Part shown: piece by piece, positions 1-55,082 of the stretch | Layout of the letters: each line of letters begins with the position of its first letter | Position numbering within the stretch: position 1 is the first letter of the stretch | Assembly: GCA_903872155.1 (NCBI GenBank) | Contig: CAIQJP010000114.1 | Location: 1-55,082 of the forward strand | Reading direction: 5' to 3' | From: an uncultured Actinomycetes bacterium | GTDB taxonomy: Bacteria > Actinomycetota > Acidimicrobiia > Acidimicrobiales > Ilumatobacteraceae | DNA length: 55,082 nt | The notes under the pieces: generated by a model | Databases searched by the model: none | What the model was told of the DNA's origin: nothing | What the model saw: the letters and a program-made list of their open reading frames with translations, nothing else | Position numbers and translations under genes: made by a program

Positions 1-402
1 ACTGAAATACGCATAGTTTCCAACCACGGTAAAGCCGTAGGGATTTGACCCAGCATCGGGGTTGATGTCTTTCAAAATTTTTGGGTCAGTTCCATCTGAA
101 TTAGATATCCACAATTCAGTGCCATGGTCGTCGTCATAGGCGCGAAAAATGATTTTGTTCCCGAGTTGTGTCATCTCCCCTGGATCACTTGGTGAGTTGT
201 CTTCAGTGACGTTGGCGAGTTGCGATACTTCTGCCGGCGGCACCGCGTAAGTTGCTGAACTATTACCAACGACCGCAACACCAATTGATGACGCGAAGAG
301 TGCGATCGCTAAACCGGTGGCAGTTGATCGACGGTTCCACCACGATGTCACCAACGTGGTTCCTTGTGGATTTGACTGAGTTGATTGTGAACCTGCAGAC
401 AT
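1..402 (-). CDS. N-terminal part of a secreted ELWxSDGT-repeat protein (runs off the left edge)
   Basis: The reading frame starts at the ATG at 402 and stays open to base 1, so only the first 134 residues are present. It begins with a polar stretch, a basic WWNRRS motif and a hydrophobic segment at about residues 35-50 (LAIALFASSIGVAVV), which looks like a signal peptide or signal anchor. The following sequence, with ELWISNSDGTDP, LKDINPDAGSNP and NYAYFS, matches the repeat of secreted ELWxSDGTxxGTxxLKDI proteins, which probably fold as beta-propellers. No enzymatic function is visible. The start is the first ATG after a weak AGGCGG, and an AT-rich promoter-like region lies upstream. I infer an exported or surface protein. 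Confidence 0.7.
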   Translation of the reverse strand, partial: MSAGSQSTQSNPQGTTLVTSWWNRRSTATGLAIALFASSIGVAVVGNSSATYAVPPAEVSQLANVTEDNSPSDPGEMTQLGNKIIFRAYDDDHGTELWISNSDGTDPKILKDINPDAGSNPYGFTVVGNYAYFS

Positions 403-428
403 GCCAGGACCGCCTATGAATTGAGAAG

Positions 429-443
429 TTATATGTTATATAA
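429..443 (-). promoter_or_regulatory. AT-rich inverted repeat in the promoter region of the ELW-repeat gene
   Basis: TTATAT-GTT-ATATAA is a perfect 6-bp-arm inverted repeat about 27 bases upstream of the ATG at 402. It sits in the most AT-rich stretch nearby and contains TATAAC/TATATA-type -10 matches on the minus strand. It could be the -10 region, an operator, or both; no convincing -35 was found. Confidence 0.3.
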
Positions 444-532
444 AACTTTTCTCTAATTTAGTTCGTTGTCTGCGGCGATGCAATATGGGGTTACAAAAAA
501 TCAACGCCAGATCTCGTCGGCGGAATGGAAAA

Positions 533-551
533 GCCCCGCATGAAGCGGGGC
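533..551 (-). terminator. Rho-independent terminator of tRNA-Ala
   Basis: GCCCCGC and GCGGGGC form a 7-bp GC-only stem with a five-base loop. On the minus strand it is followed by TTTTCC. It lies 32 bases beyond the 3' end of the tRNA-Ala gene in the right orientation to end its transcript. Confidence 0.8.
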
Positions 552-582
552 CAAAACAAAACAATTGAAAGCTAGCAACGAG

Positions 583-655
583 TGGAGACGAGGGGAATCG
601 AACCCCTGACATCTACCTTGCAAAGGTAGCGCTCTGCCAACTGAGCTACGTCCCC
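583..655 (-). tRNA. alaT: tRNA-Ala (anticodon UGC)
   Basis: The minus strand folds into a complete cloverleaf. The acceptor GGGGACG pairs with CGTCTCC (one G-U) and has discriminator A. The D arm is GCTCAGTTGGCAGAGC. The anticodon stem CTACC/GGTAG has loop TTTGCAA, giving anticodon TGC (alanine). The T arm contains GGTTCGATTCC. CCA is not encoded (CTC follows), so the tRNA relies on the CCA-adding enzyme found in this window. In many actinobacteria this gene directly follows tRNA-Ile near gyrA; here the two are about 7.7 kb apart. Confidence 0.95.
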
Positions 656-751
656 GTTACGGCTCTGACAGGTTAGCCGAAAACCCGAAAAATCCGCCCT
701 TTGTATCGGTGAACTGTCAGCAATTCTGGTGTCGCAACCTACTGTGGACAT

Positions 752-2041
752 ATGGCTCAACAATCAAATCCCGGTGGTCGGCCCGACCGTTTGAAATTCG
801 GCACCTTCTTGGCCCCGCACCACCCCGTCGGCGAGAACCCGGTTCTGCAGTTCCAGAGCGACCTTGACTTCGCTGCCCATCTCGATCGATTGGGTTTTGA
901 CGAGTTTTGGTGCGGAGAACACCACTCAAGTGGCTGGGAAATGATCGCATCGCCAGAAATGTTCTTGGCGGCCGCTGGCCAACGCACCCACACCATTGGT
1001 CTTGGTACCGGAGTCATCTCACTTCCGTATCACCACCCTTTCAATGTGGCTCAACGAATCGTGCAACTCGACCACATGACCAAGGGCCGTGCCATGTTTG
1101 GTACCGGACCTGGCGCATTGCCTAGTGACGCGTGGACTCTGGGTATTGATCCGTTGGTGCAACGCGATCGCCAAGATGAAGCCCTAGGTGTCATCTTGCG
1201 ATTACTTCGTGGTGAAGATCGCTTCTCACATGAGAGTGACTGGTTCACACTCAAAGATGCACAACTGCAGTTGCTTCCCGTTCAAGACAACATGCCTGTC
1301 GTCACTGCATCGACATTGTCACCGTCGGGTATGCAAATGGCCGGTAAGTTCGGTTGTGGTGTTTTATCAATCGCTTCAAACAGCACCGCTGGGTTAGCCG
1401 CATTGCCAACACAGTGGTCATTCGCTCAAGAATCTGCACTGAAGCACGGACAAACTGTCGATCGCAAGAACTGGCGCGTCATGTTGAGTTTCCATATTGC
1501 TGAATCACGTGAAGAAGCGCGCAATCAAGCTGTTGATGGATTACAGCGTTGGCACAACGAATACAACGTGTGGACGCTTGGTCGACCTGGTGCAGTTCAT
1601 GTTGAAAACAAATGGGATTTGCTCGAGCAAATCACCGCTGGTGGAACCGCGGTGATTGGTACTCCTGATGATCTCGTTGCAACGATTCGACACTTGCAAG
1701 AAATCACTGGTGGTTTTGGTGTCGCGTTGGGCTTCGCACACGACTGGGCAAATCGCGAAAATACTTTGCGGTCGTGGGATCTTGTGGCGCGTTACGTTGT
1801 TCCTGAAATCAATCGCACCACAGTTGGTCAGCGTGCATCAATGAAGTTCTTGAATGACAATCAAGCAACATTGATGGCGGGCGCCGGTGCGGCTGTGATG
1901 CAAAAGATTCTCGGTGACGAACGCGCTTCGGCCGAACTCGGTGTGATGATGCAGCAAATGCAATCTGGCAAAGATGATCGAGGAACAACTTTCCGTCCAG
2001 GTGGCGGAGTACGTGAAGATCAACTACCAGAAAATAACTAG
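752..2041 (+). CDS. LLM-class flavin-dependent oxidoreductase (luciferase-like monooxygenase)
   Basis: The protein has 429 residues and a bacterial-luciferase-like TIM-barrel fold. LKFGTFLAPHHPVGENP at the N-terminus, FDEFWCGEHHSSGWE at about 50-65, and IGLGTGVISLPYHHPFNVAQ followed by LDHMTKGRAMFGTGPG match the limonene-monooxygenase/alkanal-monooxygenase branch of the family. Such enzymes use reduced FMN or F420 to oxidise small organic substrates in the cytoplasm; the substrate cannot be read from the sequence. A roughly 60-residue tail after the barrel is rich in Met and Gln. The ATG at 752 gives a natural N-terminus. The gene stands alone, its stop only four bases from that of the convergent gene downstream. 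Confidence 0.88.
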   Translation: MAQQSNPGGRPDRLKFGTFLAPHHPVGENPVLQFQSDLDFAAHLDRLGFDEFWCGEHHSSGWEMIASPEMFLAAAGQRTHTIGLGTGVISLPYHHPFNVAQRIVQLDHMTKGRAMFGTGPGALPSDAWTLGIDPLVQRDRQDEALGVILRLLRGEDRFSHESDWFTLKDAQLQLLPVQDNMPVVTASTLSPSGMQMAGKFGCGVLSIASNSTAGLAALPTQWSFAQESALKHGQTVDRKNWRVMLSFHIAESREEARNQAVDGLQRWHNEYNVWTLGRPGAVHVENKWDLLEQITAGGTAVIGTPDDLVATIRHLQEITGGFGVALGFAHDWANRENTLRSWDLVARYVVPEINRTTVGQRASMKFLNDNQATLMAGAGAAVMQKILGDERASAELGVMMQQMQSGKDDRGTTFRPGGGVREDQLPENN

Positions 2042-2045
2042 GTAA

Positions 2046-2258
2046 TCAGTCGTCTTTTGTTGCAACTGCGTTTGGCGTGACGTTCATCTTTGGAACGTAT
2101 TCTGCAACTTCAATGTCGCGAGCTTCATTGCCCATTGTTGACTTCAACTGAACTCGACATTCTTCACACGGTCCGTAAAAACGACCATTGTGCAAGGTAT
2201 TACATCGAGGGCAAATCGAAGATGTTGCAGCAAGGGTCAAGGGCAGTGCGTCACTCAT
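2046..2258 (-). CDS. small zinc-ribbon-like hypothetical protein
   Basis: This 70-residue protein has two CxxC knuckles, CPRC at about 17-20 and CEEC at about 32-35, spaced like a four-cysteine zinc ribbon. A polar, acidic C-terminal half with no recognisable domain follows. There is no signal peptide or membrane segment. A weak TAGAGA precedes the ATG. I recognise no specific family; a structural zinc site is inferred from the cysteine spacing alone. It converges with the flavin oxidoreductase gene and lies downstream of, and co-directional with, the DinB-like gene. Confidence 0.65.
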   Translation of the reverse strand: MSDALPLTLAATSSICPRCNTLHNGRFYGPCEECRVQLKSTMGNEARDIEVAEYVPKMNVTPNAVATKDD

Positions 2259-2307
2259 ATCTCTATCGTGCCACGCTGATGTATCAACGTTGAGTATCAG
2301 TTGAATA

Positions 2308-3093
2308 TCAAATGACGTTGATGGCGTTCAGAACTACTTCAGCATCAGCATTTCCGTTTTCCAGCCGCGTGCTGGCCTTCCAATCGGCACGCTTCGTGCC
2401 CCATGAAATGAAATCGTGAACATTACTGATTGCCGACGGTGCGTTCGTGTCGACTCCCGGAGTCACTGTCCAAAGGTCAGCACCAGGGGCAAGTGTCCAC
2501 GAACCTCCACCAGGTCCTTCAAAAACTAAGTTCACGGTTTGTTTTGGTGCAACCGACAATGCGGGTTGACACATTTGCGGAATGCCGGCGAGCATCCATT
2601 CAAGAGTTGCCCTCAATGACTGTGCGTCACGCGGTAACGCGGCTGCTTTGGCAATGGCATGTCCAACATCGTGACGAAGATGGCAATAGTGGTCAAACAC
2701 AATTGCATTGGCCAACAGATGCATCGGATGCGAACCAAGGTTGGCCAACGGAATCACGGTGTCGGCCATTTCGGGCGTGTTCATAAATGTCAACGCGCCG
2801 ATTCCTTTTTCGCTCCACTCCATATATTCAGCAATGACTTGATCACGAGTCCACGACTTGCGGGCTTGCACCGGAACTTCAGCATTCTCTTCGACGTCTT
2901 CGCTGGTTCCACCTTCGATGGTGGATGGGTCGGCAATGGAGTGAAAGACGCTAGCCATATGGCAAAACACTTCTTGTACTCGCCAACCCGTACAACCCGA
3001 CTGGGCATTCCATTCATCGGCGCTCAGTGAGTTCATTAATTCGACTGCCAAGGCTTGTTCGTTCTTCAAAGCTTCAATTGCTGACATGGTCAT
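2308..3093 (-). CDS. DinB-fold / mycothiol-dependent maleylpyruvate isomerase N-terminal-type protein
   Basis: The 261-residue protein begins with EALKNEQALAVELMNSLSADEWNAQSGCTGWRVQEVFCHMASV, the typical start of the actinobacterial TIGR03083 / MDMPI_N group. Members adopt a DinB four-helix bundle and often use a metal and mycothiol. Histidines in FCHMAS (about residue 45) and in the FDHYCHLRHDVG region (about 135-145) are candidate metal ligands. Its substrate is unknown. The start may be the ATG at 3093 or the second Met at 3087. It is divergent from the F420-type oxidoreductase, with 55 bases between start codons. Confidence 0.78.
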   Translation of the reverse strand: MTMSAIEALKNEQALAVELMNSLSADEWNAQSGCTGWRVQEVFCHMASVFHSIADPSTIEGGTSEDVEENAEVPVQARKSWTRDQVIAEYMEWSEKGIGALTFMNTPEMADTVIPLANLGSHPMHLLANAIVFDHYCHLRHDVGHAIAKAAALPRDAQSLRATLEWMLAGIPQMCQPALSVAPKQTVNLVFEGPGGGSWTLAPGADLWTVTPGVDTNAPSAISNVHDFISWGTKRADWKASTRLENGNADAEVVLNAINVI

Positions 3094-3148
3094 GATGTAC
3101 CCCCAAGTACGTGTGTATGACTATGTCTAGTACCTGCGGCGATCTACT

Positions 3149-4180
3149 GTGCGAATTGTGCATGTTGATGTGATGACCACCCCAATGCCCCTGCAAAAAA
3201 CGGGGGCTCACGCTCGCCAAACACAAGCCGCAGGGTTTTCGGGACTGCTGTTTACTGAAGCGGGCCGAACTGCCTATCTCAATGTTGCAGCTGCAGCGTT
3301 AGCTGCGCCTGGCCTTGACCTTTCCACTGGAGTTGCCGTTGCATTTCCACGCAGCCCTTTCATCACGGCCTCAACTGCGTGGGAACTTCAAGAAGCAAGT
3401 GGAGGTCGTTTTCGGTTAGGTCTCGGCACTCAAGTGAAGACTCATGTTGTACGTCGTTATGGCGTGGCCTTCGATCGACCTGGTCCACGCTTGCGCGACT
3501 ACGTGCTGGCAGTGAAAGCGTGTTTCGGTGCCTTTCGCGGGGCACCACTCGAACATCATGGCGAGTTTTATGAACTCACCTTCATCACACCACAATGGAG
3601 CCCCGGCAAGATTGATGCACCAGATCCCAAAGTAGATATCGCTGCCGTCAATCCGTGGATGTTGCATATGGCCGGCGAAGTTGCTGATGGTGTGCATGTG
3701 CATCCCATTGGTGAACCGGGCTACTTGAGACGACATGTGGTTCCGCAGGTTGCTGCTGGTGCTGCCAAGGCGGGTCGTTCAGCAAGTGACATTGATCTGA
3801 TCATTCCGGTGATGACCATTGTGGGTGACACCGACGAAGAACGTCATGGCGAACGTGAACATGCTCGCGCCATGCTCAGTTTCTATGGAAGTACCCCCAA
3901 CTACGCATTCATCTGGGACGAGGCTGGCTTCGAGGGAACCACGGCGCGCATCCGTGAAAAGCAAAAGTCCGGTGACTTTGCGGGCATGGCTGCACAAATC
4001 ACCGATGAACATCTGCAGGTCTTTACGGCCGAGGCTTCATGGGATGGATTATCCGATGAGTTGATCGCTCGGTACGGCGACACTGCTTCGCGACTCGTTC
4101 TGTATAACGCCGGTCGCGACCTCGACCGCTTCGAACGTTACGGTCAGGTCGCCCAACAAATCATCCAACGAACTTCGTAA
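3149..4180 (+). CDS. F420-type LLM-class oxidoreductase (TIGR03617-like)
   Basis: The 343-residue protein has a luciferase-like fold. Its N-terminus MRIVHVDVMTTPMPL, the LLFTEAGRTAYLNVAAAAL segment, RFRLGLGTQVKTHVVRRYG and GEVADGVHVHPIGEPGYLRR match the group of F420-dependent oxidoreductases typified by MSMEG_2256. These are cytoplasmic and use reduced deazaflavin on unknown substrates. The start is a GTG at 3149; the next in-frame ATG would remove the first beta strand. It is not closely related to the other LLM enzyme at 752-2041. The stop is only 12 bases before the VapBC operator. Confidence 0.87.
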   Translation: MRIVHVDVMTTPMPLQKTGAHARQTQAAGFSGLLFTEAGRTAYLNVAAAALAAPGLDLSTGVAVAFPRSPFITASTAWELQEASGGRFRLGLGTQVKTHVVRRYGVAFDRPGPRLRDYVLAVKACFGAFRGAPLEHHGEFYELTFITPQWSPGKIDAPDPKVDIAAVNPWMLHMAGEVADGVHVHPIGEPGYLRRHVVPQVAAGAAKAGRSASDIDLIIPVMTIVGDTDEERHGEREHARAMLSFYGSTPNYAFIWDEAGFEGTTARIREKQKSGDFAGMAAQITDEHLQVFTAEASWDGLSDELIARYGDTASRLVLYNAGRDLDRFERYGQVAQQIIQRTS

Positions 4181-4191
4181 ACCTCTGTTAT

Positions 4192-4215
4192 CCTTACTTT
4201 TTAGATTAAGTAAGG
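4192..4215 (+). promoter_or_regulatory. palindromic operator of the vapBC operon
   Basis: CCTTACTT and AAGTAAGG form a perfect 8-bp-arm inverted repeat with an 8-base AT-rich spacer. It is centred 18 bases before the vapB ATG, and its right arm contributes the AAGGAG ribosome-binding site. AbrB-fold antitoxins of VapBC operons usually bind such palindromes to repress their own operon, so this is the likely autoregulatory site. Confidence 0.65.
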
Positions 4216-4221
4216 AGAACT

Positions 4222-4464
4222 ATGGTTGTAGGTGCTGTTGTTTCATCAAAAGGGCAAGTCACGTTGCCTAAGGCCCTCCGCGATGCCTTGCAAATTGAAG
4301 AGGGCGATCGAATTTTCTTCCGTATTGAGATTGATCATGTCGTTATAGAAAAACCTAAAAACTTCCTTGACCTAGCGGGCACGATCGAAGTCCCCGCCCA
4401 TCTTCGAAATCTGACGTGGGACGAAATCGTCACTCGCGCCTATTCAAGTGAAAACGATCAATGA
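4222..4464 (+). CDS. vapB: VapB-type antitoxin, AbrB/SpoVT family
   Basis: The protein has 80 residues. The N-terminal swapped-hairpin DNA-binding domain is clear: VSSKGQVTLPKALRDALQIEEGDRIFF at about 7-33, the classic AbrB/MazE signature. The C-terminal half (FLDLAGTIEVPAHLRNLTWDEIVTRAYSSEND) is the segment expected to thread into the toxin. It should neutralise the PIN toxin encoded immediately downstream and bind its own operator. AAGGAG precedes the ATG at good spacing. Its last four bases overlap the vapC start (ATGA), indicating translational coupling. Confidence 0.9.
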   Translation: MVVGAVVSSKGQVTLPKALRDALQIEEGDRIFFRIEIDHVVIEKPKNFLDLAGTIEVPAHLRNLTWDEIVTRAYSSENDQ

Positions 4465-4856
4465 CAGCTTTTATCGACACGAATGTATTGATCAGACATC
4501 TCATCGGTGAACCAGCCGATCAGGCAAAACAAGCAACTCGAATATTGTCATCGCTCGAGACTTTGCTCCTGCCCGACATTGTTATTGCCGAGGCTATTTA
4601 TGTCCTACAAAAGGTTTATTCGGTTGATCGGCTAACAATTTCAGACGTCATGAAATCTCTACTCGCATTCCCATCGGTCCAAGTCGTCGACGAGCCCACA
4701 GTGCTGCGAGCACTTGAGATCTTCGTTAAGCATCGTCTTCACTTTGTTGATGCGTTTCTCGTTGCATCGGCCGAATCGACCGGAGTAAACAAGGTTGTGT
4801 CCTTTGACCAAGGAATTGACCGGGTGAAGACCATCAATCGGGTTGTTCCTGTCTAA
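4461..4856 (+). CDS. vapC: VapC-type PIN-domain toxin ribonuclease
   Basis: This 131-residue protein is one PIN domain. The acidic metal-binding residues are in place: Asp in FIDTNVLIRHL (about residue 6), Glu in DIVIAEAIYVL (about 44), Asp in HFVDAFLVASA (about 97), and VVSFDQGIDR near 117. VapC toxins are Mg2+-dependent endoribonucleases that usually cleave tRNA or rRNA; the target here is unknown. It overlaps vapB by four bases. The pair lies in the stretch separating tRNA-Ile from tRNA-Ala, consistent with acquired or mobile content. Confidence 0.9.
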   Translation: MTAFIDTNVLIRHLIGEPADQAKQATRILSSLETLLLPDIVIAEAIYVLQKVYSVDRLTISDVMKSLLAFPSVQVVDEPTVLRALEIFVKHRLHFVDAFLVASAESTGVNKVVSFDQGIDRVKTINRVVPV

Positions 4857-4933
4857 CCACCGGACCCAAACCCATCAGTCTCGAACGCGAACAGTCCCTG
4901 CGTACGTGTTGGGCTCGGGGGTAGCCTGCGGTT

Positions 4934-6163
4934 ATGGCTGGTGACCTGATCTACGCATTCCGCATTACTCGCCTGCCGTTGCTCGATGCCGGCGGGGCCA
5001 ACATCGGACGACTTGATGACATTGTGGTTGTCCCTGGTCATGCCGGAAGCGCACCCAGAGTTGTGGGTTTCACCGCCACCAGTCAGCGTCGCCGAATTTT
5101 CGTGAATGCTGGTCGAGTCGCCGAACTCGGTATTGATGGCGCTCGTTTACGTTCGTGGGATATCGACCTCAACCCCTTCAAAGTGAAAAAGGGCGAACGA
5201 CTTCTTGGTCGTGACGTCATTGATCGCAAAGTTGGTGTCGAGTTTGTCAGCGATGTCGCATTACGCGAACGCAGCGACTCACGTTCAGGTGGCTGGGAAG
5301 TTGCACAAGTTCGACTCGCCAAGCGCACTGCTCTGCGACGTCGACCAAGTCATCGTTTAGTTGATTGGCGCGAAGTCGCCCATCTATTTGCTGCGACCAC
5401 CGAGATGGCCGCCGAAGCTGCTCGCCTACACGACATGCACCCCACCGACGTGGCTGCAGTCGTGCGTTCACTTCCGATTGCACAACGTCGTCAATTAGCA
5501 GAAGCCATGGACGACGATCGTTTGGCCGACGTACTCGAAGAACTTCCTGAGTCAGAACAGGTCGGCCTCATCGAAGGTCTCGACATGGAACGACTTCTCG
5601 ATGTGCTCGACGAAATGGAAGTTGACGACTTAGCTGACTTGCTCGCCGAAATGCCTGGCGAACAACGCACGCGAATTCTTGAAGCGATGGATGACGAAGA
5701 TGCCGCCATGATGCGTCGCCTGTTGTCATATGAAGAAGGCACTGCTGGTGGTTTGATGACACCAGAGATCATCATTCTTGGCCCGACCGACACGGTGGCC
5801 GAAGCACTTGCCCAAATTCGTGACCCCGAATGGATGGTCTCGATTGCCGCACAAGTTTTCATTTGTCGCCCGCCCTATAAGGCACCGACCGGAAAATATC
5901 TTGGTGTTGTTCATTTTCAGCGCCTGTTACGCGAACCACCCAGTATGGAACTCGGTAATTGCCTCGAAACCGAACCCACGATTACCCCTGATATCAGCGA
6001 CCGCGAGGTTGCTGAACGTCTCGCGTCGTACAACATGTTGGCCATTGGTGTCTGCGACGAAGGCGGCCGCCTCTTGGGCGCGATCACCGTTGACGACGTT
6101 CTTGACCGCACCCTCCCTGCGGGTTGGCGACAACGAAGAAGACAGGCCACACCTGTTCGCTAA
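4934..6163 (+). CDS. PRC-barrel / MgtE N-domain / CBS protein without transporter domain
   Basis: The 409-residue protein has PRC-barrel-like sequence at about 1-80 (FRITRLPLLDAGGANIGRLDDIVVV). A MgtE_N superhelix follows at about 160-270 with repeated short motifs such as VLEELPESEQ, LLDVLDEMEVDDLADLLAEMP and MRRLLSYEEGTAGGLMTPE. A CBS pair at about 270-395 ends with LLGAITVDDVLD. In MgtE channels the N and CBS domains sense Mg2+ and gate a membrane domain; here that domain is missing, so this is a soluble protein, possibly regulatory. The same arrangement next to DUF1003 recurs in actinobacteria. The basic C-terminus WRQRRRQ is unremarkable. Confidence 0.85.
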   Translation: MAGDLIYAFRITRLPLLDAGGANIGRLDDIVVVPGHAGSAPRVVGFTATSQRRRIFVNAGRVAELGIDGARLRSWDIDLNPFKVKKGERLLGRDVIDRKVGVEFVSDVALRERSDSRSGGWEVAQVRLAKRTALRRRPSHRLVDWREVAHLFAATTEMAAEAARLHDMHPTDVAAVVRSLPIAQRRQLAEAMDDDRLADVLEELPESEQVGLIEGLDMERLLDVLDEMEVDDLADLLAEMPGEQRTRILEAMDDEDAAMMRRLLSYEEGTAGGLMTPEIIILGPTDTVAEALAQIRDPEWMVSIAAQVFICRPPYKAPTGKYLGVVHFQRLLREPPSMELGNCLETEPTITPDISDREVAERLASYNMLAIGVCDEGGRLLGAITVDDVLDRTLPAGWRQRRRQATPVR

Positions 6164-6236
6164 TGCGATCTCGTCAGGCATACTGAACCCCACATGAACC
6201 ACCCACCGTAAGTCGTTGTCCCAGAAAGGAGTCGCC

Positions 6237-6764
6237 ATGAAGCGTAAAGAAGACTTGGCTATTCCCCGTCAGCGACGCCGCATTGGTGTTCACTACGACA
6301 ACGACGCATTCGGTCAATTCTCCGAATCCATTGCTCGCACCCTCGGGACTGCTCGATTCTTAGTGTGGCAATCCTTTGTCATCATCGCCTGGATCATTTA
6401 CAACTTCGTGTTACCCGAATCGTGGCAGTTCGACCCATGGAGTCGTGGACTCGTACTGCTCACCTTGGTGCTTTCATTGCAGGCTTCATATGCAGCCCCA
6501 TTGATCTTGTTGGCGCAAAACCGCCAAGAAGGTCGCGACCGCACTCAGGCCGAAGTTGATCGCCGCGTTGCCGAACGCACCCAAGCCGATACCGAGTTCC
6601 TTGCACGCGAAATTGCCAGTGTTCGAGTTTCATTAACCGACATGGTGACAACTGAAGATCTGCGTGATCATTTAGACGCTGAAGAAATCACGGCGGCACT
6701 GACACGATTGGCCGATGTTGTTGAAAGTCTTTCGGCGCGCATTGACCGGCTTGAAAATCGCTAA
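6237..6764 (+). CDS. DUF1003 family membrane protein
   Basis: The 175-residue protein carries the DUF1003 core: IARTLGTARFLVWQSFVIIAWIIYNF then LVLLTLVLSLQASYAAPLILLAQNRQEGRDR, giving two transmembrane helices at about 35-58 and 68-90. A long cytoplasmic coiled-coil-like tail follows (ARLADVVESLSARIDRLENR type heptads near the end). Its function is unknown. The ATG at 6237 is chosen because AAAGGAG lies six bases upstream; a longer frame from 6216 has no such site. It follows the PRC/MgtE_N/CBS gene by 73 bases and converges with fur. Confidence 0.85.
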   Translation: MKRKEDLAIPRQRRRIGVHYDNDAFGQFSESIARTLGTARFLVWQSFVIIAWIIYNFVLPESWQFDPWSRGLVLLTLVLSLQASYAAPLILLAQNRQEGRDRTQAEVDRRVAERTQADTEFLAREIASVRVSLTDMVTTEDLRDHLDAEEITAALTRLADVVESLSARIDRLENR

Positions 6765-6777
6765 ACGCATGCGCTCT

Positions 6778-7215
6778 TTACGAGCAGTTTTCGCAACGTC
6801 CTAATAAGTCAAGACGATGCCCCACCAGAGTGAATCCCGCCTGACTTACTAGGTCGGCTACACCGGAGTCCAAAGTTTGTTCTACTTCGTTGGGCACATC
6901 AATATCTAAAACAAGCCCGCACTGCACACACACCAAGTGGTGGTGATGTCCTTTGAGTTCTTCTGCTAACTCAAACGCGGCGCGATCGCCATTAGTCAAA
7001 ACTTTGACGACAACACCCGCAGCTTCAAGAACCGCAAGATTTCGGTACACACTACTTTGTGGCAAATCATCATCGACCGCAACGATGTCTGTTGCAACGA
7101 GTGGATGGTCGGCACGATCAAGAGCTTCAACTAAACGTCGGCGACGCGACGAATAGCGTTGATTGATTGTTGCGAGCTTGCGTTCTGCCGTGTCGTGAAT
7201 GTCGCCGCGTGCCAT
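6778..7215 (-). CDS. Fur-family metal-responsive transcriptional regulator
   Basis: The protein has 145 residues from the ATG at 7215, or 156 from 7248. The winged-helix part (INQRYSSRRRRLVEAL to LPQSSVYRNLAVLEAAGVV) is followed by the dimerisation and metal domain with GHHHHLVCVQCG at about 108-119 and a final CENC. CVQC and CENC form the structural zinc site, and the His-rich motif the regulatory site. It could be Fur, Zur or PerR; the sequence does not settle which. The 7215 start is favoured because 7248 would begin inside the upstream gene. The two genes are probably cotranscribed. Confidence 0.88.
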   Translation of the reverse strand: MARGDIHDTAERKLATINQRYSSRRRRLVEALDRADHPLVATDIVAVDDDLPQSSVYRNLAVLEAAGVVVKVLTNGDRAAFELAEELKGHHHHLVCVQCGLVLDIDVPNEVEQTLDSGVADLVSQAGFTLVGHRLDLLGRCENCS

Positions 7216-7222
7216 GACGTCT

Positions 7223-8230
7223 CTACGCCCCAGAACCGATGTATTCAAACACGGTGATACCGCGACGGATCACGTCATCAAGTAACGCACGATCATTCAG
7301 TCGCCCGTCTCCAAGGGTGACTACTCCAGAAATATTCTTGGAGTTATTCAAAAGAGCAGCAGCACTTGAGGCCGCGACCGCCCCGGCGATGATTCCTGTT
7401 CGTTCGGCAACACCTGCAACTTCAGTGCAACGTTCACCATTTAATGACCCACGAATTTCTACGCGCACTCCTCCAACTCCGCCTTCGGCATGAGGTGGCG
7501 ACATCATCGGTAAGCGAGCGGTTAATCGGTCGCGTCGAGTCGCAGACATACGTGCACTGATACGACTGACTTCTGGAAATGAGCGATGCAACAACAGCGG
7601 CTCCGGAAGTTCGGCGCGATAGCAATCTTTGCCACCGAGCGGTTCGGGGAACCACAACAATTCACGACCACTACCGCCTGGACGATCAATCCATTCACCG
7701 TCATGCCAACCGACTGCATCGCCAGCAAGTGCGCGGTGATGTTGACGCGCGCAACCCGGTCCACCAGTTCCGTGGAAAGCAACATGTATTTCGTCGATGG
7801 TGTCAACCCGAGGTGCTAACTCGGCAACAAGAAGTCCACTTAATCCTGGGCAAGCAGTGGCGCCCACAATCAGCACTCGTTTTTCCTGTCGCGCAATCTC
7901 ATCAAGTTGCAAGAGTTCACGAATATCTTCCACATCGTCCCCGGTGCACACAACGTGATGTCCAAGTTCTAACAAGATCTTGGCCAACGGAGCCTGCGTA
8001 CTTGAAGTCGCAAGTACGACCACCGACGTTGTCATCGGGTCGAGTTTCGTGAGATCAGTGAGTTCGGTGGCTCGCAAAGATTGCGCAAGTGCGTGTTGGG
8101 CATCGGAACGCTCATCGTGAAGAAGTACCGAGATTCCACTCGAGGTCAGTTGCCGCGCCACTCGAGCACCAACAACACCAACACCGATGACAGCGACCGA
8201 CGCAGATTGGGACATCACAGTTCCACTCAC
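7223..8230 (-). CDS. saccharopine-dehydrogenase-like NAD(P)-binding protein
   Basis: The protein has 335 residues. A Rossmann motif lies at the N-terminus, VAVIGVGVVGARVARQL (about 12-28). VVVLATSSTQAPLAKILLELGHHVVCTGDD then VLIVGATACPGLSGLLVAELA resemble saccharopine-dehydrogenase or homospermidine-synthase-like oxidoreductases. The substrate is unknown. The start is most likely the GTG at 8230, because it overlaps the stop of a small upstream frame as GTGA. The ATG at 8215 is the alternative. The next gene, fur, begins at its 3' end, so the two may be one transcript. Confidence 0.78.
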   Translation of the reverse strand: MSGTVMSQSASVAVIGVGVVGARVARQLTSSGISVLLHDERSDAQHALAQSLRATELTDLTKLDPMTTSVVVLATSSTQAPLAKILLELGHHVVCTGDDVEDIRELLQLDEIARQEKRVLIVGATACPGLSGLLVAELAPRVDTIDEIHVAFHGTGGPGCARQHHRALAGDAVGWHDGEWIDRPGGSGRELLWFPEPLGGKDCYRAELPEPLLLHRSFPEVSRISARMSATRRDRLTARLPMMSPPHAEGGVGGVRVEIRGSLNGERCTEVAGVAERTGIIAGAVAASSAAALLNNSKNISGVVTLGDGRLNDRALLDDVIRRGITVFEYIGSGA

Positions 8231-8355
8231 GAAGGGGGACGGGTTAACTCGCGCCAGCCCCCACGTTCGGGCGGGGTTCCTCCACGACCGCGAAGTCGTA
8301 GCCCAGCCGCAAAGAGACAGGCAAGAGAAAGTGCCGCAATGGCTCGTCTCAGCAT
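8227..8355 (-). CDS. possible 42-residue membrane-anchored small protein
   Basis: A short frame starts with ATG at 8355, nine bases after the 3' end of tRNA-Ile. It encodes a basic N-terminus (MLRRA), a hydrophobic helix (IAALSLACLFAAGL) and a basic, Gly/Pro-rich tail with GGWRELTRPPS. Its TGA overlaps the GTG start of the saccharopine-dehydrogenase-like gene (GTGA), a classic sign of translational coupling. A weak GGTGA precedes the ATG. No family is recognised; the call rests on coupling and the credible signal-anchor profile. Confidence 0.5.
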   Translation of the reverse strand: MLRRAIAALSLACLFAAGLRLRGRGGTPPERGGWRELTRPPS

Positions 8356-8363
8356 TTTCACCG

Positions 8364-8437
8364 TGGGGCTAACAAGAATCGAACTTGTGACCTCATCCTT
8401 ATCAGGGATGCGCTCTAACCGACTGAGCTATAGCCCC
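8364..8437 (-). tRNA. ileT: tRNA-Ile (anticodon GAU)
   Basis: A full cloverleaf is seen on the minus strand. The acceptor GGGGCTA pairs perfectly with TAGCCCC and has discriminator A. The D arm is GCTCAGTCGGTTAGAGC. The anticodon stem CATCC/GGATG has loop CTGATAA, so the anticodon is GAT. The T arm includes AAGTTCGATTCTT. CCA is not encoded. The position downstream of gyrA and the DUF3566 gene matches ileT in mycobacteria. Confidence 0.95.
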
Positions 8438-8493
8438 CGCAGGGTTACTGCAGTGTCAGAACCCTATCGGCGAGATAGGCCCGCTCTCAACCG

Positions 8494-9159
8494 TCAACGC
8501 CGATCAACCCGAGATGTTCGAGATTGTTGGGGTCGCTTGGCTGGTTTTGGGCTCTTTTTCGCCTCTGGCTTACCTTCCAAGATCGTGACTCTGATGCCGC
8601 CCACCAAATCGGTGATCAGATTGAACGTCGTGACCGCCAAAATGGCCAATCCGGTCATACCGACGACGACAAACAGTCCGAGAACCCACGCCTGATGGAA
8701 GAGTTCACCGCCTTTGAACTGAAAGGTGTCCCAGCCAAAACTTTCCATGAATCGCTCAACATTGTCGACGGTTCCGGTCGCGTTGGCAACATTCCACAAC
8801 AGCACGCCAGTCAATAGCAGCGTCAAATACAACACGAAGTGGAAAACCAGGGTCACCCGGAAAACACTCCACGGGTCAATGTGGCGTAAAACTCGGGTCG
8901 TGCGTCGTACGGCTGGCCGTTCAAAAGACACGCTTCGGCGGGTCGGTTCGGGCGATGCAGGTTCGTCCCCAACCAGAGGTGTTGAACTTGTGTTCATCGA
9001 TTGATTGTGCGACCAGGTGTGCGCTTCAAGTGTCGAGATGGCTTCAGTTCGTGGCAGTGCCTCCGTCTTCGAGCGCGTCACTGGACTGTCGTCGGGGACG
9101 ACAGCCGGAACTATGAAGAATGGGTCGTCAGATTCGGCCACAGTGTCAGCGTAGAGCAC
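8494..9159 (-). CDS. DUF3566 membrane protein
   Basis: The protein is up to 221 residues. The conserved part is at about 88-200: RVLRHIDPWSVFRVTLVFHFVLYLTLLLTGVLLWNVANATGTVDNVERFMESFGW, then a second helix (WVLGLFVVVGMTGLAILAVTTFNLITDLVGGIRVTI). This matches DUF3566, a two-helix membrane protein found next to gyrA in actinobacteria. Function is unknown. The N-terminal 85 residues are polar and low-complexity; the Met at 8997 is a possible alternative start. The C-terminus is a basic cytoplasmic tail. It follows the gyrA/TadE-like pair and precedes tRNA-Ile. Confidence 0.85.
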   Translation of the reverse strand: MLYADTVAESDDPFFIVPAVVPDDSPVTRSKTEALPRTEAISTLEAHTWSHNQSMNTSSTPLVGDEPASPEPTRRSVSFERPAVRRTTRVLRHIDPWSVFRVTLVFHFVLYLTLLLTGVLLWNVANATGTVDNVERFMESFGWDTFQFKGGELFHQAWVLGLFVVVGMTGLAILAVTTFNLITDLVGGIRVTILEGKPEAKKSPKPAKRPQQSRTSRVDRR

Positions 9160-9191
9160 CTGCCTACCGAGTTTGTGTCGCTTTGGATTTC

Positions 9192-9509
9192 TTAGTTGGC
9201 GTTACTTGCTGTGGCCTGCGCCAGCACTCCATCGAGTTCAACAACGACAACGACGGTGGTACCAACGCCTGCTTCGCTATGCGCCTCCAGCGACACGAGA
9301 CGCGCCTGATTCACTGCGACTAGTTGTTGAGCGACTCCTTCACCATTCTCAATTGCCGCGAGAGCAGCAGCGTCAGCAACGGCTTGCGCCGACATTGAAG
9401 TCGTCAATTTCTGTTCAACGGTGACCATAGCCAAGACCCACGAAAATGACAATGCCAGCACCCCCATCATGAGGATGCTGGCGTTGCCTCGATCGGCTTG
9501 TTGCCTCAC
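9192..9509 (-). CDS. TadE/TadG-like pseudopilin-type protein coupled to gyrA
   Basis: The 105-residue protein starts with a short basic segment and [49 protein letters not shown], the pattern of TadE/TadG-type pilin-like or Rv3654c-like secreted proteins: RGNAS, one hydrophobic helix, then an Ala-rich amphipathic helix. No pilus assembly ATPase or prepilin peptidase gene is nearby. The GTG start at 9509 overlaps the gyrA stop as GTGA, so translation should be coupled to gyrA. Its role is unknown. Confidence 0.72.
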
Positions 9510-11986
9510 TCGTCGTCGGTAGCAAGAATGAGCGCAACTGACGTGACGGCCTGACCAGGCTCGACAGTCATCACTCGTACACCGGTCGCGGTGCGACCTT
9601 GTGACGAGATGTTGCGCACATCAGTACGAATGGTGGAGCCACCAGAGGTCACTGCCACGATTTCATCATCGAGACCGGCCATAAATGCTGCAACGACCGC
9701 GCCCTTCTTTTCACCAATTTGAATTCCACGCACACCAATACCACCGCGGGTTTGACTGCGGAACTTGTCAAGTTGAGTGCGCTTACCGTATCCGGCTTCG
9801 GTCACCATCAAAATCGCCGCATCATCACGAGCAACATCAACACTGACCACCTTGTCACCAGTGCGCAACTTCATTCCGCGCACACCAGCGGCAGCTCGAC
9901 CCATCGGACGAACTTCGTCTTCAGAGAAACGAATGGTCATACCCGACTTGCTCACCATGAAGATGTCGTCTGAGCCGCTCGTTTCAATGACACGTACCAA
10001 TTCGTCGTTGTCGCGCAAGTTGAGCGCAATCAAACCATCACGACGACCGTTGTCGTATTCGTTGAATGCAGTTTTCTTCACGACACCATCGCGAGTTGCA
10101 AAGAACAAGAAGCGCTCAGCATCAAAGTTGCGGGTGTCAATAATCGCCTCGATGGTTTCGCCCATCTGCAACGGCAACAAGTTGACAATCGGCACGCCCT
10201 TTGTGGCCCGCTCGCGCTCTGGGAGTTCGTGAGCTCGCAATCGATAGACCCGTCCTCTGTTCGAGAAGAACAGTAGGTACGCGTGCGCGCCCGTGAAGAT
10301 GACGTGCTTCACAATGTCATCGGTCTTCAGTTTGGCGCCAGTCACGCCTTTACCGCCACGGCCTTGACTCTTGAAGTTTGAAGCCAAAACTGTCTTGATG
10401 TATTGGGCTTCAGTCATGACAACCACAAGCTCGGTGTCATCAACGAGGTCTTCAATGCTCATTTCACCAGAGTCAAAAGTGATGGGGCACACGCGTGGAG
10501 TTGCGTGCTCTTCTTTAATCGCCAACATCTCTTCAGAAATCACGCCACGCAATTTGGCATCGTCAGCCAGAATTGACTTCAGTTCGGCGATGCGTTCGTT
10601 GAGTTGTCCCATTTCGGCTTCAAGATCAATTCGTGACAAGCGCGTGAGTTGACGCAATTGCATGTCAAGAATGTCAATGGCCTGGACTTCAGTGAACTCG
10701 TACGGCGCAACCATCAACGCTGCTTTCGCGGCACCTGCGTCATCGCTTTCGCGAATCAACTTGATGATCTGATCGATGACGTTGAGCGCCTTCATTCGAC
10801 CTTCAAGTAAGTGCAAACGTCGCTCGGCCTTGTCGAGACGGAATTCAGTACGACGTGTCAATACTTCGATCTGGTGACGGATGTATCCGTTGAGTGCATC
10901 AGCCAATGTGAGTTGACGCGGAACACCATCAACCAATGCCACCATGTTGACGCCGAAGCTTGTTTGCAGTTGTGTCTGCTTAAACAAGTTGTTGAGCACC
11001 ACGTTGGCGTTGGCATCACGCTTCAACTGGATGGTGAGATACGTCTTACCACCCGATGATCCGTCGTTGACATCAGCAATACCGTCAAGTTCGCCGTTGT
11101 CGACGAGTTCTTGAATACGTCCAGCGATTGCTGAACAACTTGTCTGATACGGCAACTCGGTGACAACAATTTGCATGCCGCCACGCTTGGTCTCTTCAAT
11201 CGACGCAGTAGCGCGCATCTTGATGCTGCCACGACCAGTGCGATACGCATCCATAATTCCGGAACGACCAAGAATTGCGCCGCCCGTTGGGAAGTCTGGG
11301 CCCTTCACAAAAGCCATGAGGTCTTCGGTTGTTGCGGCCGGGTTCATGAGCAAGTGGATACATGCGTCAATCACTTCACCCAAGTTGTGGGGCGGAATGT
11401 TGGTCGCCATACCAACAGCAATGCCTTGCACACCGTTCACCAACAAGTTGGGGAATCGTGCTGGCAATACAACTGGTTCTTCGCGTGAACCGTCATACGT
11501 TGGAACCATGTCGACGGTGTTTTCGTCGATGTCGGCCAACAAGTGCATGGCCAACGGATGCAAGCGACATTCGGTATAACGACTGGCGGCCGGTCCGAAG
11601 TCGGGTGAACCGTAGTTGCCGTGGAAGGCAATCAACGGGTGACGAAGTGAGAATGGCTGAGCCATACGCACTAGGGCGTCATAAATCGCGCTGTCGCCAT
11701 GCGGGTGATACTTGGCCATCGTGTCACCACTGACGCGAGCTGACTTCACAAATGGTCGATCGGGACGGAATCCCTGTTCTTCCATGTCCCAAATAATGCG
11801 ACGGTGAACTGGCTTCAGTCCGTCGCGCACATCAGGAAGGGCACGCGACATGATGACTGACATTGCATAGTCAAGGAACGAACGTTCCATTTCGTCTTGC
11901 AACGAAACGGGCTGAACAGGAATGTTTGGTTCTTCTGGCGTTGCGCCTTCGTCGGGCGTGGAGGGAGGAGTTTTTTTGCTTGCCAT
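9506..11986 (-). CDS. gyrA: DNA gyrase subunit A
   Basis: At 826 residues this is the usual length. With GyrB it introduces negative supercoils using ATP. The catalytic tyrosine is Y137 in AASRYTE. The quinolone-determining region reads [21 protein letters not shown] (about 94-114), with Ser99 and Asp103 at the positions of E. coli Ser83 and Asp87, so it carries Ser where mycobacteria have Ala. The C-terminal beta-pinwheel has the GyrA-box-like GRGGKGV near 535. A 25-residue Pro/Glu-rich leader precedes the core. Its ATG overlaps the gyrB stop by one base (TGATG). No intein is present. Confidence 0.98.
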
Positions 11987-13938
11987 CAGATATCGAGGAA
12001 CCTTACGTCTTTAGCGTTGGTCTGAATGAAGTGCTTACGACTTTCAACGTCGTCACCCATGAGCACGCCCATGACTTCATCGGCCAATGCCGCTTCATCA
12101 ACTGTTACTTGCAACAAAGTTCGCGTTCCGTCCAACATTGTCGTTGAACGCAACTCTTCCCAGTCCATTTCACCAAGACCTTTTAGTCTCTGGAATTCCT
12201 TTTTGTGATTGGGATGTTCTTCAAGGAATCGCGTCTTCGCGATGTCGTCTTTGAGATAGATCTTCACCTTGCCAACTTCCGTTGAGAACAACGGTGGTTG
12301 TGCGATGTACACGTAGCCGGCTTCAACAAGTGGTCGCATTTGACGGAAGAAGAATGTCAGCAACAAAGTTCGAATGTGGCTGCCGTCAACATCGGCATCA
12401 GCCAAAATAATGATTTTGTGATAGCGAGCTTTCGCCGCATCGAATTCATCACCAACGCCACCACCGATTGCGGTCACAAGTGCAGTGACTTCGTTGTTCT
12501 TGAGCATTTTGTCGAGGCGAGCGCGCTCCACATTGAGAATCTTTCCGCGGATCGGCAAGATCGCTTGTGTACGCGGGTCGCGCGCATCAAGTGCTGTACC
12601 ACCAGCAGAGTCACCTTCAACAATGAAGATTTCACTTTCTGATGGATTGCCACTACTGCAGTCCTTCAGCTTGTCGGGCATACCTGCACCAGCAAGAGCG
12701 GTCTTGCGGCGTACTGCGTTACGGGCATTCTTCGCAGCAACACGAGCTTGTGCGGCTGCTTGCGCCTTCTTGACAATTTTGTTTGCTTCAGTCGGATTTT
12801 CGTCAAGCCATTCCGCCAAACGTTCGTTCGTTACCTTCTGAACAAACGAACGCATCGAAACGTTGCCGAGTTTGGCTTTGGTCTGACCTTCGAATTGAGG
12901 CTCGCCCAACTTCACTGAAATGATCGCGGTGATTCCTTCGCGGATATCTTCACCCAACAAGTTGTCGTCTTTTTCTTTCAGCAGACCGCGATTCTTGGCG
13001 TACTTGTTGACAACACTGGTGAGTGCGGTCTTGAAACCTTCGACGTGCATACCGCCTTCAATGGTGCTGATGCCGTTGGCGTAACCATGAATACCTTCGT
13101 GATACCCGGTGTTCCACTGCATGGCGATGTCGAGCATCTGGCCTTCGTCTTCATCTTCGTAGTAAGCAACCTTGCTGAACAAAGCTTCTTTTGAAGTGTT
13201 CAGGTGCTTCACGAAGTCAACAATGCCGCCCTTGTATTGGAAGGTCACATCTTGGGCTTTGCCAGTGCGTTCGTCTTTGAACACAATTTCAAGACCACGG
13301 TTCAAGAAAGCCATTGTTTGCAAGCGCTCCAGAACGGTACGGGCAACAAACTCGGTTCCTTCTGAAGCAAAGATGGTCTGATCGGGCCAGAAGGTCACTG
13401 ACGTACCGTTCTTGCGTCCGCGTCCTGGTGTGTCGCCAGTAATGGCAATCTTGCCCTTTGGTTTTCCGCCGTCTTCGAATTCAAGTTCGTAACGCTTACC
13501 GCCACGATCGATTTCAAGTTTCAACTTCGTCGAGAGTGCGTTCACCACCGAAACACCGACGCCGTGCAGACCGCCAGAGACTTTGTAACCCTCGCCGCCG
13601 AACTTTCCGCCAGCGTGCAAAACGGTCAGAACGACTTCGGCTGCGCTTTTACCTTTGTGCGGACCTGATGGGTATGGATCAACGGGAATACCGCGACCAT
13701 TGTCATCAACGCGGCATCCGCCGTTCTCAAGCAAAGTCACGCCAATGGTGGTGCAATGACCAGCCATTGCTTCGTCAACTGCGTTGTCAACGACTTCCCA
13801 AATTAAGTGGTGAAGACCCGCCAAACCAGTCGAACCGATGTACATACCGGGTCGCTTGCGAACAGGGTCGAGGCCTTCGAGAACCTGAATATCTTTGGCG
13901 CCGTAATCGCCGGTGGTGGTAGTGCTTTTGTTGGACAC
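11986..13938 (-). CDS. gyrB: DNA gyrase subunit B
   Basis: The 650-residue protein is the ATPase subunit of gyrase. GHKL ATPase motifs are present: [23 protein letters not shown] and [15 protein letters not shown] in the first 140 residues. The Toprim domain has EGDSAGGTA and [19 protein letters not shown], with [11 protein letters not shown] between them, and the C-terminus has the LKGLGEM motif. It lacks the extra domain found in E. coli GyrB, as usual for actinobacteria. It lies upstream of gyrA with a one-base overlap and is preceded by a 227-base gap that should hold its promoter. Confidence 0.98.
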
Positions 13939-14165
13939 GTATTCCTCTGTGGGTGGGTTTAGAAGGCCGTAACGACTGTGTGCTCAGGACGAAAATCTTG
14001 GGCGACACGATGGCTCAACACAACGACAAAATCTTAGTCGCTGACAACCTCGCAATCGTGTCAATACGGGCCACATATGCAGGGCAAATACACCATTTTT
14101 TGCCGTTCTTTTGATGGTGTTTTTCGGTGTCTTTTTTGGTCTGTTTTCCGCACCGAAAATTGTGT
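13939..14165 (-). promoter_or_regulatory. gyrB upstream region with hairpin
   Basis: This 227-base gap separates dciA from gyrB. A 7-bp inverted repeat (ACACCAT at 14090-14096, ATGGTGT at 14114-14120) with a 17-base loop is flanked by T-rich DNA on the plus strand. It may end dciA transcription inefficiently or act in gyrB regulation. TTGACA and TAAGAT occur about 110 bases before gyrB but with too wide a spacing (22 bases) for a normal promoter. No gene is seen. Confidence 0.35.
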
Positions 14166-14477
14166 CTATCGACGCCGGCGTTTGACCCGAATTTCGAGCC
14201 GTTCAACAGGCATCGCTCCCCCAACATTGAGGCGTGTCAACAGGTCGGCTTCAAGAAATTTCAACTGGGTTGCCCAGGCTGGTTCGTCGACCTCAACAAT
14301 CAAAGTTCCAGCATCGAGTTTGAGCGGTTTGACGTGGCTACAGACGGGTTCACCGACGATTTCGGCCCATCGCGAAAAGACCGTCACGGTGGTTTGGCGA
14401 TCTCCGCCCCGTAACGACTTCAGAAGTCGGTCAATACTGCTCGAGATCGGGGTTGGTTCAGGATTGATCGGCGACAA
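14166..14477 (-). CDS. dciA: DciA-like protein (DUF721), replicative helicase loader
   Basis: The 103-residue protein belongs to the DUF721/DciA family: LLKSLRGGDRQTTVTVFSRWAEIVGEPVCSHVKPLKLDAGTLIVEVDEPAWATQLKFLEADLL. DciA proteins help load the replicative helicase in bacteria lacking DnaC or DnaI; neither loader is seen here, and dnaB lies at 41574. It overlaps recF by 20 bases, in the conserved recF-DUF721-gyrB order of actinobacteria. The C-terminus ends in a basic RVKRRRR. Confidence 0.88.
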   Translation of the reverse strand: MSPINPEPTPISSSIDRLLKSLRGGDRQTTVTVFSRWAEIVGEPVCSHVKPLKLDAGTLIVEVDEPAWATQLKFLEADLLTRLNVGGAMPVERLEIRVKRRRR

Positions 14478-15546
14478 TGGCGCCTCCTTCGATTCGCAAC
14501 ACTCGGTCTGGTCGGGCCGCCTCAGGAAGAGCGCTCGCGGTCGTGATCACGACTTGACCTTTGGGTAGGTGGGTCAACAGTGCCGTGCAACGATCGGGGT
14601 CAAGTTCGGACAACACATCGTCCAAAACCAACAGCGGCGTCATGTCGGTTTTTTCGGCAACCAATTGATGGGCCGCAAGCCGCAGTGAAAGCGCAAGGGA
14701 TCGCATTTCGCCTTGGCTCGCATGAGTACGGGCCGGTAACGACCCAAGGTATAGGTCGATGTCATCTCGGTGTGGTCCGACGGTTGAGACCCCTCGTCGG
14801 ATGTCATCTTGTCGCGCGTTGGCTAAAGCCATTCCTAAACCAGTTCGTCGCCAAGTTGGTTCGTATTGCAGCGTGACCGCCATTGGATAGCCAGCCAAAT
14901 GTTGATATGCCTGTTGCACTAACGGCTGAAGTTGTGCGAGCACCGTGGCGCGCTCGTGACCGATCTCGTTTCCGACCGCAGCAAGTTCTTCATCCCACAC
15001 ATCAAGAGTGAACCCAATGTCTTCAGTCAGACGACCATTGGCTTGACGTAAAAGCGTGTTGCGTTGTTTCAAAACTCGATCGAGTTCGAGCCGTAGTGCA
15101 TCGTTACGCAAAGCCAAACTCACGAGAGTTTCATCGACGAATCGTCGGCGCTCAGACGGTGAACCTTTCACTAGTTCAAGATCGTCTGGAGAAAAAACCG
15201 TGACGCGTAATACTCCAAGTAAGTCACGCGTGCGCGGAAGTCGCTGTTTGTTAACTTGCACAATCGTGCGACCTTGCCGTTGAATCTGAACTTCCACTTG
15301 CAACTCACGACCATCGTTGTGACGTACTAACGCGCGAATCGTTGCGAACTCTGCGCCTTCACGAACTAAAGCAACTGGTGGTACTTGACGAAAACTGTCG
15401 AGTGTTGCCAAGAAGGCCATTGCTTCGGCAACGTTGGTTTTTCCTTGCGCGTTACGCCCAACAATTGCAGTCACACCAGAGGTCAACGCGAATGACGCGT
15501 TGGTGTAGTTGCGAAAATCGACGAGCTCTAATTGCTCGACGATCAT
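14458..15546 (-). CDS. recF: DNA replication and repair protein RecF
   Basis: The 362-residue SMC-like ATPase has its Walker A at about 30-37 (GRNAQGKT), the ABC-type signature SQGEMRSLALSLRLA near 280 and Walker B LLVLDDVLSELD near 315. It loads RecA on gapped DNA with RecOR at stalled forks. The N-terminal LELVDFRNY is typical. It lies seven bases after dnaN and overlaps dciA, so dnaN-recF-dciA looks like one transcript. Confidence 0.96.
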   Translation of the reverse strand: MIVEQLELVDFRNYTNASFALTSGVTAIVGRNAQGKTNVAEAMAFLATLDSFRQVPPVALVREGAEFATIRALVRHNDGRELQVEVQIQRQGRTIVQVNKQRLPRTRDLLGVLRVTVFSPDDLELVKGSPSERRRFVDETLVSLALRNDALRLELDRVLKQRNTLLRQANGRLTEDIGFTLDVWDEELAAVGNEIGHERATVLAQLQPLVQQAYQHLAGYPMAVTLQYEPTWRRTGLGMALANARQDDIRRGVSTVGPHRDDIDLYLGSLPARTHASQGEMRSLALSLRLAAHQLVAEKTDMTPLLVLDDVLSELDPDRCTALLTHLPKGQVVITTASALPEAARPDRVLRIEGGAIVADQS

Positions 15547-15553
15547 CGTGCGA

Positions 15554-16645
15554 TCACGACTTCAGTGGCATCAACAAGTATGTGAACTCATTCTGATCGA
15601 CACCACGAATAAGAGCCAACTTGCCTGGTTCGCTGGTTTGAATGGTGATTTCATCAGTTCCGCATGCTTCGAGACCTGATGCCAACAATTCATTATTGAA
15701 ACGAATCTCAATATCGCTACCGGAAGAAACCGCATCGATTTGTTCAGTTGCTTCACCGTTGTCTGGTGTCACCATGCGCAATGTCACCGCATCCCCAGCA
15801 ACCTGCAAACGCAGCGGCGTTCCGATTGGATCACGAGCAACCAACTTCACGCGACGAATCGCGTCAATCATTGCTTCGCGCGAAACCTTCAACGTGTTTG
15901 GCAAATTTGGTGGAATCAAACGCTTGTAATCAGCAAAAGCGCCCTTAAGGAGTCGTGTTACCAAGCGGATGTTGCCAACTTCAAATGTTGCATCGTTCTC
16001 GGTGATGTTGATTGATACACGATCAGCGGTGCCAAGTAGTCGTTGCAATTCATTCAAGGCACGCGCCGGAACAACAAAGCTTGCATCGTCAGGGATGACG
16101 TTGGCCGCGATATCGCGAATAGCCATGCGATACGAGTCGGTAGCAACGAGGCGAAGTTTTCCTTCAACACCAGTCATCAAGACACCGGTGTACACACCAC
16201 GTGCATCATCGTTACTTGCGGCGCGAACAACTTGTTTGAGCGCTTCCGACAAATCTTTGGTTGCCATCGGTGCACCTTCGCCAACAGTGCCGGACCATTT
16301 CGGAAAGTCGTCGCCTGCGCCAATCGGAACGGTGAAGTTCACGCGGCCGGCTGAGATATCGACCTTGTCTTCGCCAAGATCGAATTCAACTGCACCTGAA
16401 GGAAGTGAACGAACAACTTCACTGGTGAGTTTTGCTGGAACCAAGACGACACCGTCTTTGATTCCTGAAACAGTGAGACTCACATCGATCGTTAAGTCGC
16501 CGTCAGTTCCGGTGACTCGCAAAAGTTCACCAGCAAGAACCAAACGCAAACACGACAACGTTGGGTTTGTTGCTCGACCTGTAGACGCGCGACTTGCCGC
16601 CCCGAATGCCTCAGCGAGGACTTCACGTTCACACCGAAATTTCAC
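15554..16645 (-). CDS. dnaN: DNA polymerase III beta subunit (sliding clamp)
   Basis: The 363-residue protein begins MKFRCEREVLAEAFGAASRASTGR and has the three-domain clamp pattern, with FPKWSG and YRMAIRDI in the middle domain and a C-terminal NEFTYLLMPLKS that forms part of the partner-binding pocket. It encircles DNA and tethers polymerase III. The GTG start at 16645 is fixed by a strong AAGGAGA six bases upstream. The 275 bases between it and dnaA hold origin elements. Confidence 0.97.
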   Translation of the reverse strand: MKFRCEREVLAEAFGAASRASTGRATNPTLSCLRLVLAGELLRVTGTDGDLTIDVSLTVSGIKDGVVLVPAKLTSEVVRSLPSGAVEFDLGEDKVDISAGRVNFTVPIGAGDDFPKWSGTVGEGAPMATKDLSEALKQVVRAASNDDARGVYTGVLMTGVEGKLRLVATDSYRMAIRDIAANVIPDDASFVVPARALNELQRLLGTADRVSINITENDATFEVGNIRLVTRLLKGAFADYKRLIPPNLPNTLKVSREAMIDAIRRVKLVARDPIGTPLRLQVAGDAVTLRMVTPDNGEATEQIDAVSSGSDIEIRFNNELLASGLEACGTDEITIQTSEPGKLALIRGVDQNEFTYLLMPLKS

Positions 16646-16920
16646 GGCTGATCTCCTTCATTGTTGTCATCACGTCTTGATGAGGATTTGAGATAGTTCT
16701 AATAATAAGGGCTGTGGATTGTGGATGAAGTCTTGTTCGCCCAGCGTGAGACGAGAAACGACCCGCGCACACTTGTACACAGCCATCCACAACCAAACTG
16801 TGATTGCGGTGAGTGGCAGGGGATAACTGTTGGTTGCCCACATGATGTGAACGCTTATGCACACGAGATGTACACAGTCTGTTGATCATGCAAGAAGTGG
16901 TGTTGTGAAACAAGTTCATA
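16646..16920. other. oriC: candidate oriC core (DnaA boxes and DnaA-trio-like element) between dnaA and dnaN
   Basis: No gene is present. On the minus strand, two overlapping DnaA-box-like sites (TCATCCACA 16728-16720 and CAATCCACA 16721-16713) are followed by GCCC and then TTATTATTAGAACTA (16708-16694). This is the order box, GC linker, triplet repeat described for the basal unwinding element (DnaA-trio) of bacterial origins. Further sites are CCATCCACA at 16783-16791 and GGGGATAA near 16819. Location between dnaA and dnaN matches oriC of most actinobacteria. Confidence 0.75.
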
Positions 16921-18315
16921 TCAGCTCAACTTCAAGTTTTTCACGAGCATGGTGACTCGATCGTAGGTCTCGCTGCGCTCAGCCATAAGACGAGTGATTT
17001 TGTCGACAGCATGAATCACGGTGGTGTGGTCGCGCCCACCAAAGAGGCGAGCAATAGCCGGATACGACAAATCGGTGAGCTCGCGGAAAACATACATAGC
17101 TTCTTGGCGAGCCATAACAAGCGGTCGCTGGCGACTCTTCCCACGGAGTGCGTCGACAGCAAACCCCAGAATGCCCGCGATTTCGGTGAGTAATTCCTGG
17201 TCGGTGCGGTGCTTGGGTGCGGTGCTCGGAAGTAAATCTTCCAAAAGCCGTTCGGCTTGGGGAACGGTCATATCAACTCGATTGAGACTTGAGTAGGCGC
17301 TGACGCGAATGAGCGCCCCTTCGAGTTCGCGAATGTTGCTTGTGACCCGAGAAGCGATGTACTCAAGAACGTCACCAGGAACAACCGTGCCTTCGCGCTC
17401 GGCCTTGTTGCGCAAAATGGCGAGGCGGGTTTCAAGGTCGGGAGGTTGAACGTCGGTAATGAGACCCCAGCGGAAACGACCAATCAATCGCTCTTCAAGG
17501 TTCGGGATGGCGTCTGGAACTCGGTCCGACGAGATAACGATTTGTTTGTTGGCCCCGTGTAACGAGTTGAAGGTGTGGAAGAACTCTTCTTGGAGTCCTT
17601 CTTTGCCCTCCATGAACTGGATGTCGTCAATGAGCAACACGTCAATGTCGCGGTAGCGGCGCTTGAAATTGGCGATGGTGTTGTTACGAATTCCGTCGAC
17701 GTATTCGTTGAGGAAAGTCTCAGTCGAGATATATCGCACCTGGTAGTGGCTGTAGTTCTGAAGAACGTAATGGCCAATCGCGTGCAGGAGGTGGGTCTTG
17801 CCCAGACCAGCAGAACCGTAAATGAACAGCGGGTTGTACGAACGAGCTGGGGTTTCTGCGACCCGTTGTGCAGCGGCGAGGGCGAAACTGTTCGAGGCAC
17901 CTTTCACAAAAGTTTCAAAGGTGTAGCGCGGGTTGAGTCCGGCTCGGTCGGCCATCTCTTCAACTTTGTCCGCCGAAGGGGTTTCGTGACGCGTTGATCT
18001 TGTCGCGCTCGCCGGTTGGGCTGGCGCAGGTTGTGGGGCGGGATCAGCGACCACTTCGGTGGAGTCGTTTGAGACAACCTCAACTTCAAGTTGTTTTGAT
18101 CCCGCACCGATTTCGGTGAGGGCATCAAGAACAAGCGGCAAATAACGCGAGGTGATTTTGTCGCGGACGGTTCCGCTCGGAACCGCGAGCCGCAACGTGG
18201 ACTCATCGCTTGGAAGTGAATGAACGTCGTTGAAGGTCGAGTACCAGACCGCGTCGGAGACCTGAGCGCGCAGCAGTTGCGATACTGCTGTCCACAAGTC
18301 CTCTGTGCGTTCCAC
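16921..18315 (-). CDS. dnaA: chromosomal replication initiator DnaA
   Basis: The protein has 464 residues. Domain I (about 1-80) includes LWTAVSQLLRAQVSDAVWYSTF, followed by a Pro/Ala-rich linker. The AAA+ domain has Walker A GSAGLGKT (167-174), Walker B VLLIDDIQF (about 226-234) and a sensor-type VISSDRVPDAIPNLEERLIGRFRWGL. Domain IV carries the DnaA-box recognition signature GGRDHTTVIHAVDKI near 425-440. It melts oriC and recruits the helicase. The GTG start at 18315 has AAGGAG at good spacing. DnaA boxes lie on both sides of the gene, allowing autoregulation. Confidence 0.98.
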   Translation of the reverse strand: MERTEDLWTAVSQLLRAQVSDAVWYSTFNDVHSLPSDESTLRLAVPSGTVRDKITSRYLPLVLDALTEIGAGSKQLEVEVVSNDSTEVVADPAPQPAPAQPASATRSTRHETPSADKVEEMADRAGLNPRYTFETFVKGASNSFALAAAQRVAETPARSYNPLFIYGSAGLGKTHLLHAIGHYVLQNYSHYQVRYISTETFLNEYVDGIRNNTIANFKRRYRDIDVLLIDDIQFMEGKEGLQEEFFHTFNSLHGANKQIVISSDRVPDAIPNLEERLIGRFRWGLITDVQPPDLETRLAILRNKAEREGTVVPGDVLEYIASRVTSNIRELEGALIRVSAYSSLNRVDMTVPQAERLLEDLLPSTAPKHRTDQELLTEIAGILGFAVDALRGKSRQRPLVMARQEAMYVFRELTDLSYPAIARLFGGRDHTTVIHAVDKITRLMAERSETYDRVTMLVKNLKLS

Positions 18316-18669
18316 CTGCTACTCCTTCAAAAATTCGGTTACTCATCCACAAGCGTGTCCACAAGTTGTGGACAACTAATTGACAAATATTTTACGGTTC
18401 TGACCTGCGCTGACGCTGACCACCTAAGGGTTCAAGCTGATCTCAAAACCTCGGGATTGACGACCTTAGCAGGCTGTGGATAATCCGCAAAACACGGAGA
18501 TCCTGGGCTAGGGTTGCCCCCGTCGGTCTTTCGCCCGTAGCCTGCTCCAATGCGCTTGACAAGCGTGATGTGGTTCAGTCCACAGGCGATTGTCAGGACG
18601 GCTGATTATTGGCCACTACCTGGTGTTTCTCGCCCGGATGGGGCAACACCAGGAATTGAGGAGTTTGTA
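18316..18669. other. dnaA-rpmH intergenic region with DnaA-box cluster
   Basis: A 354-base gap between divergent dnaA and rpmH contains no gene. DnaA-box-like sites are TCATCCACA (18343-18351), the perfect palindrome TGTCCACAAGTTGTGGACA (18356-18374), and a perfect consensus box TGTGGATAA (18475-18483). AT-rich CTAATTGACAAATATTTTA follows the palindrome. The region should hold the dnaA promoter (leftward) and the rpmH promoter (rightward; TTGACA at 18556 is a possible -35). It may be a second origin lobe or a dnaA autoregulatory region. Confidence 0.7.
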
Positions 18670-18804
18670 ATGAAGCGTACGTATCAACCAAATCAGAAGC
18701 GTCGTTCGGCCAAGCATGGCTTCCGCGCACGCATGTCCACCCGCGCCGGGCGAGCAGTTTTGAAAGCCCGACGCTTGAAGGGCCGCAAGAAGCTGTCGGC
18801 TTGA
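18670..18804 (+). CDS. rpmH: 50S ribosomal protein L34
   Basis: The 44-residue protein starts [22 protein letters not shown] and ends GRKKLSA, a textbook L34, very basic and part of the large subunit. The ATG at 18670 is set by GAGGAG seven bases upstream and by family length; an in-frame extension back to 18550 crosses the promoter region and is not real. Its TGA overlaps the rnpA TTG start (TTGA). Confidence 0.97.
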
Positions 18805-19130
18805 TTGAACGACTTCACAGTCGAGATGGTTTCTCGCGACTACGTCGCGAAGGAACCAGATTTCGTAGTGGAGTGGTTTGGTGTGTCATGGTGTCGGACC
18901 CATCTCTTGAGGGGCCCCAAGTGGCCTTTGCTATTGGTCGCACCGCTGGAACAGCGGTGAAGCGCAACCGCGTCCGTCGACAGTTGCGCGAAGTTTTACG
19001 AAAACACTCCCCTGATCTTGGCCCCGGCTTGTATTTGATGGGCCTCACTCGGCCGGCTGCAGATATTTCTTACTCCGATGTTTCACAGTCCGTTGTCGGG
19101 CTGCTGAGTAAATGGTCTGCTCAAAGTTGA
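18801..19130 (+). CDS. rnpA: ribonuclease P protein component
   Basis: The 109-residue protein shows the RnpA signature: the N-terminal [45 protein letters not shown] (about 50-76), where the RNR motif contacts the P RNA. It assists 5' maturation of tRNAs. The start is a TTG overlapping the rpmH stop by three bases, implying coupling to rpmH. The catalytic RNA gene itself is not in this window. Confidence 0.94.
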
Positions 19131-19137
19131 TGTCGTT

Positions 19138-19446
19138 ATGAAATCTTTCCTGCTCAAAGGCATCAATTGGTATCAAGTTGCTCGTGAAGGCCGACCCTCA
19201 CCGTGTCGTTTTACCCCGAGTTGTTCTGAGTACGCCAAAGAAGCAGTTCAGGTTCATGGTGCTGGTCGTGGCACCTGGTTAACCACGCGTCGGCTGGCGC
19301 GTTGTCGCCCATTTGGTCGATCAGGATACGACCCGGTTCCCGAAGCCAGAACTCATCAGCATGATGAGAATTGTCTAGTTATCTCCGGTTCATCTGTCAC
19401 CGGTTCATCTATCAACCCAGTTCACCCCACTAGAAGGGTTCCCTAA
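19138..19446 (+). CDS. yidD: membrane protein insertion efficiency factor YidD
   Basis: The protein has 102 residues. The first 72 match Yid[34 protein letters not shown], then [22 protein letters not shown], with the three conserved cysteines. It is a small peripheral membrane protein aiding YidC-dependent insertion. The C-terminal 30 residues (Ser/Thr/Val-rich) extend beyond the usual end. The gene ends one base before yidC, so the two are surely cotranscribed. Confidence 0.92.
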
Positions 19447-19447
19447 C

Positions 19448-20449
19448 ATGTTTCAAGCCGCCGCCTGGCTGATCAGCCAGTTCTACAACCTCACATCTGA
19501 CTATGTGTCTGCCATCGCTCTTGTCGCGGTGGTCATCATGATGTTGATCTTCCCGCTGACCCTGAAGAGCACGAAGTCGATGCTCGAGATGCAACGTGTT
19601 CAGCCCGAAATGAAGCGTTTGCAGAACCAGTACCGCAACGATCGTCAAAAACTCAACGAAGAAATGATGAAGCTATATCAAGAGCACAAGGTCAACCCGT
19701 TGGCATCGTGCTTGCCGATGGTGGCTCAGATGCCGATCTTCTTGATCATGTTCCGCGTGTTGCGCCATCTCACGCTGCTGGGTAGCGATGGAACCTTTAA
19801 TCCGGGTTACATCAGCAAGACCAGCAAACTGTACGAAAGCCTCGACAAGAGCAAAGAAATGCTGTCCTTGGGCTTGGACTTATCGTTGACGCCCATTAAG
19901 GCCATTCAAGCAAGTCCAGGCAAAGGTGTCGTGTATGCGCTGCTCGTGGTGGTGTTGATGGGGCTGTATTTCGTACAGCAGCGCATGATTGCCAGCCGAA
20001 CGGTTTCGCCGACGATGTCGGCGTCACAACAAAAGCTCATGCAGTACTTGCCAGTCTTTTTCGGTTTATTCCAATTGTTCTTCCCGGTGGCCTTGGTTGT
20101 GTACTACATCTCCCAAACCATCGTGCGTATTGCTCAACAGCAGTACATCACTCGCCGCTTCTATCGTGGCGAGCATTCTCTCGGTCAGCAAGCTCAAGCT
20201 GCCAGCGCTAAAGCCCGTGAAATTGCCAAACAAGATGGCTCGGGCGGCGGCGGAATATTCGGTCAGATGAAACAAGATCTCGCCAAAGCAAAAGAGCAAC
20301 CCAAAAATGTGACGAAACCGAATCCCACGGTGAGCAAGCGAGTAACCCCACCCAAGGGTGGAGCCACCCCTGCAAAAGGTAAGCCAACTCCGCCAAACCG
20401 CCCGAAGCCGTCTGGCCAGTCACGCCACCCGAAGCCGCCCCGCGGCTGA
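19448..20449 (+). CDS. yidC: membrane protein insertase YidC/OxaA
   Basis: The 333-residue protein has the Oxa1 core: a first helix near 20-40 (AIALVAVVIMMLIFPLTL), the basic cytoplasmic coil MLEMQRVQPEMKRLQNQYRND, then LASCLPMVAQMPIFLIMFRVLRHL and two later helix regions near 160-175 and 195-220 with VYYISQTIVRIAQQQYI. The large periplasmic domain of proteobacterial YidC is absent, as in Gram-positives. The C-terminal 80 residues are basic, Pro/Lys-rich and may bind ribosomes. It follows yidD by one base. Confidence 0.95.
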   Translation: MFQAAAWLISQFYNLTSDYVSAIALVAVVIMMLIFPLTLKSTKSMLEMQRVQPEMKRLQNQYRNDRQKLNEEMMKLYQEHKVNPLASCLPMVAQMPIFLIMFRVLRHLTLLGSDGTFNPGYISKTSKLYESLDKSKEMLSLGLDLSLTPIKAIQASPGKGVVYALLVVVLMGLYFVQQRMIASRTVSPTMSASQQKLMQYLPVFFGLFQLFFPVALVVYYISQTIVRIAQQQYITRRFYRGEHSLGQQAQAASAKAREIAKQDGSGGGGIFGQMKQDLAKAKEQPKNVTKPNPTVSKRVTPPKGGATPAKGKPTPPNRPKPSGQSRHPKPPRG

Positions 20450-20488
20450 GATAACAACTCGTACGTCTGAAAGAAAGCAGGAAATCCC

Positions 20489-21313
20489 ATGGAATGGGTA
20501 GAAACAACCGGAAAGTCCATCGAAGAAGCTAAGAGCATCGCCCTCGACCAACTTGGTGTCGCTGATGAAGAGGCAGAATTTGAAATTTTAGAAGAGCCAA
20601 AAGCTGGCCTCTTTGGTCGTACTCGTGGCGAAGCCCGAGTACGGGCACGAGTCAAGCCCCGTACTCCACGAGCCAAGAATGATCGCCGCGAGCGTCGTCC
20701 CCGTCGCGAAGACGGTGCGAGTACTGGCGAACGCCCAAGCCGTCCGAAGCAACCACGAAAGCAGGATAAGAACATGAGTGACAACAAAGACAATGCTGAG
20801 CGCCCCCGTCGTGAACGTCCCGAAGGTCCTCCTGCCGATCCCGCACAAGTTGCCGCCGAGGCCGAGAAGTTCTTGGTTGGACTTGCTGCATCCATTGGTG
20901 CAACTGGCGAAACAGTTGTCAATATTCAGGGCGACGACATCGAAGTCCAGTTGAACGGCTCCGAACTCGGCCTTTTGGTCGGCCCTCGTGGCAGCACCCT
21001 GCAGGCAGTTCAGGACATCACCCGCGTGGTGAGCCAGCGTCGTATGGGCGATCATGACACTCGTTTGCGCATCGACATCGGTGGATACCGAGCCAAGCGC
21101 AAGGAAGCTTTGAGTCGTTTCGTGACTCAGGTTGCCGACGAAGTGGTGGCAACCGGTTCGGCCCGTGCCCTCGAGGCCATGCCCTCACCTGATCGCAAGA
21201 TCGTGCACGATGCCCTGACTGGACGCACCGACATTGTCACGCACTCTGAGGGCGAAGACCCCAATCGTCGCGTTGTCATTTCGCCAGCAGCAGCGGTGGC
21301 TTCCGCCGAGTAG
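20489..21313 (+). CDS. jag: Jag/KhpB-type RNA-binding protein (Jag-N, KH, R3H)
   Basis: The protein has 274 residues. Jag_N at 1-52 contains EWVETTGKSIEEAKSIALDQLGV and KAGLFGRTRGEARV. A long basic/acidic linker with many Arg and Glu residues follows. The KH domain at about 125-190 has LLVGPRGSTLQAVQDITRVVSQRR, and the R3H part has RIDIGGYRAKRKEALSRFVTQVADEV. It binds RNA and, with KhpA, influences envelope growth and division in Gram-positives. AAGAAAGCAGG precedes the ATG. Confidence 0.92.
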   Translation: MEWVETTGKSIEEAKSIALDQLGVADEEAEFEILEEPKAGLFGRTRGEARVRARVKPRTPRAKNDRRERRPRREDGASTGERPSRPKQPRKQDKNMSDNKDNAERPRRERPEGPPADPAQVAAEAEKFLVGLAASIGATGETVVNIQGDDIEVQLNGSELGLLVGPRGSTLQAVQDITRVVSQRRMGDHDTRLRIDIGGYRAKRKEALSRFVTQVADEVVATGSARALEAMPSPDRKIVHDALTGRTDIVTHSEGEDPNRRVVISPAAAVASAE

Positions 21314-21336
21314 TTGCTGGGGCGTAGGGTGGGGCC

Positions 21337-21903
21337 ATGTCAATGGTTCCCCCGCTGAGCCCAAATCATCGAGAGAAGTTGTTGGATGCGCTGGGCGATG
21401 CCCAGCGCATCGGCATGTTGGGGGACAGATCGCTTGGTCAAGTGATCGACCATTCACTGGCCTTTGTCGCTGCCATCCCCGAAACCGCCCGCACCGTGGT
21501 TGACCTCGGATCAGGTGGAGGCGACCCCGGTTTAGTGATTGCCGCCGCCCGCCCAGAAGTGATGACCACCTTGGTGGATCGCCGAGCCAAACGGACCGAC
21601 CTACTGACCCGCTTGGTGGGACGGATGAGATTTCAGGCCCATGTTGAAATTCTAGAAATTGATGTGGCGCTTCTCCCCCAACGATTTCCTGGACGAACCT
21701 GGGATGTCGTGACCTGTCGAGGGTTTGGTTCGCCGGCCTACACCGCCCAGCACGCCGCTCCGCTATTGGCGTCGGGAGGGCTACTGATTGTCAGCGAACC
21801 TCCCGAATCAGACGGAGGGCGCTGGCGCGATCCTGAAGTGGAGGCCACTGGCCTGAAATGGCAGAAAGTCCTGTTTGGCGTGGCGGTTCTTCAAAAATCC
21901 TGA
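21337..21903 (+). CDS. rsmG: 16S rRNA (guanine-527-N7)-methyltransferase RsmG
   Basis: The 188-residue Rossmann methyltransferase has VVDLGSGGGDPGLVIAAARPEV (about 48-69) as its SAM-binding loop, LVDRRAKRTDLLTRLV after it, and WDVVTCRGFGSPAYTAQHAAPLL as the RsmG-specific segment. It methylates G527 of 16S rRNA. It is a little shorter than the usual 210-240 residues, mainly at both ends. The order jag-rsmG-parA is conserved in actinobacteria. Confidence 0.9.
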   Translation: MSMVPPLSPNHREKLLDALGDAQRIGMLGDRSLGQVIDHSLAFVAAIPETARTVVDLGSGGGDPGLVIAAARPEVMTTLVDRRAKRTDLLTRLVGRMRFQAHVEILEIDVALLPQRFPGRTWDVVTCRGFGSPAYTAQHAAPLLASGGLLIVSEPPESDGGRWRDPEVEATGLKWQKVLFGVAVLQKS

Positions 21904-21921
21904 ATGTTCCACGTGGAACAT
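21904..21921. promoter_or_regulatory. parS: parS site 1
   Basis: A perfect 18-bp palindrome whose central 16 bases are TGTTCCACGTGGAACA, matching the bacterial parS consensus around CACGTG. It begins on the last base of the rsmG stop codon. ParB encoded at 22898 should bind here and spread to organise origin segregation. Confidence 0.92.
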
Positions 21922-21951
21922 CCAAGATGTAATGAACACCGGCAGCCAGAA

Positions 21952-21969
21952 ATGTTCCACGTGGAACAT
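21952..21969. promoter_or_regulatory. parS: parS site 2
   Basis: A second identical 18-bp palindrome, centred 48 bp from the first and in the gap upstream of parA. The paired arrangement is typical of an origin-proximal parS cluster. It may also let ParB affect parAB transcription. Confidence 0.92.
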
Positions 21970-22110
21970 TGAACGACACTGATTTGGCGCTATCCGCCCT
22001 GTTGCCATACCCGTGCGGTACGATTTTGCTGTTCCTCCGGTTCGGAGTAACAAAACCCCCACCCCTGTCAGCCTCATATTCGTGAGGTTGCCGCAATGAG
22101 GAAATATCCC

Positions 22111-22923
22111 ATGACCGACTCTCCCGAGATTCAGCACAACCGGCCCTTGCCTCGCGTTATTGCTGTGGCGAACCAAAAAGGTGGCGTTGGTAAAACCACG
22201 ACCTCGGTGAACCTCTCGGCCTGTCTGGCCGAACTCGGATTCCGCACCCTTTTGATCGACCTCGACCCTCAAGGCAACGCTTCATCAGGGGTCGGAATTG
22301 AAACCCGTGGTATTGAGACCTCAATTTATGACGTGCTTCTCAATGATGTCGCTATCAGCGATTGCGTTGAACCAGCCAATGTCAAGAATCTCTTCGTGGT
22401 TCCTGCCAACCTCGACCTCGCAGGCGCCGAGATTGAACTCGTGAATGAAATGGCCCGCGAGCACCGCCTCAAACGAGCCATCGACCAAGAACTTGACGAA
22501 TATGACTACGTCATTATTGACTGTCCCCCATCTTTGGGCCTTTTGACCGTCAATGCTCTCGTGGCGGCCCGCGAAGTTCTGGTTCCTATTCAGTGTGAGT
22601 ATTACGCCTTGGAAGGACTTGGCCAACTGCTTCGCAACGTCGACAAGGTCAAAAAGAATCTCAATCCCACCCTTGAGGTCAGCACCATCTTGTGTGTGAT
22701 GTACGACGCTCGTACCCAGCTGTCGGTCGAGGTCGTGAAGCAAGTGCGTGAACACTTTGGCGACAAAGTGTGCGCCACAATTATTCCGCGAAACGTTCGG
22801 TTGTCGGAGGCCCCCAGCCATCATCAACCCATCAATGTGTACGATCCGTCATCGAAAGGCTCCATTGCCTATCGATTGGTGGCCAAGGAGGTAGCTGGTG
22901 GCACGTCGCCCAGGACTCGGTAA
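22111..22923 (+). CDS. parA: chromosome partitioning ATPase ParA
   Basis: The protein has 270 residues from the ATG at 22111. It is a deviant-Walker ATPase: NQKGGVGKTTTSVNLSACLAELG (about 21-43), LLIDLDPQGNASSGVG, and YDYVIIDCPPSLGLLTVNAL near 130-150. ATP-bound ParA coats the nucleoid and pulls ParB-parS complexes. The start is placed at 22111 because GAGGAA lies eight bases upstream; an ATG at 22096 would put that site inside the gene. It overlaps parB by 26 bases. Confidence 0.96.
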   Translation: MTDSPEIQHNRPLPRVIAVANQKGGVGKTTTSVNLSACLAELGFRTLLIDLDPQGNASSGVGIETRGIETSIYDVLLNDVAISDCVEPANVKNLFVVPANLDLAGAEIELVNEMAREHRLKRAIDQELDEYDYVIIDCPPSLGLLTVNALVAAREVLVPIQCEYYALEGLGQLLRNVDKVKKNLNPTLEVSTILCVMYDARTQLSVEVVKQVREHFGDKVCATIIPRNVRLSEAPSHHQPINVYDPSSKGSIAYRLVAKEVAGGTSPRTR

Positions 22924-23827
22924 AGGGCTTGATGCGCTGATTCCTTCAGGATTCAGCGATTCAGGAACAAGTACAGCGGCTCGAGGAGCCAGTTTGGTGG
23001 AGATCCCGGTCGGGGACTTATCTCCTAACCCCAATCAACCACGTGTGTATTTTGACGAAGAGTCACTCAGTGACTTGTCGGCCTCCATTCGTGAAATCGG
23101 CGTTCTGCAGCCCCTTTTGGTTCGACAGTTGCCCGATGGTTCGTATCAACTCATTGCCGGTGAGCGCCGTTGGCGAGCTGCTCAAAAAGCCGGCCTGACC
23201 ACGGTCCCGGCGGTTGTCAAGACAACCGACGATATGGCGTCAGTTGAACAGGCGCTCGTCGAAAACCTCCATCGCCAAGATTTGGCACCACTTGAAGAAG
23301 CTGGCGCGTATCAACAACTCATCGACGATTTCAGCCTGACTCACGACGATGTCGCTAAACGAGTGGGAAAAAGCCGTAGTTCGATCACGAATTCGTTGCG
23401 ATTACTCACACTTCCTGCGGCGATTCAAGCCTTCTTGGCCGACGGTCGATTGTCAGCTGGACATGCCAAAGCGTTACTCGGAAGCCCCGACCGGGCCTTC
23501 CAAGAACAGTTGGCGCGCCGTGCGGCAACCGAAGGATGGTCAGTTCGTGCAATTGAAGAAGCAATTCGTGACCGTGGGGGAGAGGCACCAACCCCAACAG
23601 TTGAACCTGGTAAATCGGGCGGCGACTCACATACTGGGGGCACCGTCACCAAACTGCCACCCGCGGGACTTCTTGAATTGGAAAGCCAAATTTCGGAATA
23701 TCTTTCCACCCGAGTCAGCGTCAAGATGAATAGCAATAAAAAGGGTTCAGTCACGATTGAGTTCGCCGGACTCGACGACCTGGAGCGTTTGTACTACCTC
23801 ATGATGGGGGCCGGACCCGTCGAATGA
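22898..23827 (+). CDS. parB: chromosome partitioning protein ParB (CTPase, parS-binding)
   Basis: The 309-residue protein has the N-terminal MARRPGLGKGLDALI, the ParA-stimulating segment. The CTP-binding domain contains GERRWRAA (88-95) and ENLHRQDLAPLEEA (from about 122). A helix-turn-helix with DVAKRVGKSRSSITNSLRLL at about 150-170 reads parS. The C-terminal dimerisation domain (LESQISEYLSTRVSVKMNSNKKGSVTIEFAGLDDLERL) is intact. The start is a GTG inside parA. It binds the two parS sites about 950 bases upstream. Confidence 0.96.
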   Translation: MARRPGLGKGLDALIPSGFSDSGTSTAARGASLVEIPVGDLSPNPNQPRVYFDEESLSDLSASIREIGVLQPLLVRQLPDGSYQLIAGERRWRAAQKAGLTTVPAVVKTTDDMASVEQALVENLHRQDLAPLEEAGAYQQLIDDFSLTHDDVAKRVGKSRSSITNSLRLLTLPAAIQAFLADGRLSAGHAKALLGSPDRAFQEQLARRAATEGWSVRAIEEAIRDRGGEAPTPTVEPGKSGGDSHTGGTVTKLPPAGLLELESQISEYLSTRVSVKMNSNKKGSVTIEFAGLDDLERLYYLMMGAGPVE

Positions 23828-23833
23828 CTGGTT

Positions 23834-23946
23834 TGTGGATCAGTCTCACGCGCGAGTGGAGAGATGTATCTCTACAAAACCCTCAACTCTGACCCTGTAG
23901 TCGCGCGACACAGTTTCACACAAGATGTGGATAAGCCTGTGGATAA
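23834..23946. promoter_or_regulatory. DnaA-box cluster downstream of parB
   Basis: Two perfect consensus DnaA boxes on the same strand, TGTGGATAA at 23926-23934 and 23938-23946, are 12 bp apart. A two-mismatch site TGTGGATCA lies at 23834-23842. They occupy the gap between convergent parB and the cwlM-like gene. Perfect boxes in tandem are rare by chance, so this may be a DnaA titration or regulatory locus. Confidence 0.65.
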
Positions 23947-23964
23947 CTAATATTTCCGGCTATT

Positions 23965-24915
23965 TCACGGTGCCCAGGCACTCAAAGCCAAAAAAATCGC
24001 ATCGGCGATCCGTTGACTGCGTTGAGTCATCAATTCGACGGGGCCAAGTGTCAATAACACCGCCGGCATCTTGGTTTCGCGCAAAATAGGCAGACGCATG
24101 CCACTGACGGTCATTCGTGGAACAACATCTCGCAAGTGTCGCTCAATCAAGTGAGCCAATGATCGGCCACCAGCAGACTCAAAGGCTGGAACTGAGTAGT
24201 AGGAAACACGTGCTTCAAAATTGGTACTGGACTCGACGCCCACGTACACATCAGCCCCAAAAAGATTTGCAGTACGCCCCTGAGCAGGGACTTCTTCGTC
24301 AGTGAGTTCGATCAACATCGCGCCGTGTTCACGCAATGCATCGCTCAAGGTCTGACGTAGCGGTTCAAAATCTCCGAACTGCCCGACGGCAACCCGACGT
24401 CCAGCCAAGGGTTGCCCCCGACGGGCTTCTTCAGAGTCGCGAACCGCAGCGATGCCGGGACCGTCTCCGGTCATACGGGATAAGCGGCGTAAAACTGTCA
24501 CCGTCGGGCTGTGGCAGACGCCGTCGACGTCAAGTCCGGCGTTTAATTGAAAATCGCGCAACGCCTGATTGAGTTTTTGGCCAAAAATGCCGTCGATTCG
24601 TCCACAATCAAAACCCAAACGTGAGAGCAATCGCTGCAGTTCGGCCACATCGTCGCCGCGCAGATTCGGTGACCGCAACATGAGCGAACGATCACCTAAA
24701 TCCCACCAAGCTTCAAGTAACGCATTCCACGTATCGTCGTCACAAATACCAGAAACCGTGAGCCCGCGGTCTTCCTGAAACGAGCGAACGCCCTGTTGGG
24801 TGCCAGAACAGTAGAGATCGGGCGTGATGCCAGCATCTGGTAGATAACCAGCTGCTCCGAGGCGATGTTGCAGTTGTCGAACTGCCTCACCCGTCTCACC
24901 GGGTGCAATAGCCAT
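23965..24915 (-). CDS. CwlM-like protein: two peptidoglycan-binding domains and a degenerate Amidase_3 domain
   Basis: The protein has 316 residues and no signal peptide. PG-binding-1 domains lie at about 1-70 (GETGEAVRQLQHRLGAAGYL) and 76-145 (GDDVAELQRLLSRLGFDCGRIDGIFG). The rest (172-316) aligns with Amidase_3, yet zinc ligands look lost: the expected GHGG is GQFGD, the expected His in SIHAN is replaced in VGVESSTN, and the catalytic Glu region reads VLLTLGPVEL. This suggests a cytoplasmic non-enzymatic protein, like mycobacterial CwlM, which controls MurA. Position next to trxA and parB matches cwlM. The phosphorylated C-terminal tail known for mycobacterial CwlM is not apparent. Confidence 0.82.
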   Translation of the reverse strand: MAIAPGETGEAVRQLQHRLGAAGYLPDAGITPDLYCSGTQQGVRSFQEDRGLTVSGICDDDTWNALLEAWWDLGDRSLMLRSPNLRGDDVAELQRLLSRLGFDCGRIDGIFGQKLNQALRDFQLNAGLDVDGVCHSPTVTVLRRLSRMTGDGPGIAAVRDSEEARRGQPLAGRRVAVGQFGDFEPLRQTLSDALREHGAMLIELTDEEVPAQGRTANLFGADVYVGVESSTNFEARVSYYSVPAFESAGGRSLAHLIERHLRDVVPRMTVSGMRLPILRETKMPAVLLTLGPVELMTQRSQRIADAIFLALSAWAP

Positions 24916-25244
24916 CAGGCGAGAAATTCCTCGAGTTCCGAAAGAAGCTGTCCTTTGCCCTTGGCGCCGACCATGGTCTTGACCAAATTGCCGTCTTTAA
25001 AGACCAACAGTGTCGGAATGCTCATGACGCCGTAACGCTGAGCAATGTCACCGTGATCGTCGACGTTCAATTTCGCGATCGTAACCTGACCAGCCTTTTC
25101 GGCAGCGATTTCAGTCAAAATCGGGGCGATCATTTTGCAAGGACCGCACCATTCGGCCCAAAAATCAACAACAACGGGGGTTGATGACGAATTAACTGTT
25201 TCGTCGAATGTTCCTGAGGTCAGAGTGACAATTCCATCAGCCAT
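24915..25244 (-). CDS. trxA: thioredoxin
   Basis: The 109-residue protein is a standard thioredoxin with active site WCGPCK (Cys33, Cys36), the cis-proline loop [12 protein letters not shown] and the C-terminal [16 protein letters not shown]. It reduces protein disulfides in the cytoplasm using electrons from TrxB, encoded 50 bases upstream. AAAGGA lies in front of the ATG. Its TGA overlaps the start of the cwlM-like gene (TGATG). Confidence 0.97.
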
Positions 25245-25294
25245 AGCGAATCCTTTGTAAACGTTTGTAACAAGCGAATGTTACATCGTGTGAG

Positions 25295-26239
25295 TCAGTG
25301 CTGGTGTTCTAGCCAGCGCTCAGTATCGATGGCAGCCATACATCCCGAACCAGCGGCGGTAATTGCTTGGCGGTAGACGTGATCTTTTACGTCACCACAG
25401 GCAAAAACGCCGTCGATGTTGGTGAACGTGCTGTCGGGGCGAGTGATTAAGTAACCACTGTCTTCCATGTCAATAACACCCTTGAAGACATCAGTGTTGG
25501 GGCGATGACCGATTGCAATAAACAGACCAGCAACATTCATGCTGCTTTCTTCGCCAGTCACCGTGTTCTTCAATGAAATCGATTCAAGTTGATCTTTTCC
25601 GACGATGTCGGTGACTGCGGTATTCCACAACATTTCGATCTTCGGGTTGTTGAGCGCGCGGTCTTGCATGATTTTGCTGGCGCGGAATGAATCGCGGCGA
25701 TGAATCAGGGTGACCTTAGAAGCGAACTTTGTGAGGAAACTTGCTTCTTCAATTGCCGAATCTCCACCACCAACAACGGCGATTTCTTTTCCGCGGAAGA
25801 AGAAGCCATCACACGTTGCACATGTTGATAAACCGTGTCCGATCAGGCGTTCTTCGGCTTCCAGGCCAAGCATGAGGCTTTGTGCACCGGTGGAAATGAT
25901 CACTGAATCAGCGGTAAAAACTTCATCACGCACATGCACCTTGAGTGGCTTCTCACCGAATTCAACTTTGGTGGCTTTGCCCGTTAAGAACGTTGCGCCA
26001 AAGCGGGCTGCTTGATCGCGAAAACGCATCATCAACTCTGGTCCCATAATTCCTTCAGGGAAACCGGGGAAGTTTTCGACTTCAGTCGTGAGCATCAACT
26101 GTCCACCAGGTTGATCACTGGTGCTGCTTGGTTCACCTTCAATAACAAATGGTGCCAGGTTGGCGCGAGCGGTGTAGATAGCGGCGGTGAGGCCCGCCGG
26201 ACCTGAGCCAATAATGATGACGCGATGATGAGTAGACAT
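25295..26239 (-). CDS. trxB: thioredoxin-disulfide reductase
   Basis: The 314-residue flavoenzyme has the FAD motif GSGPAG (11-16), the redox-active CATC (Cys140, Cys143), the NADPH motif GGGDSA (157-162) and the FAD-binding GVFACGDVKDHVYRQAITAAGSG near the C-terminus. It passes NADPH electrons to thioredoxin. It lies upstream of trxA, co-directional, and starts directly after the two-helix membrane protein gene. Confidence 0.97.
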   Translation of the reverse strand: MSTHHRVIIIGSGPAGLTAAIYTARANLAPFVIEGEPSSTSDQPGGQLMLTTEVENFPGFPEGIMGPELMMRFRDQAARFGATFLTGKATKVEFGEKPLKVHVRDEVFTADSVIISTGAQSLMLGLEAEERLIGHGLSTCATCDGFFFRGKEIAVVGGGDSAIEEASFLTKFASKVTLIHRRDSFRASKIMQDRALNNPKIEMLWNTAVTDIVGKDQLESISLKNTVTGEESSMNVAGLFIAIGHRPNTDVFKGVIDMEDSGYLITRPDSTFTNIDGVFACGDVKDHVYRQAITAAGSGCMAAIDTERWLEHQH

Positions 26240-26566
26240 TTAGATGCCTTCCTTGCTTTGTCGGCGAACCATAAAAATTGCGCCAACGAGGCACAACAGC
26301 GAACCTAAAACGATATGAGAAACCCATACAGCGGAATCGTGATCAAGTGGCCATTCCAACAAGTTGATGAGTCCACGAGAAATACCAACGAGCAACAAAA
26401 CTAAAGCCATCAATCCGAGAAAGACGCTGAGTAAACCAAAGACCAAACCACGGGCCGCCATAACAATGGGCTTGGTTGTGCGATCGCGAACCTTATCGAC
26501 AGTGTCGATAATGGTTTCGGTGAAATCAGATGCCCAATTCGGGTCGGTAAGCGGATTGCCAGCCAT
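26240..26566 (-). CDS. small two-helix membrane protein of unknown function
   Basis: The 108-residue protein has a cytoplasmic N-terminal stretch (MAGNPLTDPNWASDFTETI, then basic KVRDRTTK). Helix one is at about 40-65 (LVFGLLSVFLGLMALVLLLVGI) and helix two at about 80-100 (VWVSHIVLGSLLCLVGAIFMV), ending in RRQSKEGI. No family is recognised. The ATG at 26566 is preferred over an upstream TTG. Sitting between the anti-sigma and trxB genes, it is probably part of the same transcript. Confidence 0.7.
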   Translation of the reverse strand: MAGNPLTDPNWASDFTETIIDTVDKVRDRTTKPIVMAARGLVFGLLSVFLGLMALVLLLVGISRGLINLLEWPLDHDSAVWVSHIVLGSLLCLVGAIFMVRRQSKEGI

Positions 26567-26593
26567 GCTCTTGAGGCTAGCCACGAATACCAA

Positions 26594-27316
26594 TTACGGC
26601 ACGATGCCGCCCATCATGTCGCAGGTGTCTAGCCGATAGACAACGATCCCGTCACGGACAGAGAAATGAATTTCCGCGGGTTGGCCAGCAAAAGTGGCCT
26701 CAACATCGATAGCTGGCCGCAGTGGGTCGTCACACACCGGTTCGGATTTTTGTGGAACAACAAAACCCTCAACCGACCATTCAGAGACCAAGTCCTGAAG
26801 TTCATTGGTGTTGCTGAGAATGAGGGAAGCTTTCGCCCCAGCGAGAGCGGAGTCGGCGGCCATCGGAGCGAAACTATTTGCCGACATTTCTGCTGGTGCT
26901 TCGGTGGCCATCGGTGCGGCCATGACATCAGTAGAGATTTTTGCTGTCTCAGCAATATCGCCAGCAGATTGATCTGACGAACTCGATCGAGTGACCGCAA
27001 CGCCCACAATTGCAACAACCGCCGCTGCTGCAGCAAATGATGCAATGTACACACTGAGCTTGCGGGGCTTTGACGGGGTCTTGGCGCTGATTACTGCACG
27101 TTGAACAGCGTTGTTCATTATGGAACTATCGACAGGGGGGAGTGAGGTCAGCAATTGTTGACGGTTCTTGGCAAATTGCGCGGCTCGCGCGTCAACGGCA
27201 GCGCGCAGCTCGTGAGGAACGTCGCTGAGTTCAACATCGTGATCAATCAAAAGACTCGCGAGTTCATCGATATCGAGATTGTTCATATCGAAGTTGTTGG
27301 TCGGGTCGGTGCTCAT
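26594..27316 (-). CDS. putative membrane-anchored anti-sigma factor
   Basis: The protein has 240 residues. An acidic N-terminal domain (about 1-85) contains the ELASLLIDHDVELSDVPHELRAAVDARAAQF segment. A transmembrane helix follows at about 93-110 (ASFAAAAAVVAIVGVAV), then an extracellular Ser/Ala-rich linker and a C-terminal domain with Cys residues. It overlaps the sigma gene by four bases (ATGA), the usual sigma/anti-sigma arrangement. The HxxxCxxC zinc anti-sigma motif is absent. The extracytoplasmic part would sense a signal and release the sigma factor. Confidence 0.72.
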   Translation of the reverse strand: MSTDPTNNFDMNNLDIDELASLLIDHDVELSDVPHELRAAVDARAAQFAKNRQQLLTSLPPVDSSIMNNAVQRAVISAKTPSKPRKLSVYIASFAAAAAVVAIVGVAVTRSSSSDQSAGDIAETAKISTDVMAAPMATEAPAEMSANSFAPMAADSALAGAKASLILSNTNELQDLVSEWSVEGFVVPQKSEPVCDDPLRPAIDVEATFAGQPAEIHFSVRDGIVVYRLDTCDMMGGIVP

Positions 27317-27861
27317 GATTGATTTCCAGTGTCTGGGTTTTGACGTTCGTCAAAGCCTTCTAAGTTCCCCAAAATGTCAGCAAGCCGTCCTCGACCACGG
27401 GCAATTCTCGATCGTACGGTGCCAATCGGTATGCCTAGCAACTGACTGATCTCTTCATAATCAAGGTCGGCGACATCACGAAGCACCAGCGCCACACGGA
27501 ACTCTTCGGGGATTTGAGCGAGTCCCTGAGTCAGATAATCGGTTGCCTCAATGGTCATTTGCTGATCGTCGCTGCGGGTATCAGCAATATCAACTTGTTG
27601 ACCGTCAGTAGAAAAGAGCGAGAGGGGCCGGCGGTTACGTCGTCGCCGTTCGTCTAAAGCCGCATTGGTTGCAATGCGGTACACCCAAGTTGAAAAGGCC
27701 GATCGTCCATCAAAAGAGTCATAGCCGCGGACGATTGCGATCATCGCATTTTGTGTGGCGTCATCGGCATCAGAGTCGTTGAGTAGAATTCGTCGACAAA
27801 TAGAACGAATCATTGAATAGTGCTCGCGCAACAGCAGGTCGAGCGAAGGCGTCGGCGACAT
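27313..27861 (-). CDS. ECF-type RNA polymerase sigma factor (SigM-like)
   Basis: The 182-residue protein has region 2 at about 10-75 (YSMIRSICRRILLNDSDADDATQNAMIAIV, RSAFSTWVYRIATNAALDERRRR) and region 4 at about 110-165 (LAQIPEEFRVALVLRDVADLDYEEISQLLGIPIGTVRSRIARGRGRL). It directs RNA polymerase to stress promoters. Its position upstream of the anti-sigma, trxB, trxA and cwlM-like genes corresponds to sigM of mycobacteria. It follows the kinase gene by 14 bases. Confidence 0.92.
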   Translation of the reverse strand: MSPTPSLDLLLREHYSMIRSICRRILLNDSDADDATQNAMIAIVRGYDSFDGRSAFSTWVYRIATNAALDERRRRNRRPLSLFSTDGQQVDIADTRSDDQQMTIEATDYLTQGLAQIPEEFRVALVLRDVADLDYEEISQLLGIPIGTVRSRIARGRGRLADILGNLEGFDERQNPDTGNQS

Positions 27862-27875
27862 CGTGATTCTGTCTC

Positions 27876-29531
27876 TTAGGGAGAAGGAAGGATTCGAATT
27901 TCGCTGATGTAACCGCGGTACGGGTTGTTGTTGCTACAAAATCCACTTTGGCCGATTTGGGTGAGATAGACCAAAGCAAATTGCGACGGTGTCGTAAACG
28001 TTGCGGTCATTGTTGGACCATCAGCCGCCGAACCTTCCCAAATGGGTGATCCCCACGAGTCAAGATCAGAGCCGGCAGAGTTTGACGTGTAGATCCTGGC
28101 TTTCCAATTATCCCCTTGAACGTCAGCTTGGATTTGAGCGAGAGCAGAACCGTTCAGTTGCATGACCAAACCAACTCCTGACTTGCTTCCAAAAGTTGGC
28201 GATTTGTAGCACGTCGTTGACCACGCGGTCGTCGGGTCGCCATCAGTGACGTTGCTGGCTTCATTGTCGTTTTCGGTTTGATCATCACCTTGTGGATCAA
28301 AAGATTTAATGCCAGTGATTTGAACAGGCCCGCTGACAACAGGGGTGGTTGTGGCAACGGTTGTTGTGGCGGGTTCAGCCGAAGTTGAATCCGACTTATT
28401 GAACTTGGCGAATACAACGCCGATCACCAAGAGGAGGGCGACGATTCCAATCAACATTGCTGGTGTTGGCTTAAATGCCGTTTTGCTGCGAGTTTTGGAA
28501 GGCGAAGTCTTTGACGTCGGCCGAGAACTCTGTTGTTGACGACCTTGCTGACCACTTGACGAATCAACTGGATCACGCTTAATGCCAACCGGAGTATGAC
28601 CTTTTGGTCGAATGACTTTGCCAGGTGTCGGCGTGCGATCGCCAGCAGGTCGCTTTGTGCCCGCTGGTGTTGACGATTTGCGACTTTCAATCACTCGTCG
28701 AATAGCTGTACCAGCTTGAGCAGCATCAGCAAAGCGATCCTTTGGTTCACGGGCAATTAAGCGATTGATGATTCGCGCGACATCAGGATCGACGTCAGGC
28801 CGATGTTTCGCAATATCAGTAGCGTCGCGATGTAAACGAGCGAGCGCCGTGTCGGTGTCGTTCTTTCCAACAAAAGGAACCTTGCCAGCGAGACACTCGT
28901 ACATCACAAGACCTAATGAATACAGATCGGCACGAGCGTCAAGGTTGTCACCACGAACTTGTTCGGGTGACAAATACTTCGCTGTCCCCATCATGATGTT
29001 TTCGCTCGTGAGATCTTCATCACCGTCAAGTGCTTTGGCAATTCCGAAGTCGGTCAACATCACGCGCTTTGTGGTGTTGATCAAAATGTTTCCTGGCTTG
29101 ACATCGCGATGGATCAAACCTTGTTTATGGGCAGCTTCAAGTGCCGAGCACACGGAGTAACCGATACTGAGGACGCTGTTAATACTGAGTGTTTTTTCGC
29201 GATCAAGACGTTCGCGCAGTGATTCACCGTCAACAAATTCCATGATGACGGCCTGCCGCCCATTGTCCTCGATGGCGTCGTACACGGTAACGATGTTGTA
29301 GTGATTGAGATTCGCAGCAGCGATCGCTTCACGACGAAAACGTTCGGCCAAAGTTGACTCGGCGGCAAGATGTGGTTTGAGAAGTTTGATCGCAACAATG
29401 CGGGTCAGCTGCAAGTCGGTGGCTTGCCATACGTCCGCCATGCCACCGTGAGCGCGCAAAGACTCAAGGCGATACCTATCAGCGATAATCGTTGAAGGTT
29501 GCGGAGCAGAATGGTTGGACGACGAAGGCAT
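27876..29531 (-). CDS. transmembrane Ser/Thr protein kinase with extracellular beta-sandwich domain
   Basis: The protein has 551 residues. The kinase domain (about 18-275) keeps the catalytic residues: Lys49 in VAIKLLK, Glu68, HRDVKPGNIL (141-150), DFG (161-163) and SPEQ. The glycine loop reads RAHGGMADV. A basic Ser/Thr/Pro linker leads to a transmembrane helix at about 359-376, then an extracellular domain (403-551) resembling galactose-binding or discoidin-like folds, with NVTDGDPTTAWST and a possible disulfide. Mycobacterial MurJ (Rv3910), at this position, ends with a pseudokinase and a similar extracellular domain. Substrate unknown; plausible targets are the nearby envelope proteins. 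Confidence 0.88.
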   Translation of the reverse strand: MPSSSNHSAPQPSTIIADRYRLESLRAHGGMADVWQATDLQLTRIVAIKLLKPHLAAESTLAERFRREAIAAANLNHYNIVTVYDAIEDNGRQAVIMEFVDGESLRERLDREKTLSINSVLSIGYSVCSALEAAHKQGLIHRDVKPGNILINTTKRVMLTDFGIAKALDGDEDLTSENIMMGTAKYLSPEQVRGDNLDARADLYSLGLVMYECLAGKVPFVGKNDTDTALARLHRDATDIAKHRPDVDPDVARIINRLIAREPKDRFADAAQAGTAIRRVIESRKSSTPAGTKRPAGDRTPTPGKVIRPKGHTPVGIKRDPVDSSSGQQGRQQQSSRPTSKTSPSKTRSKTAFKPTPAMLIGIVALLLVIGVVFAKFNKSDSTSAEPATTTVATTTPVVSGPVQITGIKSFDPQGDDQTENDNEASNVTDGDPTTAWSTTCYKSPTFGSKSGVGLVMQLNGSALAQIQADVQGDNWKARIYTSNSAGSDLDSWGSPIWEGSAADGPTMTATFTTPSQFALVYLTQIGQSGFCSNNNPYRGYISEIRILPSP

Positions 29532-29629
29532 GCTTGAGATTGAACGCTAGTAGTCGTAACTATGCAGACTGCGGAATACCACTGTGAACATCTATGAGTT
29601 CATCTGAGTGAAATCATGCACGGTTGCAC

Positions 29630-30481
29630 TTAGTTTTCGAAGTAAGCGACTCCGATTGTTCCGCGACCGGCATGTGCTCCAACAACTGCACCAATGTCAC
29701 CAATCATAATTTCACCCGAATAAACGGTTTTGAGTTGGGCCACGAATGCATCGACATCTGAACAATCTGCGTTGAGAACTGACAGTTGGCTAATTCCGGG
29801 GTTGGCTGAAGCTTCACGAACCTTGTCCACAAGAAACGCCAAGGCTTTACTGCGCGTCCGTTGCTTGCCACCCTCTTGTACGACGCCGTCGCGTACTTCA
29901 ATGATGGGCTTAATCGAGAGAACGGACGCCAACATTGCCTTCGCTCCGCCGATACGGCCACCCTTCTTGAGGTTTTCCAGGGTGTCAAGAGCCCCCCAGA
30001 CCTTGCATCGACGACTCAGATCTTGGGCGAGGGCTTCAACCTCGTCGACATTCTTGCCCTCTTGTGCGGCGCGTGCGCACGCCACCACGATTGCCCCAAG
30101 CCCCATGGTGACAGTGTGGCTGTCTACGACACGTACATCACATGTTGCTTGCAGAGCGGCGGCTGCCACTTCAGCGCTTTGCATTGTTCCTGAAAGAGCG
30201 CCAGACAAGTTAATGATGACAACGCCTGTCGCTCCTTCGCCTTGAAGCTTGCGAACGGCCTCTTCGAATCGACCAGGAGAAGGCGCTGCAGTGGACGGGA
30301 GGTCAGGCTCAACAGAACACCGCTGCCAAAATTGAGCAGTTGTCAACTGTTCACGATCGACAAGTTCGTCCTCACCAAACCTAATGAATAGCGGAACCAC
30401 TTCAATTCCGAGAGATTGAACGACCGAATCGGGAAGGTCGCAGGCGCTATCGGTAACGATACGAACGGCAGTAGAAGTCAC
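29630..30481 (-). CDS. DegV-family fatty-acid-binding protein
   Basis: The 283-residue protein has the DegV pattern: VRIVTDSACDLPDSVVQSLGIEVVPLFIRFG at the N-terminus, TAAPSPGRFEEAVRKL, VVIINLSGALSGTMQSAEVAA, and the GRIGGAKAMLASVLSIKPIIEVRDG segment near 175-195. Such proteins bind a fatty acid in the cytoplasm and, in Firmicutes, feed FakA kinase; no FakA is seen here. The C-terminal GTIGVAYF is typical. It lies between the kinase and DUF6049 genes, all in one direction. Confidence 0.92.
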   Translation of the reverse strand: MTSTAVRIVTDSACDLPDSVVQSLGIEVVPLFIRFGEDELVDREQLTTAQFWQRCSVEPDLPSTAAPSPGRFEEAVRKLQGEGATGVVIINLSGALSGTMQSAEVAAAALQATCDVRVVDSHTVTMGLGAIVVACARAAQEGKNVDEVEALAQDLSRRCKVWGALDTLENLKKGGRIGGAKAMLASVLSIKPIIEVRDGVVQEGGKQRTRSKALAFLVDKVREASANPGISQLSVLNADCSDVDAFVAQLKTVYSGEIMIGDIGAVVGAHAGRGTIGVAYFEN

Positions 30482-30504
30482 GTCGTTAGGTTAGTTCGTC
30501 GACC

Positions 30505-32553
30505 CTAGTCCGAACGTTCGCCAGAAGGATGGCGACCCACCGAGTCTTGACTTTCAAACTGGCGGCGTTGATGTTCGCGCCGCAAATGATGGATCCACCA
30601 TGACAACAGCAAGAGCAGGGCGATACCGGTAAAGAGTTGACCAAGTCCTGCTAGGGCGTTGACGCGAGCTGAGAATTTGGCGGGCGAACCGACGGAGATA
30701 TCTCCAAGTGGAGTGAGAAGTTGCAAAGTCACCGGAAAACGACCGTTGCTTTTCGCGGTGACAGGAATTTCTACGAGGGTGGTTGTGCCCGCTGGCAGGG
30801 TGACGACTTGATCGTCTGCTGGCAAGGTGAGTTTTGAGCTCGTCAAGTGGACGCGCACCAGCAAGTCAGTTTCATTGTCGTTGCGCAATGAGAGACGAAT
30901 AGAACTATCTCGGCCACCGAGCGTAAAAGTAGTGGTCGTTGGCGTCACAATTGACCCACCGATAGCCGCCAATTGAGCATCAACGGCATCGATGTAAGCC
31001 TTGGTCTGAGCTGGTGTCAGGTTGCTGGCCGGCAAAACGTTGACGACTCGACGCCACTGCGTGGGACGTTCATCGCCGTCGGGCAACATGGTCGAAAACC
31101 CATTGACCCGGGATGCAAAATCGCTCAATGTGGTATTGGTGTCGGGGGACAGATCTTCGAGGTTTTGAAGTTCAATGGAAACAGGCAGTCCGTCCATCAC
31201 GCTGACTGTCATTGAACCCAGTAGTTCGTCAAGTGGAACAAAACTCATATCTGGTTGACTCGCAACGGAGGAGACGAGAGCGGTCATGAGTGCCTGAGAT
31301 GGCAGTTCTCCAGAATTGGTCGCCAAGATGACACCACGCCCGTTCATTGTTTCATCGCGATCGACAATTTCAGAGCGCGTCAGTTTGAGTTCAGCCAAAA
31401 TCTGTTGGGCGACAAGGTAGGCGCCACCCACAGGTTCGTGAGATCCACGCGTGATTGCGTCGCTGAGGTGGATATCCGCTAAGGCAGCGGTTAACCGATC
31501 AGAATTTGACAATTTGAGTTCAACCAAACGAGTTGGTTCAACGAAAATCGAGACTCCATTCGCCGTGGTTTTTTGCGAGTCGCCGAGAAGCACGGCAGTT
31601 CGTAAGCCAAGATCGCGCAGCAACTGCGCGCCGCCGTTTAACAAAGTTGATGTTTGTATCCAGGCATCTCGGTTGACTGATTTTGTAGGAAAGCCAGTTG
31701 CCAGAACATCTTCGCCGAGCCTCAATTGACTAGTGAAGACATCAGTTCTTTGTGTGGCAAATAATTCATCGGGTTGGACATCAACATAGGTAGATGAAAG
31801 CAGTTGTAGCGATGTTGAAGCTTGGAGGCGTGCAAGAAGTGCAATGTCCTCATCCGTTGAATTGTTGAGTGCATCCACCAATTCGGGGCGAACCGCCAAT
31901 GAGATGGGTGTATCTGGAAGGGCTTCAAGGGTGGACGCTGCCTCGGTCACAACGGAGCGGGTATCTTCGCTCACCAAAGTTGTTCCATCGGGTTGAAGAC
32001 TCACTGCACTATTGAGAGAACCAACTATCGCGATTTGTAGATTTTCACTTGGGAGGGGACTCGTGACATCTTGGGCTAAACGTTCAACAAAAGTGACGAT
32101 TTGGCTGGTGACCGACTTGTCTTCTTGAAGACCGATACTGACGGGGTACACGCCAGTCGCCGACATCTGAAGAGCCTCCCTGGTACGGGCTCCAATTTCG
32201 ATAGGGATTGCCACATCAACCCGACCTGTGGCGGCATCGCGAAGGTCGCTCACATCAACAATGACGGTGTCAACGGTTGAGGGCAACTTGCCTAATACGG
32301 CATCTCTTACTTCTTGACGCGTGTGAACCGGCTTATACGACGTAATGACGAGTTTCGTTGTAGCGGTTGATGACGGATCATGGCCGCTTAACGCGACACT
32401 GAAGTGAATCAGTGAATTTTCTATCCCAGCCACATACTGGTCTTGGCTGATCAATGAAGAAATGATTTCGGGTGTTGCTGCTTGAGCAGCATGCGTTGGA
32501 ATGACAGTTGCAACTGAGATGGCACCAAGCGCAATGAGCAATTGAGACCTCAT
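30505..32553 (-). CDS. DUF6049-like secreted, membrane-anchored protein (Rv3909-type)
   Basis: The protein has 682 residues. A signal peptide covers about 1-25 (LLIALGAISVATVIPTHAAQA). A long extracellular region follows with Ser/Thr-rich, domain-like segments and a beta-rich stretch near 560-640. A C-terminal helix lies at about 645-665 (LFTGIALLLLLSWWIHHL), then a short basic tail. Position and topology match Rv3909, the gene before MurJ in mycobacteria. Function unknown, presumably envelope-related. It overlaps the GNAT gene by four bases. Confidence 0.75.
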   Translation of the reverse strand: MRSQLLIALGAISVATVIPTHAAQAATPEIISSLISQDQYVAGIENSLIHFSVALSGHDPSSTATTKLVITSYKPVHTRQEVRDAVLGKLPSTVDTVIVDVSDLRDAATGRVDVAIPIEIGARTREALQMSATGVYPVSIGLQEDKSVTSQIVTFVERLAQDVTSPLPSENLQIAIVGSLNSAVSLQPDGTTLVSEDTRSVVTEAASTLEALPDTPISLAVRPELVDALNNSTDEDIALLARLQASTSLQLLSSTYVDVQPDELFATQRTDVFTSQLRLGEDVLATGFPTKSVNRDAWIQTSTLLNGGAQLLRDLGLRTAVLLGDSQKTTANGVSIFVEPTRLVELKLSNSDRLTAALADIHLSDAITRGSHEPVGGAYLVAQQILAELKLTRSEIVDRDETMNGRGVILATNSGELPSQALMTALVSSVASQPDMSFVPLDELLGSMTVSVMDGLPVSIELQNLEDLSPDTNTTLSDFASRVNGFSTMLPDGDERPTQWRRVVNVLPASNLTPAQTKAYIDAVDAQLAAIGGSIVTPTTTTFTLGGRDSSIRLSLRNDNETDLLVRVHLTSSKLTLPADDQVVTLPAGTTTLVEIPVTAKSNGRFPVTLQLLTPLGDISVGSPAKFSARVNALAGLGQLFTGIALLLLLSWWIHHLRREHQRRQFESQDSVGRHPSGERSD

Positions 32554-33323
32554 GAGTCACCATGTTTGTTCAGTGAAAGTTCCATGACTCGCAAATTTTC
32601 AGGCAATTGCTCAAAACCGATCCGTCGATATAACGATAAAGCCCGCTGATTATCGAGGTGAGTATTGACCAAGATGTCAGTGACACGGCGCTTAGCCAAC
32701 CAACCTAAACCATCTTGCAAAAGCGATGTTGCAACACCTTGACCTTCGTATGCAGGATCGACTGCGAGGCGTTGAATGAATCCTGCCGACCCATTGCGCC
32801 CAGTGACCATATAGCCAGCAGGTTCGTCGGTCGCAGTCACCGCCAACCGAATGCGATGCACGGGAGTCGCTCGACACGCTTCCTCAATACCGTCAACATC
32901 TAGTTCCCAACCCGAATCAAAGGCCAAATGGTCAAGCCGAGCGGCAACGTCAAATGCTCGTTGCGATCGTAGAGGACGCATTTCGTGGTGTGGTTGAGTA
33001 GCTCTGTGAGTTGCGACAGGAGGGAGGGGGGTTTTGAGACGGAGAAGGGCCAACTGTTGGATCACATGAAACCCCGCATCTTCAAATGGTGCGGCGGCGC
33101 TCGGACTTAATGCTCCTGTACGAACCCATCCGTAACCCTCTGTTGTCAACGAATGAGTCCACTCATCAAGCGATGCTCGTGACGGGGCAACGGTGTGATC
33201 GGTGAGTACCAAATGGGCGATATCGGGACGACTCGGCCATTTCCGTACCCGAGCACACACAATTCCGTCGTCAAAAAGTCGAGCGGTCATGCTGTGTCGA
33301 CGTTGTCGTAACCCAGTGATCAC
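32550..33323 (-). CDS. GNAT family N-acetyltransferase
   Basis: The 257-residue protein's C-terminal half carries the acetyl-CoA site: RLAVDPAYEGQGVATSLLQDGLGWLAKRRV (about 190-220), then TDILVNTHLDNQRALSLYRRIGFEQL. The N-terminal half resembles a degenerate second GNAT fold. Its acceptor is unknown. The start is a GTG at 33323 or the in-frame ATG at 33290. The four-base overlap with the DUF6049-like gene indicates coupling, making this the first gene of the envelope cluster. Confidence 0.85.
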   Translation of the reverse strand: MITGLRQRRHSMTARLFDDGIVCARVRKWPSRPDIAHLVLTDHTVAPSRASLDEWTHSLTTEGYGWVRTGALSPSAAAPFEDAGFHVIQQLALLRLKTPLPPVATHRATQPHHEMRPLRSQRAFDVAARLDHLAFDSGWELDVDGIEEACRATPVHRIRLAVTATDEPAGYMVTGRNGSAGFIQRLAVDPAYEGQGVATSLLQDGLGWLAKRRVTDILVNTHLDNQRALSLYRRIGFEQLPENLRVMELSLNKHGDS

Positions 33324-33350
33324 TTCATCGACGGTAGTGGCAAAATGGTA

Positions 33351-33379
33351 TTGAAAACGCCTTTACGGACACCTATATA
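33351..33379 (+). promoter_or_regulatory. sigma-70-type promoter of the SGNH hydrolase gene
   Basis: TTGAAA (33351-33356) and TATATA (33374-33379) are separated by 17 bases, a good vegetative -35/-10 pair. The SGNH hydrolase ATG follows 35 bases after the -10. Divergence from the GNAT gene means the region may also drive leftward transcription. Confidence 0.65.
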
Positions 33380-33413
33380 TTGGACACGTCAAACAGGCAG
33401 GGGGTGAATGCAC

Positions 33414-34340
33414 ATGAGCGAGTCAGAAAAGGAGACATCGCAACGAGTGCCCCCTCTCCCTCGTGAGGTGTATGCCCGGCGTCGCATGCTGGTGGGCCTA
33501 GGAGTTGTTGCTGGAGTCATGGCCATCATTTTTGCGGTGCAGGCCATGACCTCTGACTCGGCCGCGAAAGTTGAGCGATCCTCCCAAGCGGAAGACATTG
33601 TGACCCAAACTTCGACAGTCCAAGACTTGGGTCTCGCCACGACTTTGTCTCCCGATACGACCACCACAACGACAACAGTGGTCATTCAAGGCCCACCACG
33701 CGTGAGTATCTATGGTGATTCGCTTGCCGCGGGGTTTGGTGACTTGCTGAAATCAACACTTGATCGGCAAGGTGTCACAACTTTTGTGGCGACACATGGT
33801 TCGTCTGGATTAAGCCAACCGGGTTTTTTTGATTGGCCGAATCACCTCAATGTGTGGGTCCCCCAAGAGGATGCTGATGTGGTCGTGATTGGCCTCGGAG
33901 CTAACGACGGCCAGGACGTTTATGTCGACGGTATTTCGCATTCAACGAAAGACCCGGAGTGGTCAGTTGAGTACCAACGGCGCGTGACTGAACTCGCCAC
34001 TTTGGTGACTTCACAAGGGCGATCTTTGGTGTGGGTCGGAACTCCAGATGGAAAACCAAAGGGCTTCCGGGCCAACTTAACGACCATACGAACTGCGACA
34101 AAGAATGCGATCGACGCAATTCGGGCCAATGGCGCTGATGCGGTTTATCTCGATACATGGAATATCTTTTTGGGTATTGATGGCAACTATTCGCAATATG
34201 TCATTGACCCAAGCGATGGCGAACGTAAGAAGTCACGCGACAGCGACGGATTCCATTTGAGTTTGGTCGGAAACAAAATTCTTGCTGCAGCGATAGCCAC
34301 CGAAGTCGATGCAGCATTTGAACGACGTGCCGCGCAGTAG
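33414..34340 (+). CDS. membrane-anchored SGNH/GDSL hydrolase
   Basis: The protein has 308 residues. A short cytoplasmic N-terminus precedes a helix at about 26-44 (MLVGLGVVAGVMAIIFAVQAM), then a Thr/Ser linker. The extracellular catalytic domain has the Ser block YGDSLAAGFG (about 100), block III GLGANDG and the His/Asp block DSDGFHLSLVG near the end. Such esterases act on acyl groups of glycans or lipids; the substrate is unknown. The ATG at 33414 is preferred because GGGGGTG stands seven bases upstream. Confidence 0.87.
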   Translation: MSESEKETSQRVPPLPREVYARRRMLVGLGVVAGVMAIIFAVQAMTSDSAAKVERSSQAEDIVTQTSTVQDLGLATTLSPDTTTTTTTVVIQGPPRVSIYGDSLAAGFGDLLKSTLDRQGVTTFVATHGSSGLSQPGFFDWPNHLNVWVPQEDADVVVIGLGANDGQDVYVDGISHSTKDPEWSVEYQRRVTELATLVTSQGRSLVWVGTPDGKPKGFRANLTTIRTATKNAIDAIRANGADAVYLDTWNIFLGIDGNYSQYVIDPSDGERKKSRDSDGFHLSLVGNKILAAAIATEVDAAFERRAAQ

Positions 34341-34373
34341 ACGAGCCAACATCATGTCGTATCGTTTGAATCA

Positions 34374-35387
34374 ATGAGCATTCTCTTTGCCACTCACGAG
34401 GCGTACTTAGATCACCTCAACGGTCCTCAACATCAAGAGCGACCACAAAGACTCGCTGCCGTCATTGACGGATCGCGCGAAGCCGGAATTGCCGATGCCC
34501 TGATTGCGTTAGTGCCAGAGCCCGCAACCCGTGAACAAATCTTGCGCGTTCATACTTCTGCACATGTAGATCGAATTGAAAGTGTTGTGCAAGCAGGTGG
34601 CGGTCGCCTTGATCCCGATACGCGCGCATCAACTGGTTCTTGGAAAGCGGCAATGTTGGCCGCTGGTGCTGGACTCACTGCAATACGTGCTTTGCAGAAC
34701 GGACAAGCTGATTCTGCATTTTGTGCGGTTCGACCACCTGGTCACCACGCCACCAAGACCGAGACGATGGGCTTTTGTTTATTCTCCAATGTTGCTGTCG
34801 CTGCGGCCGCTCTCGCTGATGCTGGAGAGCGTGTATTGATTGTCGACTTTGATGCCCATCACGGCAATGGCACCCAAGACATCTTTTACGACGATCCTCG
34901 TGTCATGTTTGTTTCGCTACATCAATGGCCGTTGTATCCAGGAACTGGCTGGTATGACGAAACCGGTGCTGGTGACGGTTTGGGATACACGATGAATATT
35001 CCATTGCCTCCGCAAACAACTGGCGATGTGTACCTTGCGGCCTTTGATCAGTTGATCTTGCCGATGAGCGAAAAGTTTGCGCCAACATGGCTCATCGTGT
35101 CAGCTGGGTTTGATGCGCATAGAAATGATCCGATTACACAGATGGGACTTTCGTCTGGTGATTACCCATTAATGATGCAACGCATACTGCAGTTAGTTCC
35201 AGCAGGTCGTCGATTGGTCATGCTTGAAGGCGGCTACGACCTTGATGCATTGCGGATGTCCACGGCGAGCACACTTGCTGCAATGGTTGGTGAACGACAC
35301 AGTGATGAACAAGCGACGTCCGGTGGGCCAACCGAATCTGTTGAGCAACTCGCTGTCATCAAGTCACATTGGAAAGATCAGATTTAG
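34374..35387 (+). CDS. histone-deacetylase-family (AcuC/HDAC-like) deacetylase
   Basis: The 337-residue arginase-fold enzyme keeps zinc-site residues in LIVDFDAHHGNGTQDIFYDDPRVMFVSLHQWPLYPG (about 157-190) and LIVSAGFDAHRNDP (about 240-253), plus the active-site RPPGHHATKTETMGFCLFSNVA. Bacterial members deacetylate acetyl-lysine, acetoin-related or polyamine substrates; which is unclear. It is co-directional with the SGNH hydrolase, 33 bases downstream. Confidence 0.92.
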   Translation: MSILFATHEAYLDHLNGPQHQERPQRLAAVIDGSREAGIADALIALVPEPATREQILRVHTSAHVDRIESVVQAGGGRLDPDTRASTGSWKAAMLAAGAGLTAIRALQNGQADSAFCAVRPPGHHATKTETMGFCLFSNVAVAAAALADAGERVLIVDFDAHHGNGTQDIFYDDPRVMFVSLHQWPLYPGTGWYDETGAGDGLGYTMNIPLPPQTTGDVYLAAFDQLILPMSEKFAPTWLIVSAGFDAHRNDPITQMGLSSGDYPLMMQRILQLVPAGRRLVMLEGGYDLDALRMSTASTLAAMVGERHSDEQATSGGPTESVEQLAVIKSHWKDQI

Positions 35388-35394
35388 GCTCTTG

Positions 35395-36786
35395 CTATTT
35401 CAATTCGTACCATTGAATGGGTGCTGTGTGAACCGGACCCAGCAAGATTTCAATCTTCTTGCCATTGACACACTCAATGACTGCTTCAACGTGACTACTT
35501 GGTGTGATTGATTTGATCACCAGAGGACCATGTTCGGAAATGATCTTGAGCGCAGTGGCTTGTTGCCTTTCAAATGATTCGTCTAAGGCAACATTGTCCG
35601 CAAAGATCAGTTGCGCTTGCTCAGAGTTCCAGTTGTTGAGTAACGCTATTAACTGATCTGCTCGTTTCTGCAGTACATCAGAAATATCTGTCGTGGTTTC
35701 GGGCACAAGATTGGCTGAATGCAACATTTTCAAAACACGATGCGTGAAAATTGCCATCGGTGCGTAAGTGGTGTTTGACATTGCAACAACACCAATGCTT
35801 CGACCTGCCAGCCACCGCATGTTGCTTCCGTAACCAGGCAGCCCACCCGAATGTGAATTGACGATTCCAAGAGTGGGATCGTCGCGCAACATGAGTCCGT
35901 ATCCATAACCAGTGGGTGCCTTTTCACCATCAAGTGCGATGACGCCGGCGTAGCTATGCATCACTTGCATGTCACGACGCGACGCAACACAGAGCTGACC
36001 AGTCTTTGAGTCAAAGTTGTTGTTGGCTTCGTTGAGCCAAATGACCCAACGAGATAAGTCGGCAACTGTGGTCCACAATCCGCCCATCGGCGAAATTTCA
36101 CCATCACCTAATGGCATGAGACCATCAGGAATGATCTGTCCGTCTTGAACACGAGTCGGCGGTGCCCATTCGTGGTCGAGTGGGGGATCCCACGTTGTTG
36201 ACGTCATGTGTAATGGTCCGAGAAAACGTTCGTCCACAAAGTCGCGAACTCGACGACCGGTGACCCGTTCAACGACCCGACCAATGAGAGCGAAACCCAA
36301 ATTTGAGTATTCAAAATGGGTGCCGGGAGCAAATGCGTAGGCTGCACCTTGTTGGTAGAGATCGTTCATTTCTTGAGCCGTTGCATCAAGATGACGATCA
36401 GCCCACGGATCATCAGTGGCCAAGCCAGACGTCATTGATAATAAATGCCGCAGAGTAATGCGCGTGCCCGAATCGGTGCGACAAATTGTTGCTAACTCGG
36501 GTGCGTATTCATCGACCGGAATGTCAATTGACAGCATGCCTTCATCACGCAGACTCAAAACAGCCGCCGCTGTAAAACTCTTGGTCATCGAAGCAATGCG
36601 ATATCGCGTGGACATATTGCTGATGGAGCCAGTTGCCCCAGTCGCCATAAGTTGGTCGCCGGCAATGAGACCCCACACGACACTGTCGAGCGTGAATTCG
36701 CGCGCAACCTGAGCGGCGATTTCATCGATGAGTGGCTGCGTCGCCCGTAAAGCCTCAAGATCTATTTCAGCCATCGGGTCATCCAT
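35395..36786 (-). CDS. serine hydrolase of the beta-lactamase/penicillin-binding-protein C fold
   Basis: The 463-residue protein has the Ser nucleophile in ASMTKSFTAAA (SxxK, about residue 67), the Tyr motif YSNLGFALIGR (YxN, about 167) and a third motif HSGGLPGYGSNM replacing KTG. These mark the class C beta-lactamase-related esterase/peptidase group. It has no signal peptide, so it is likely cytoplasmic. The last 120 residues form a separate lipocalin-like or unknown domain. Substrate unknown. It converges with the HDAC gene, stops seven bases apart. Confidence 0.88.
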   Translation of the reverse strand: MDDPMAEIDLEALRATQPLIDEIAAQVAREFTLDSVVWGLIAGDQLMATGATGSISNMSTRYRIASMTKSFTAAAVLSLRDEGMLSIDIPVDEYAPELATICRTDSGTRITLRHLLSMTSGLATDDPWADRHLDATAQEMNDLYQQGAAYAFAPGTHFEYSNLGFALIGRVVERVTGRRVRDFVDERFLGPLHMTSTTWDPPLDHEWAPPTRVQDGQIIPDGLMPLGDGEISPMGGLWTTVADLSRWVIWLNEANNNFDSKTGQLCVASRRDMQVMHSYAGVIALDGEKAPTGYGYGLMLRDDPTLGIVNSHSGGLPGYGSNMRWLAGRSIGVVAMSNTTYAPMAIFTHRVLKMLHSANLVPETTTDISDVLQKRADQLIALLNNWNSEQAQLIFADNVALDESFERQQATALKIISEHGPLVIKSITPSSHVEAVIECVNGKKIEILLGPVHTAPIQWYELK

Positions 36787-36842
36787 TCAACTCATGCGGT
36801 TCGCAAGTCACAAGGCTAGGTCAAGTGTCGATCGGCTGAGTT

Positions 36843-38315
36843 GTGAAAATGTCCATCAAAAGAACACGCCAAGTACCGAGCCCACCTCATAGCCTGACGC
36901 CCGTGGTGCCCGAACGTTTTGCCCCTGTGCTCGCCGAGCTCTCAGATGTCAGCGCTCTTTTCCGAGCAGCTGGTAAACGGCTGTACCTGGTGGGCGGAAC
37001 GGTTCGCGATCTTTTAGGTGGTCACGCCAGCACCGAGATTGACTTTGACGCGACAACCAACGCTCGACCAGATGAAACAAAACGGTTACTCAGCGGGTGG
37101 GCAGACGCGGTGTGGACCCAGGGCGAAAAGTTCGGCACCATTGGGGCGCGTAAGGGCGATCGCGTTTACGAAATTACGACGCACCGAGCCGAGGCTTATC
37201 ACCCCGACACGCGCAAGCCCGACGTTGAGTACGCCGACGAAATTGAAATTGACTTGTCGCGCCGCGATTTCACGATCAACGCCATGGCGCTTGAGCTCAC
37301 CAGCGACACTCCAACCTTGGTTGACCCATTTAATGGCGCCAGCGACTTGATGACGCGCACGTTACGGACTCCACTTGACCCGGATATCAGTTTTAGTGAC
37401 GATCCATTGCGCATGATGCGGGCCGCTCGCTTTATTGCGCGCTTTGACATGACTCCGGTTCCTGAACTTGTTGAGGCAGTACGACAGTTCAAAGATCGAC
37501 TCGAAATTGTTTCGGCTGAACGTATTCGCGACGAACTCAACAAACTCATCACTCTTGATTCACCGACAGCTGGTTTGTGGTTCTTGGTCGATACCGGACT
37601 AGCTGACAAGTTTTTGCCAGAACTTCCAGCAATGCGTTTAGAAAACGATCCAATTCATCGTCATAAAGACGTACTGACACACACGCTTGCCGTGATTGAA
37701 AATGTACGTCGCGATGCGCACGACGATTTTGATTTTCGCATCACCCGATTGTCGGCGTTGTTTCATGATGTTGGCAAACCGGCGACGCGAGGATTTCAAG
37801 AAGGTAAGGGAACAACTTTTCACATGCATGATGTGAAAGGCGCAAAAATGACCAAAAAGCGCTTGATTGCTTTACGTTTTCCTAATGAAGACGTCGAAGC
37901 GATTACCGAACTTGTGCGTTTGCATTTGCGTTTTCACACATATGAAATGGGTTGGACCGATTCGGCTGTTCGTCGTTATGTCAACGATGCTGGTCCGTTG
38001 CTCACCGAACTCAATGTTCTAACTCGATGCGACTGCACGACACGCAACGAAAGAAAAGCGGCACGTCTCGCGCGACGCATGGACGAACTCGAAGAGCGCA
38101 TTGTTGAACTCGCTGCCAAAGAAGAACTCAAGGCAATACGTCCAGAGTTGGACGGGCTTGCGGTGATGGAACTCCTCGGATTGTCAGCGGGGCCTGAGGT
38201 CGGCAAGGCCCTCAAGTTTTTGCTAGAGATTCGCTTAGAAGAGGGACTCCTTGGCGATGAAGAAATTCGTCGCCGGCTTAACGCATGGTGGGCCACCCAA
38301 CCCAAGTCGAGTTAG
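36843..38315 (+). CDS. CCA tRNA nucleotidyltransferase (poly(A) polymerase family)
   Basis: The protein has 490 residues. The nucleotidyltransferase domain has LVGGTVRDLLGG (about 47-58), EIDFDATT and RRDFTINAMALEL. The middle region has SDDPLRMMRAARFIARFD, and an HD domain follows near 270-330 with HRHKDVLTHTLAVIENV and LSALFHDVGKP. It adds the tRNA 3' CCA end; both tRNAs in this window lack encoded CCA. It corresponds to mycobacterial pcnA (Rv3907c). The start is a GTG at 36843 or the ATG at 36849. Confidence 0.93.
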   Translation: MKMSIKRTRQVPSPPHSLTPVVPERFAPVLAELSDVSALFRAAGKRLYLVGGTVRDLLGGHASTEIDFDATTNARPDETKRLLSGWADAVWTQGEKFGTIGARKGDRVYEITTHRAEAYHPDTRKPDVEYADEIEIDLSRRDFTINAMALELTSDTPTLVDPFNGASDLMTRTLRTPLDPDISFSDDPLRMMRAARFIARFDMTPVPELVEAVRQFKDRLEIVSAERIRDELNKLITLDSPTAGLWFLVDTGLADKFLPELPAMRLENDPIHRHKDVLTHTLAVIENVRRDAHDDFDFRITRLSALFHDVGKPATRGFQEGKGTTFHMHDVKGAKMTKKRLIALRFPNEDVEAITELVRLHLRFHTYEMGWTDSAVRRYVNDAGPLLTELNVLTRCDCTTRNERKAARLARRMDELEERIVELAAKEELKAIRPELDGLAVMELLGLSAGPEVGKALKFLLEIRLEEGLLGDEEIRRRLNAWWATQPKSS

Positions 38316-38351
38316 TTCACGACTGAACATTCACGGAGTAACCTTCAGACA

Positions 38352-38783
38352 ATGTCGACGTCTCGCGAATCCTTTGGTTCAGGATCCTTGCGGGGTGTGT
38401 CGTCGCTTCGATCGGGGTTGGTTGATCACCGTATGGCGCGCCGCCACTTGATTAACGAATATCACCGGGGTCGTTTGGGTCGAGAAGAAGTGTGTGATGC
38501 TCACCCAGAACTCATGCGGGCCGCTCGTGGAGTTGGCAAACAAACCGAAACGAAATGTCCGATTTGTGCGGTGAGCAATGTGGTTTTGGTGACCTACCTA
38601 TTTGGTCCGCGCCTTCAAGCCCACGGCAAGGTCATTACCGACAATAAGGAACTTGCTGAATTCCATCGTCGACCCGACGAGTTCACGGCGTACGTTGTGG
38701 AAGCATGTTGTGGGTGTAAGTGGCATCATTTGGTCCGAGTGGTTCCTATCGGCGGCCAACGAAATGATCGGAGAGTGGGCTAA
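38352..38783 (+). CDS. DUF5318 zinc-ribbon-like protein
   Basis: The 143-residue protein has a basic N-terminus and contains VDHRMARRHLINEYHRGRLGREEVCDAHPELMRAA. Cysteine pairs CPIC (about 77-80) and CCGC (about 117-120) look like a zinc ribbon, with GPRLQAHGKVI between. These match DUF5318, found near the actinobacterial origin region. Its function is unknown. It follows the CCA-adding gene by 36 bases and runs up to the membrane-protein gene. Confidence 0.78.
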   Translation: MSTSRESFGSGSLRGVSSLRSGLVDHRMARRHLINEYHRGRLGREEVCDAHPELMRAARGVGKQTETKCPICAVSNVVLVTYLFGPRLQAHGKVITDNKELAEFHRRPDEFTAYVVEACCGCKWHHLVRVVPIGGQRNDRRVG

Positions 38784-38787
38784 GACC

Positions 38788-39414
38788 ATGTTGAAACTTG
38801 GGTCTGGAGCACGCAAAAAGTCGCGCCGCAGTAGTTGGCTGCCGTACGAAGCAAGTCGCCGTTTGCAACGAGATGCCATTACGGGCCTGGCTTTGGTATT
38901 GATCAGTTGTCTGGGACTGTTGCTCTTCGGGTCGATGACCGAACAGTTTTCAGTGAAGTTTGTTGATGGACTGCCACAGCTCAGTGACGGCACGCCCTGT
39001 CAACTGCTTCAGGTTTTCCCCTACGACGACCCGACTGCACCCACTCGAGCGATGGTCGATTGCGGCGATCAATCCGGTGTCGGCGTGGCCGGAGTGATGC
39101 AACATCTCTTTATTGCGCTGGCCGCGGTCGGAGTCTTGCTGTTGCTGAGCGCGGTTTTTGCCCTCGTTTTGGCTTCACGAATGCCTCGAGAAACCTTGGC
39201 GATACCAGTCTGCGTGGCCACCATGATCATTGGTGTGATTTCCGTGTGGTGGGGTCTCAAGGGCGGCGCTCCAGGTTTGGCATTCCAGGGATTTCGCCCG
39301 GCTGCCGTGACGGGATACCTGCGTGAGGGCGGAATTGTGTCAACTCGCGAAGGCGCAGTGTCCTGGGGAGTCGGCTTATTGGCCGCTTCGTTTGTGCGCC
39401 TGACTCGCCCCTAA
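38788..39414 (+). CDS. hypothetical integral membrane protein
   Basis: The 208-residue protein has a basic N-terminus (GSGARKKSRRSS). Helix one is at about 37-53 (ALVLISCLGLLLFG), followed by an extracellular loop with two Cys (about 72 and 95), helix two near 110-130 (FIALAAVGVLLLLSAVFALVLAS) and helix three near 140-155 (VCVATMIIGVISVWWGL). The last helix is uncertain (WGVGLLAASFVRLTR). No family is recognised. The ATG at 38788 (GGAG 14 bases upstream) is preferred, with 38764 as alternative; much longer frames overlap DUF5318 and are not real. Confidence 0.65.
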   Translation: MLKLGSGARKKSRRSSWLPYEASRRLQRDAITGLALVLISCLGLLLFGSMTEQFSVKFVDGLPQLSDGTPCQLLQVFPYDDPTAPTRAMVDCGDQSGVGVAGVMQHLFIALAAVGVLLLLSAVFALVLASRMPRETLAIPVCVATMIIGVISVWWGLKGGAPGLAFQGFRPAAVTGYLREGGIVSTREGAVSWGVGLLAASFVRLTRP

Positions 39415-39522
39415 ACGAACTGTCGGGGTCAACACCGCAGACAACCCTGCAACACCCCTCTGCCACAGTCATCCCCGTGAGGTTCTGCTTTTACCCCGAT
39501 ACACTTTCCGAGTCAGTACATA

Positions 39523-39539
39523 CCCTGCCCCAAGCAGGG
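39523..39539 (+). promoter_or_regulatory. leader hairpin upstream of rpsF
   Basis: CCCTGC and GCAGGG form a 6-bp stem with a five-base loop 51 bases before the rpsF ATG, followed by GC-rich GGCCCCGATGTCGG, which can also pair locally. The position fits a structured 5' leader; S6:S18-binding leaders are known before rpsF operons, but the diagnostic motif was not confirmed. Confidence 0.35.
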
Positions 39540-39589
39540 GCCCCGATGTCGGATAGGCCGGCACCGTGACCGAAGGGAGTTACACGCTT

Positions 39590-39916
39590 ATGATGCGTGC
39601 TTACGAATTAATGATCATTATCGACGGATCGCTTGACGATGTCGTCGCCCAACAGTGGATTGCCAATGTCTCAAAGGGCATTGCCGACGCTGGTGGAACC
39701 GTCCACGGGAAAGTTGATTTCTGGGGCAAGCGCCGTTTGGCCTACCCGATCAACAAAAAAGAAGAGGGCTACTACGCCATCCTCAACGTTGTCGCTCCCG
39801 GCGGCGCACTTGACGAACTCGAGCGAACAATGCGTATCGCTGACGACGTCCTTCGGCACAAGTTGATGCGTCTCCCCGACGCCGAAGCCGCACGTCGCGG
39901 TCTCGTCGCAGCCTGA
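39590..39916 (+). CDS. rpsF: 30S ribosomal protein S6
   Basis: The 108-residue protein matches S6: RAYELMIIIDGSLDD, the GKRRLAYPINKKEEGYYAILNV strand pair and MRIADDVLRHKLMRLPDAEAA. It binds S18 on the platform of the small subunit. The ATG at 39590 lies ten bases after AAGGGAG; a GTG further upstream adds residues foreign to the family. First gene of the rpsF-ssb-rpsR-rplI operon. Confidence 0.96.
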   Translation: MMRAYELMIIIDGSLDDVVAQQWIANVSKGIADAGGTVHGKVDFWGKRRLAYPINKKEEGYYAILNVVAPGGALDELERTMRIADDVLRHKLMRLPDAEAARRGLVAA

Positions 39917-39967
39917 GCCCTCGTCCTCGGACCTATCCACTAACTCCGCAACCACTGGAGGAAACCA

Positions 39968-40435
39968 ATGGCTTCTAACTCAATTACCGTTGTCGGCAAT
40001 CTCACCCGAGATCCCGAACTTCGTTACACCCAATCCGGCAAGGCCACGGTCACCGTGGGTATTGCTGTCAATCGTCGTTACCAAGTCAATGGCGAATGGC
40101 AAGACGCAACCACATTCATGAATGTTGTTGCCTGGGATCAACTCGCCGAAAACGTGGCGGCTTCACTCACCAAGGGCACTCGTGTTCTGGTGACTGGTCG
40201 TCTCGATGTACGCGAATACGAAGCTCGCGAAGGTGGCAAGCGCACATCAGTAGATATCGCAGCCGAAGAAATCGGACCGACCTTGCGTTGGGCCACAGTC
40301 TCTGTTGAGCGCACACCACCAAAAGGTGGCGGCGAAGGCGGCGGTTCAGCACCACGTCAAGCTCCTCGCTCAAGTGGTGCACCAGCATCGGCACCCGCCG
40401 ACGATGGTTACTACGCCGACGAAGAACCGTTCTGA
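39968..40435 (+). CDS. ssb: single-stranded DNA-binding protein
   Basis: The protein has 155 residues. The OB fold occupies about 1-110 (ITVVGNLTRDPELRYTQSGKATVTVGIAVNRRY, FMNVVAWDQLAENVAASLTKGTRVLVTGRLDVREYE). A Gly/Pro/Ser-rich linker then leads to the acidic tip DEEPF, the protein-interaction motif. It protects single-stranded DNA during replication and repair. GGAGG precedes the ATG. It sits between rpsF and rpsR, as in most bacteria. Confidence 0.96.
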   Translation: MASNSITVVGNLTRDPELRYTQSGKATVTVGIAVNRRYQVNGEWQDATTFMNVVAWDQLAENVAASLTKGTRVLVTGRLDVREYEAREGGKRTSVDIAAEEIGPTLRWATVSVERTPPKGGGEGGGSAPRQAPRSSGAPASAPADDGYYADEEPF

Positions 40436-40500
40436 TCAGCAGACAGTCTGCATAACTCTTTATCCACCCGTAATTTACGTATCGACTTAAGGAAAAGTTC

Positions 40501-40932
40501 ATGGGAAATAGCACTTCAAAGAAGCCAGTTCGGGGCCGTGCTCCGAAAGACAATGGTCGCAAGATCAAAAAGAAGGCCAACGTATTGGCCGCAGAAAAAA
40601 TCGAGTACATCGATTACAAGGACATCAACTTGTTGAATCGTTTCATGTCCGACCGCTCAAAGATCCGCGGTCAGCGCTTGAACGGTGCAACGGTGCAGCA
40701 GCAGCGTGAAGTGGCAACCGCCATCAAGAACGCTCGCGAAATGGCCTTGTTGCCGTACACCAAGCGCGTTGCTTCAGTCGGTCGTGGTCCTCGCGGACCG
40801 CGTGGTCCTCGCGGTTCCGAAGGAGCCGTCGACCAGGTTGAAGACAAGAACATTGACGCCGCAATCGATGATGTCGATACCGGTATCGAGTTCGAAGCAG
40901 CAGACGACACCGAAACCAATGAGGAGGGCTGA
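40501..40932 (+). CDS. rpsR: 30S ribosomal protein S18, zinc-ligand-free with long acidic tail
   Basis: The 143-residue protein contains the S18 core at about 25-90: [56 protein letters not shown]. The cysteines and histidine that bind zinc in C+ S18 are all replaced. After the core comes a basic [12 protein letters not shown] tract and a roughly 40-residue acidic tail, making it 50-60 residues longer than usual. It is still likely functional in the ribosome with S6. AAGGAAAAG precedes the ATG. Confidence 0.93.
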
Positions 40933-40934
40933 TC

Positions 40935-41384
40935 ATGAAGATCATTTTGCGTTCTGACATCAATGGCTTAGGCAAGCGCGGTGACATCGTTGAGGTCACC
41001 AAGGGCCACGGCCGCAACTACTTGTTGCCTCGCGGACTTGGCATTAATGCCTCCGACGGTGCAGTGTCTCAGGCAGCTTCAATGCGTCGTCGTCGCGACT
41101 TGCGCGATGCCGCCGATCGTGATTCTGCTCAGACCATCGCGTCAACTTTGGTTGCCAAGGTCATCGACATCAAGGCCAAGGCCGCCGGAACCGAAGGTCG
41201 CTTGTTCGGCTCGGTGACTGCAGCCGACGTCGTTGCTGCGGTGCTCGCTCAGACTGGTATCGAACTCGATCGCAAGAAGTTGTCGGTTCCCGACCACATC
41301 AAGACCGTGGGCGAATACAGCGTCACTGCCAAGTTGCACAATGATGTGCAGTTCGGCATCAACATCAACGTCGTCGCAAAGTGA
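40935..41384 (+). CDS. rplI: 50S ribosomal protein L9
   Basis: The 149-residue protein has the L9 N-domain MKIILRSDINGLGKRGDIVEVTKGHGRNYLLPRGLGI, a long helix (AASMRRRRDLRDAADRDSAQTIAS) and the C-domain VKAKAAGTEGRLFGSVTAADVVAAVL. It binds 23S rRNA near the L1 stalk and limits frameshifting. Its ATG follows the rpsR stop by two bases, so they are coupled. A strong terminator comes 49 bases later. Confidence 0.96.
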   Translation: MKIILRSDINGLGKRGDIVEVTKGHGRNYLLPRGLGINASDGAVSQAASMRRRRDLRDAADRDSAQTIASTLVAKVIDIKAKAAGTEGRLFGSVTAADVVAAVLAQTGIELDRKKLSVPDHIKTVGEYSVTAKLHNDVQFGININVVAK

Positions 41385-41432
41385 CGATGGCGGACCTGGT
41401 CCGCAACACAACATCGAACAATTCATGATGTG

Positions 41433-41466
41433 AACAGGACCCGGGCCAACAGGTCCGGGTCCTGTT
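41433..41466 (+). terminator. Rho-independent terminator of the rpsF-ssb-rpsR-rplI operon
   Basis: AACAGGACCCGG and CCGGGTCCTGTT form a perfect 12-bp stem with a ten-base loop, followed by TCATC after the stem's terminal TT. It separates the ribosomal operon from dnaB and shows that the annotated dnaB frame cannot start upstream of it. Confidence 0.85.
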
Positions 41467-41573
41467 TCATCTCCGGACTGGGGTTTATCCCCAGAATCGT
41501 GAAGTTGTCCACAAGTAATTCACAGGGTTGTACCCCTAGCGATCAACAGGGTGCATGGGTCAAGGTAGAGGTA

Positions 41574-43016
41574 ATGACTAATAACTCATCGGGTAATTCA
41601 AATTGGGGTAGCAAGAATCAGCGTGACAACGCGCCCCGGCCGGTGATGAATCGCGTACCACCGCACAACCTCAGTGCTGAAGAGTCGTTGCTTGGTGCAA
41701 TGTTGTTATCGCGCGATGCCGTGAACACAGTGTCTGAAGCTGGCGTCCATGTTGAACACTTTTACAAACCAGGACACCAACATATTTTTGACGCGATGCG
41801 TTCACTGTTGGCTGGCGGCGACCCGATCGACCCCGTCACCGTTGCCGACGAACTGCGTCGCATTGGCTTACTTGAAGAAATTGGTGGCCTCGACTTTTTG
41901 CTGCAACTGCAAAACTCAACGCCGGTCATTGGCAACGTTGGTCGTTACTCAAAAATCGTTATGGACACCGCGGCCTTGCGCCGACTCATCGGTGTCGCGA
42001 GCGAAATTGCCGAGATCGCCTACACCGAACCTGATGATGTAGCTCGGGCGCTCGATGAAGCCGAGTCACGAGTGTTCGCGGTTGCTGAAGAACGAGTCAC
42101 CGATTCGACACGACAGATCAACGATCTTTTGGGTTTAGCAACTGAAGAATTAGAGAAACGATTCGAAAGCAAGGTGACACTCACCGGTGTGCCAACTGGG
42201 TTCACCGATCTCGATGACATCATTCTCGGATTGCAACCCGCCTCGTTGGTCATTGTTGGTGCTCGTCCTGCCATGGGTAAGACCGCGTTCGCTCTCAACA
42301 TTGCGAGCAACGTTGCGCAAACGACCAACTTGCCAGTTCTTGTTTTCTCACTCGAAATGAGCCACACCGAATTAACGATGCGCTTTTTGTCGAGTGAAGC
42401 CGAAGTCGATTCAAAGCGTTTGCGAACCGGAAACATCAGCGAGCCCGAATGGAGCAAGATCAACCTTGCGGTGGGCCGACTTGATAACCGCTTGTTGTTC
42501 CTTGACGACAACGCCAGTGTGACCGTGATGGAAATTCGTGCCAAGGCCCGCCGGCTGAAAGCTAAATACAATGGACTTGGCCTCATTGTCATTGACTATT
42601 TGCAATTGATGAGTGGCAACAACAGTGAGAGTCGTCAACTTGAAGTCAGCGAGATCAGCCGTAACCTCAAAATTTTGGCTCGCGAACTTGATGTGCCCGT
42701 GATGGCGTTGAGTCAGCTCAGTCGTCGTCTTGAAGAGCGCCAAGACAAGCGACCGCAGTTGTCAGACTTACGTGAATCAGGTTCGCTCGAACAGGACGCC
42801 GACATCGTCATGTTCTTGCACCGACCCGAGATGTATCGCAATGAAAAAGGTGAGACATCAGAGAATGCCGAAAAGGGCGTTGCTGAAGTGATTATTGGTA
42901 AGCATCGTGCCGGTCCGACGGGCATTGTGAAGTTGGCCTTCTTTGGCGAATACACGCGTTTTCGCAATATGGCCAAGAACTTCCAGGCCGATTCACCATA
43001 CGACAATCACGACTAA
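41574..43016 (+). CDS. dnaB: replicative DNA helicase DnaB
   Basis: The protein has 480 residues from the ATG at 41574 (GGTAGAGG upstream). The N-domain (about 30-150) starts RVPPHNLSAEESLLGAMLLS. The RecA-like domain has Walker A GARPAMGKTAF near 230, LPVLVFSLEMSHTEL, Walker B GLIVIDYLQLMSG near 330, and DLRESGSLEQDADIVMFLHRPE. It unwinds DNA at the fork as a hexamer, loaded by DnaA and probably DciA. Mycobacterial DnaB often has inteins; this one has none. The longer frame from 41430 crosses the terminator and is rejected. Confidence 0.97.
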   Translation: MTNNSSGNSNWGSKNQRDNAPRPVMNRVPPHNLSAEESLLGAMLLSRDAVNTVSEAGVHVEHFYKPGHQHIFDAMRSLLAGGDPIDPVTVADELRRIGLLEEIGGLDFLLQLQNSTPVIGNVGRYSKIVMDTAALRRLIGVASEIAEIAYTEPDDVARALDEAESRVFAVAEERVTDSTRQINDLLGLATEELEKRFESKVTLTGVPTGFTDLDDIILGLQPASLVIVGARPAMGKTAFALNIASNVAQTTNLPVLVFSLEMSHTELTMRFLSSEAEVDSKRLRTGNISEPEWSKINLAVGRLDNRLLFLDDNASVTVMEIRAKARRLKAKYNGLGLIVIDYLQLMSGNNSESRQLEVSEISRNLKILARELDVPVMALSQLSRRLEERQDKRPQLSDLRESGSLEQDADIVMFLHRPEMYRNEKGETSENAEKGVAEVIIGKHRAGPTGIVKLAFFGEYTRFRNMAKNFQADSPYDNHD

Positions 43017-43031
43017 AAATTTTTAGCGAGA

Positions 43032-43586
43032 TCAGCCAGCTGGTATTTCGAGAGCGTCACCTTCGGGCTGCCAAATTTTTGCACCAAACTGTTTTTCCAT
43101 TGGTGGATTCGGATCGAGCAATAGTTCCATTGCGTGGAGTTTTTCTTCATCGGTGAATTCGCGAAGGTTTAAACAGAATTCAACGGTGTTGCCTTCGGGA
43201 TCACGGATATAGATCGAACGACAAAATTCGTGATTCACTTCAAGCACGGTGTGGCCGTGGGAGCGCCAGTTCTCGCGGCGATCTTCGAGGTGTTCAGCTG
43301 TTGGCGAGTTAAACGCGAAGTGATTGGCCCACCACGGTAAGCCCGCTGCTTTGTTGAGATTAGTTTCAAATCCTTCAAGGCTTTCCACGTGAATGTTCCA
43401 GAACGCGATCATTCCTTGTTCGCCGGCTTCGTTCTTGCCAGTCGAATAAAAGAAGTGCTTGCTGTACCCGCCTTCAGGTGTTGGCGCGGTTACGGTCTTC
43501 ACCAATTCGAAACCCATGACTTGGGTGTAGAAGTCGTAATTGGCCTGGACATCATTGATGGCAATAGCAACGTGGTGAAATCCCAT
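43032..43586 (-). CDS. VOC-superfamily (glyoxalase/dioxygenase-like) protein
   Basis: The 184-residue protein has the VOC beta-alpha-beta-beta-beta modules: MGFHHVAIAINDVQANYDFYTQVMGFELV (first) and WWANHFAFNSPTAEHLEDRRENWRSHGHTVLEV with SIYIRDPEGNTVEFCLNL (second). His5, His near 98 and Glu in VEFCL are the likely metal ligands of this superfamily. The reaction is unknown. The ATG at 43586 gives the family-like start; 43604 and 43610 are alternatives. It converges with dnaB, stops 15 bases apart. Confidence 0.85.
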   Translation of the reverse strand: MGFHHVAIAINDVQANYDFYTQVMGFELVKTVTAPTPEGGYSKHFFYSTGKNEAGEQGMIAFWNIHVESLEGFETNLNKAAGLPWWANHFAFNSPTAEHLEDRRENWRSHGHTVLEVNHEFCRSIYIRDPEGNTVEFCLNLREFTDEEKLHAMELLLDPNPPMEKQFGAKIWQPEGDALEIPAG

Positions 43587-43687
43587 AGGTTCAGTATGAC
43601 GCATTCTCAAGGTCGGCGAAAGACCTGAAGGCTGCGGTTTCTAGAGAAAAGTTCCCGATCACAGTTAGGTGCTGGCACAATAGAAGC

Positions 43688-43897
43688 ATGCTGTTCGGAG
43701 ATGCCAAGACACTTTTGGGCTGGCTAATTCTGGCCTTAGGTGGAGCACTTTTCGCTGGTAATCTTTTGGCCATCGTCAAACCACCGCCGGCCCCTAAAGA
43801 CGGAGACCTTCCTCGAGCACCGTTGAGCCGCAGTATTTTCATGGGCGTACTTGGTTTCATCGCCGCTATTTGGGCTCTCGCAACACTTTTGTCGTAA
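43688..43897 (+). CDS. small two-helix membrane protein
   Basis: The 69-residue protein has helices at about 7-28 (TLLGWLILALGGALFAGNLLAIV) and 48-67 (SIFMGVLGFIAAIWALATLL), joined by a Pro-rich basic/acidic cytoplasmic or periplasmic loop (KPPPAPKDGDLPRAPLSR). No family is recognised. A typical start with ATG at 43688 follows the sequence ACAATAGAAGC. It precedes the HD-domain gene by nine bases and probably shares its transcript. Confidence 0.65.
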   Translation: MLFGDAKTLLGWLILALGGALFAGNLLAIVKPPPAPKDGDLPRAPLSRSIFMGVLGFIAAIWALATLLS

Positions 43898-43906
43898 GGA
43901 CCCATC

Positions 43907-44503
43907 ATGAGCGAACAACGTCTGCAACAACAACTGAACTTCTTGATGGAGATCGATCAGCTCAAACAAATTGAACGGCAAACAGCTATCACCGGCGGTT
44001 CACGACGCGAGAACACCGCCGAACATTCGTGGCATTTGGCGATGTATGCGTTGGTGTTACAAGAGTGGAGCAATGCCGACGTCGATATCGCGCATGTACT
44101 GGCCCTGTGTCTGGTGCACGACATTGTTGAAATTGATGCAGGCGATACTTTTGCGTACGACACCACTGGTTACGCCGATAAAGACGAACGCGAGCAAAAG
44201 GCTGCTGACCGAATTTTCGGTTTGTTGCCCGACGATCAACGCGATCGTCTTCGTTCATTATGGAATGAATACGAAGCTCAAGAGACTCCCGAGAGTCAAT
44301 TTGCGAATGCAGTAGACCGCATGCAGCCAGCGATGCTCAATCACCATGCCGGAGACGAGTCACCTTGGAAGCGTCATGGAGTGACTTACCCGCAGGCCGT
44401 TAAGCGCCTCTCACCTATTGGCGATGGTTCATCTGCGTTGTGGAGTCATACAGAAATGTTGATCAAACAAGCGCGCGAACGTGGTCAATTGACCGAAGGC
44501 TAA
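43907..44503 (+). CDS. HD-domain phosphohydrolase (YfbR/HDDC2-like)
   Basis: The 198-residue protein has the HD signature: RENTAEHSWHLAMYALVLQEW (about 33-54), then LCLVHDIVEIDAGDTFAYD (about 67-85), and a later D in FANAVDRMQPAMLNHHAG. This matches YfbR/HDDC2-type 5'-deoxynucleotidases that bind a divalent metal. Nucleotide specificity is not readable. Its stop touches the convergent downstream gene without any gap. Confidence 0.88.
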   Translation: MSEQRLQQQLNFLMEIDQLKQIERQTAITGGSRRENTAEHSWHLAMYALVLQEWSNADVDIAHVLALCLVHDIVEIDAGDTFAYDTTGYADKDEREQKAADRIFGLLPDDQRDRLRSLWNEYEAQETPESQFANAVDRMQPAMLNHHAGDESPWKRHGVTYPQAVKRLSPIGDGSSALWSHTEMLIKQARERGQLTEG

Positions 44504-45274
44504 CTAGAAAGAGTCAATACCTTCAATCGCAATGATTGCTCCACCAACAATGGTGAGCAACATTGGAGTACCTTTGACAATCGCCAATAAATCGGTATTT
44601 GGAATTTGCAAATCTGAAGTATTGCTTTTGGCCAATTCAAAATATTTCGAAACAGAAATCGCTGAATTCGCTTCGCCAGACGTTGAGAGAGAAACAAACA
44701 GAACCGAATCTAGATATGCGGGATATAGGTGCAAGCCTTCATTTTCTGGTTTGACGATTTCAAAAGAATCATGAATGTCAAAAACGAAACCCTCTTCGTT
44801 CTCGTCAAGAGCACCCAATAAGAAGCCGATGTAAATACCATCGGCAAGATCGTCGGCTATGTAATCACCTTCAAGGGCAGCCGATCCCGCAGTTGAAATT
44901 TCTTCAGGAATTTGCGGTGGATCTACACCGGTCCAGTCATCAATCACTTGATCAACATCAAGATCGCCAAGAGTGTCGCTATGAACGGTAACGGGATTTC
45001 CGAGGTTGCTTGGATCGGTCGCAGATGGAACCGTCGCGATCGCATCAGTGTTGATGGGGGCAGTACCAAGATCAAGGCCCGGAGCAATTGTTGTTGTGTC
45101 AATAGAGATTGGTGTGGTGTTTGTGGTTGGCGATTTCTGAGCTTGAGCAATAAGTAACACTCCAGCGGCAACAAACACGAAGATCAAAAAGATTGCGGGA
45201 CCACGAGCCTTATGGTGAGATCTCTGCGCCTTCTTTTTGCGCCGCTTCTTTGCTTTTGCTCGTGCGTTAGCCAC
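44504..45274 (-). CDS. hypothetical membrane-anchored protein with basic N-terminus
   Basis: The protein has 256 residues. The N-terminus is strongly basic (RAKAKKRRKKKAQRSHHKARG), followed by a helix at about 28-44 (AIFLIFVFVAAGVLLIAQA). The remaining extracellular part is Thr/Ser- and acid-rich, with an acidic middle (YIADDLADGIYIGFLLGALDENEEG) and a hydrophobic C-terminal segment. No family is recognised. It is convergent with the HD gene, and its start is 18 bases beyond the coaA stop, so it lies downstream of coaA in the same direction. Confidence 0.65.
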   Translation of the reverse strand: MANARAKAKKRRKKKAQRSHHKARGPAIFLIFVFVAAGVLLIAQAQKSPTTNTTPISIDTTTIAPGLDLGTAPINTDAIATVPSATDPSNLGNPVTVHSDTLGDLDVDQVIDDWTGVDPPQIPEEISTAGSAALEGDYIADDLADGIYIGFLLGALDENEEGFVFDIHDSFEIVKPENEGLHLYPAYLDSVLFVSLSTSGEANSAISVSKYFELAKSNTSDLQIPNTDLLAIVKGTPMLLTIVGGAIIAIEGIDSF

Positions 45275-45292
45275 GGTTCAATTGTGGCAGGT

Positions 45293-46219
45293 TTAGAGTT
45301 TGCGAAGGCGTACATCGGAGACTCGGTGATCTTGGCCCTTGCGCAAAATGAGCGAAGCGCGATCACGAGTTGGTTCGATGTTCTCTTTGAGGTTGAGTCC
45401 GTTGATGCCCTTCCAGATACCTCGGGCAGTCGCAATCGCGTCTTCGCGAGATAATTGGGCGAAATGTTGGAAGAAACTATTCGGGTCTTGGAAGACCGAA
45501 TCGCACAGGCTCAAGAAGCGATTGACATACCAATTCTCAATATCGGCTTCAAGAGCGTCAATATAAATTGAGAAGTCGAAATAGTCGCTCACGAATTCGG
45601 TGGCTTCGTTGCCAGGTGCGCCAACTTGTAAAACGTTGAGTCCCTCAAGAATCAAGATGTCGGGTTGACACACGGTGACGGTTTCGTCTTCAACGATGTC
45701 GTAGACAACGTGGCTATAGACAGGAGCATCAAGAGTTGGCTGACCACTCTTCAGATCGCGCAAGAACTTCAACAACGCACGAGTGTCGTAACTTTCGGGG
45801 AAACCCTTGCGATTCATAATGCCGCGTTCTTCAAGCACATGGTTCGGATGAAGAAAGCCGTCGGTTGTAATGAGGTCAACTTTGGGGTGATCTGGCCAAC
45901 GGGCGAGGAGTGCTTGCAAGATACGCGCGAAGGTACTTTTGCCAACTGCAACTGAACCGGCGACGCCGATGACATAGGGAACTTTTGGTGAGAGAGTTCC
46001 TAAAAACGTTGCGCTCACTTTGTGCAAGTTCTGTGTTGCCGAAACATACAGGTTCAACAAACGGGTGAGTGGCAAGTACACCGCTGCGACTTCGTCGAGG
46101 TCGATGCGCTCGTTGATACCGCGAAGGTCTTCAAGATCGGCCTCTCGAAGGGTCATCGGGGTCGCTGCACGAAGGTCGGCCCACTGCTGTCGATCAAAAT
46201 TGACGTAGCGCTCGCCCAC
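45293..46219 (-). CDS. coaA: pantothenate kinase, type I
   Basis: The 308-residue protein is a P-loop CoaA with [11 protein letters not shown] at about 85-95, [14 protein letters not shown], the [19 protein letters not shown] segment and [13 protein letters not shown]. It catalyses the first committed step of coenzyme A synthesis, pantothenate to 4'-phosphopantothenate. The C-terminus ([20 protein letters not shown]) is complete. It lies 53 bases downstream of map, in the same direction. Confidence 0.95.
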
Positions 46220-46272
46220 GGGTCATCACGCTACGGGCTGAATGAGGTGTTTAACGACTTGGGCTGGGTGTC

Positions 46273-47274
46273 TTATGACTGAGGCTTGCGAGGCGACACA
46301 GCTTTGTCGCCGCCAGTGAGAACTTCGCAGCCAGTCTCGGTGACCAAGATGGTGTGTTCGAATTGAGCGGTGCGCTTGCCGTCGGCTGTCACCGCGGTCC
46401 AATCGTCGTCCCACATATGAAACTGGTACGTACCAAGAGTGATCATGGGCTCGATTGTGAAGACCATTCCGGGCTTCATGATCATGTTGTTTCGAGAGTC
46501 GAAGTAGTGCAGAACTTGAATGTCGGTGTGGAACTGCTCGCCAATTCCGTGACCGATAAACGCGCGAACGACACCCATGCGATGAATCTTGGCGTGATCT
46601 TCAATTGCTTTGCCAATATCGCTCAGCGGACGATCGGGCTTCACGGCCTCAATGCCCAGCCACAAACATTCTTCGGTGACTTTGACAAGTTTGCGATCAA
46701 TGTCGCTCACATTGCCGACAAGGAATGTTGCGTTGGTGTCGCCGTGAACCCCGTTGACATAACACGTGACGTCAAGATTGATGATGTCGCCGTCTTCAAT
46801 TATGGTGTCGTCGGGAATACCATGACAGATCACTTCGTTCAGTGATGTGCAGACGCTCTTGGGATAGCGGTGATAGTTGAGCGGACTTGGGTAGGCGCCA
46901 CGTTCGATGGTGAGATCGTGCACGAAAATATCGATGTCGTTCGTGGTCATGCCTGGCTGAACGTATTCGCCGGCAAGATGCAAGATGTCGGTGGCCATAT
47001 CGCACGCGTAACGCATGCGCTCGATGATCTCGGGAGTCTTGACGCGAGGTTCGTTCCAACGCGGCACTTCACCGGTGTCGGCGTACGGAGGCTTGACGAT
47101 GTTTGCGGGGACGGTGCGCATGGGGGAGATGATGCCCGGAGTAATGCGACCTTCGAGTCCTTTGTGGCAACGCTTGTACTTACGACCCGAACCACACCAG
47201 CAGTCGTCGTTGGATTGGGGGAGAACCGCTGGAGCTTTGGCCCGCGTCCGAGGGGTTGACTCTGAACCGTTCAT
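46273..47274 (-). CDS. map: methionine aminopeptidase with N-terminal SEC-C motif
   Basis: The protein has 333 residues from the ATG at 47274. An N-terminal zinc motif (CWCGSGRKYKRCH, about 25-37) is the SEC-C type. The catalytic pita-bread domain carries the metal ligands in LDVTCYVNGVHGDTNATF, GHGIGEQFHTD, FTIEPMI and FEHTILVTETGCEVL. It removes initiator methionine from nascent proteins. The extra SEC-C segment is found in part of the type I enzymes and may help ribosome association. A longer frame to 47310 lacks support. Confidence 0.94.
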   Translation of the reverse strand: MNGSESTPRTRAKAPAVLPQSNDDCWCGSGRKYKRCHKGLEGRITPGIISPMRTVPANIVKPPYADTGEVPRWNEPRVKTPEIIERMRYACDMATDILHLAGEYVQPGMTTNDIDIFVHDLTIERGAYPSPLNYHRYPKSVCTSLNEVICHGIPDDTIIEDGDIINLDVTCYVNGVHGDTNATFLVGNVSDIDRKLVKVTEECLWLGIEAVKPDRPLSDIGKAIEDHAKIHRMGVVRAFIGHGIGEQFHTDIQVLHYFDSRNNMIMKPGMVFTIEPMITLGTYQFHMWDDDWTAVTADGKRTAQFEHTILVTETGCEVLTGGDKAVSPRKPQS

Positions 47275-47304
47275 CGCCCACCACTCTACCCACCCCCCAC
47301 TTTC

Positions 47305-47357
47305 CGCCACTTTGGAATTTGGCTACCGCCTAGCGGCAAGCAAATTCCAAAGTGGCG
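47305..47357. repeat. 53-bp inverted repeat between map and the giant gene
   Basis: Two perfect 17-bp arms (CGCCACTTTGGAATTTG and its complement) enclose 19 bases that themselves carry CCGC/GCGG. It lies 31 bases upstream of the map start and 12 bases beyond the giant gene's stop. No T-run follows on either strand, so a classical terminator is unlikely. A Rho-dependent boundary, protein-binding site or mobile-element relic remain possible. Confidence 0.75.
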
Positions 47358-47368
47358 AGTTATTACCG

Positions 47369-50300
47369 CTAGGAGGTGTAGTAGCCGTTGATATCGGCGA
47401 TGAGGTGGGCGCCGCCAAAGACGTAGAAGCAAACTTTGCCGCTTGCCGACACTGGTGTGATGACAGCGTTGGGGATGGTCTGCCCCGAAATGAAGTTGAG
47501 GTTTGATGCCTCGGGTTGAGTCCCGCACGGATAGACAGTCACATAACCACCGAAATCATCGGCCGTCGTGTCGGTCACGGTCACGTTCAGCGAAACTGCT
47601 CCAACACCACTTGAAGGAATTGATCCAACACCGGTGACCTGAAGTTCTTTCGTTGTCCCAACAACACGACTGCCGCCGCGTGTGTTGAGCACGCGAGCGG
47701 GTGTTACCCCGACGAATCCGTTTCCAGTTGCATACCAACCGTTGATGTCGGCAATGAGGTGGGCGCCACCGTAGACGTAGAAGCAGACTTTGCCGCTTGC
47801 CGACACTGGTGTGATGACGGCGTTGGGGATTGTTTGTCCGGCGATGAAGTTGAGGTTTGATGCATCAGGCAACGTGCCGCACGGATACACGGTTACGTAA
47901 CCGCCAGCGTCACCAGCGGTTGTTGTCGTGACGGTGACGTTCAACGACACAGCTCCAACTCCACTGCTCGGGATTGCACCGACACCAGTGACCTGAAGTT
48001 CTGTCGATGAATTCACCACTCGACTTCCACCGCGAGTGTTGAGTACGCGGGCTGGGTTGACTGGCGTAAACCCTGAACCTGGTGCACTCCAACCATTCAC
48101 GTCGGCGATGAGGTGTGCTCCGCCAAAGACGTAGAAACAGACTTTTCCGCTTGCCGACACTGGTGTGATCACGGCGTTGGGGATTGTTTGTCCGGCGATG
48201 AAGTTGAGGTTTGACGCATCAGGCAAAGCACCACATGGATATACCGTCACATAACCACCTTCATCACCAGCAGATGTATCAGTGACAGTCACGTTCATGG
48301 ATACTGATGACACTCCGCTACTTGGCACTCCTCCAGAACCAGTCACTTGTAACTCCACTGACTGATTAACAACACGACCAGCACGAACACCAACACCCGA
48401 ACGGGTATTCAAAATTCGCGCCGGCGTGAGAGCCGAAAGTGCGCTGAGACGATTTGATGGGGGAGGTGTGGTGGGAGGTGTTGCGATAATGATTGAAATT
48501 GATCCACCGGTGGTTTGAGCTACGGGGCCATTGTTTCCGGCCGTATCGGCAACCGTGTTCACTGCAAGTTGGGGAGTGATTGTTCCGCTTGTTGAACACG
48601 TGACCGATACTGAAAGTGGAACACCTTGTGAAGCAGTAGACGACGTGGGTGTGAAAGCACAACCAGTGGCAGTGCCAGCGTTGACAAAGTCTGAACCCGT
48701 AATTCCGAAAACATTCTCACTGAAAATTGTGGTGAATGAGAACGGATACACAGTCGGTGTCGGATTAGGCATATCAATCGTCGCGGTTGGCGACGTATTG
48801 TCAACCCTCATTTCGGTAAACGTATACATCGGGTTGGGTCCGGGGTTGCCATTGAAGTCAACAAACGATGATGCTGGCAACACAGGTTGAATCGTTCCTT
48901 CGCTCGTGCAACTAATTGCAATCTGAATAGGCACGCCTGCTTCCGATCGTTCAGCGAGAGGCGTAAACGTGCAACCCTGCGCGGTTCCGGTGCTCTGGAA
49001 AGATGAACTTTTCAGTCCCTCGAACCATTTATCAGAAGTGAAGGAGAAAGTTCCACCGTTACGCAAAACAGTTGGTGTGACTGATTCTGTAATTCGTGGC
49101 GGTGAAACATCGAGACCGGTGATGGTATTGAAGGTGAATCTAGTTGATGGACCAACTGCACCATTTTGACCGATGACAGAATCTGCTTCCAGGTTCATCA
49201 CAACGTTTCCTGACCCGGTGCAGCTCACATATATCTCGACATCAGTGTCGTACTCAACAGTTTCCGATTGAGGTGCAGCATTGCAGTTTGTAGCAGTGCT
49301 ACCAACAAATGAGAAGTCTTGCCAAGTGAGTCCGGTAACTTTGTGGTCAAAGCTCATCTTCATCACGAACGGATTCGATAGCGACGCAATGGTTCCGGTG
49401 GTATCAACAGCAATTGGAGCGCTGGCTAATTTGACAGCGACAAGAGCGTCGCCCATTTCATTCTGACCATCGCCAACGTAAACAGTGCCTGAAGCTGAAC
49501 CAATGCCTAATTGAGCAAGGTCGTTGACACCCCAGCATTTGATCTGACCGTTGTCGAGAACGGCACAGGTATGACGAACATCTTTGGCGATATGAATTGC
49601 TGTACGCCCAGTACCAAGATTGACAAGGCTCGGAATGACTGGAGAGGTATTCGAACCTATTCCTACTTGGCCGCGGTCATTCCAGCCCCAGCATTTAAGT
49701 TGACCGTTATCAAGAATCGCACAGGTGTTGAACCCGCGACTGTTGATCTTGATCGCGGTTCGGCCAGCGCCAAGGTTAACGGTGGTTGGAGTCAAACGTT
49801 GATCAATGTCACCAACTCCGAGTTGACCCATATTGTTGGCACCCCAACACTTCAAATTGCCGTCATCAAGAATGGCGCAGGTATGGCCCGATCCAGCCGA
49901 TACGGCAATCGCTGTTCGTCCGACACCGAGGTTGACCGTTATCGGAGTTGCGGATTGATTGGTCGTTCCGTCTCCGAGTTGGCCCGAAGAATTAGCACCC
50001 CAACATTGCAACTCACGGGTAACCAAGATTGCACAGGTATGAGTTCGTCCGGTTGAATAACTGATCACAGGTTCTGAAGTGAGTGACTCGACTAGACCAA
50101 CTTGATCGCTGGTGTTACCGACGCCCAATTGACCGTCAGAGTTAAAGCCCCAACAACGCAACGTACCCGAGTTTGCGAGCGCGCAACTGTGCACTAGTCC
50201 GATATCAACACTGACAAATGAATCTCCATCTATCGGCGCGTAGAGTTCATTAGTTCCATCAGTGTTGAAACATTGAAATGATCCGTTTGAAAAAGTTGCA

Positions 50301-53300
50301 CACGTTTTGTTCGTTCCTCTTGTGAATGACGTGACCAGAGAGTCGTTCGACCAAGAAAGTGTTGGCAACTCATCACCGAGTTCATTCAGAGAATCTCCGT
50401 ACACCCCTGTGAAACTTGCACCAAAGACATTTGAAGCAGCACTTCCCCAACAGCGAACTTGGGCATTTGACATCAGTGCACACGAGTCAGTCGCCCCGGC
50501 ACTCAAGGCAACAGGTACGCGCACCGCGAATTCGTTGACACTAAATGTTGGCAGAACAAGGTCAGTGACGGGACCAGAGTTTCCTGCCGTGTCGGATATT
50601 GAGTTGGCTTTAAGTTCAATAACGAGCGAACCCGAAGTTTGACACTTCACTGTGAGAGCAATTGGTACATCACGAGTACTAGATGCAGAACTAACCTGCA
50701 CAGCGCAATCGGTTGCGGTTCCCGAAATCCTAAAGTCACTAGACGTGAGACCAATAATTGCTTCATCAGGCTTAATGCGTGTCACAAATGTCAGTGGCAA
50801 CTCGGTGAGTTCGTTCACCGCTGAAACAACAGGTGGATCAACATCAATGCTCGAGTCCGGCATGCTGTAGTTCGCATAGGGCCCAGTATTGCCATTGACC
50901 TCGTAAACAGAGTTGGCTTTCAAACTGATATTGACCGAACCCGAAGTCGAGCAAGAGGCCGTGATGACAACAAGTGAACCTGCAGTTGCTTTTGACGACC
51001 AGGGATTAAAAAGGCAGTCTGTAGCAGTTCCGGAGTTGATGAAGTCATCAGAACTCAAACCAAAGACATCGTCACTAAATGTGAGTGAGAATTGAACTTT
51101 GTTGGACTGCTCGATGATTGAACTAGCGGTCACTGATGGAGCAAGCAGGTTGACGGTCGGTAGATCGTCACCCATCTCGTTGGGGTTATCACCGCGATTA
51201 TTGGTGTCACCCAAACCAAGAGCACCGAAGTCATTACGACCCCAACACTTGATACTCAAGTTATCAAGCAACGCGCAGACGAATGATGCCCCAGCTCCGA
51301 CGGCCTTCACTGTCCTCCCTTCGCCCAAGTCGATGGTCGCAAGATTGTCGCCCATTTCACCTGAGTCATCGCCACGACTGGCAGTGTCACCTGTAGCGAG
51401 CTGACCATAAGTGTTGTAACCCCAACATTTGACTTCATTTGAGCGGTTGATAGCGCAACTTTCGCGAGCTGACACAGTGACCGATGTGGCCTGAAACCCG
51501 GTGCCGAGACTGATCGGTAGTCCGGGAAGATTGGTTGTTGTTCTATCCCCTCTACCAAGTAGTCCATTGGGGTTGTAACCCCAACATTTGACTGTCCCAT
51601 CGTCAAGCGATGCACACGTATGAAAGATTGATCCGGAAACTGAAGTTGCATATTGAGACGTTCCAAGATTGATGGGAGTGAGATAATCACCCATTTCATT
51701 GGGTACATCGCCGCGATTGTTATTATCGCCCTGTCCTAGTTGGCCCCCATCGTTACGACCCCAACACTTCAGTGAGGCGTCATCGAGAATTGCGCACGTA
51801 GAGTCTCCGGACGCCTCAATCAACAAAGCGTGACGGCCAGTGCCCAGTGACACTATGTCGGTGGGTTGCTCACGATAGGCCGTATCGCCGAGTCCGAGTT
51901 GGCCGGATGAGTTTTCCCCCCAGCAAGTGACTGCGCCCGTATCTAATTGGGCACAAGCATGGCTGTATCCAGCAGATACTGCGACTGCGGTTCTTTGAGA
52001 ACCCAGAACAATTGGTCCAGCGAACCTCGGACCCCAACACGTGACTGAACCATTATCAAGTAGCGCACACGTAAATCGACCACCTGAGAGTGAATCGGAA
52101 TTGGAAATTTGTACGATTCGACGATCGGCTCCAACATCGACGAAACCAAGTTGGGTTCCTAAATCGCCTGGGCTGGCCCCTCGATTGCGAGAGTCGTTGT
52201 ACCCGAGTTGTTGTTCGTCATTTAGTCCCCAGCACTTGGCACGCCCATCGTTAAAAATCGCACACGCAGAAAGTGATCCAGAGTCAATTGAGGTAACTGT
52301 GGTGGTTGAGTACTTACTTAAGAAGTGAGTGCCGAACGAAAGTGGTAATGGTGGTCCAGATAAGGACACGCTGTCAATGACTGAACCAGCAGCAAGTACC
52401 GGCTCAACAACTCCAGCACCTTCGCAATGCGCTCGAATGATTGCATTGAGTCCTGCTGCGATACTTGATGACGCTGGTGTGAAAGTACATCCTGTAGCTG
52501 CATCACTACCACCGTAGTTATTGGAGAAATCACTTGATGTAAGCCCAGTGATTGCTGAATCAAACTTTGCCCGCAAAATGAAGTCAAGGGTGGTGGGCTT
52601 GGAGGGAGTTGTGTCGGTGACAAATCCTGTTCCAATAGCAACATTTGTTGAACCAATAATCATTGAAGATGTCGGCCCTGTGACGCCGGTGGTGTCATAA
52701 ACAGAGAGTGATTTCAGACTTGGAGTAAATGTTCCGGCAGTTGCGCAACGCACTGTGATATCAACCGTGATATCGGTGTATCCCGATGGTGAAGCTGGTG
52801 AAAAACGGCAGTCACCAGCAGTGCCAGTGTATGAGAAGTCATTTGAATCAAGGCCCGTAAAATCACCGTTGAACTTGACGTTGAAAGTAAACGGCGTTGT
52901 CTCAGTGCTATTGAAGGTTGTCGTTGAAACGCGATTCAGGCGAGTGACTGGTACATAAGGGAGATTGTCTCCCATGTCCGATGCTTTGGAACCTCGATTT
53001 GCGGTGTCGCCGAGACCAAGTTGTCCGTCCCGGTTGTCTCCCCAGCACTTGATGGTGCCGTTGTTGAGGAGTGCGCAGGTGTGGTAGCCACCTGTGGTGA
53101 CGGTGGTGGTGCGTCCATTACCGAGGTTGATAGCTGCACCTGGATTGCTGTTGAAGTTGGAGTTTTCGCCGTTGCCGAGTTGACCGTATTCGTTGTATCC
53201 CCAGCAGCTGATGGTTCCGTTGTTGAGTAGTGCGCACGTGTGAATAGCGCCGGCGGTGATTGCGGTGGCGGTGAGTCCGTTGGGTAGGCCGATGTTGGTT

Positions 53301-55082
53301 GGTGTGTTGGTGTTGTTGTCGTTTCCAGTTCCGAGTTGACCATCGGAGTTGTATCCCCAGCAGCTGATGGTTCCGTTGTTGAGTAGTGCGCACGTGTGGT
53401 TTGCGCCGGCGGTGATTGCGGTGGCGGTGAGTCCGTTGGGTAGGCCGATGTTGGTTGGTGTGTTGGTGTTGTTGTTGTTTCCGGTACCGAGTTGCCCGAA
53501 TTGGTTGTATCCCCAGCAGCTGATGGTTCCGTTGTTGAGGAGTGCGCACGTGTGGGAAGAGCCGGCGGTGATTGCGGTGGCGGTGAGTCCGTTGGGTAGG
53601 CCGATGTTGGTTGGTGTGTTGGTGTTGTTGTTGTTTCCGTTTCCGAGTTGCCCGAATTGGTTGTATCCCCAGCAAGTGACAGCCCCAACATTCGTTAGCG
53701 CACAAGTATGTGCCCTTCCGGCGACAACTGACACTGCTGAAACTAGCGTGCTGAAAGAGACCGATGTAGATGGTGAATTTCCTGAATCGTAGGTGCCGTT
53801 TCCGAGTTGCCCAAATTGGTTGTATCCCCAGCAAGTAACTTTTCCATTTTGAAGGGTCGCACACGAGTAACTTTCGCCAGCAGTAACAGCAATCGGCTTC
53901 ATAAAAGTTGATGTACCGAGCGGCTCGTAATTAAACGTTTCAAAAGTAAGTGATGCAACAGGGCCAGCAAGACCCAGTGGATCAATGAGTGACAATGATG
54001 CCAATGTCGGAGTAACGGTTCCAGCGGTTGAGCATCGAATCAACACCATGACACTGATTCCTTTGGCGGCCGATGAAGTATTTGGTGCAAATGTGCAATC
54101 ACTTGCGGTCCCCGTATACGAAAAATCTGAAGCATTGAGATCGGTAAATGCTTTACTCGCCGAGAAGCGCACGATGAGTGCTTCCTTTGTTGACAATAAA
54201 TCAGTTGTGTCGGTGACAGTCAGTGCCCCAGCGTTGTAAGTATGCGAAGCAAAGATCAAGTCGGCGGTTGGAGCTATTCGCCTTCCATCTGAATCGGAGA
54301 CCGTGAAAGAACGAAGTGCAACAACTATGGTTCCTTCGGTTTCACAAGTCACGGGCACGCTCACCTCGCCTGCTGGATACGAATCAAATGCGAGAGAGAC
54401 CGAACATCCCGTTGCTGTCCCAGAGAAAGTGAAATCATCTGCAGAAAGTCCGTAGATGGCAGCATCTGTGGTGAACTTCAATATGTACGGAGACGCAGCG
54501 GCTCCTTGTATTGTTGTCGTTTCAACGAATTTTGCCCGATCAAAGTTAACGATTTCACCCGGTGTCATGGTGCTGGTGTTTGTTCCAATACCAAGTTGAC
54601 CCGACAAGTTGTATCCCCAACACTTCACAGTGCTGTCATCAAGAAGTGCACAGATATGTCCGTTTCCTGCCGACACACTTGTGGCGCTTCGTCCATCACC
54701 AAAATTGACATTCGATGATGGAGTAGCAACATACGTATTCGAATTGCCACCGATGTTGAGACCCCAACATTTGGTTGCGCCATTTTCGAGGATGCCGCAG
54801 GTATTGACTGTCCCCGCCATGATTGAAACTGCAGTTAGTCCAGATCCAAAGTTGATGGGGTTGCCGGGTGTGTTGGTGTCGGTGTTGTTTCCGTTGCCGA
54901 GCTGTCCAAAATAGTTATCGCCCCAGCAGGTGGTTTGACCGTTGTCGAGTAGCGCGCAGGTGTGGAAGGAGCCAGTGGCGATGGCGGTGGCGGTGCGTCC
55001 GTTGCCGAAGTTGATTGCGGTTCCGGGCTGGTTGTTGTCGTTATTGTTTCCGTTGCCGAGTTGTCCGTATTGGTTGTTTCCC
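47369..55082 (-). CDS. giant secreted RCC1-propeller / Ig-like repeat protein (5' end beyond the window)
   Basis: About 2570 residues are seen and the frame is still open at base 55082. Order from the N-terminal side: at least three RCC1 repeats, two Ig-like domains, six RCC1 repeats, two Ig-like, seven RCC1, two Ig-like, seven RCC1, three Ig-like, a Pro/Thr linker, and three copies of a roughly 118-residue C-terminal domain. RCC1 units share HTCALLxxGxxxCWGxNxxGQLG, each with two cysteines nine residues apart, probably a disulfide. Ig-like units share DFxxxGTAxxCxFxP and a second Cys in CxxxGT. No catalytic motif or sortase signal is seen. I infer an extracellular adhesin or surface structure; no neighbour suggests a partner. 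An internal ATG at 54820 is not the start. Confidence 0.9.
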   Translation of the reverse strand, partial: GNNQYGQLGNGNNNDNNQPGTAINFGNGRTATAIATGSFHTCALLDNGQTTCWGDNYFGQLGNGNNTDTNTPGNPINFGSGLTAVSIMAGTVNTCGILENGATKCWGLNIGGNSNTYVATPSSNVNFGDGRSATSVSAGNGHICALLDDSTVKCWGYNLSGQLGIGTNTSTMTPGEIVNFDRAKFVETTTIQGAAASPYILKFTTDAAIYGLSADDFTFSGTATGCSVSLAFDSYPAGEVSVPVTCETEGTIVVALRSFTVSDSDGRRIAPTADLIFASHTYNAGALTVTDTTDLLSTKEALIVRFSASKAFTDLNASDFSYTGTASDCTFAPNTSSAAKGISVMVLIRCSTAGTVTPTLASLSLIDPLGLAGPVASLTFETFNYEPLGTSTFMKPIAVTAGESYSCATLQNGKVTCWGYNQFGQLGNGTYDSGNSPSTSVSFSTLVSAVSVVAGRAHTCALTNVGAVTCWGYNQFGQLGNGNNNNTNTPTNIGLPNGLTATAITAGSSHTCALLNNGTISCWGYNQFGQLGTGNNNNTNTPTNIGLPNGLTATAITAGANHTCALLNNGTISCWGYNSDGQLGTGNDNNTNTPTNIGLPNGLTATAITAGAIHTCALLNNGTISCWGYNEYGQLGNGENSNFNSNPGAAINLGNGRTTTVTTGGYHTCALLNNGTIKCWGDNRDGQLGLGDTANRGSKASDMGDNLPYVPVTRLNRVSTTTFNSTETTPFTFNVKFNGDFTGLDSNDFSYTGTAGDCRFSPASPSGYTDITVDITVRCATAGTFTPSLKSLSVYDTTGVTGPTSSMIIGSTNVAIGTGFVTDTTPSKPTTLDFILRAKFDSAITGLTSSDFSNNYGGSDAATGCTFTPASSSIAAGLNAIIRAHCEGAGVVEPVLAAGSVIDSVSLSGPPLPLSFGTHFLSKYSTTTVTSIDSGSLSACAIFNDGRAKCWGLNDEQQLGYNDSRNRGASPGDLGTQLGFVDVGADRRIVQISNSDSLSGGRFTCALLDNGSVTCWGPRFAGPIVLGSQRTAVAVSAGYSHACAQLDTGAVTCWGENSSGQLGLGDTAYREQPTDIVSLGTGRHALLIEASGDSTCAILDDASLKCWGRNDGGQLGQGDNNNRGDVPNEMGDYLTPINLGTSQYATSVSGSIFHTCASLDDGTVKCWGYNPNGLLGRGDRTTTNLPGLPISLGTGFQATSVTVSARESCAINRSNEVKCWGYNTYGQLATGDTASRGDDSGEMGDNLATIDLGEGRTVKAVGAGASFVCALLDNLSIKCWGRNDFGALGLGDTNNRGDNPNEMGDDLPTVNLLAPSVTASSIIEQSNKVQFSLTFSDDVFGLSSDDFINSGTATDCLFNPWSSKATAGSLVVITASCSTSGSVNISLKANSVYEVNGNTGPYANYSMPDSSIDVDPPVVSAVNELTELPLTFVTRIKPDEAIIGLTSSDFRISGTATDCAVQVSSASSTRDVPIALTVKCQTSGSLVIELKANSISDTAGNSGPVTDLVLPTFSVNEFAVRVPVALSAGATDSCALMSNAQVRCWGSAASNVFGASFTGVYGDSLNELGDELPTLSWSNDSLVTSFTRGTNKTCATFSNGSFQCFNTDGTNELYAPIDGDSFVSVDIGLVHSCALANSGTLRCWGFNSDGQLGVGNTSDQVGLVESLTSEPVISYSTGRTHTCAILVTRELQCWGANSSGQLGDGTTNQSATPITVNLGVGRTAIAVSAGSGHTCAILDDGNLKCWGANNMGQLGVGDIDQRLTPTTVNLGAGRTAIKINSRGFNTCAILDNGQLKCWGWNDRGQVGIGSNTSPVIPSLVNLGTGRTAIHIAKDVRHTCAVLDNGQIKCWGVNDLAQLGIGSASGTVYVGDGQNEMGDALVAVKLASAPIAVDTTGTIASLSNPFVMKMSFDHKVTGLTWQDFSFVGSTATNCNAAPQSETVEYDTDVEIYVSCTGSGNVVMNLEADSVIGQNGAVGPSTRFTFNTITGLDVSPPRITESVTPTVLRNGGTFSFTSDKWFEGLKSSSFQSTGTAQGCTFTPLAERSEAGVPIQIAISCTSEGTIQPVLPASSFVDFNGNPGPNPMYTFTEMRVDNTSPTATIDMPNPTPTVYPFSFTTIFSENVFGITGSDFVNAGTATGCAFTPTSSTASQGVPLSVSVTCSTSGTITPQLAVNTVADTAGNNGPVAQTTGGSISIIIATPPTTPPPSNRLSALSALTPARILNTRSGVGVRAGRVVNQSVELQVTGSGGVPSSGVSSVSMNVTVTDTSAGDEGGYVTVYPCGALPDASNLNFIAGQTIPNAVITPVSASGKVCFYVFGGAHLIADVNGWSAPGSGFTPVNPARVLNTRGGSRVVNSSTELQVTGVGAIPSSGVGAVSLNVTVTTTTAGDAGGYVTVYPCGTLPDASNLNFIAGQTIPNAVITPVSASGKVCFYVYGGAHLIADINGWYATGNGFVGVTPARVLNTRGGSRVVGTTKELQVTGVGSIPSSGVGAVSLNVTVTDTTADDFGGYVTVYPCGTQPEASNLNFISGQTIPNAVITPVSASGKVCFYVFGGAHLIADINGYYTS
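47372..48430 (-). repeat. three tandem C-terminal domains of the giant protein
   Basis: The segment with ARILN/ARVLN recurs at 48408-48422, 48038-48052 and 47684-47698, giving periods of about 370 and 354 bases. Each copy contains RxxNTRxG, ELQVTGxG, GGYVTVYPCG, ASNLNFIxGQTIPNAVITPVSASGKVCFYV and GGAHLIADxNG. The GQTIPNAVITPVSAS part is nearly identical at the DNA level among copies. Confidence 0.85.
53193..53660 (-). repeat. three near-identical 156-bp RCC1 repeat units
   Basis: Identical anchors occur at exact 156-base steps: TTGTATCCCCAGCA at 53193, 53349, 53505 and 53661, and TGGGTAGGCCGATG at 53281, 53437 and 53593. The unit encodes 52 residues including CALLNNGTISCWG and NTNTPTNIGLPNGLTATAITAG. 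The rest of the arrays is diverged, so these copies are recent duplications or homogenised. Confidence 0.92.

Follow-up and report, generated by a model that had tools for sequence, protein, structure and literature searches.

A modular protein with cysteine-paired RCC1 arrays and Ig-like spacers, probably displayed at the surface of an uncultured actinomycete

Results

Architecture of the protein

The analysed window of 55,082 nucleotides is an entire contig (C114) of a 2.81-Mb genome assembled in 165 contigs (G000), and it ends inside a gene. This gene is seen as an open frame of 2570 residues on the minus strand (47369–55082), which runs off the right end of the window and shows the order RCC1(3+partial)-Ig2-RCC1(6)-Ig2-RCC1(7)-Ig2-RCC1(7)-Ig3-CTD3. 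The first-pass annotation had proposed this architecture, and it is borne out by the open frame, a census of its cysteines and an HMM made from the protein's own RCC1 units. According to this HMM, the part of array 1 contained in the window (54539–55082, minus strand, as are all other parts of the protein) is its C-terminal portion and consists of a 28-residue unit tail followed by three whole units. Array 2 (52979–53899) contains six units, some of them near-identical, whereas arrays 3 (51146–52300) and 4 (49469–50521) both contain exactly seven, as had been claimed for two of the arrays. What we take to be the beginning of array 1 is located on a second contig of the same genome (C21, bases 3–635, minus strand) and comprises a signal-peptide-like start and three further units.

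The arrays are separated by pairs of Ig-like domains and their linkers, the first at 53915–54538 (with the cysteine spacings C-x19-C and C-x20-C), the second at 52307–52978 and the third at 50537–51145, and array 4 is followed by an Ig-like triplet with linkers (48497–49468). The protein concludes with a C-terminal module consisting of three copies of a domain of about 118 residues, each with one C-x31-C pair (47372–48436), and a stop codon (47369–47371). Directly downstream, and outside the protein, lies a gene on the same strand (46273–47310) which, judging from its sequence, we take to encode a methionine aminopeptidase-like protein and which has served as a synteny anchor.

A search of the frame against Pfam returned RCC1 (E = 1e-123), RCC1_2 (E = 7.4e-146) and WD40_RLD (E = 5e-188), E-values low enough to rule out a chance match to RCC1, and the scores for PF00415, PF13540 and PF25390 all exceed their curated cut-offs, which places the protein in the RCC1/BLIP-II beta-propeller superfamily. 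The whole frame did not match any NCBIfam model. The Ig-like domains of the window were not recognised by Pfam. These domains do align with part of another RCC1 protein of the same genus (in genome G009; 31% identity, E = 3.8e-15), and the aligned part of that protein is Big_12 (PF19078, E = 8.9e-20), which suggests that the spacers are Big_12-like Ig domains.

Array 2 differs from arrays 3 and 4 in its number of units, and DNA identity between neighbouring units within it reaches 90%. It contains a 156-base tandem repeat (53175–53674; 3.2 copies, 92% matches) of a kind that a short-read assembly can collapse. With near-identical units in tandem, the count of six may thus be too low.

Paired cysteines in the RCC1 units

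The 70 cysteines of the frame make up 35 pairs with none left over, 23 of them in RCC1 units, nine in Ig-like domains (C-x19-C or C-x20-C) and three in the C-terminal module. The claim that every unit contains a C-x9-C pair holds for all 23 whole RCC1 units of the window, and the pair is also found in the three units on C21 (3/3). For a broader view, a collection of species genomes was scanned with patterns derived from the window arrays, and the best 80 of 265 confirmed stretches, located in 79 loci of Myxococcota, Bdellovibrionales, Bacteriovoracaceae, Chloroflexi, Acidimicrobiia, Euryarchaeota and others, were analysed. In these loci, 1053 units carry both cysteines, four carry neither and none carries a single one (1057 scored of 1078, the 21 units with a gap in a cysteine column having been set aside). 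This scoring on the HMM alignment permits other spacings than a count of plain spacings, which in 985 units gave 917 instances of C-x9-C, eight of C-x10-C and 60 of neither.

Since the patterns used to find these loci contain the second cysteine, a second test was made on loci retrieved by means of Pfam RCC1. This family is present in 31 of 198 genomes of the phylum, which provided 29 new loci, 28 of them with scored units, whose units were likewise picked and aligned by the HMM made from the paired units of the window. Here, 118 units contain both cysteines, 84 neither and again none a single one (202 scored, with 19 of 221 set aside for a gap in a cysteine column), and each of the 28 scored loci is all-or-none, 14 being wholly paired and 14 wholly unpaired. 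The presence of either both cysteines or none is what would be predicted for a disulfide, and the absence of single cysteines among both the 1057 and the 202 scored units thus supports the proposal of one disulfide per unit, in which a hairpin-like short turn between the two residues would set them opposite each other. What did not survive is the notion that the pair is unusual when compared with eukaryotic RCC1 proteins, as half of the phylum loci carry it (14/28) and as the plant receptor CRINKLY4 contains a C(X10)CWG motif. The pair is one of two ordinary states in the phylum.

The genome encodes DsbB, and the gene after it codes for a thioredoxin-like protein with a CPHC motif; these two would offer an oxidising route. 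As a point against, searches of the genome for VKOR and for Thioredoxin_4 (DsbA type) did not return a match.

Arrays in multiples of seven

The same 79 loci were used to count units per array with the unit HMM, considering arrays of at least four units. Of 118 such arrays, 72 contain seven units, 21 fourteen and two twenty-one, with the rest showing other numbers, and among the interior arrays, which are located away from the ends of their frames, 70 of 89 are multiples of seven. Two or more arrays of this size are found in 12 of 106 unit-bearing frames. Arrays in sevens, and the presence of several in one protein, are thus widespread among these loci. A predominance of multiples of seven is predicted for seven-bladed propellers, and a profile built from 26 arrays of seven units aligns from its first to its last unit with the seven-bladed UVR8 (positions 5–399 of 410, E = 2.9e-62). 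This profile also matches the structures of ACR4 (PDB 7a0j) and BLIP-II (PDB 1jtd/3qhy) in a search of solved structures. The earlier suggestion that seven units close into one propeller is therefore consistent with both array numbers and profile alignment at the level of sequence, and the arrays of the window probably fold as closed propellers. Against the sevenfold reading stand the 19 of 89 interior arrays that deviate from multiples of seven and, within the window, array 2 with its six units as assembled; arrays 3 and 4 contain seven, and array 1 would do so under a minimal join of the two contigs.

The C-terminal module

The C-terminal module did not match any solved structure, and its matches in Pfam were at chance level (E = 0.31 and 0.78). 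A direct reading of the C-terminus revealed neither an LPxTG motif nor a hydrophobic tail, and hence no anchor of the type described for Bifidobacterium. Within the host genome, the module is found on 16 frames and on a 58-residue piece near a contig end. In ten of the 16 frames it is located at the C-terminus or cut by the contig end, and in the other six it resides near the N-terminus, for which reason its assignment as a strict C-terminal sorting signal was dropped. A Pfam scan covered eight other proteins in which the module is C-terminal or cut by a contig end, setting aside the six with an N-terminal module and one short C-terminal host. Three of the eight had no match, and the other five were two subtilases, one SpoIID, one M15 peptidase and one RCC1 protein. 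This company on proteases and cell-wall enzymes suggests a role of the module in cell-wall or surface attachment. Among frames of at least 100 residues in the 79 loci, the module had no match with an E-value below 1.

Further RCC1 proteins were observed in the genus, including L236 (G000, contig C87) with seven detected units, L251 (G004, contig C1) with six and L248 (G009, contig C19) with 14. The first two end in the triple domain, and L248, which contains Big_12 domains, is cut by the contig end at what, judged by eye, is the apparent start of a triple-type domain. A different RCC1 protein of the host genome (L010, 4822–7830; contig C46; 1002 residues) contains a very long run of threonines and, close to the C-terminus, a hydrophobic segment, which perhaps constitutes a second mode of attachment to the surface encoded by this genome.

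Both ends of the gene at one locus

RCC1 matches elsewhere in the genome had led to the edge of contig C21, where a frame of 211 residues begins with a basic start, a long hydrophobic segment and a site of the AxA type, followed by three RCC1 units before the contig ends within the frame. A signal sequence at the N-terminus and an extracellular location had been anticipated, and both would agree with this start, which was judged by eye and whose tie to the window is one of synteny. The last unit on C21 is complete in the model and C114 opens in the middle of a unit, so that the gap would comprise about 25 residues and any number of whole units. If it holds only the missing 25 or so residues, array 1 would contain seven units, composed of three on C21, the one completed by the tail and three in the window.

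The second anchor, besides the aminopeptidase-like gene on C114, is a SAF-domain gene on C21 (L009, 635–3586, in G000), which starts 218 bases from the start of the giant gene on the opposite strand; one gene beyond it lies that of a secretion ATPase (T2SSE, pilus-type). We have looked for both anchors in 24 genomes of the genus (G000 and 23 others). They are direct neighbours in 15 of the 24 (G005, G006, G007, G008, G010, G012, G014, G016, G017, G018, G019, G020, G021, G022 and G023), as re-checked on DNA in 14 of these, with the result for G010 coming from the initial anchor searches alone. This adjacency bears on whether the fragment on C21 might begin a different RCC1 gene, with the two contig pieces not being parts of one. 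Such a possibility could draw on the lack of an overlap between C114 and C21, which was sought and not found, and on the fact that the gene is seen at the locus in G000 and G004 only and is whole in neither. It is nevertheless very improbable in light of the flanking genes being neighbours in most genomes and of G004, where the signal peptide next to the SAF gene and the C-terminus next to the aminopeptidase gene are both the same as in G000. By synteny, both ends belong to one locus.

In five of the 24 genomes (G000, G002, G003, G004 and G015), the neighbour of the aminopeptidase gene encodes a protein with the triple domain at its end. The remaining four could not be scored, G011 and G013 for want of a good match to either anchor, G009 with its aminopeptidase gene at a contig end, and G001 because neither a SAF gene nor, within the stretch examined, a triple domain was found. 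The site is thus empty in 15 of 20 judgeable genomes. Where it is filled, the contents differ. In G004, both ends of the RCC1/Ig protein are present, on two contigs. The triple-domain proteins of G003 and G015 (L073 and L074) contain delta-60 repeats in place of RCC1, and in G002 (L111) a delta-60 fragment and the triple domain are located on separate contigs, the former next to the SAF gene. These repeats match TIGR02608 with E-values of 1.2e-16 to 2.5e-8, all under the curated cut-off, and Pfam did not assign them to a named family. In a genome from another genus of the family (G035), a triple-domain protein (L284, 2072–3151) is located about 0.7 kb upstream of an aminopeptidase-like gene, and the site may therefore be older than the genus.

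Divergence between close relatives

The proteins of G000 and its nearest relative G004 were compared at the ends of the gene, a comparison that covers 103 propeller and 108 Ig residues of the body. The first 44 residues, including the signal peptide (100%), are identical, as are 347 of 365 residues in the triple domain (95%). In the body, 64 of 103 residues are identical in the propeller part and 67 of 108 in the last Ig domain, amounting to 62% for both parts together. The propeller part has a dN of 0.27 and a dS of 0.66, compared with 0.029 and 0.53 in the triple domain and 0.006 and 0.27 in the aminopeptidase-like gene. The higher divergence of the body may stem from the copying of blades and the alignment of unlike blades rather than from selection by a binding partner, considering that blades in array 2 have recently been copied. 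Such copying has been described for propellers in general (PMC9218822).

Discussion

The described features are best accounted for by a Sec-exported, surface-held modular protein with several propellers and a role in binding, a reading to which we assign a probability of about 0.6. In this proposal, a protein with a minimum length of about 2,800 residues would be exported via Sec and display four disulfide-braced RCC1-type beta-propellers with Big_12-like Ig pairs between them, while its C-terminal triple domain would hold it at the cell surface. The propellers would act as binding heads, in either adhesion or the capture of ligands, and these heads would diverge quickly, partly by amplification of single blades, with the signal peptide and the C-terminal module staying fixed.

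With nine Ig domains, four arrays and three C-terminal domains strung one after another, and cysteine pairs in all of them, the protein could also be viewed as one stiff rod that serves length and stiffness, as envisaged in the first-pass annotation. We consider a structural fibre of this kind unlikely. The two ends of the chain lie close together in a closed propeller, and the propellers would thus hang from the side as beads and add little length. Moreover, the compared propeller and Ig parts diverge far more than the ends of the protein, which is not suggestive of a tightly constrained scaffold. The idea of a rigid fibre is for these reasons not favoured over that of a surface-held binding protein.

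A role in binding would also be retained in a shed soluble inhibitor or decoy that captures enzymes or competitor proteins in the medium. The precedent is BLIP-II, which is secreted by bacteria and belongs to the same group of propellers (PMC9218822); it is among the profile matches. This enzyme inhibitor is, however, a single propeller of under 300 residues, and the presence of the C-terminal module on cell-wall enzymes, given its putative role in attachment, argues for retention at the cell. Release into the medium thus appears improbable when compared with display at the surface. RCC1 effectors of Legionella have been published (PMC7157520); they reportedly meddle with Ran-type GTPases and have RCC1 repeats in common with the window protein, but a eukaryote-like effector acting on such GTPases is very improbable in view of the signal-peptide-like start, the Ig spacers, the cysteine pairs throughout and the shared C-terminal module, all of which fit an extracellular protein.

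A surface-held protein with several propellers has close parallels in known systems. In bee-gut Bifidobacterium, RCC1-repeat surface proteins are described that contain two to four RCC1 domains with an average of seven repeats per domain, similar to the window protein, and another domain upstream of each; they are attached to the cell wall, encoded by several genes per genome, some of which are broken at contig borders, and have diverged by duplication (PMC4449606). These proteins use a Flg_new spacer and an LPxTG anchor, whereas the window protein contains what appear to be Big_12-like Ig pairs and a three-fold end without LPxTG. The ectodomain of CRINKLY4/ACR4 resembles the window arrays in that it is an RCC1-like propeller outside the cell whose seven repeats each contain a cysteine pair, for which disulfides have been proposed, but its motif is C(X10)CWG instead of C-x9-CWG and it is part of a plant receptor kinase (PMC4617170). 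For most CRINKLY4 propellers, the homology models are reported as 'open', without velcro closure, which counts against closed rings, and the cysteine pairs are described as absent from the template structures used for modelling ACR4, one of which was BLIP-II (PMC4617170). Several seven-unit arrays in one frame with other sequence between them, as in the window, are also seen in loci from Roseiflexaceae (L128), Chloroflexi (L169), a Euryarchaeota archaeon (L185) and Deltaproteobacteria (L139), and a Myxococcus RCC1 protein is listed among proteins of outer-membrane vesicles (PMC4158809). Multi-array RCC1 surface proteins and cysteine-paired propellers are hence already in print, and in the window protein such traits occur together with Ig pairs as spacers and a triple end domain of no named family. 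A literature search that covered few subscription papers returned no report of RCC1 arrays, Ig pairs and a triple end domain together, and none on RCC1 surface proteins in Acidimicrobiia.

Two aspects of the work concern the family in general. The finding that arrays occur mostly in sevens and that the cysteines of a unit are both present or both absent provides a test from sequence for points that are usually left to structure. In addition, repeat genes of this type break assemblies, with the consequence that the size of the protein and the number of its propellers are easily underestimated in draft genomes.

With respect to the organism, we tentatively view the locus between the aminopeptidase gene and the SAF/CpaB-like and secretion-ATPase genes as a slot for surface proteins, although we regard this as a doubtful extension of the interpretation. 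Such a slot would be either empty or filled, with a fixed end module and repeat heads that are swapped wholesale, RCC1/Ig in two genomes and delta-60 in three, and re-grown by the amplification of blades. If true, it would constitute a propeller-based counterpart of cassette-type surface variation.
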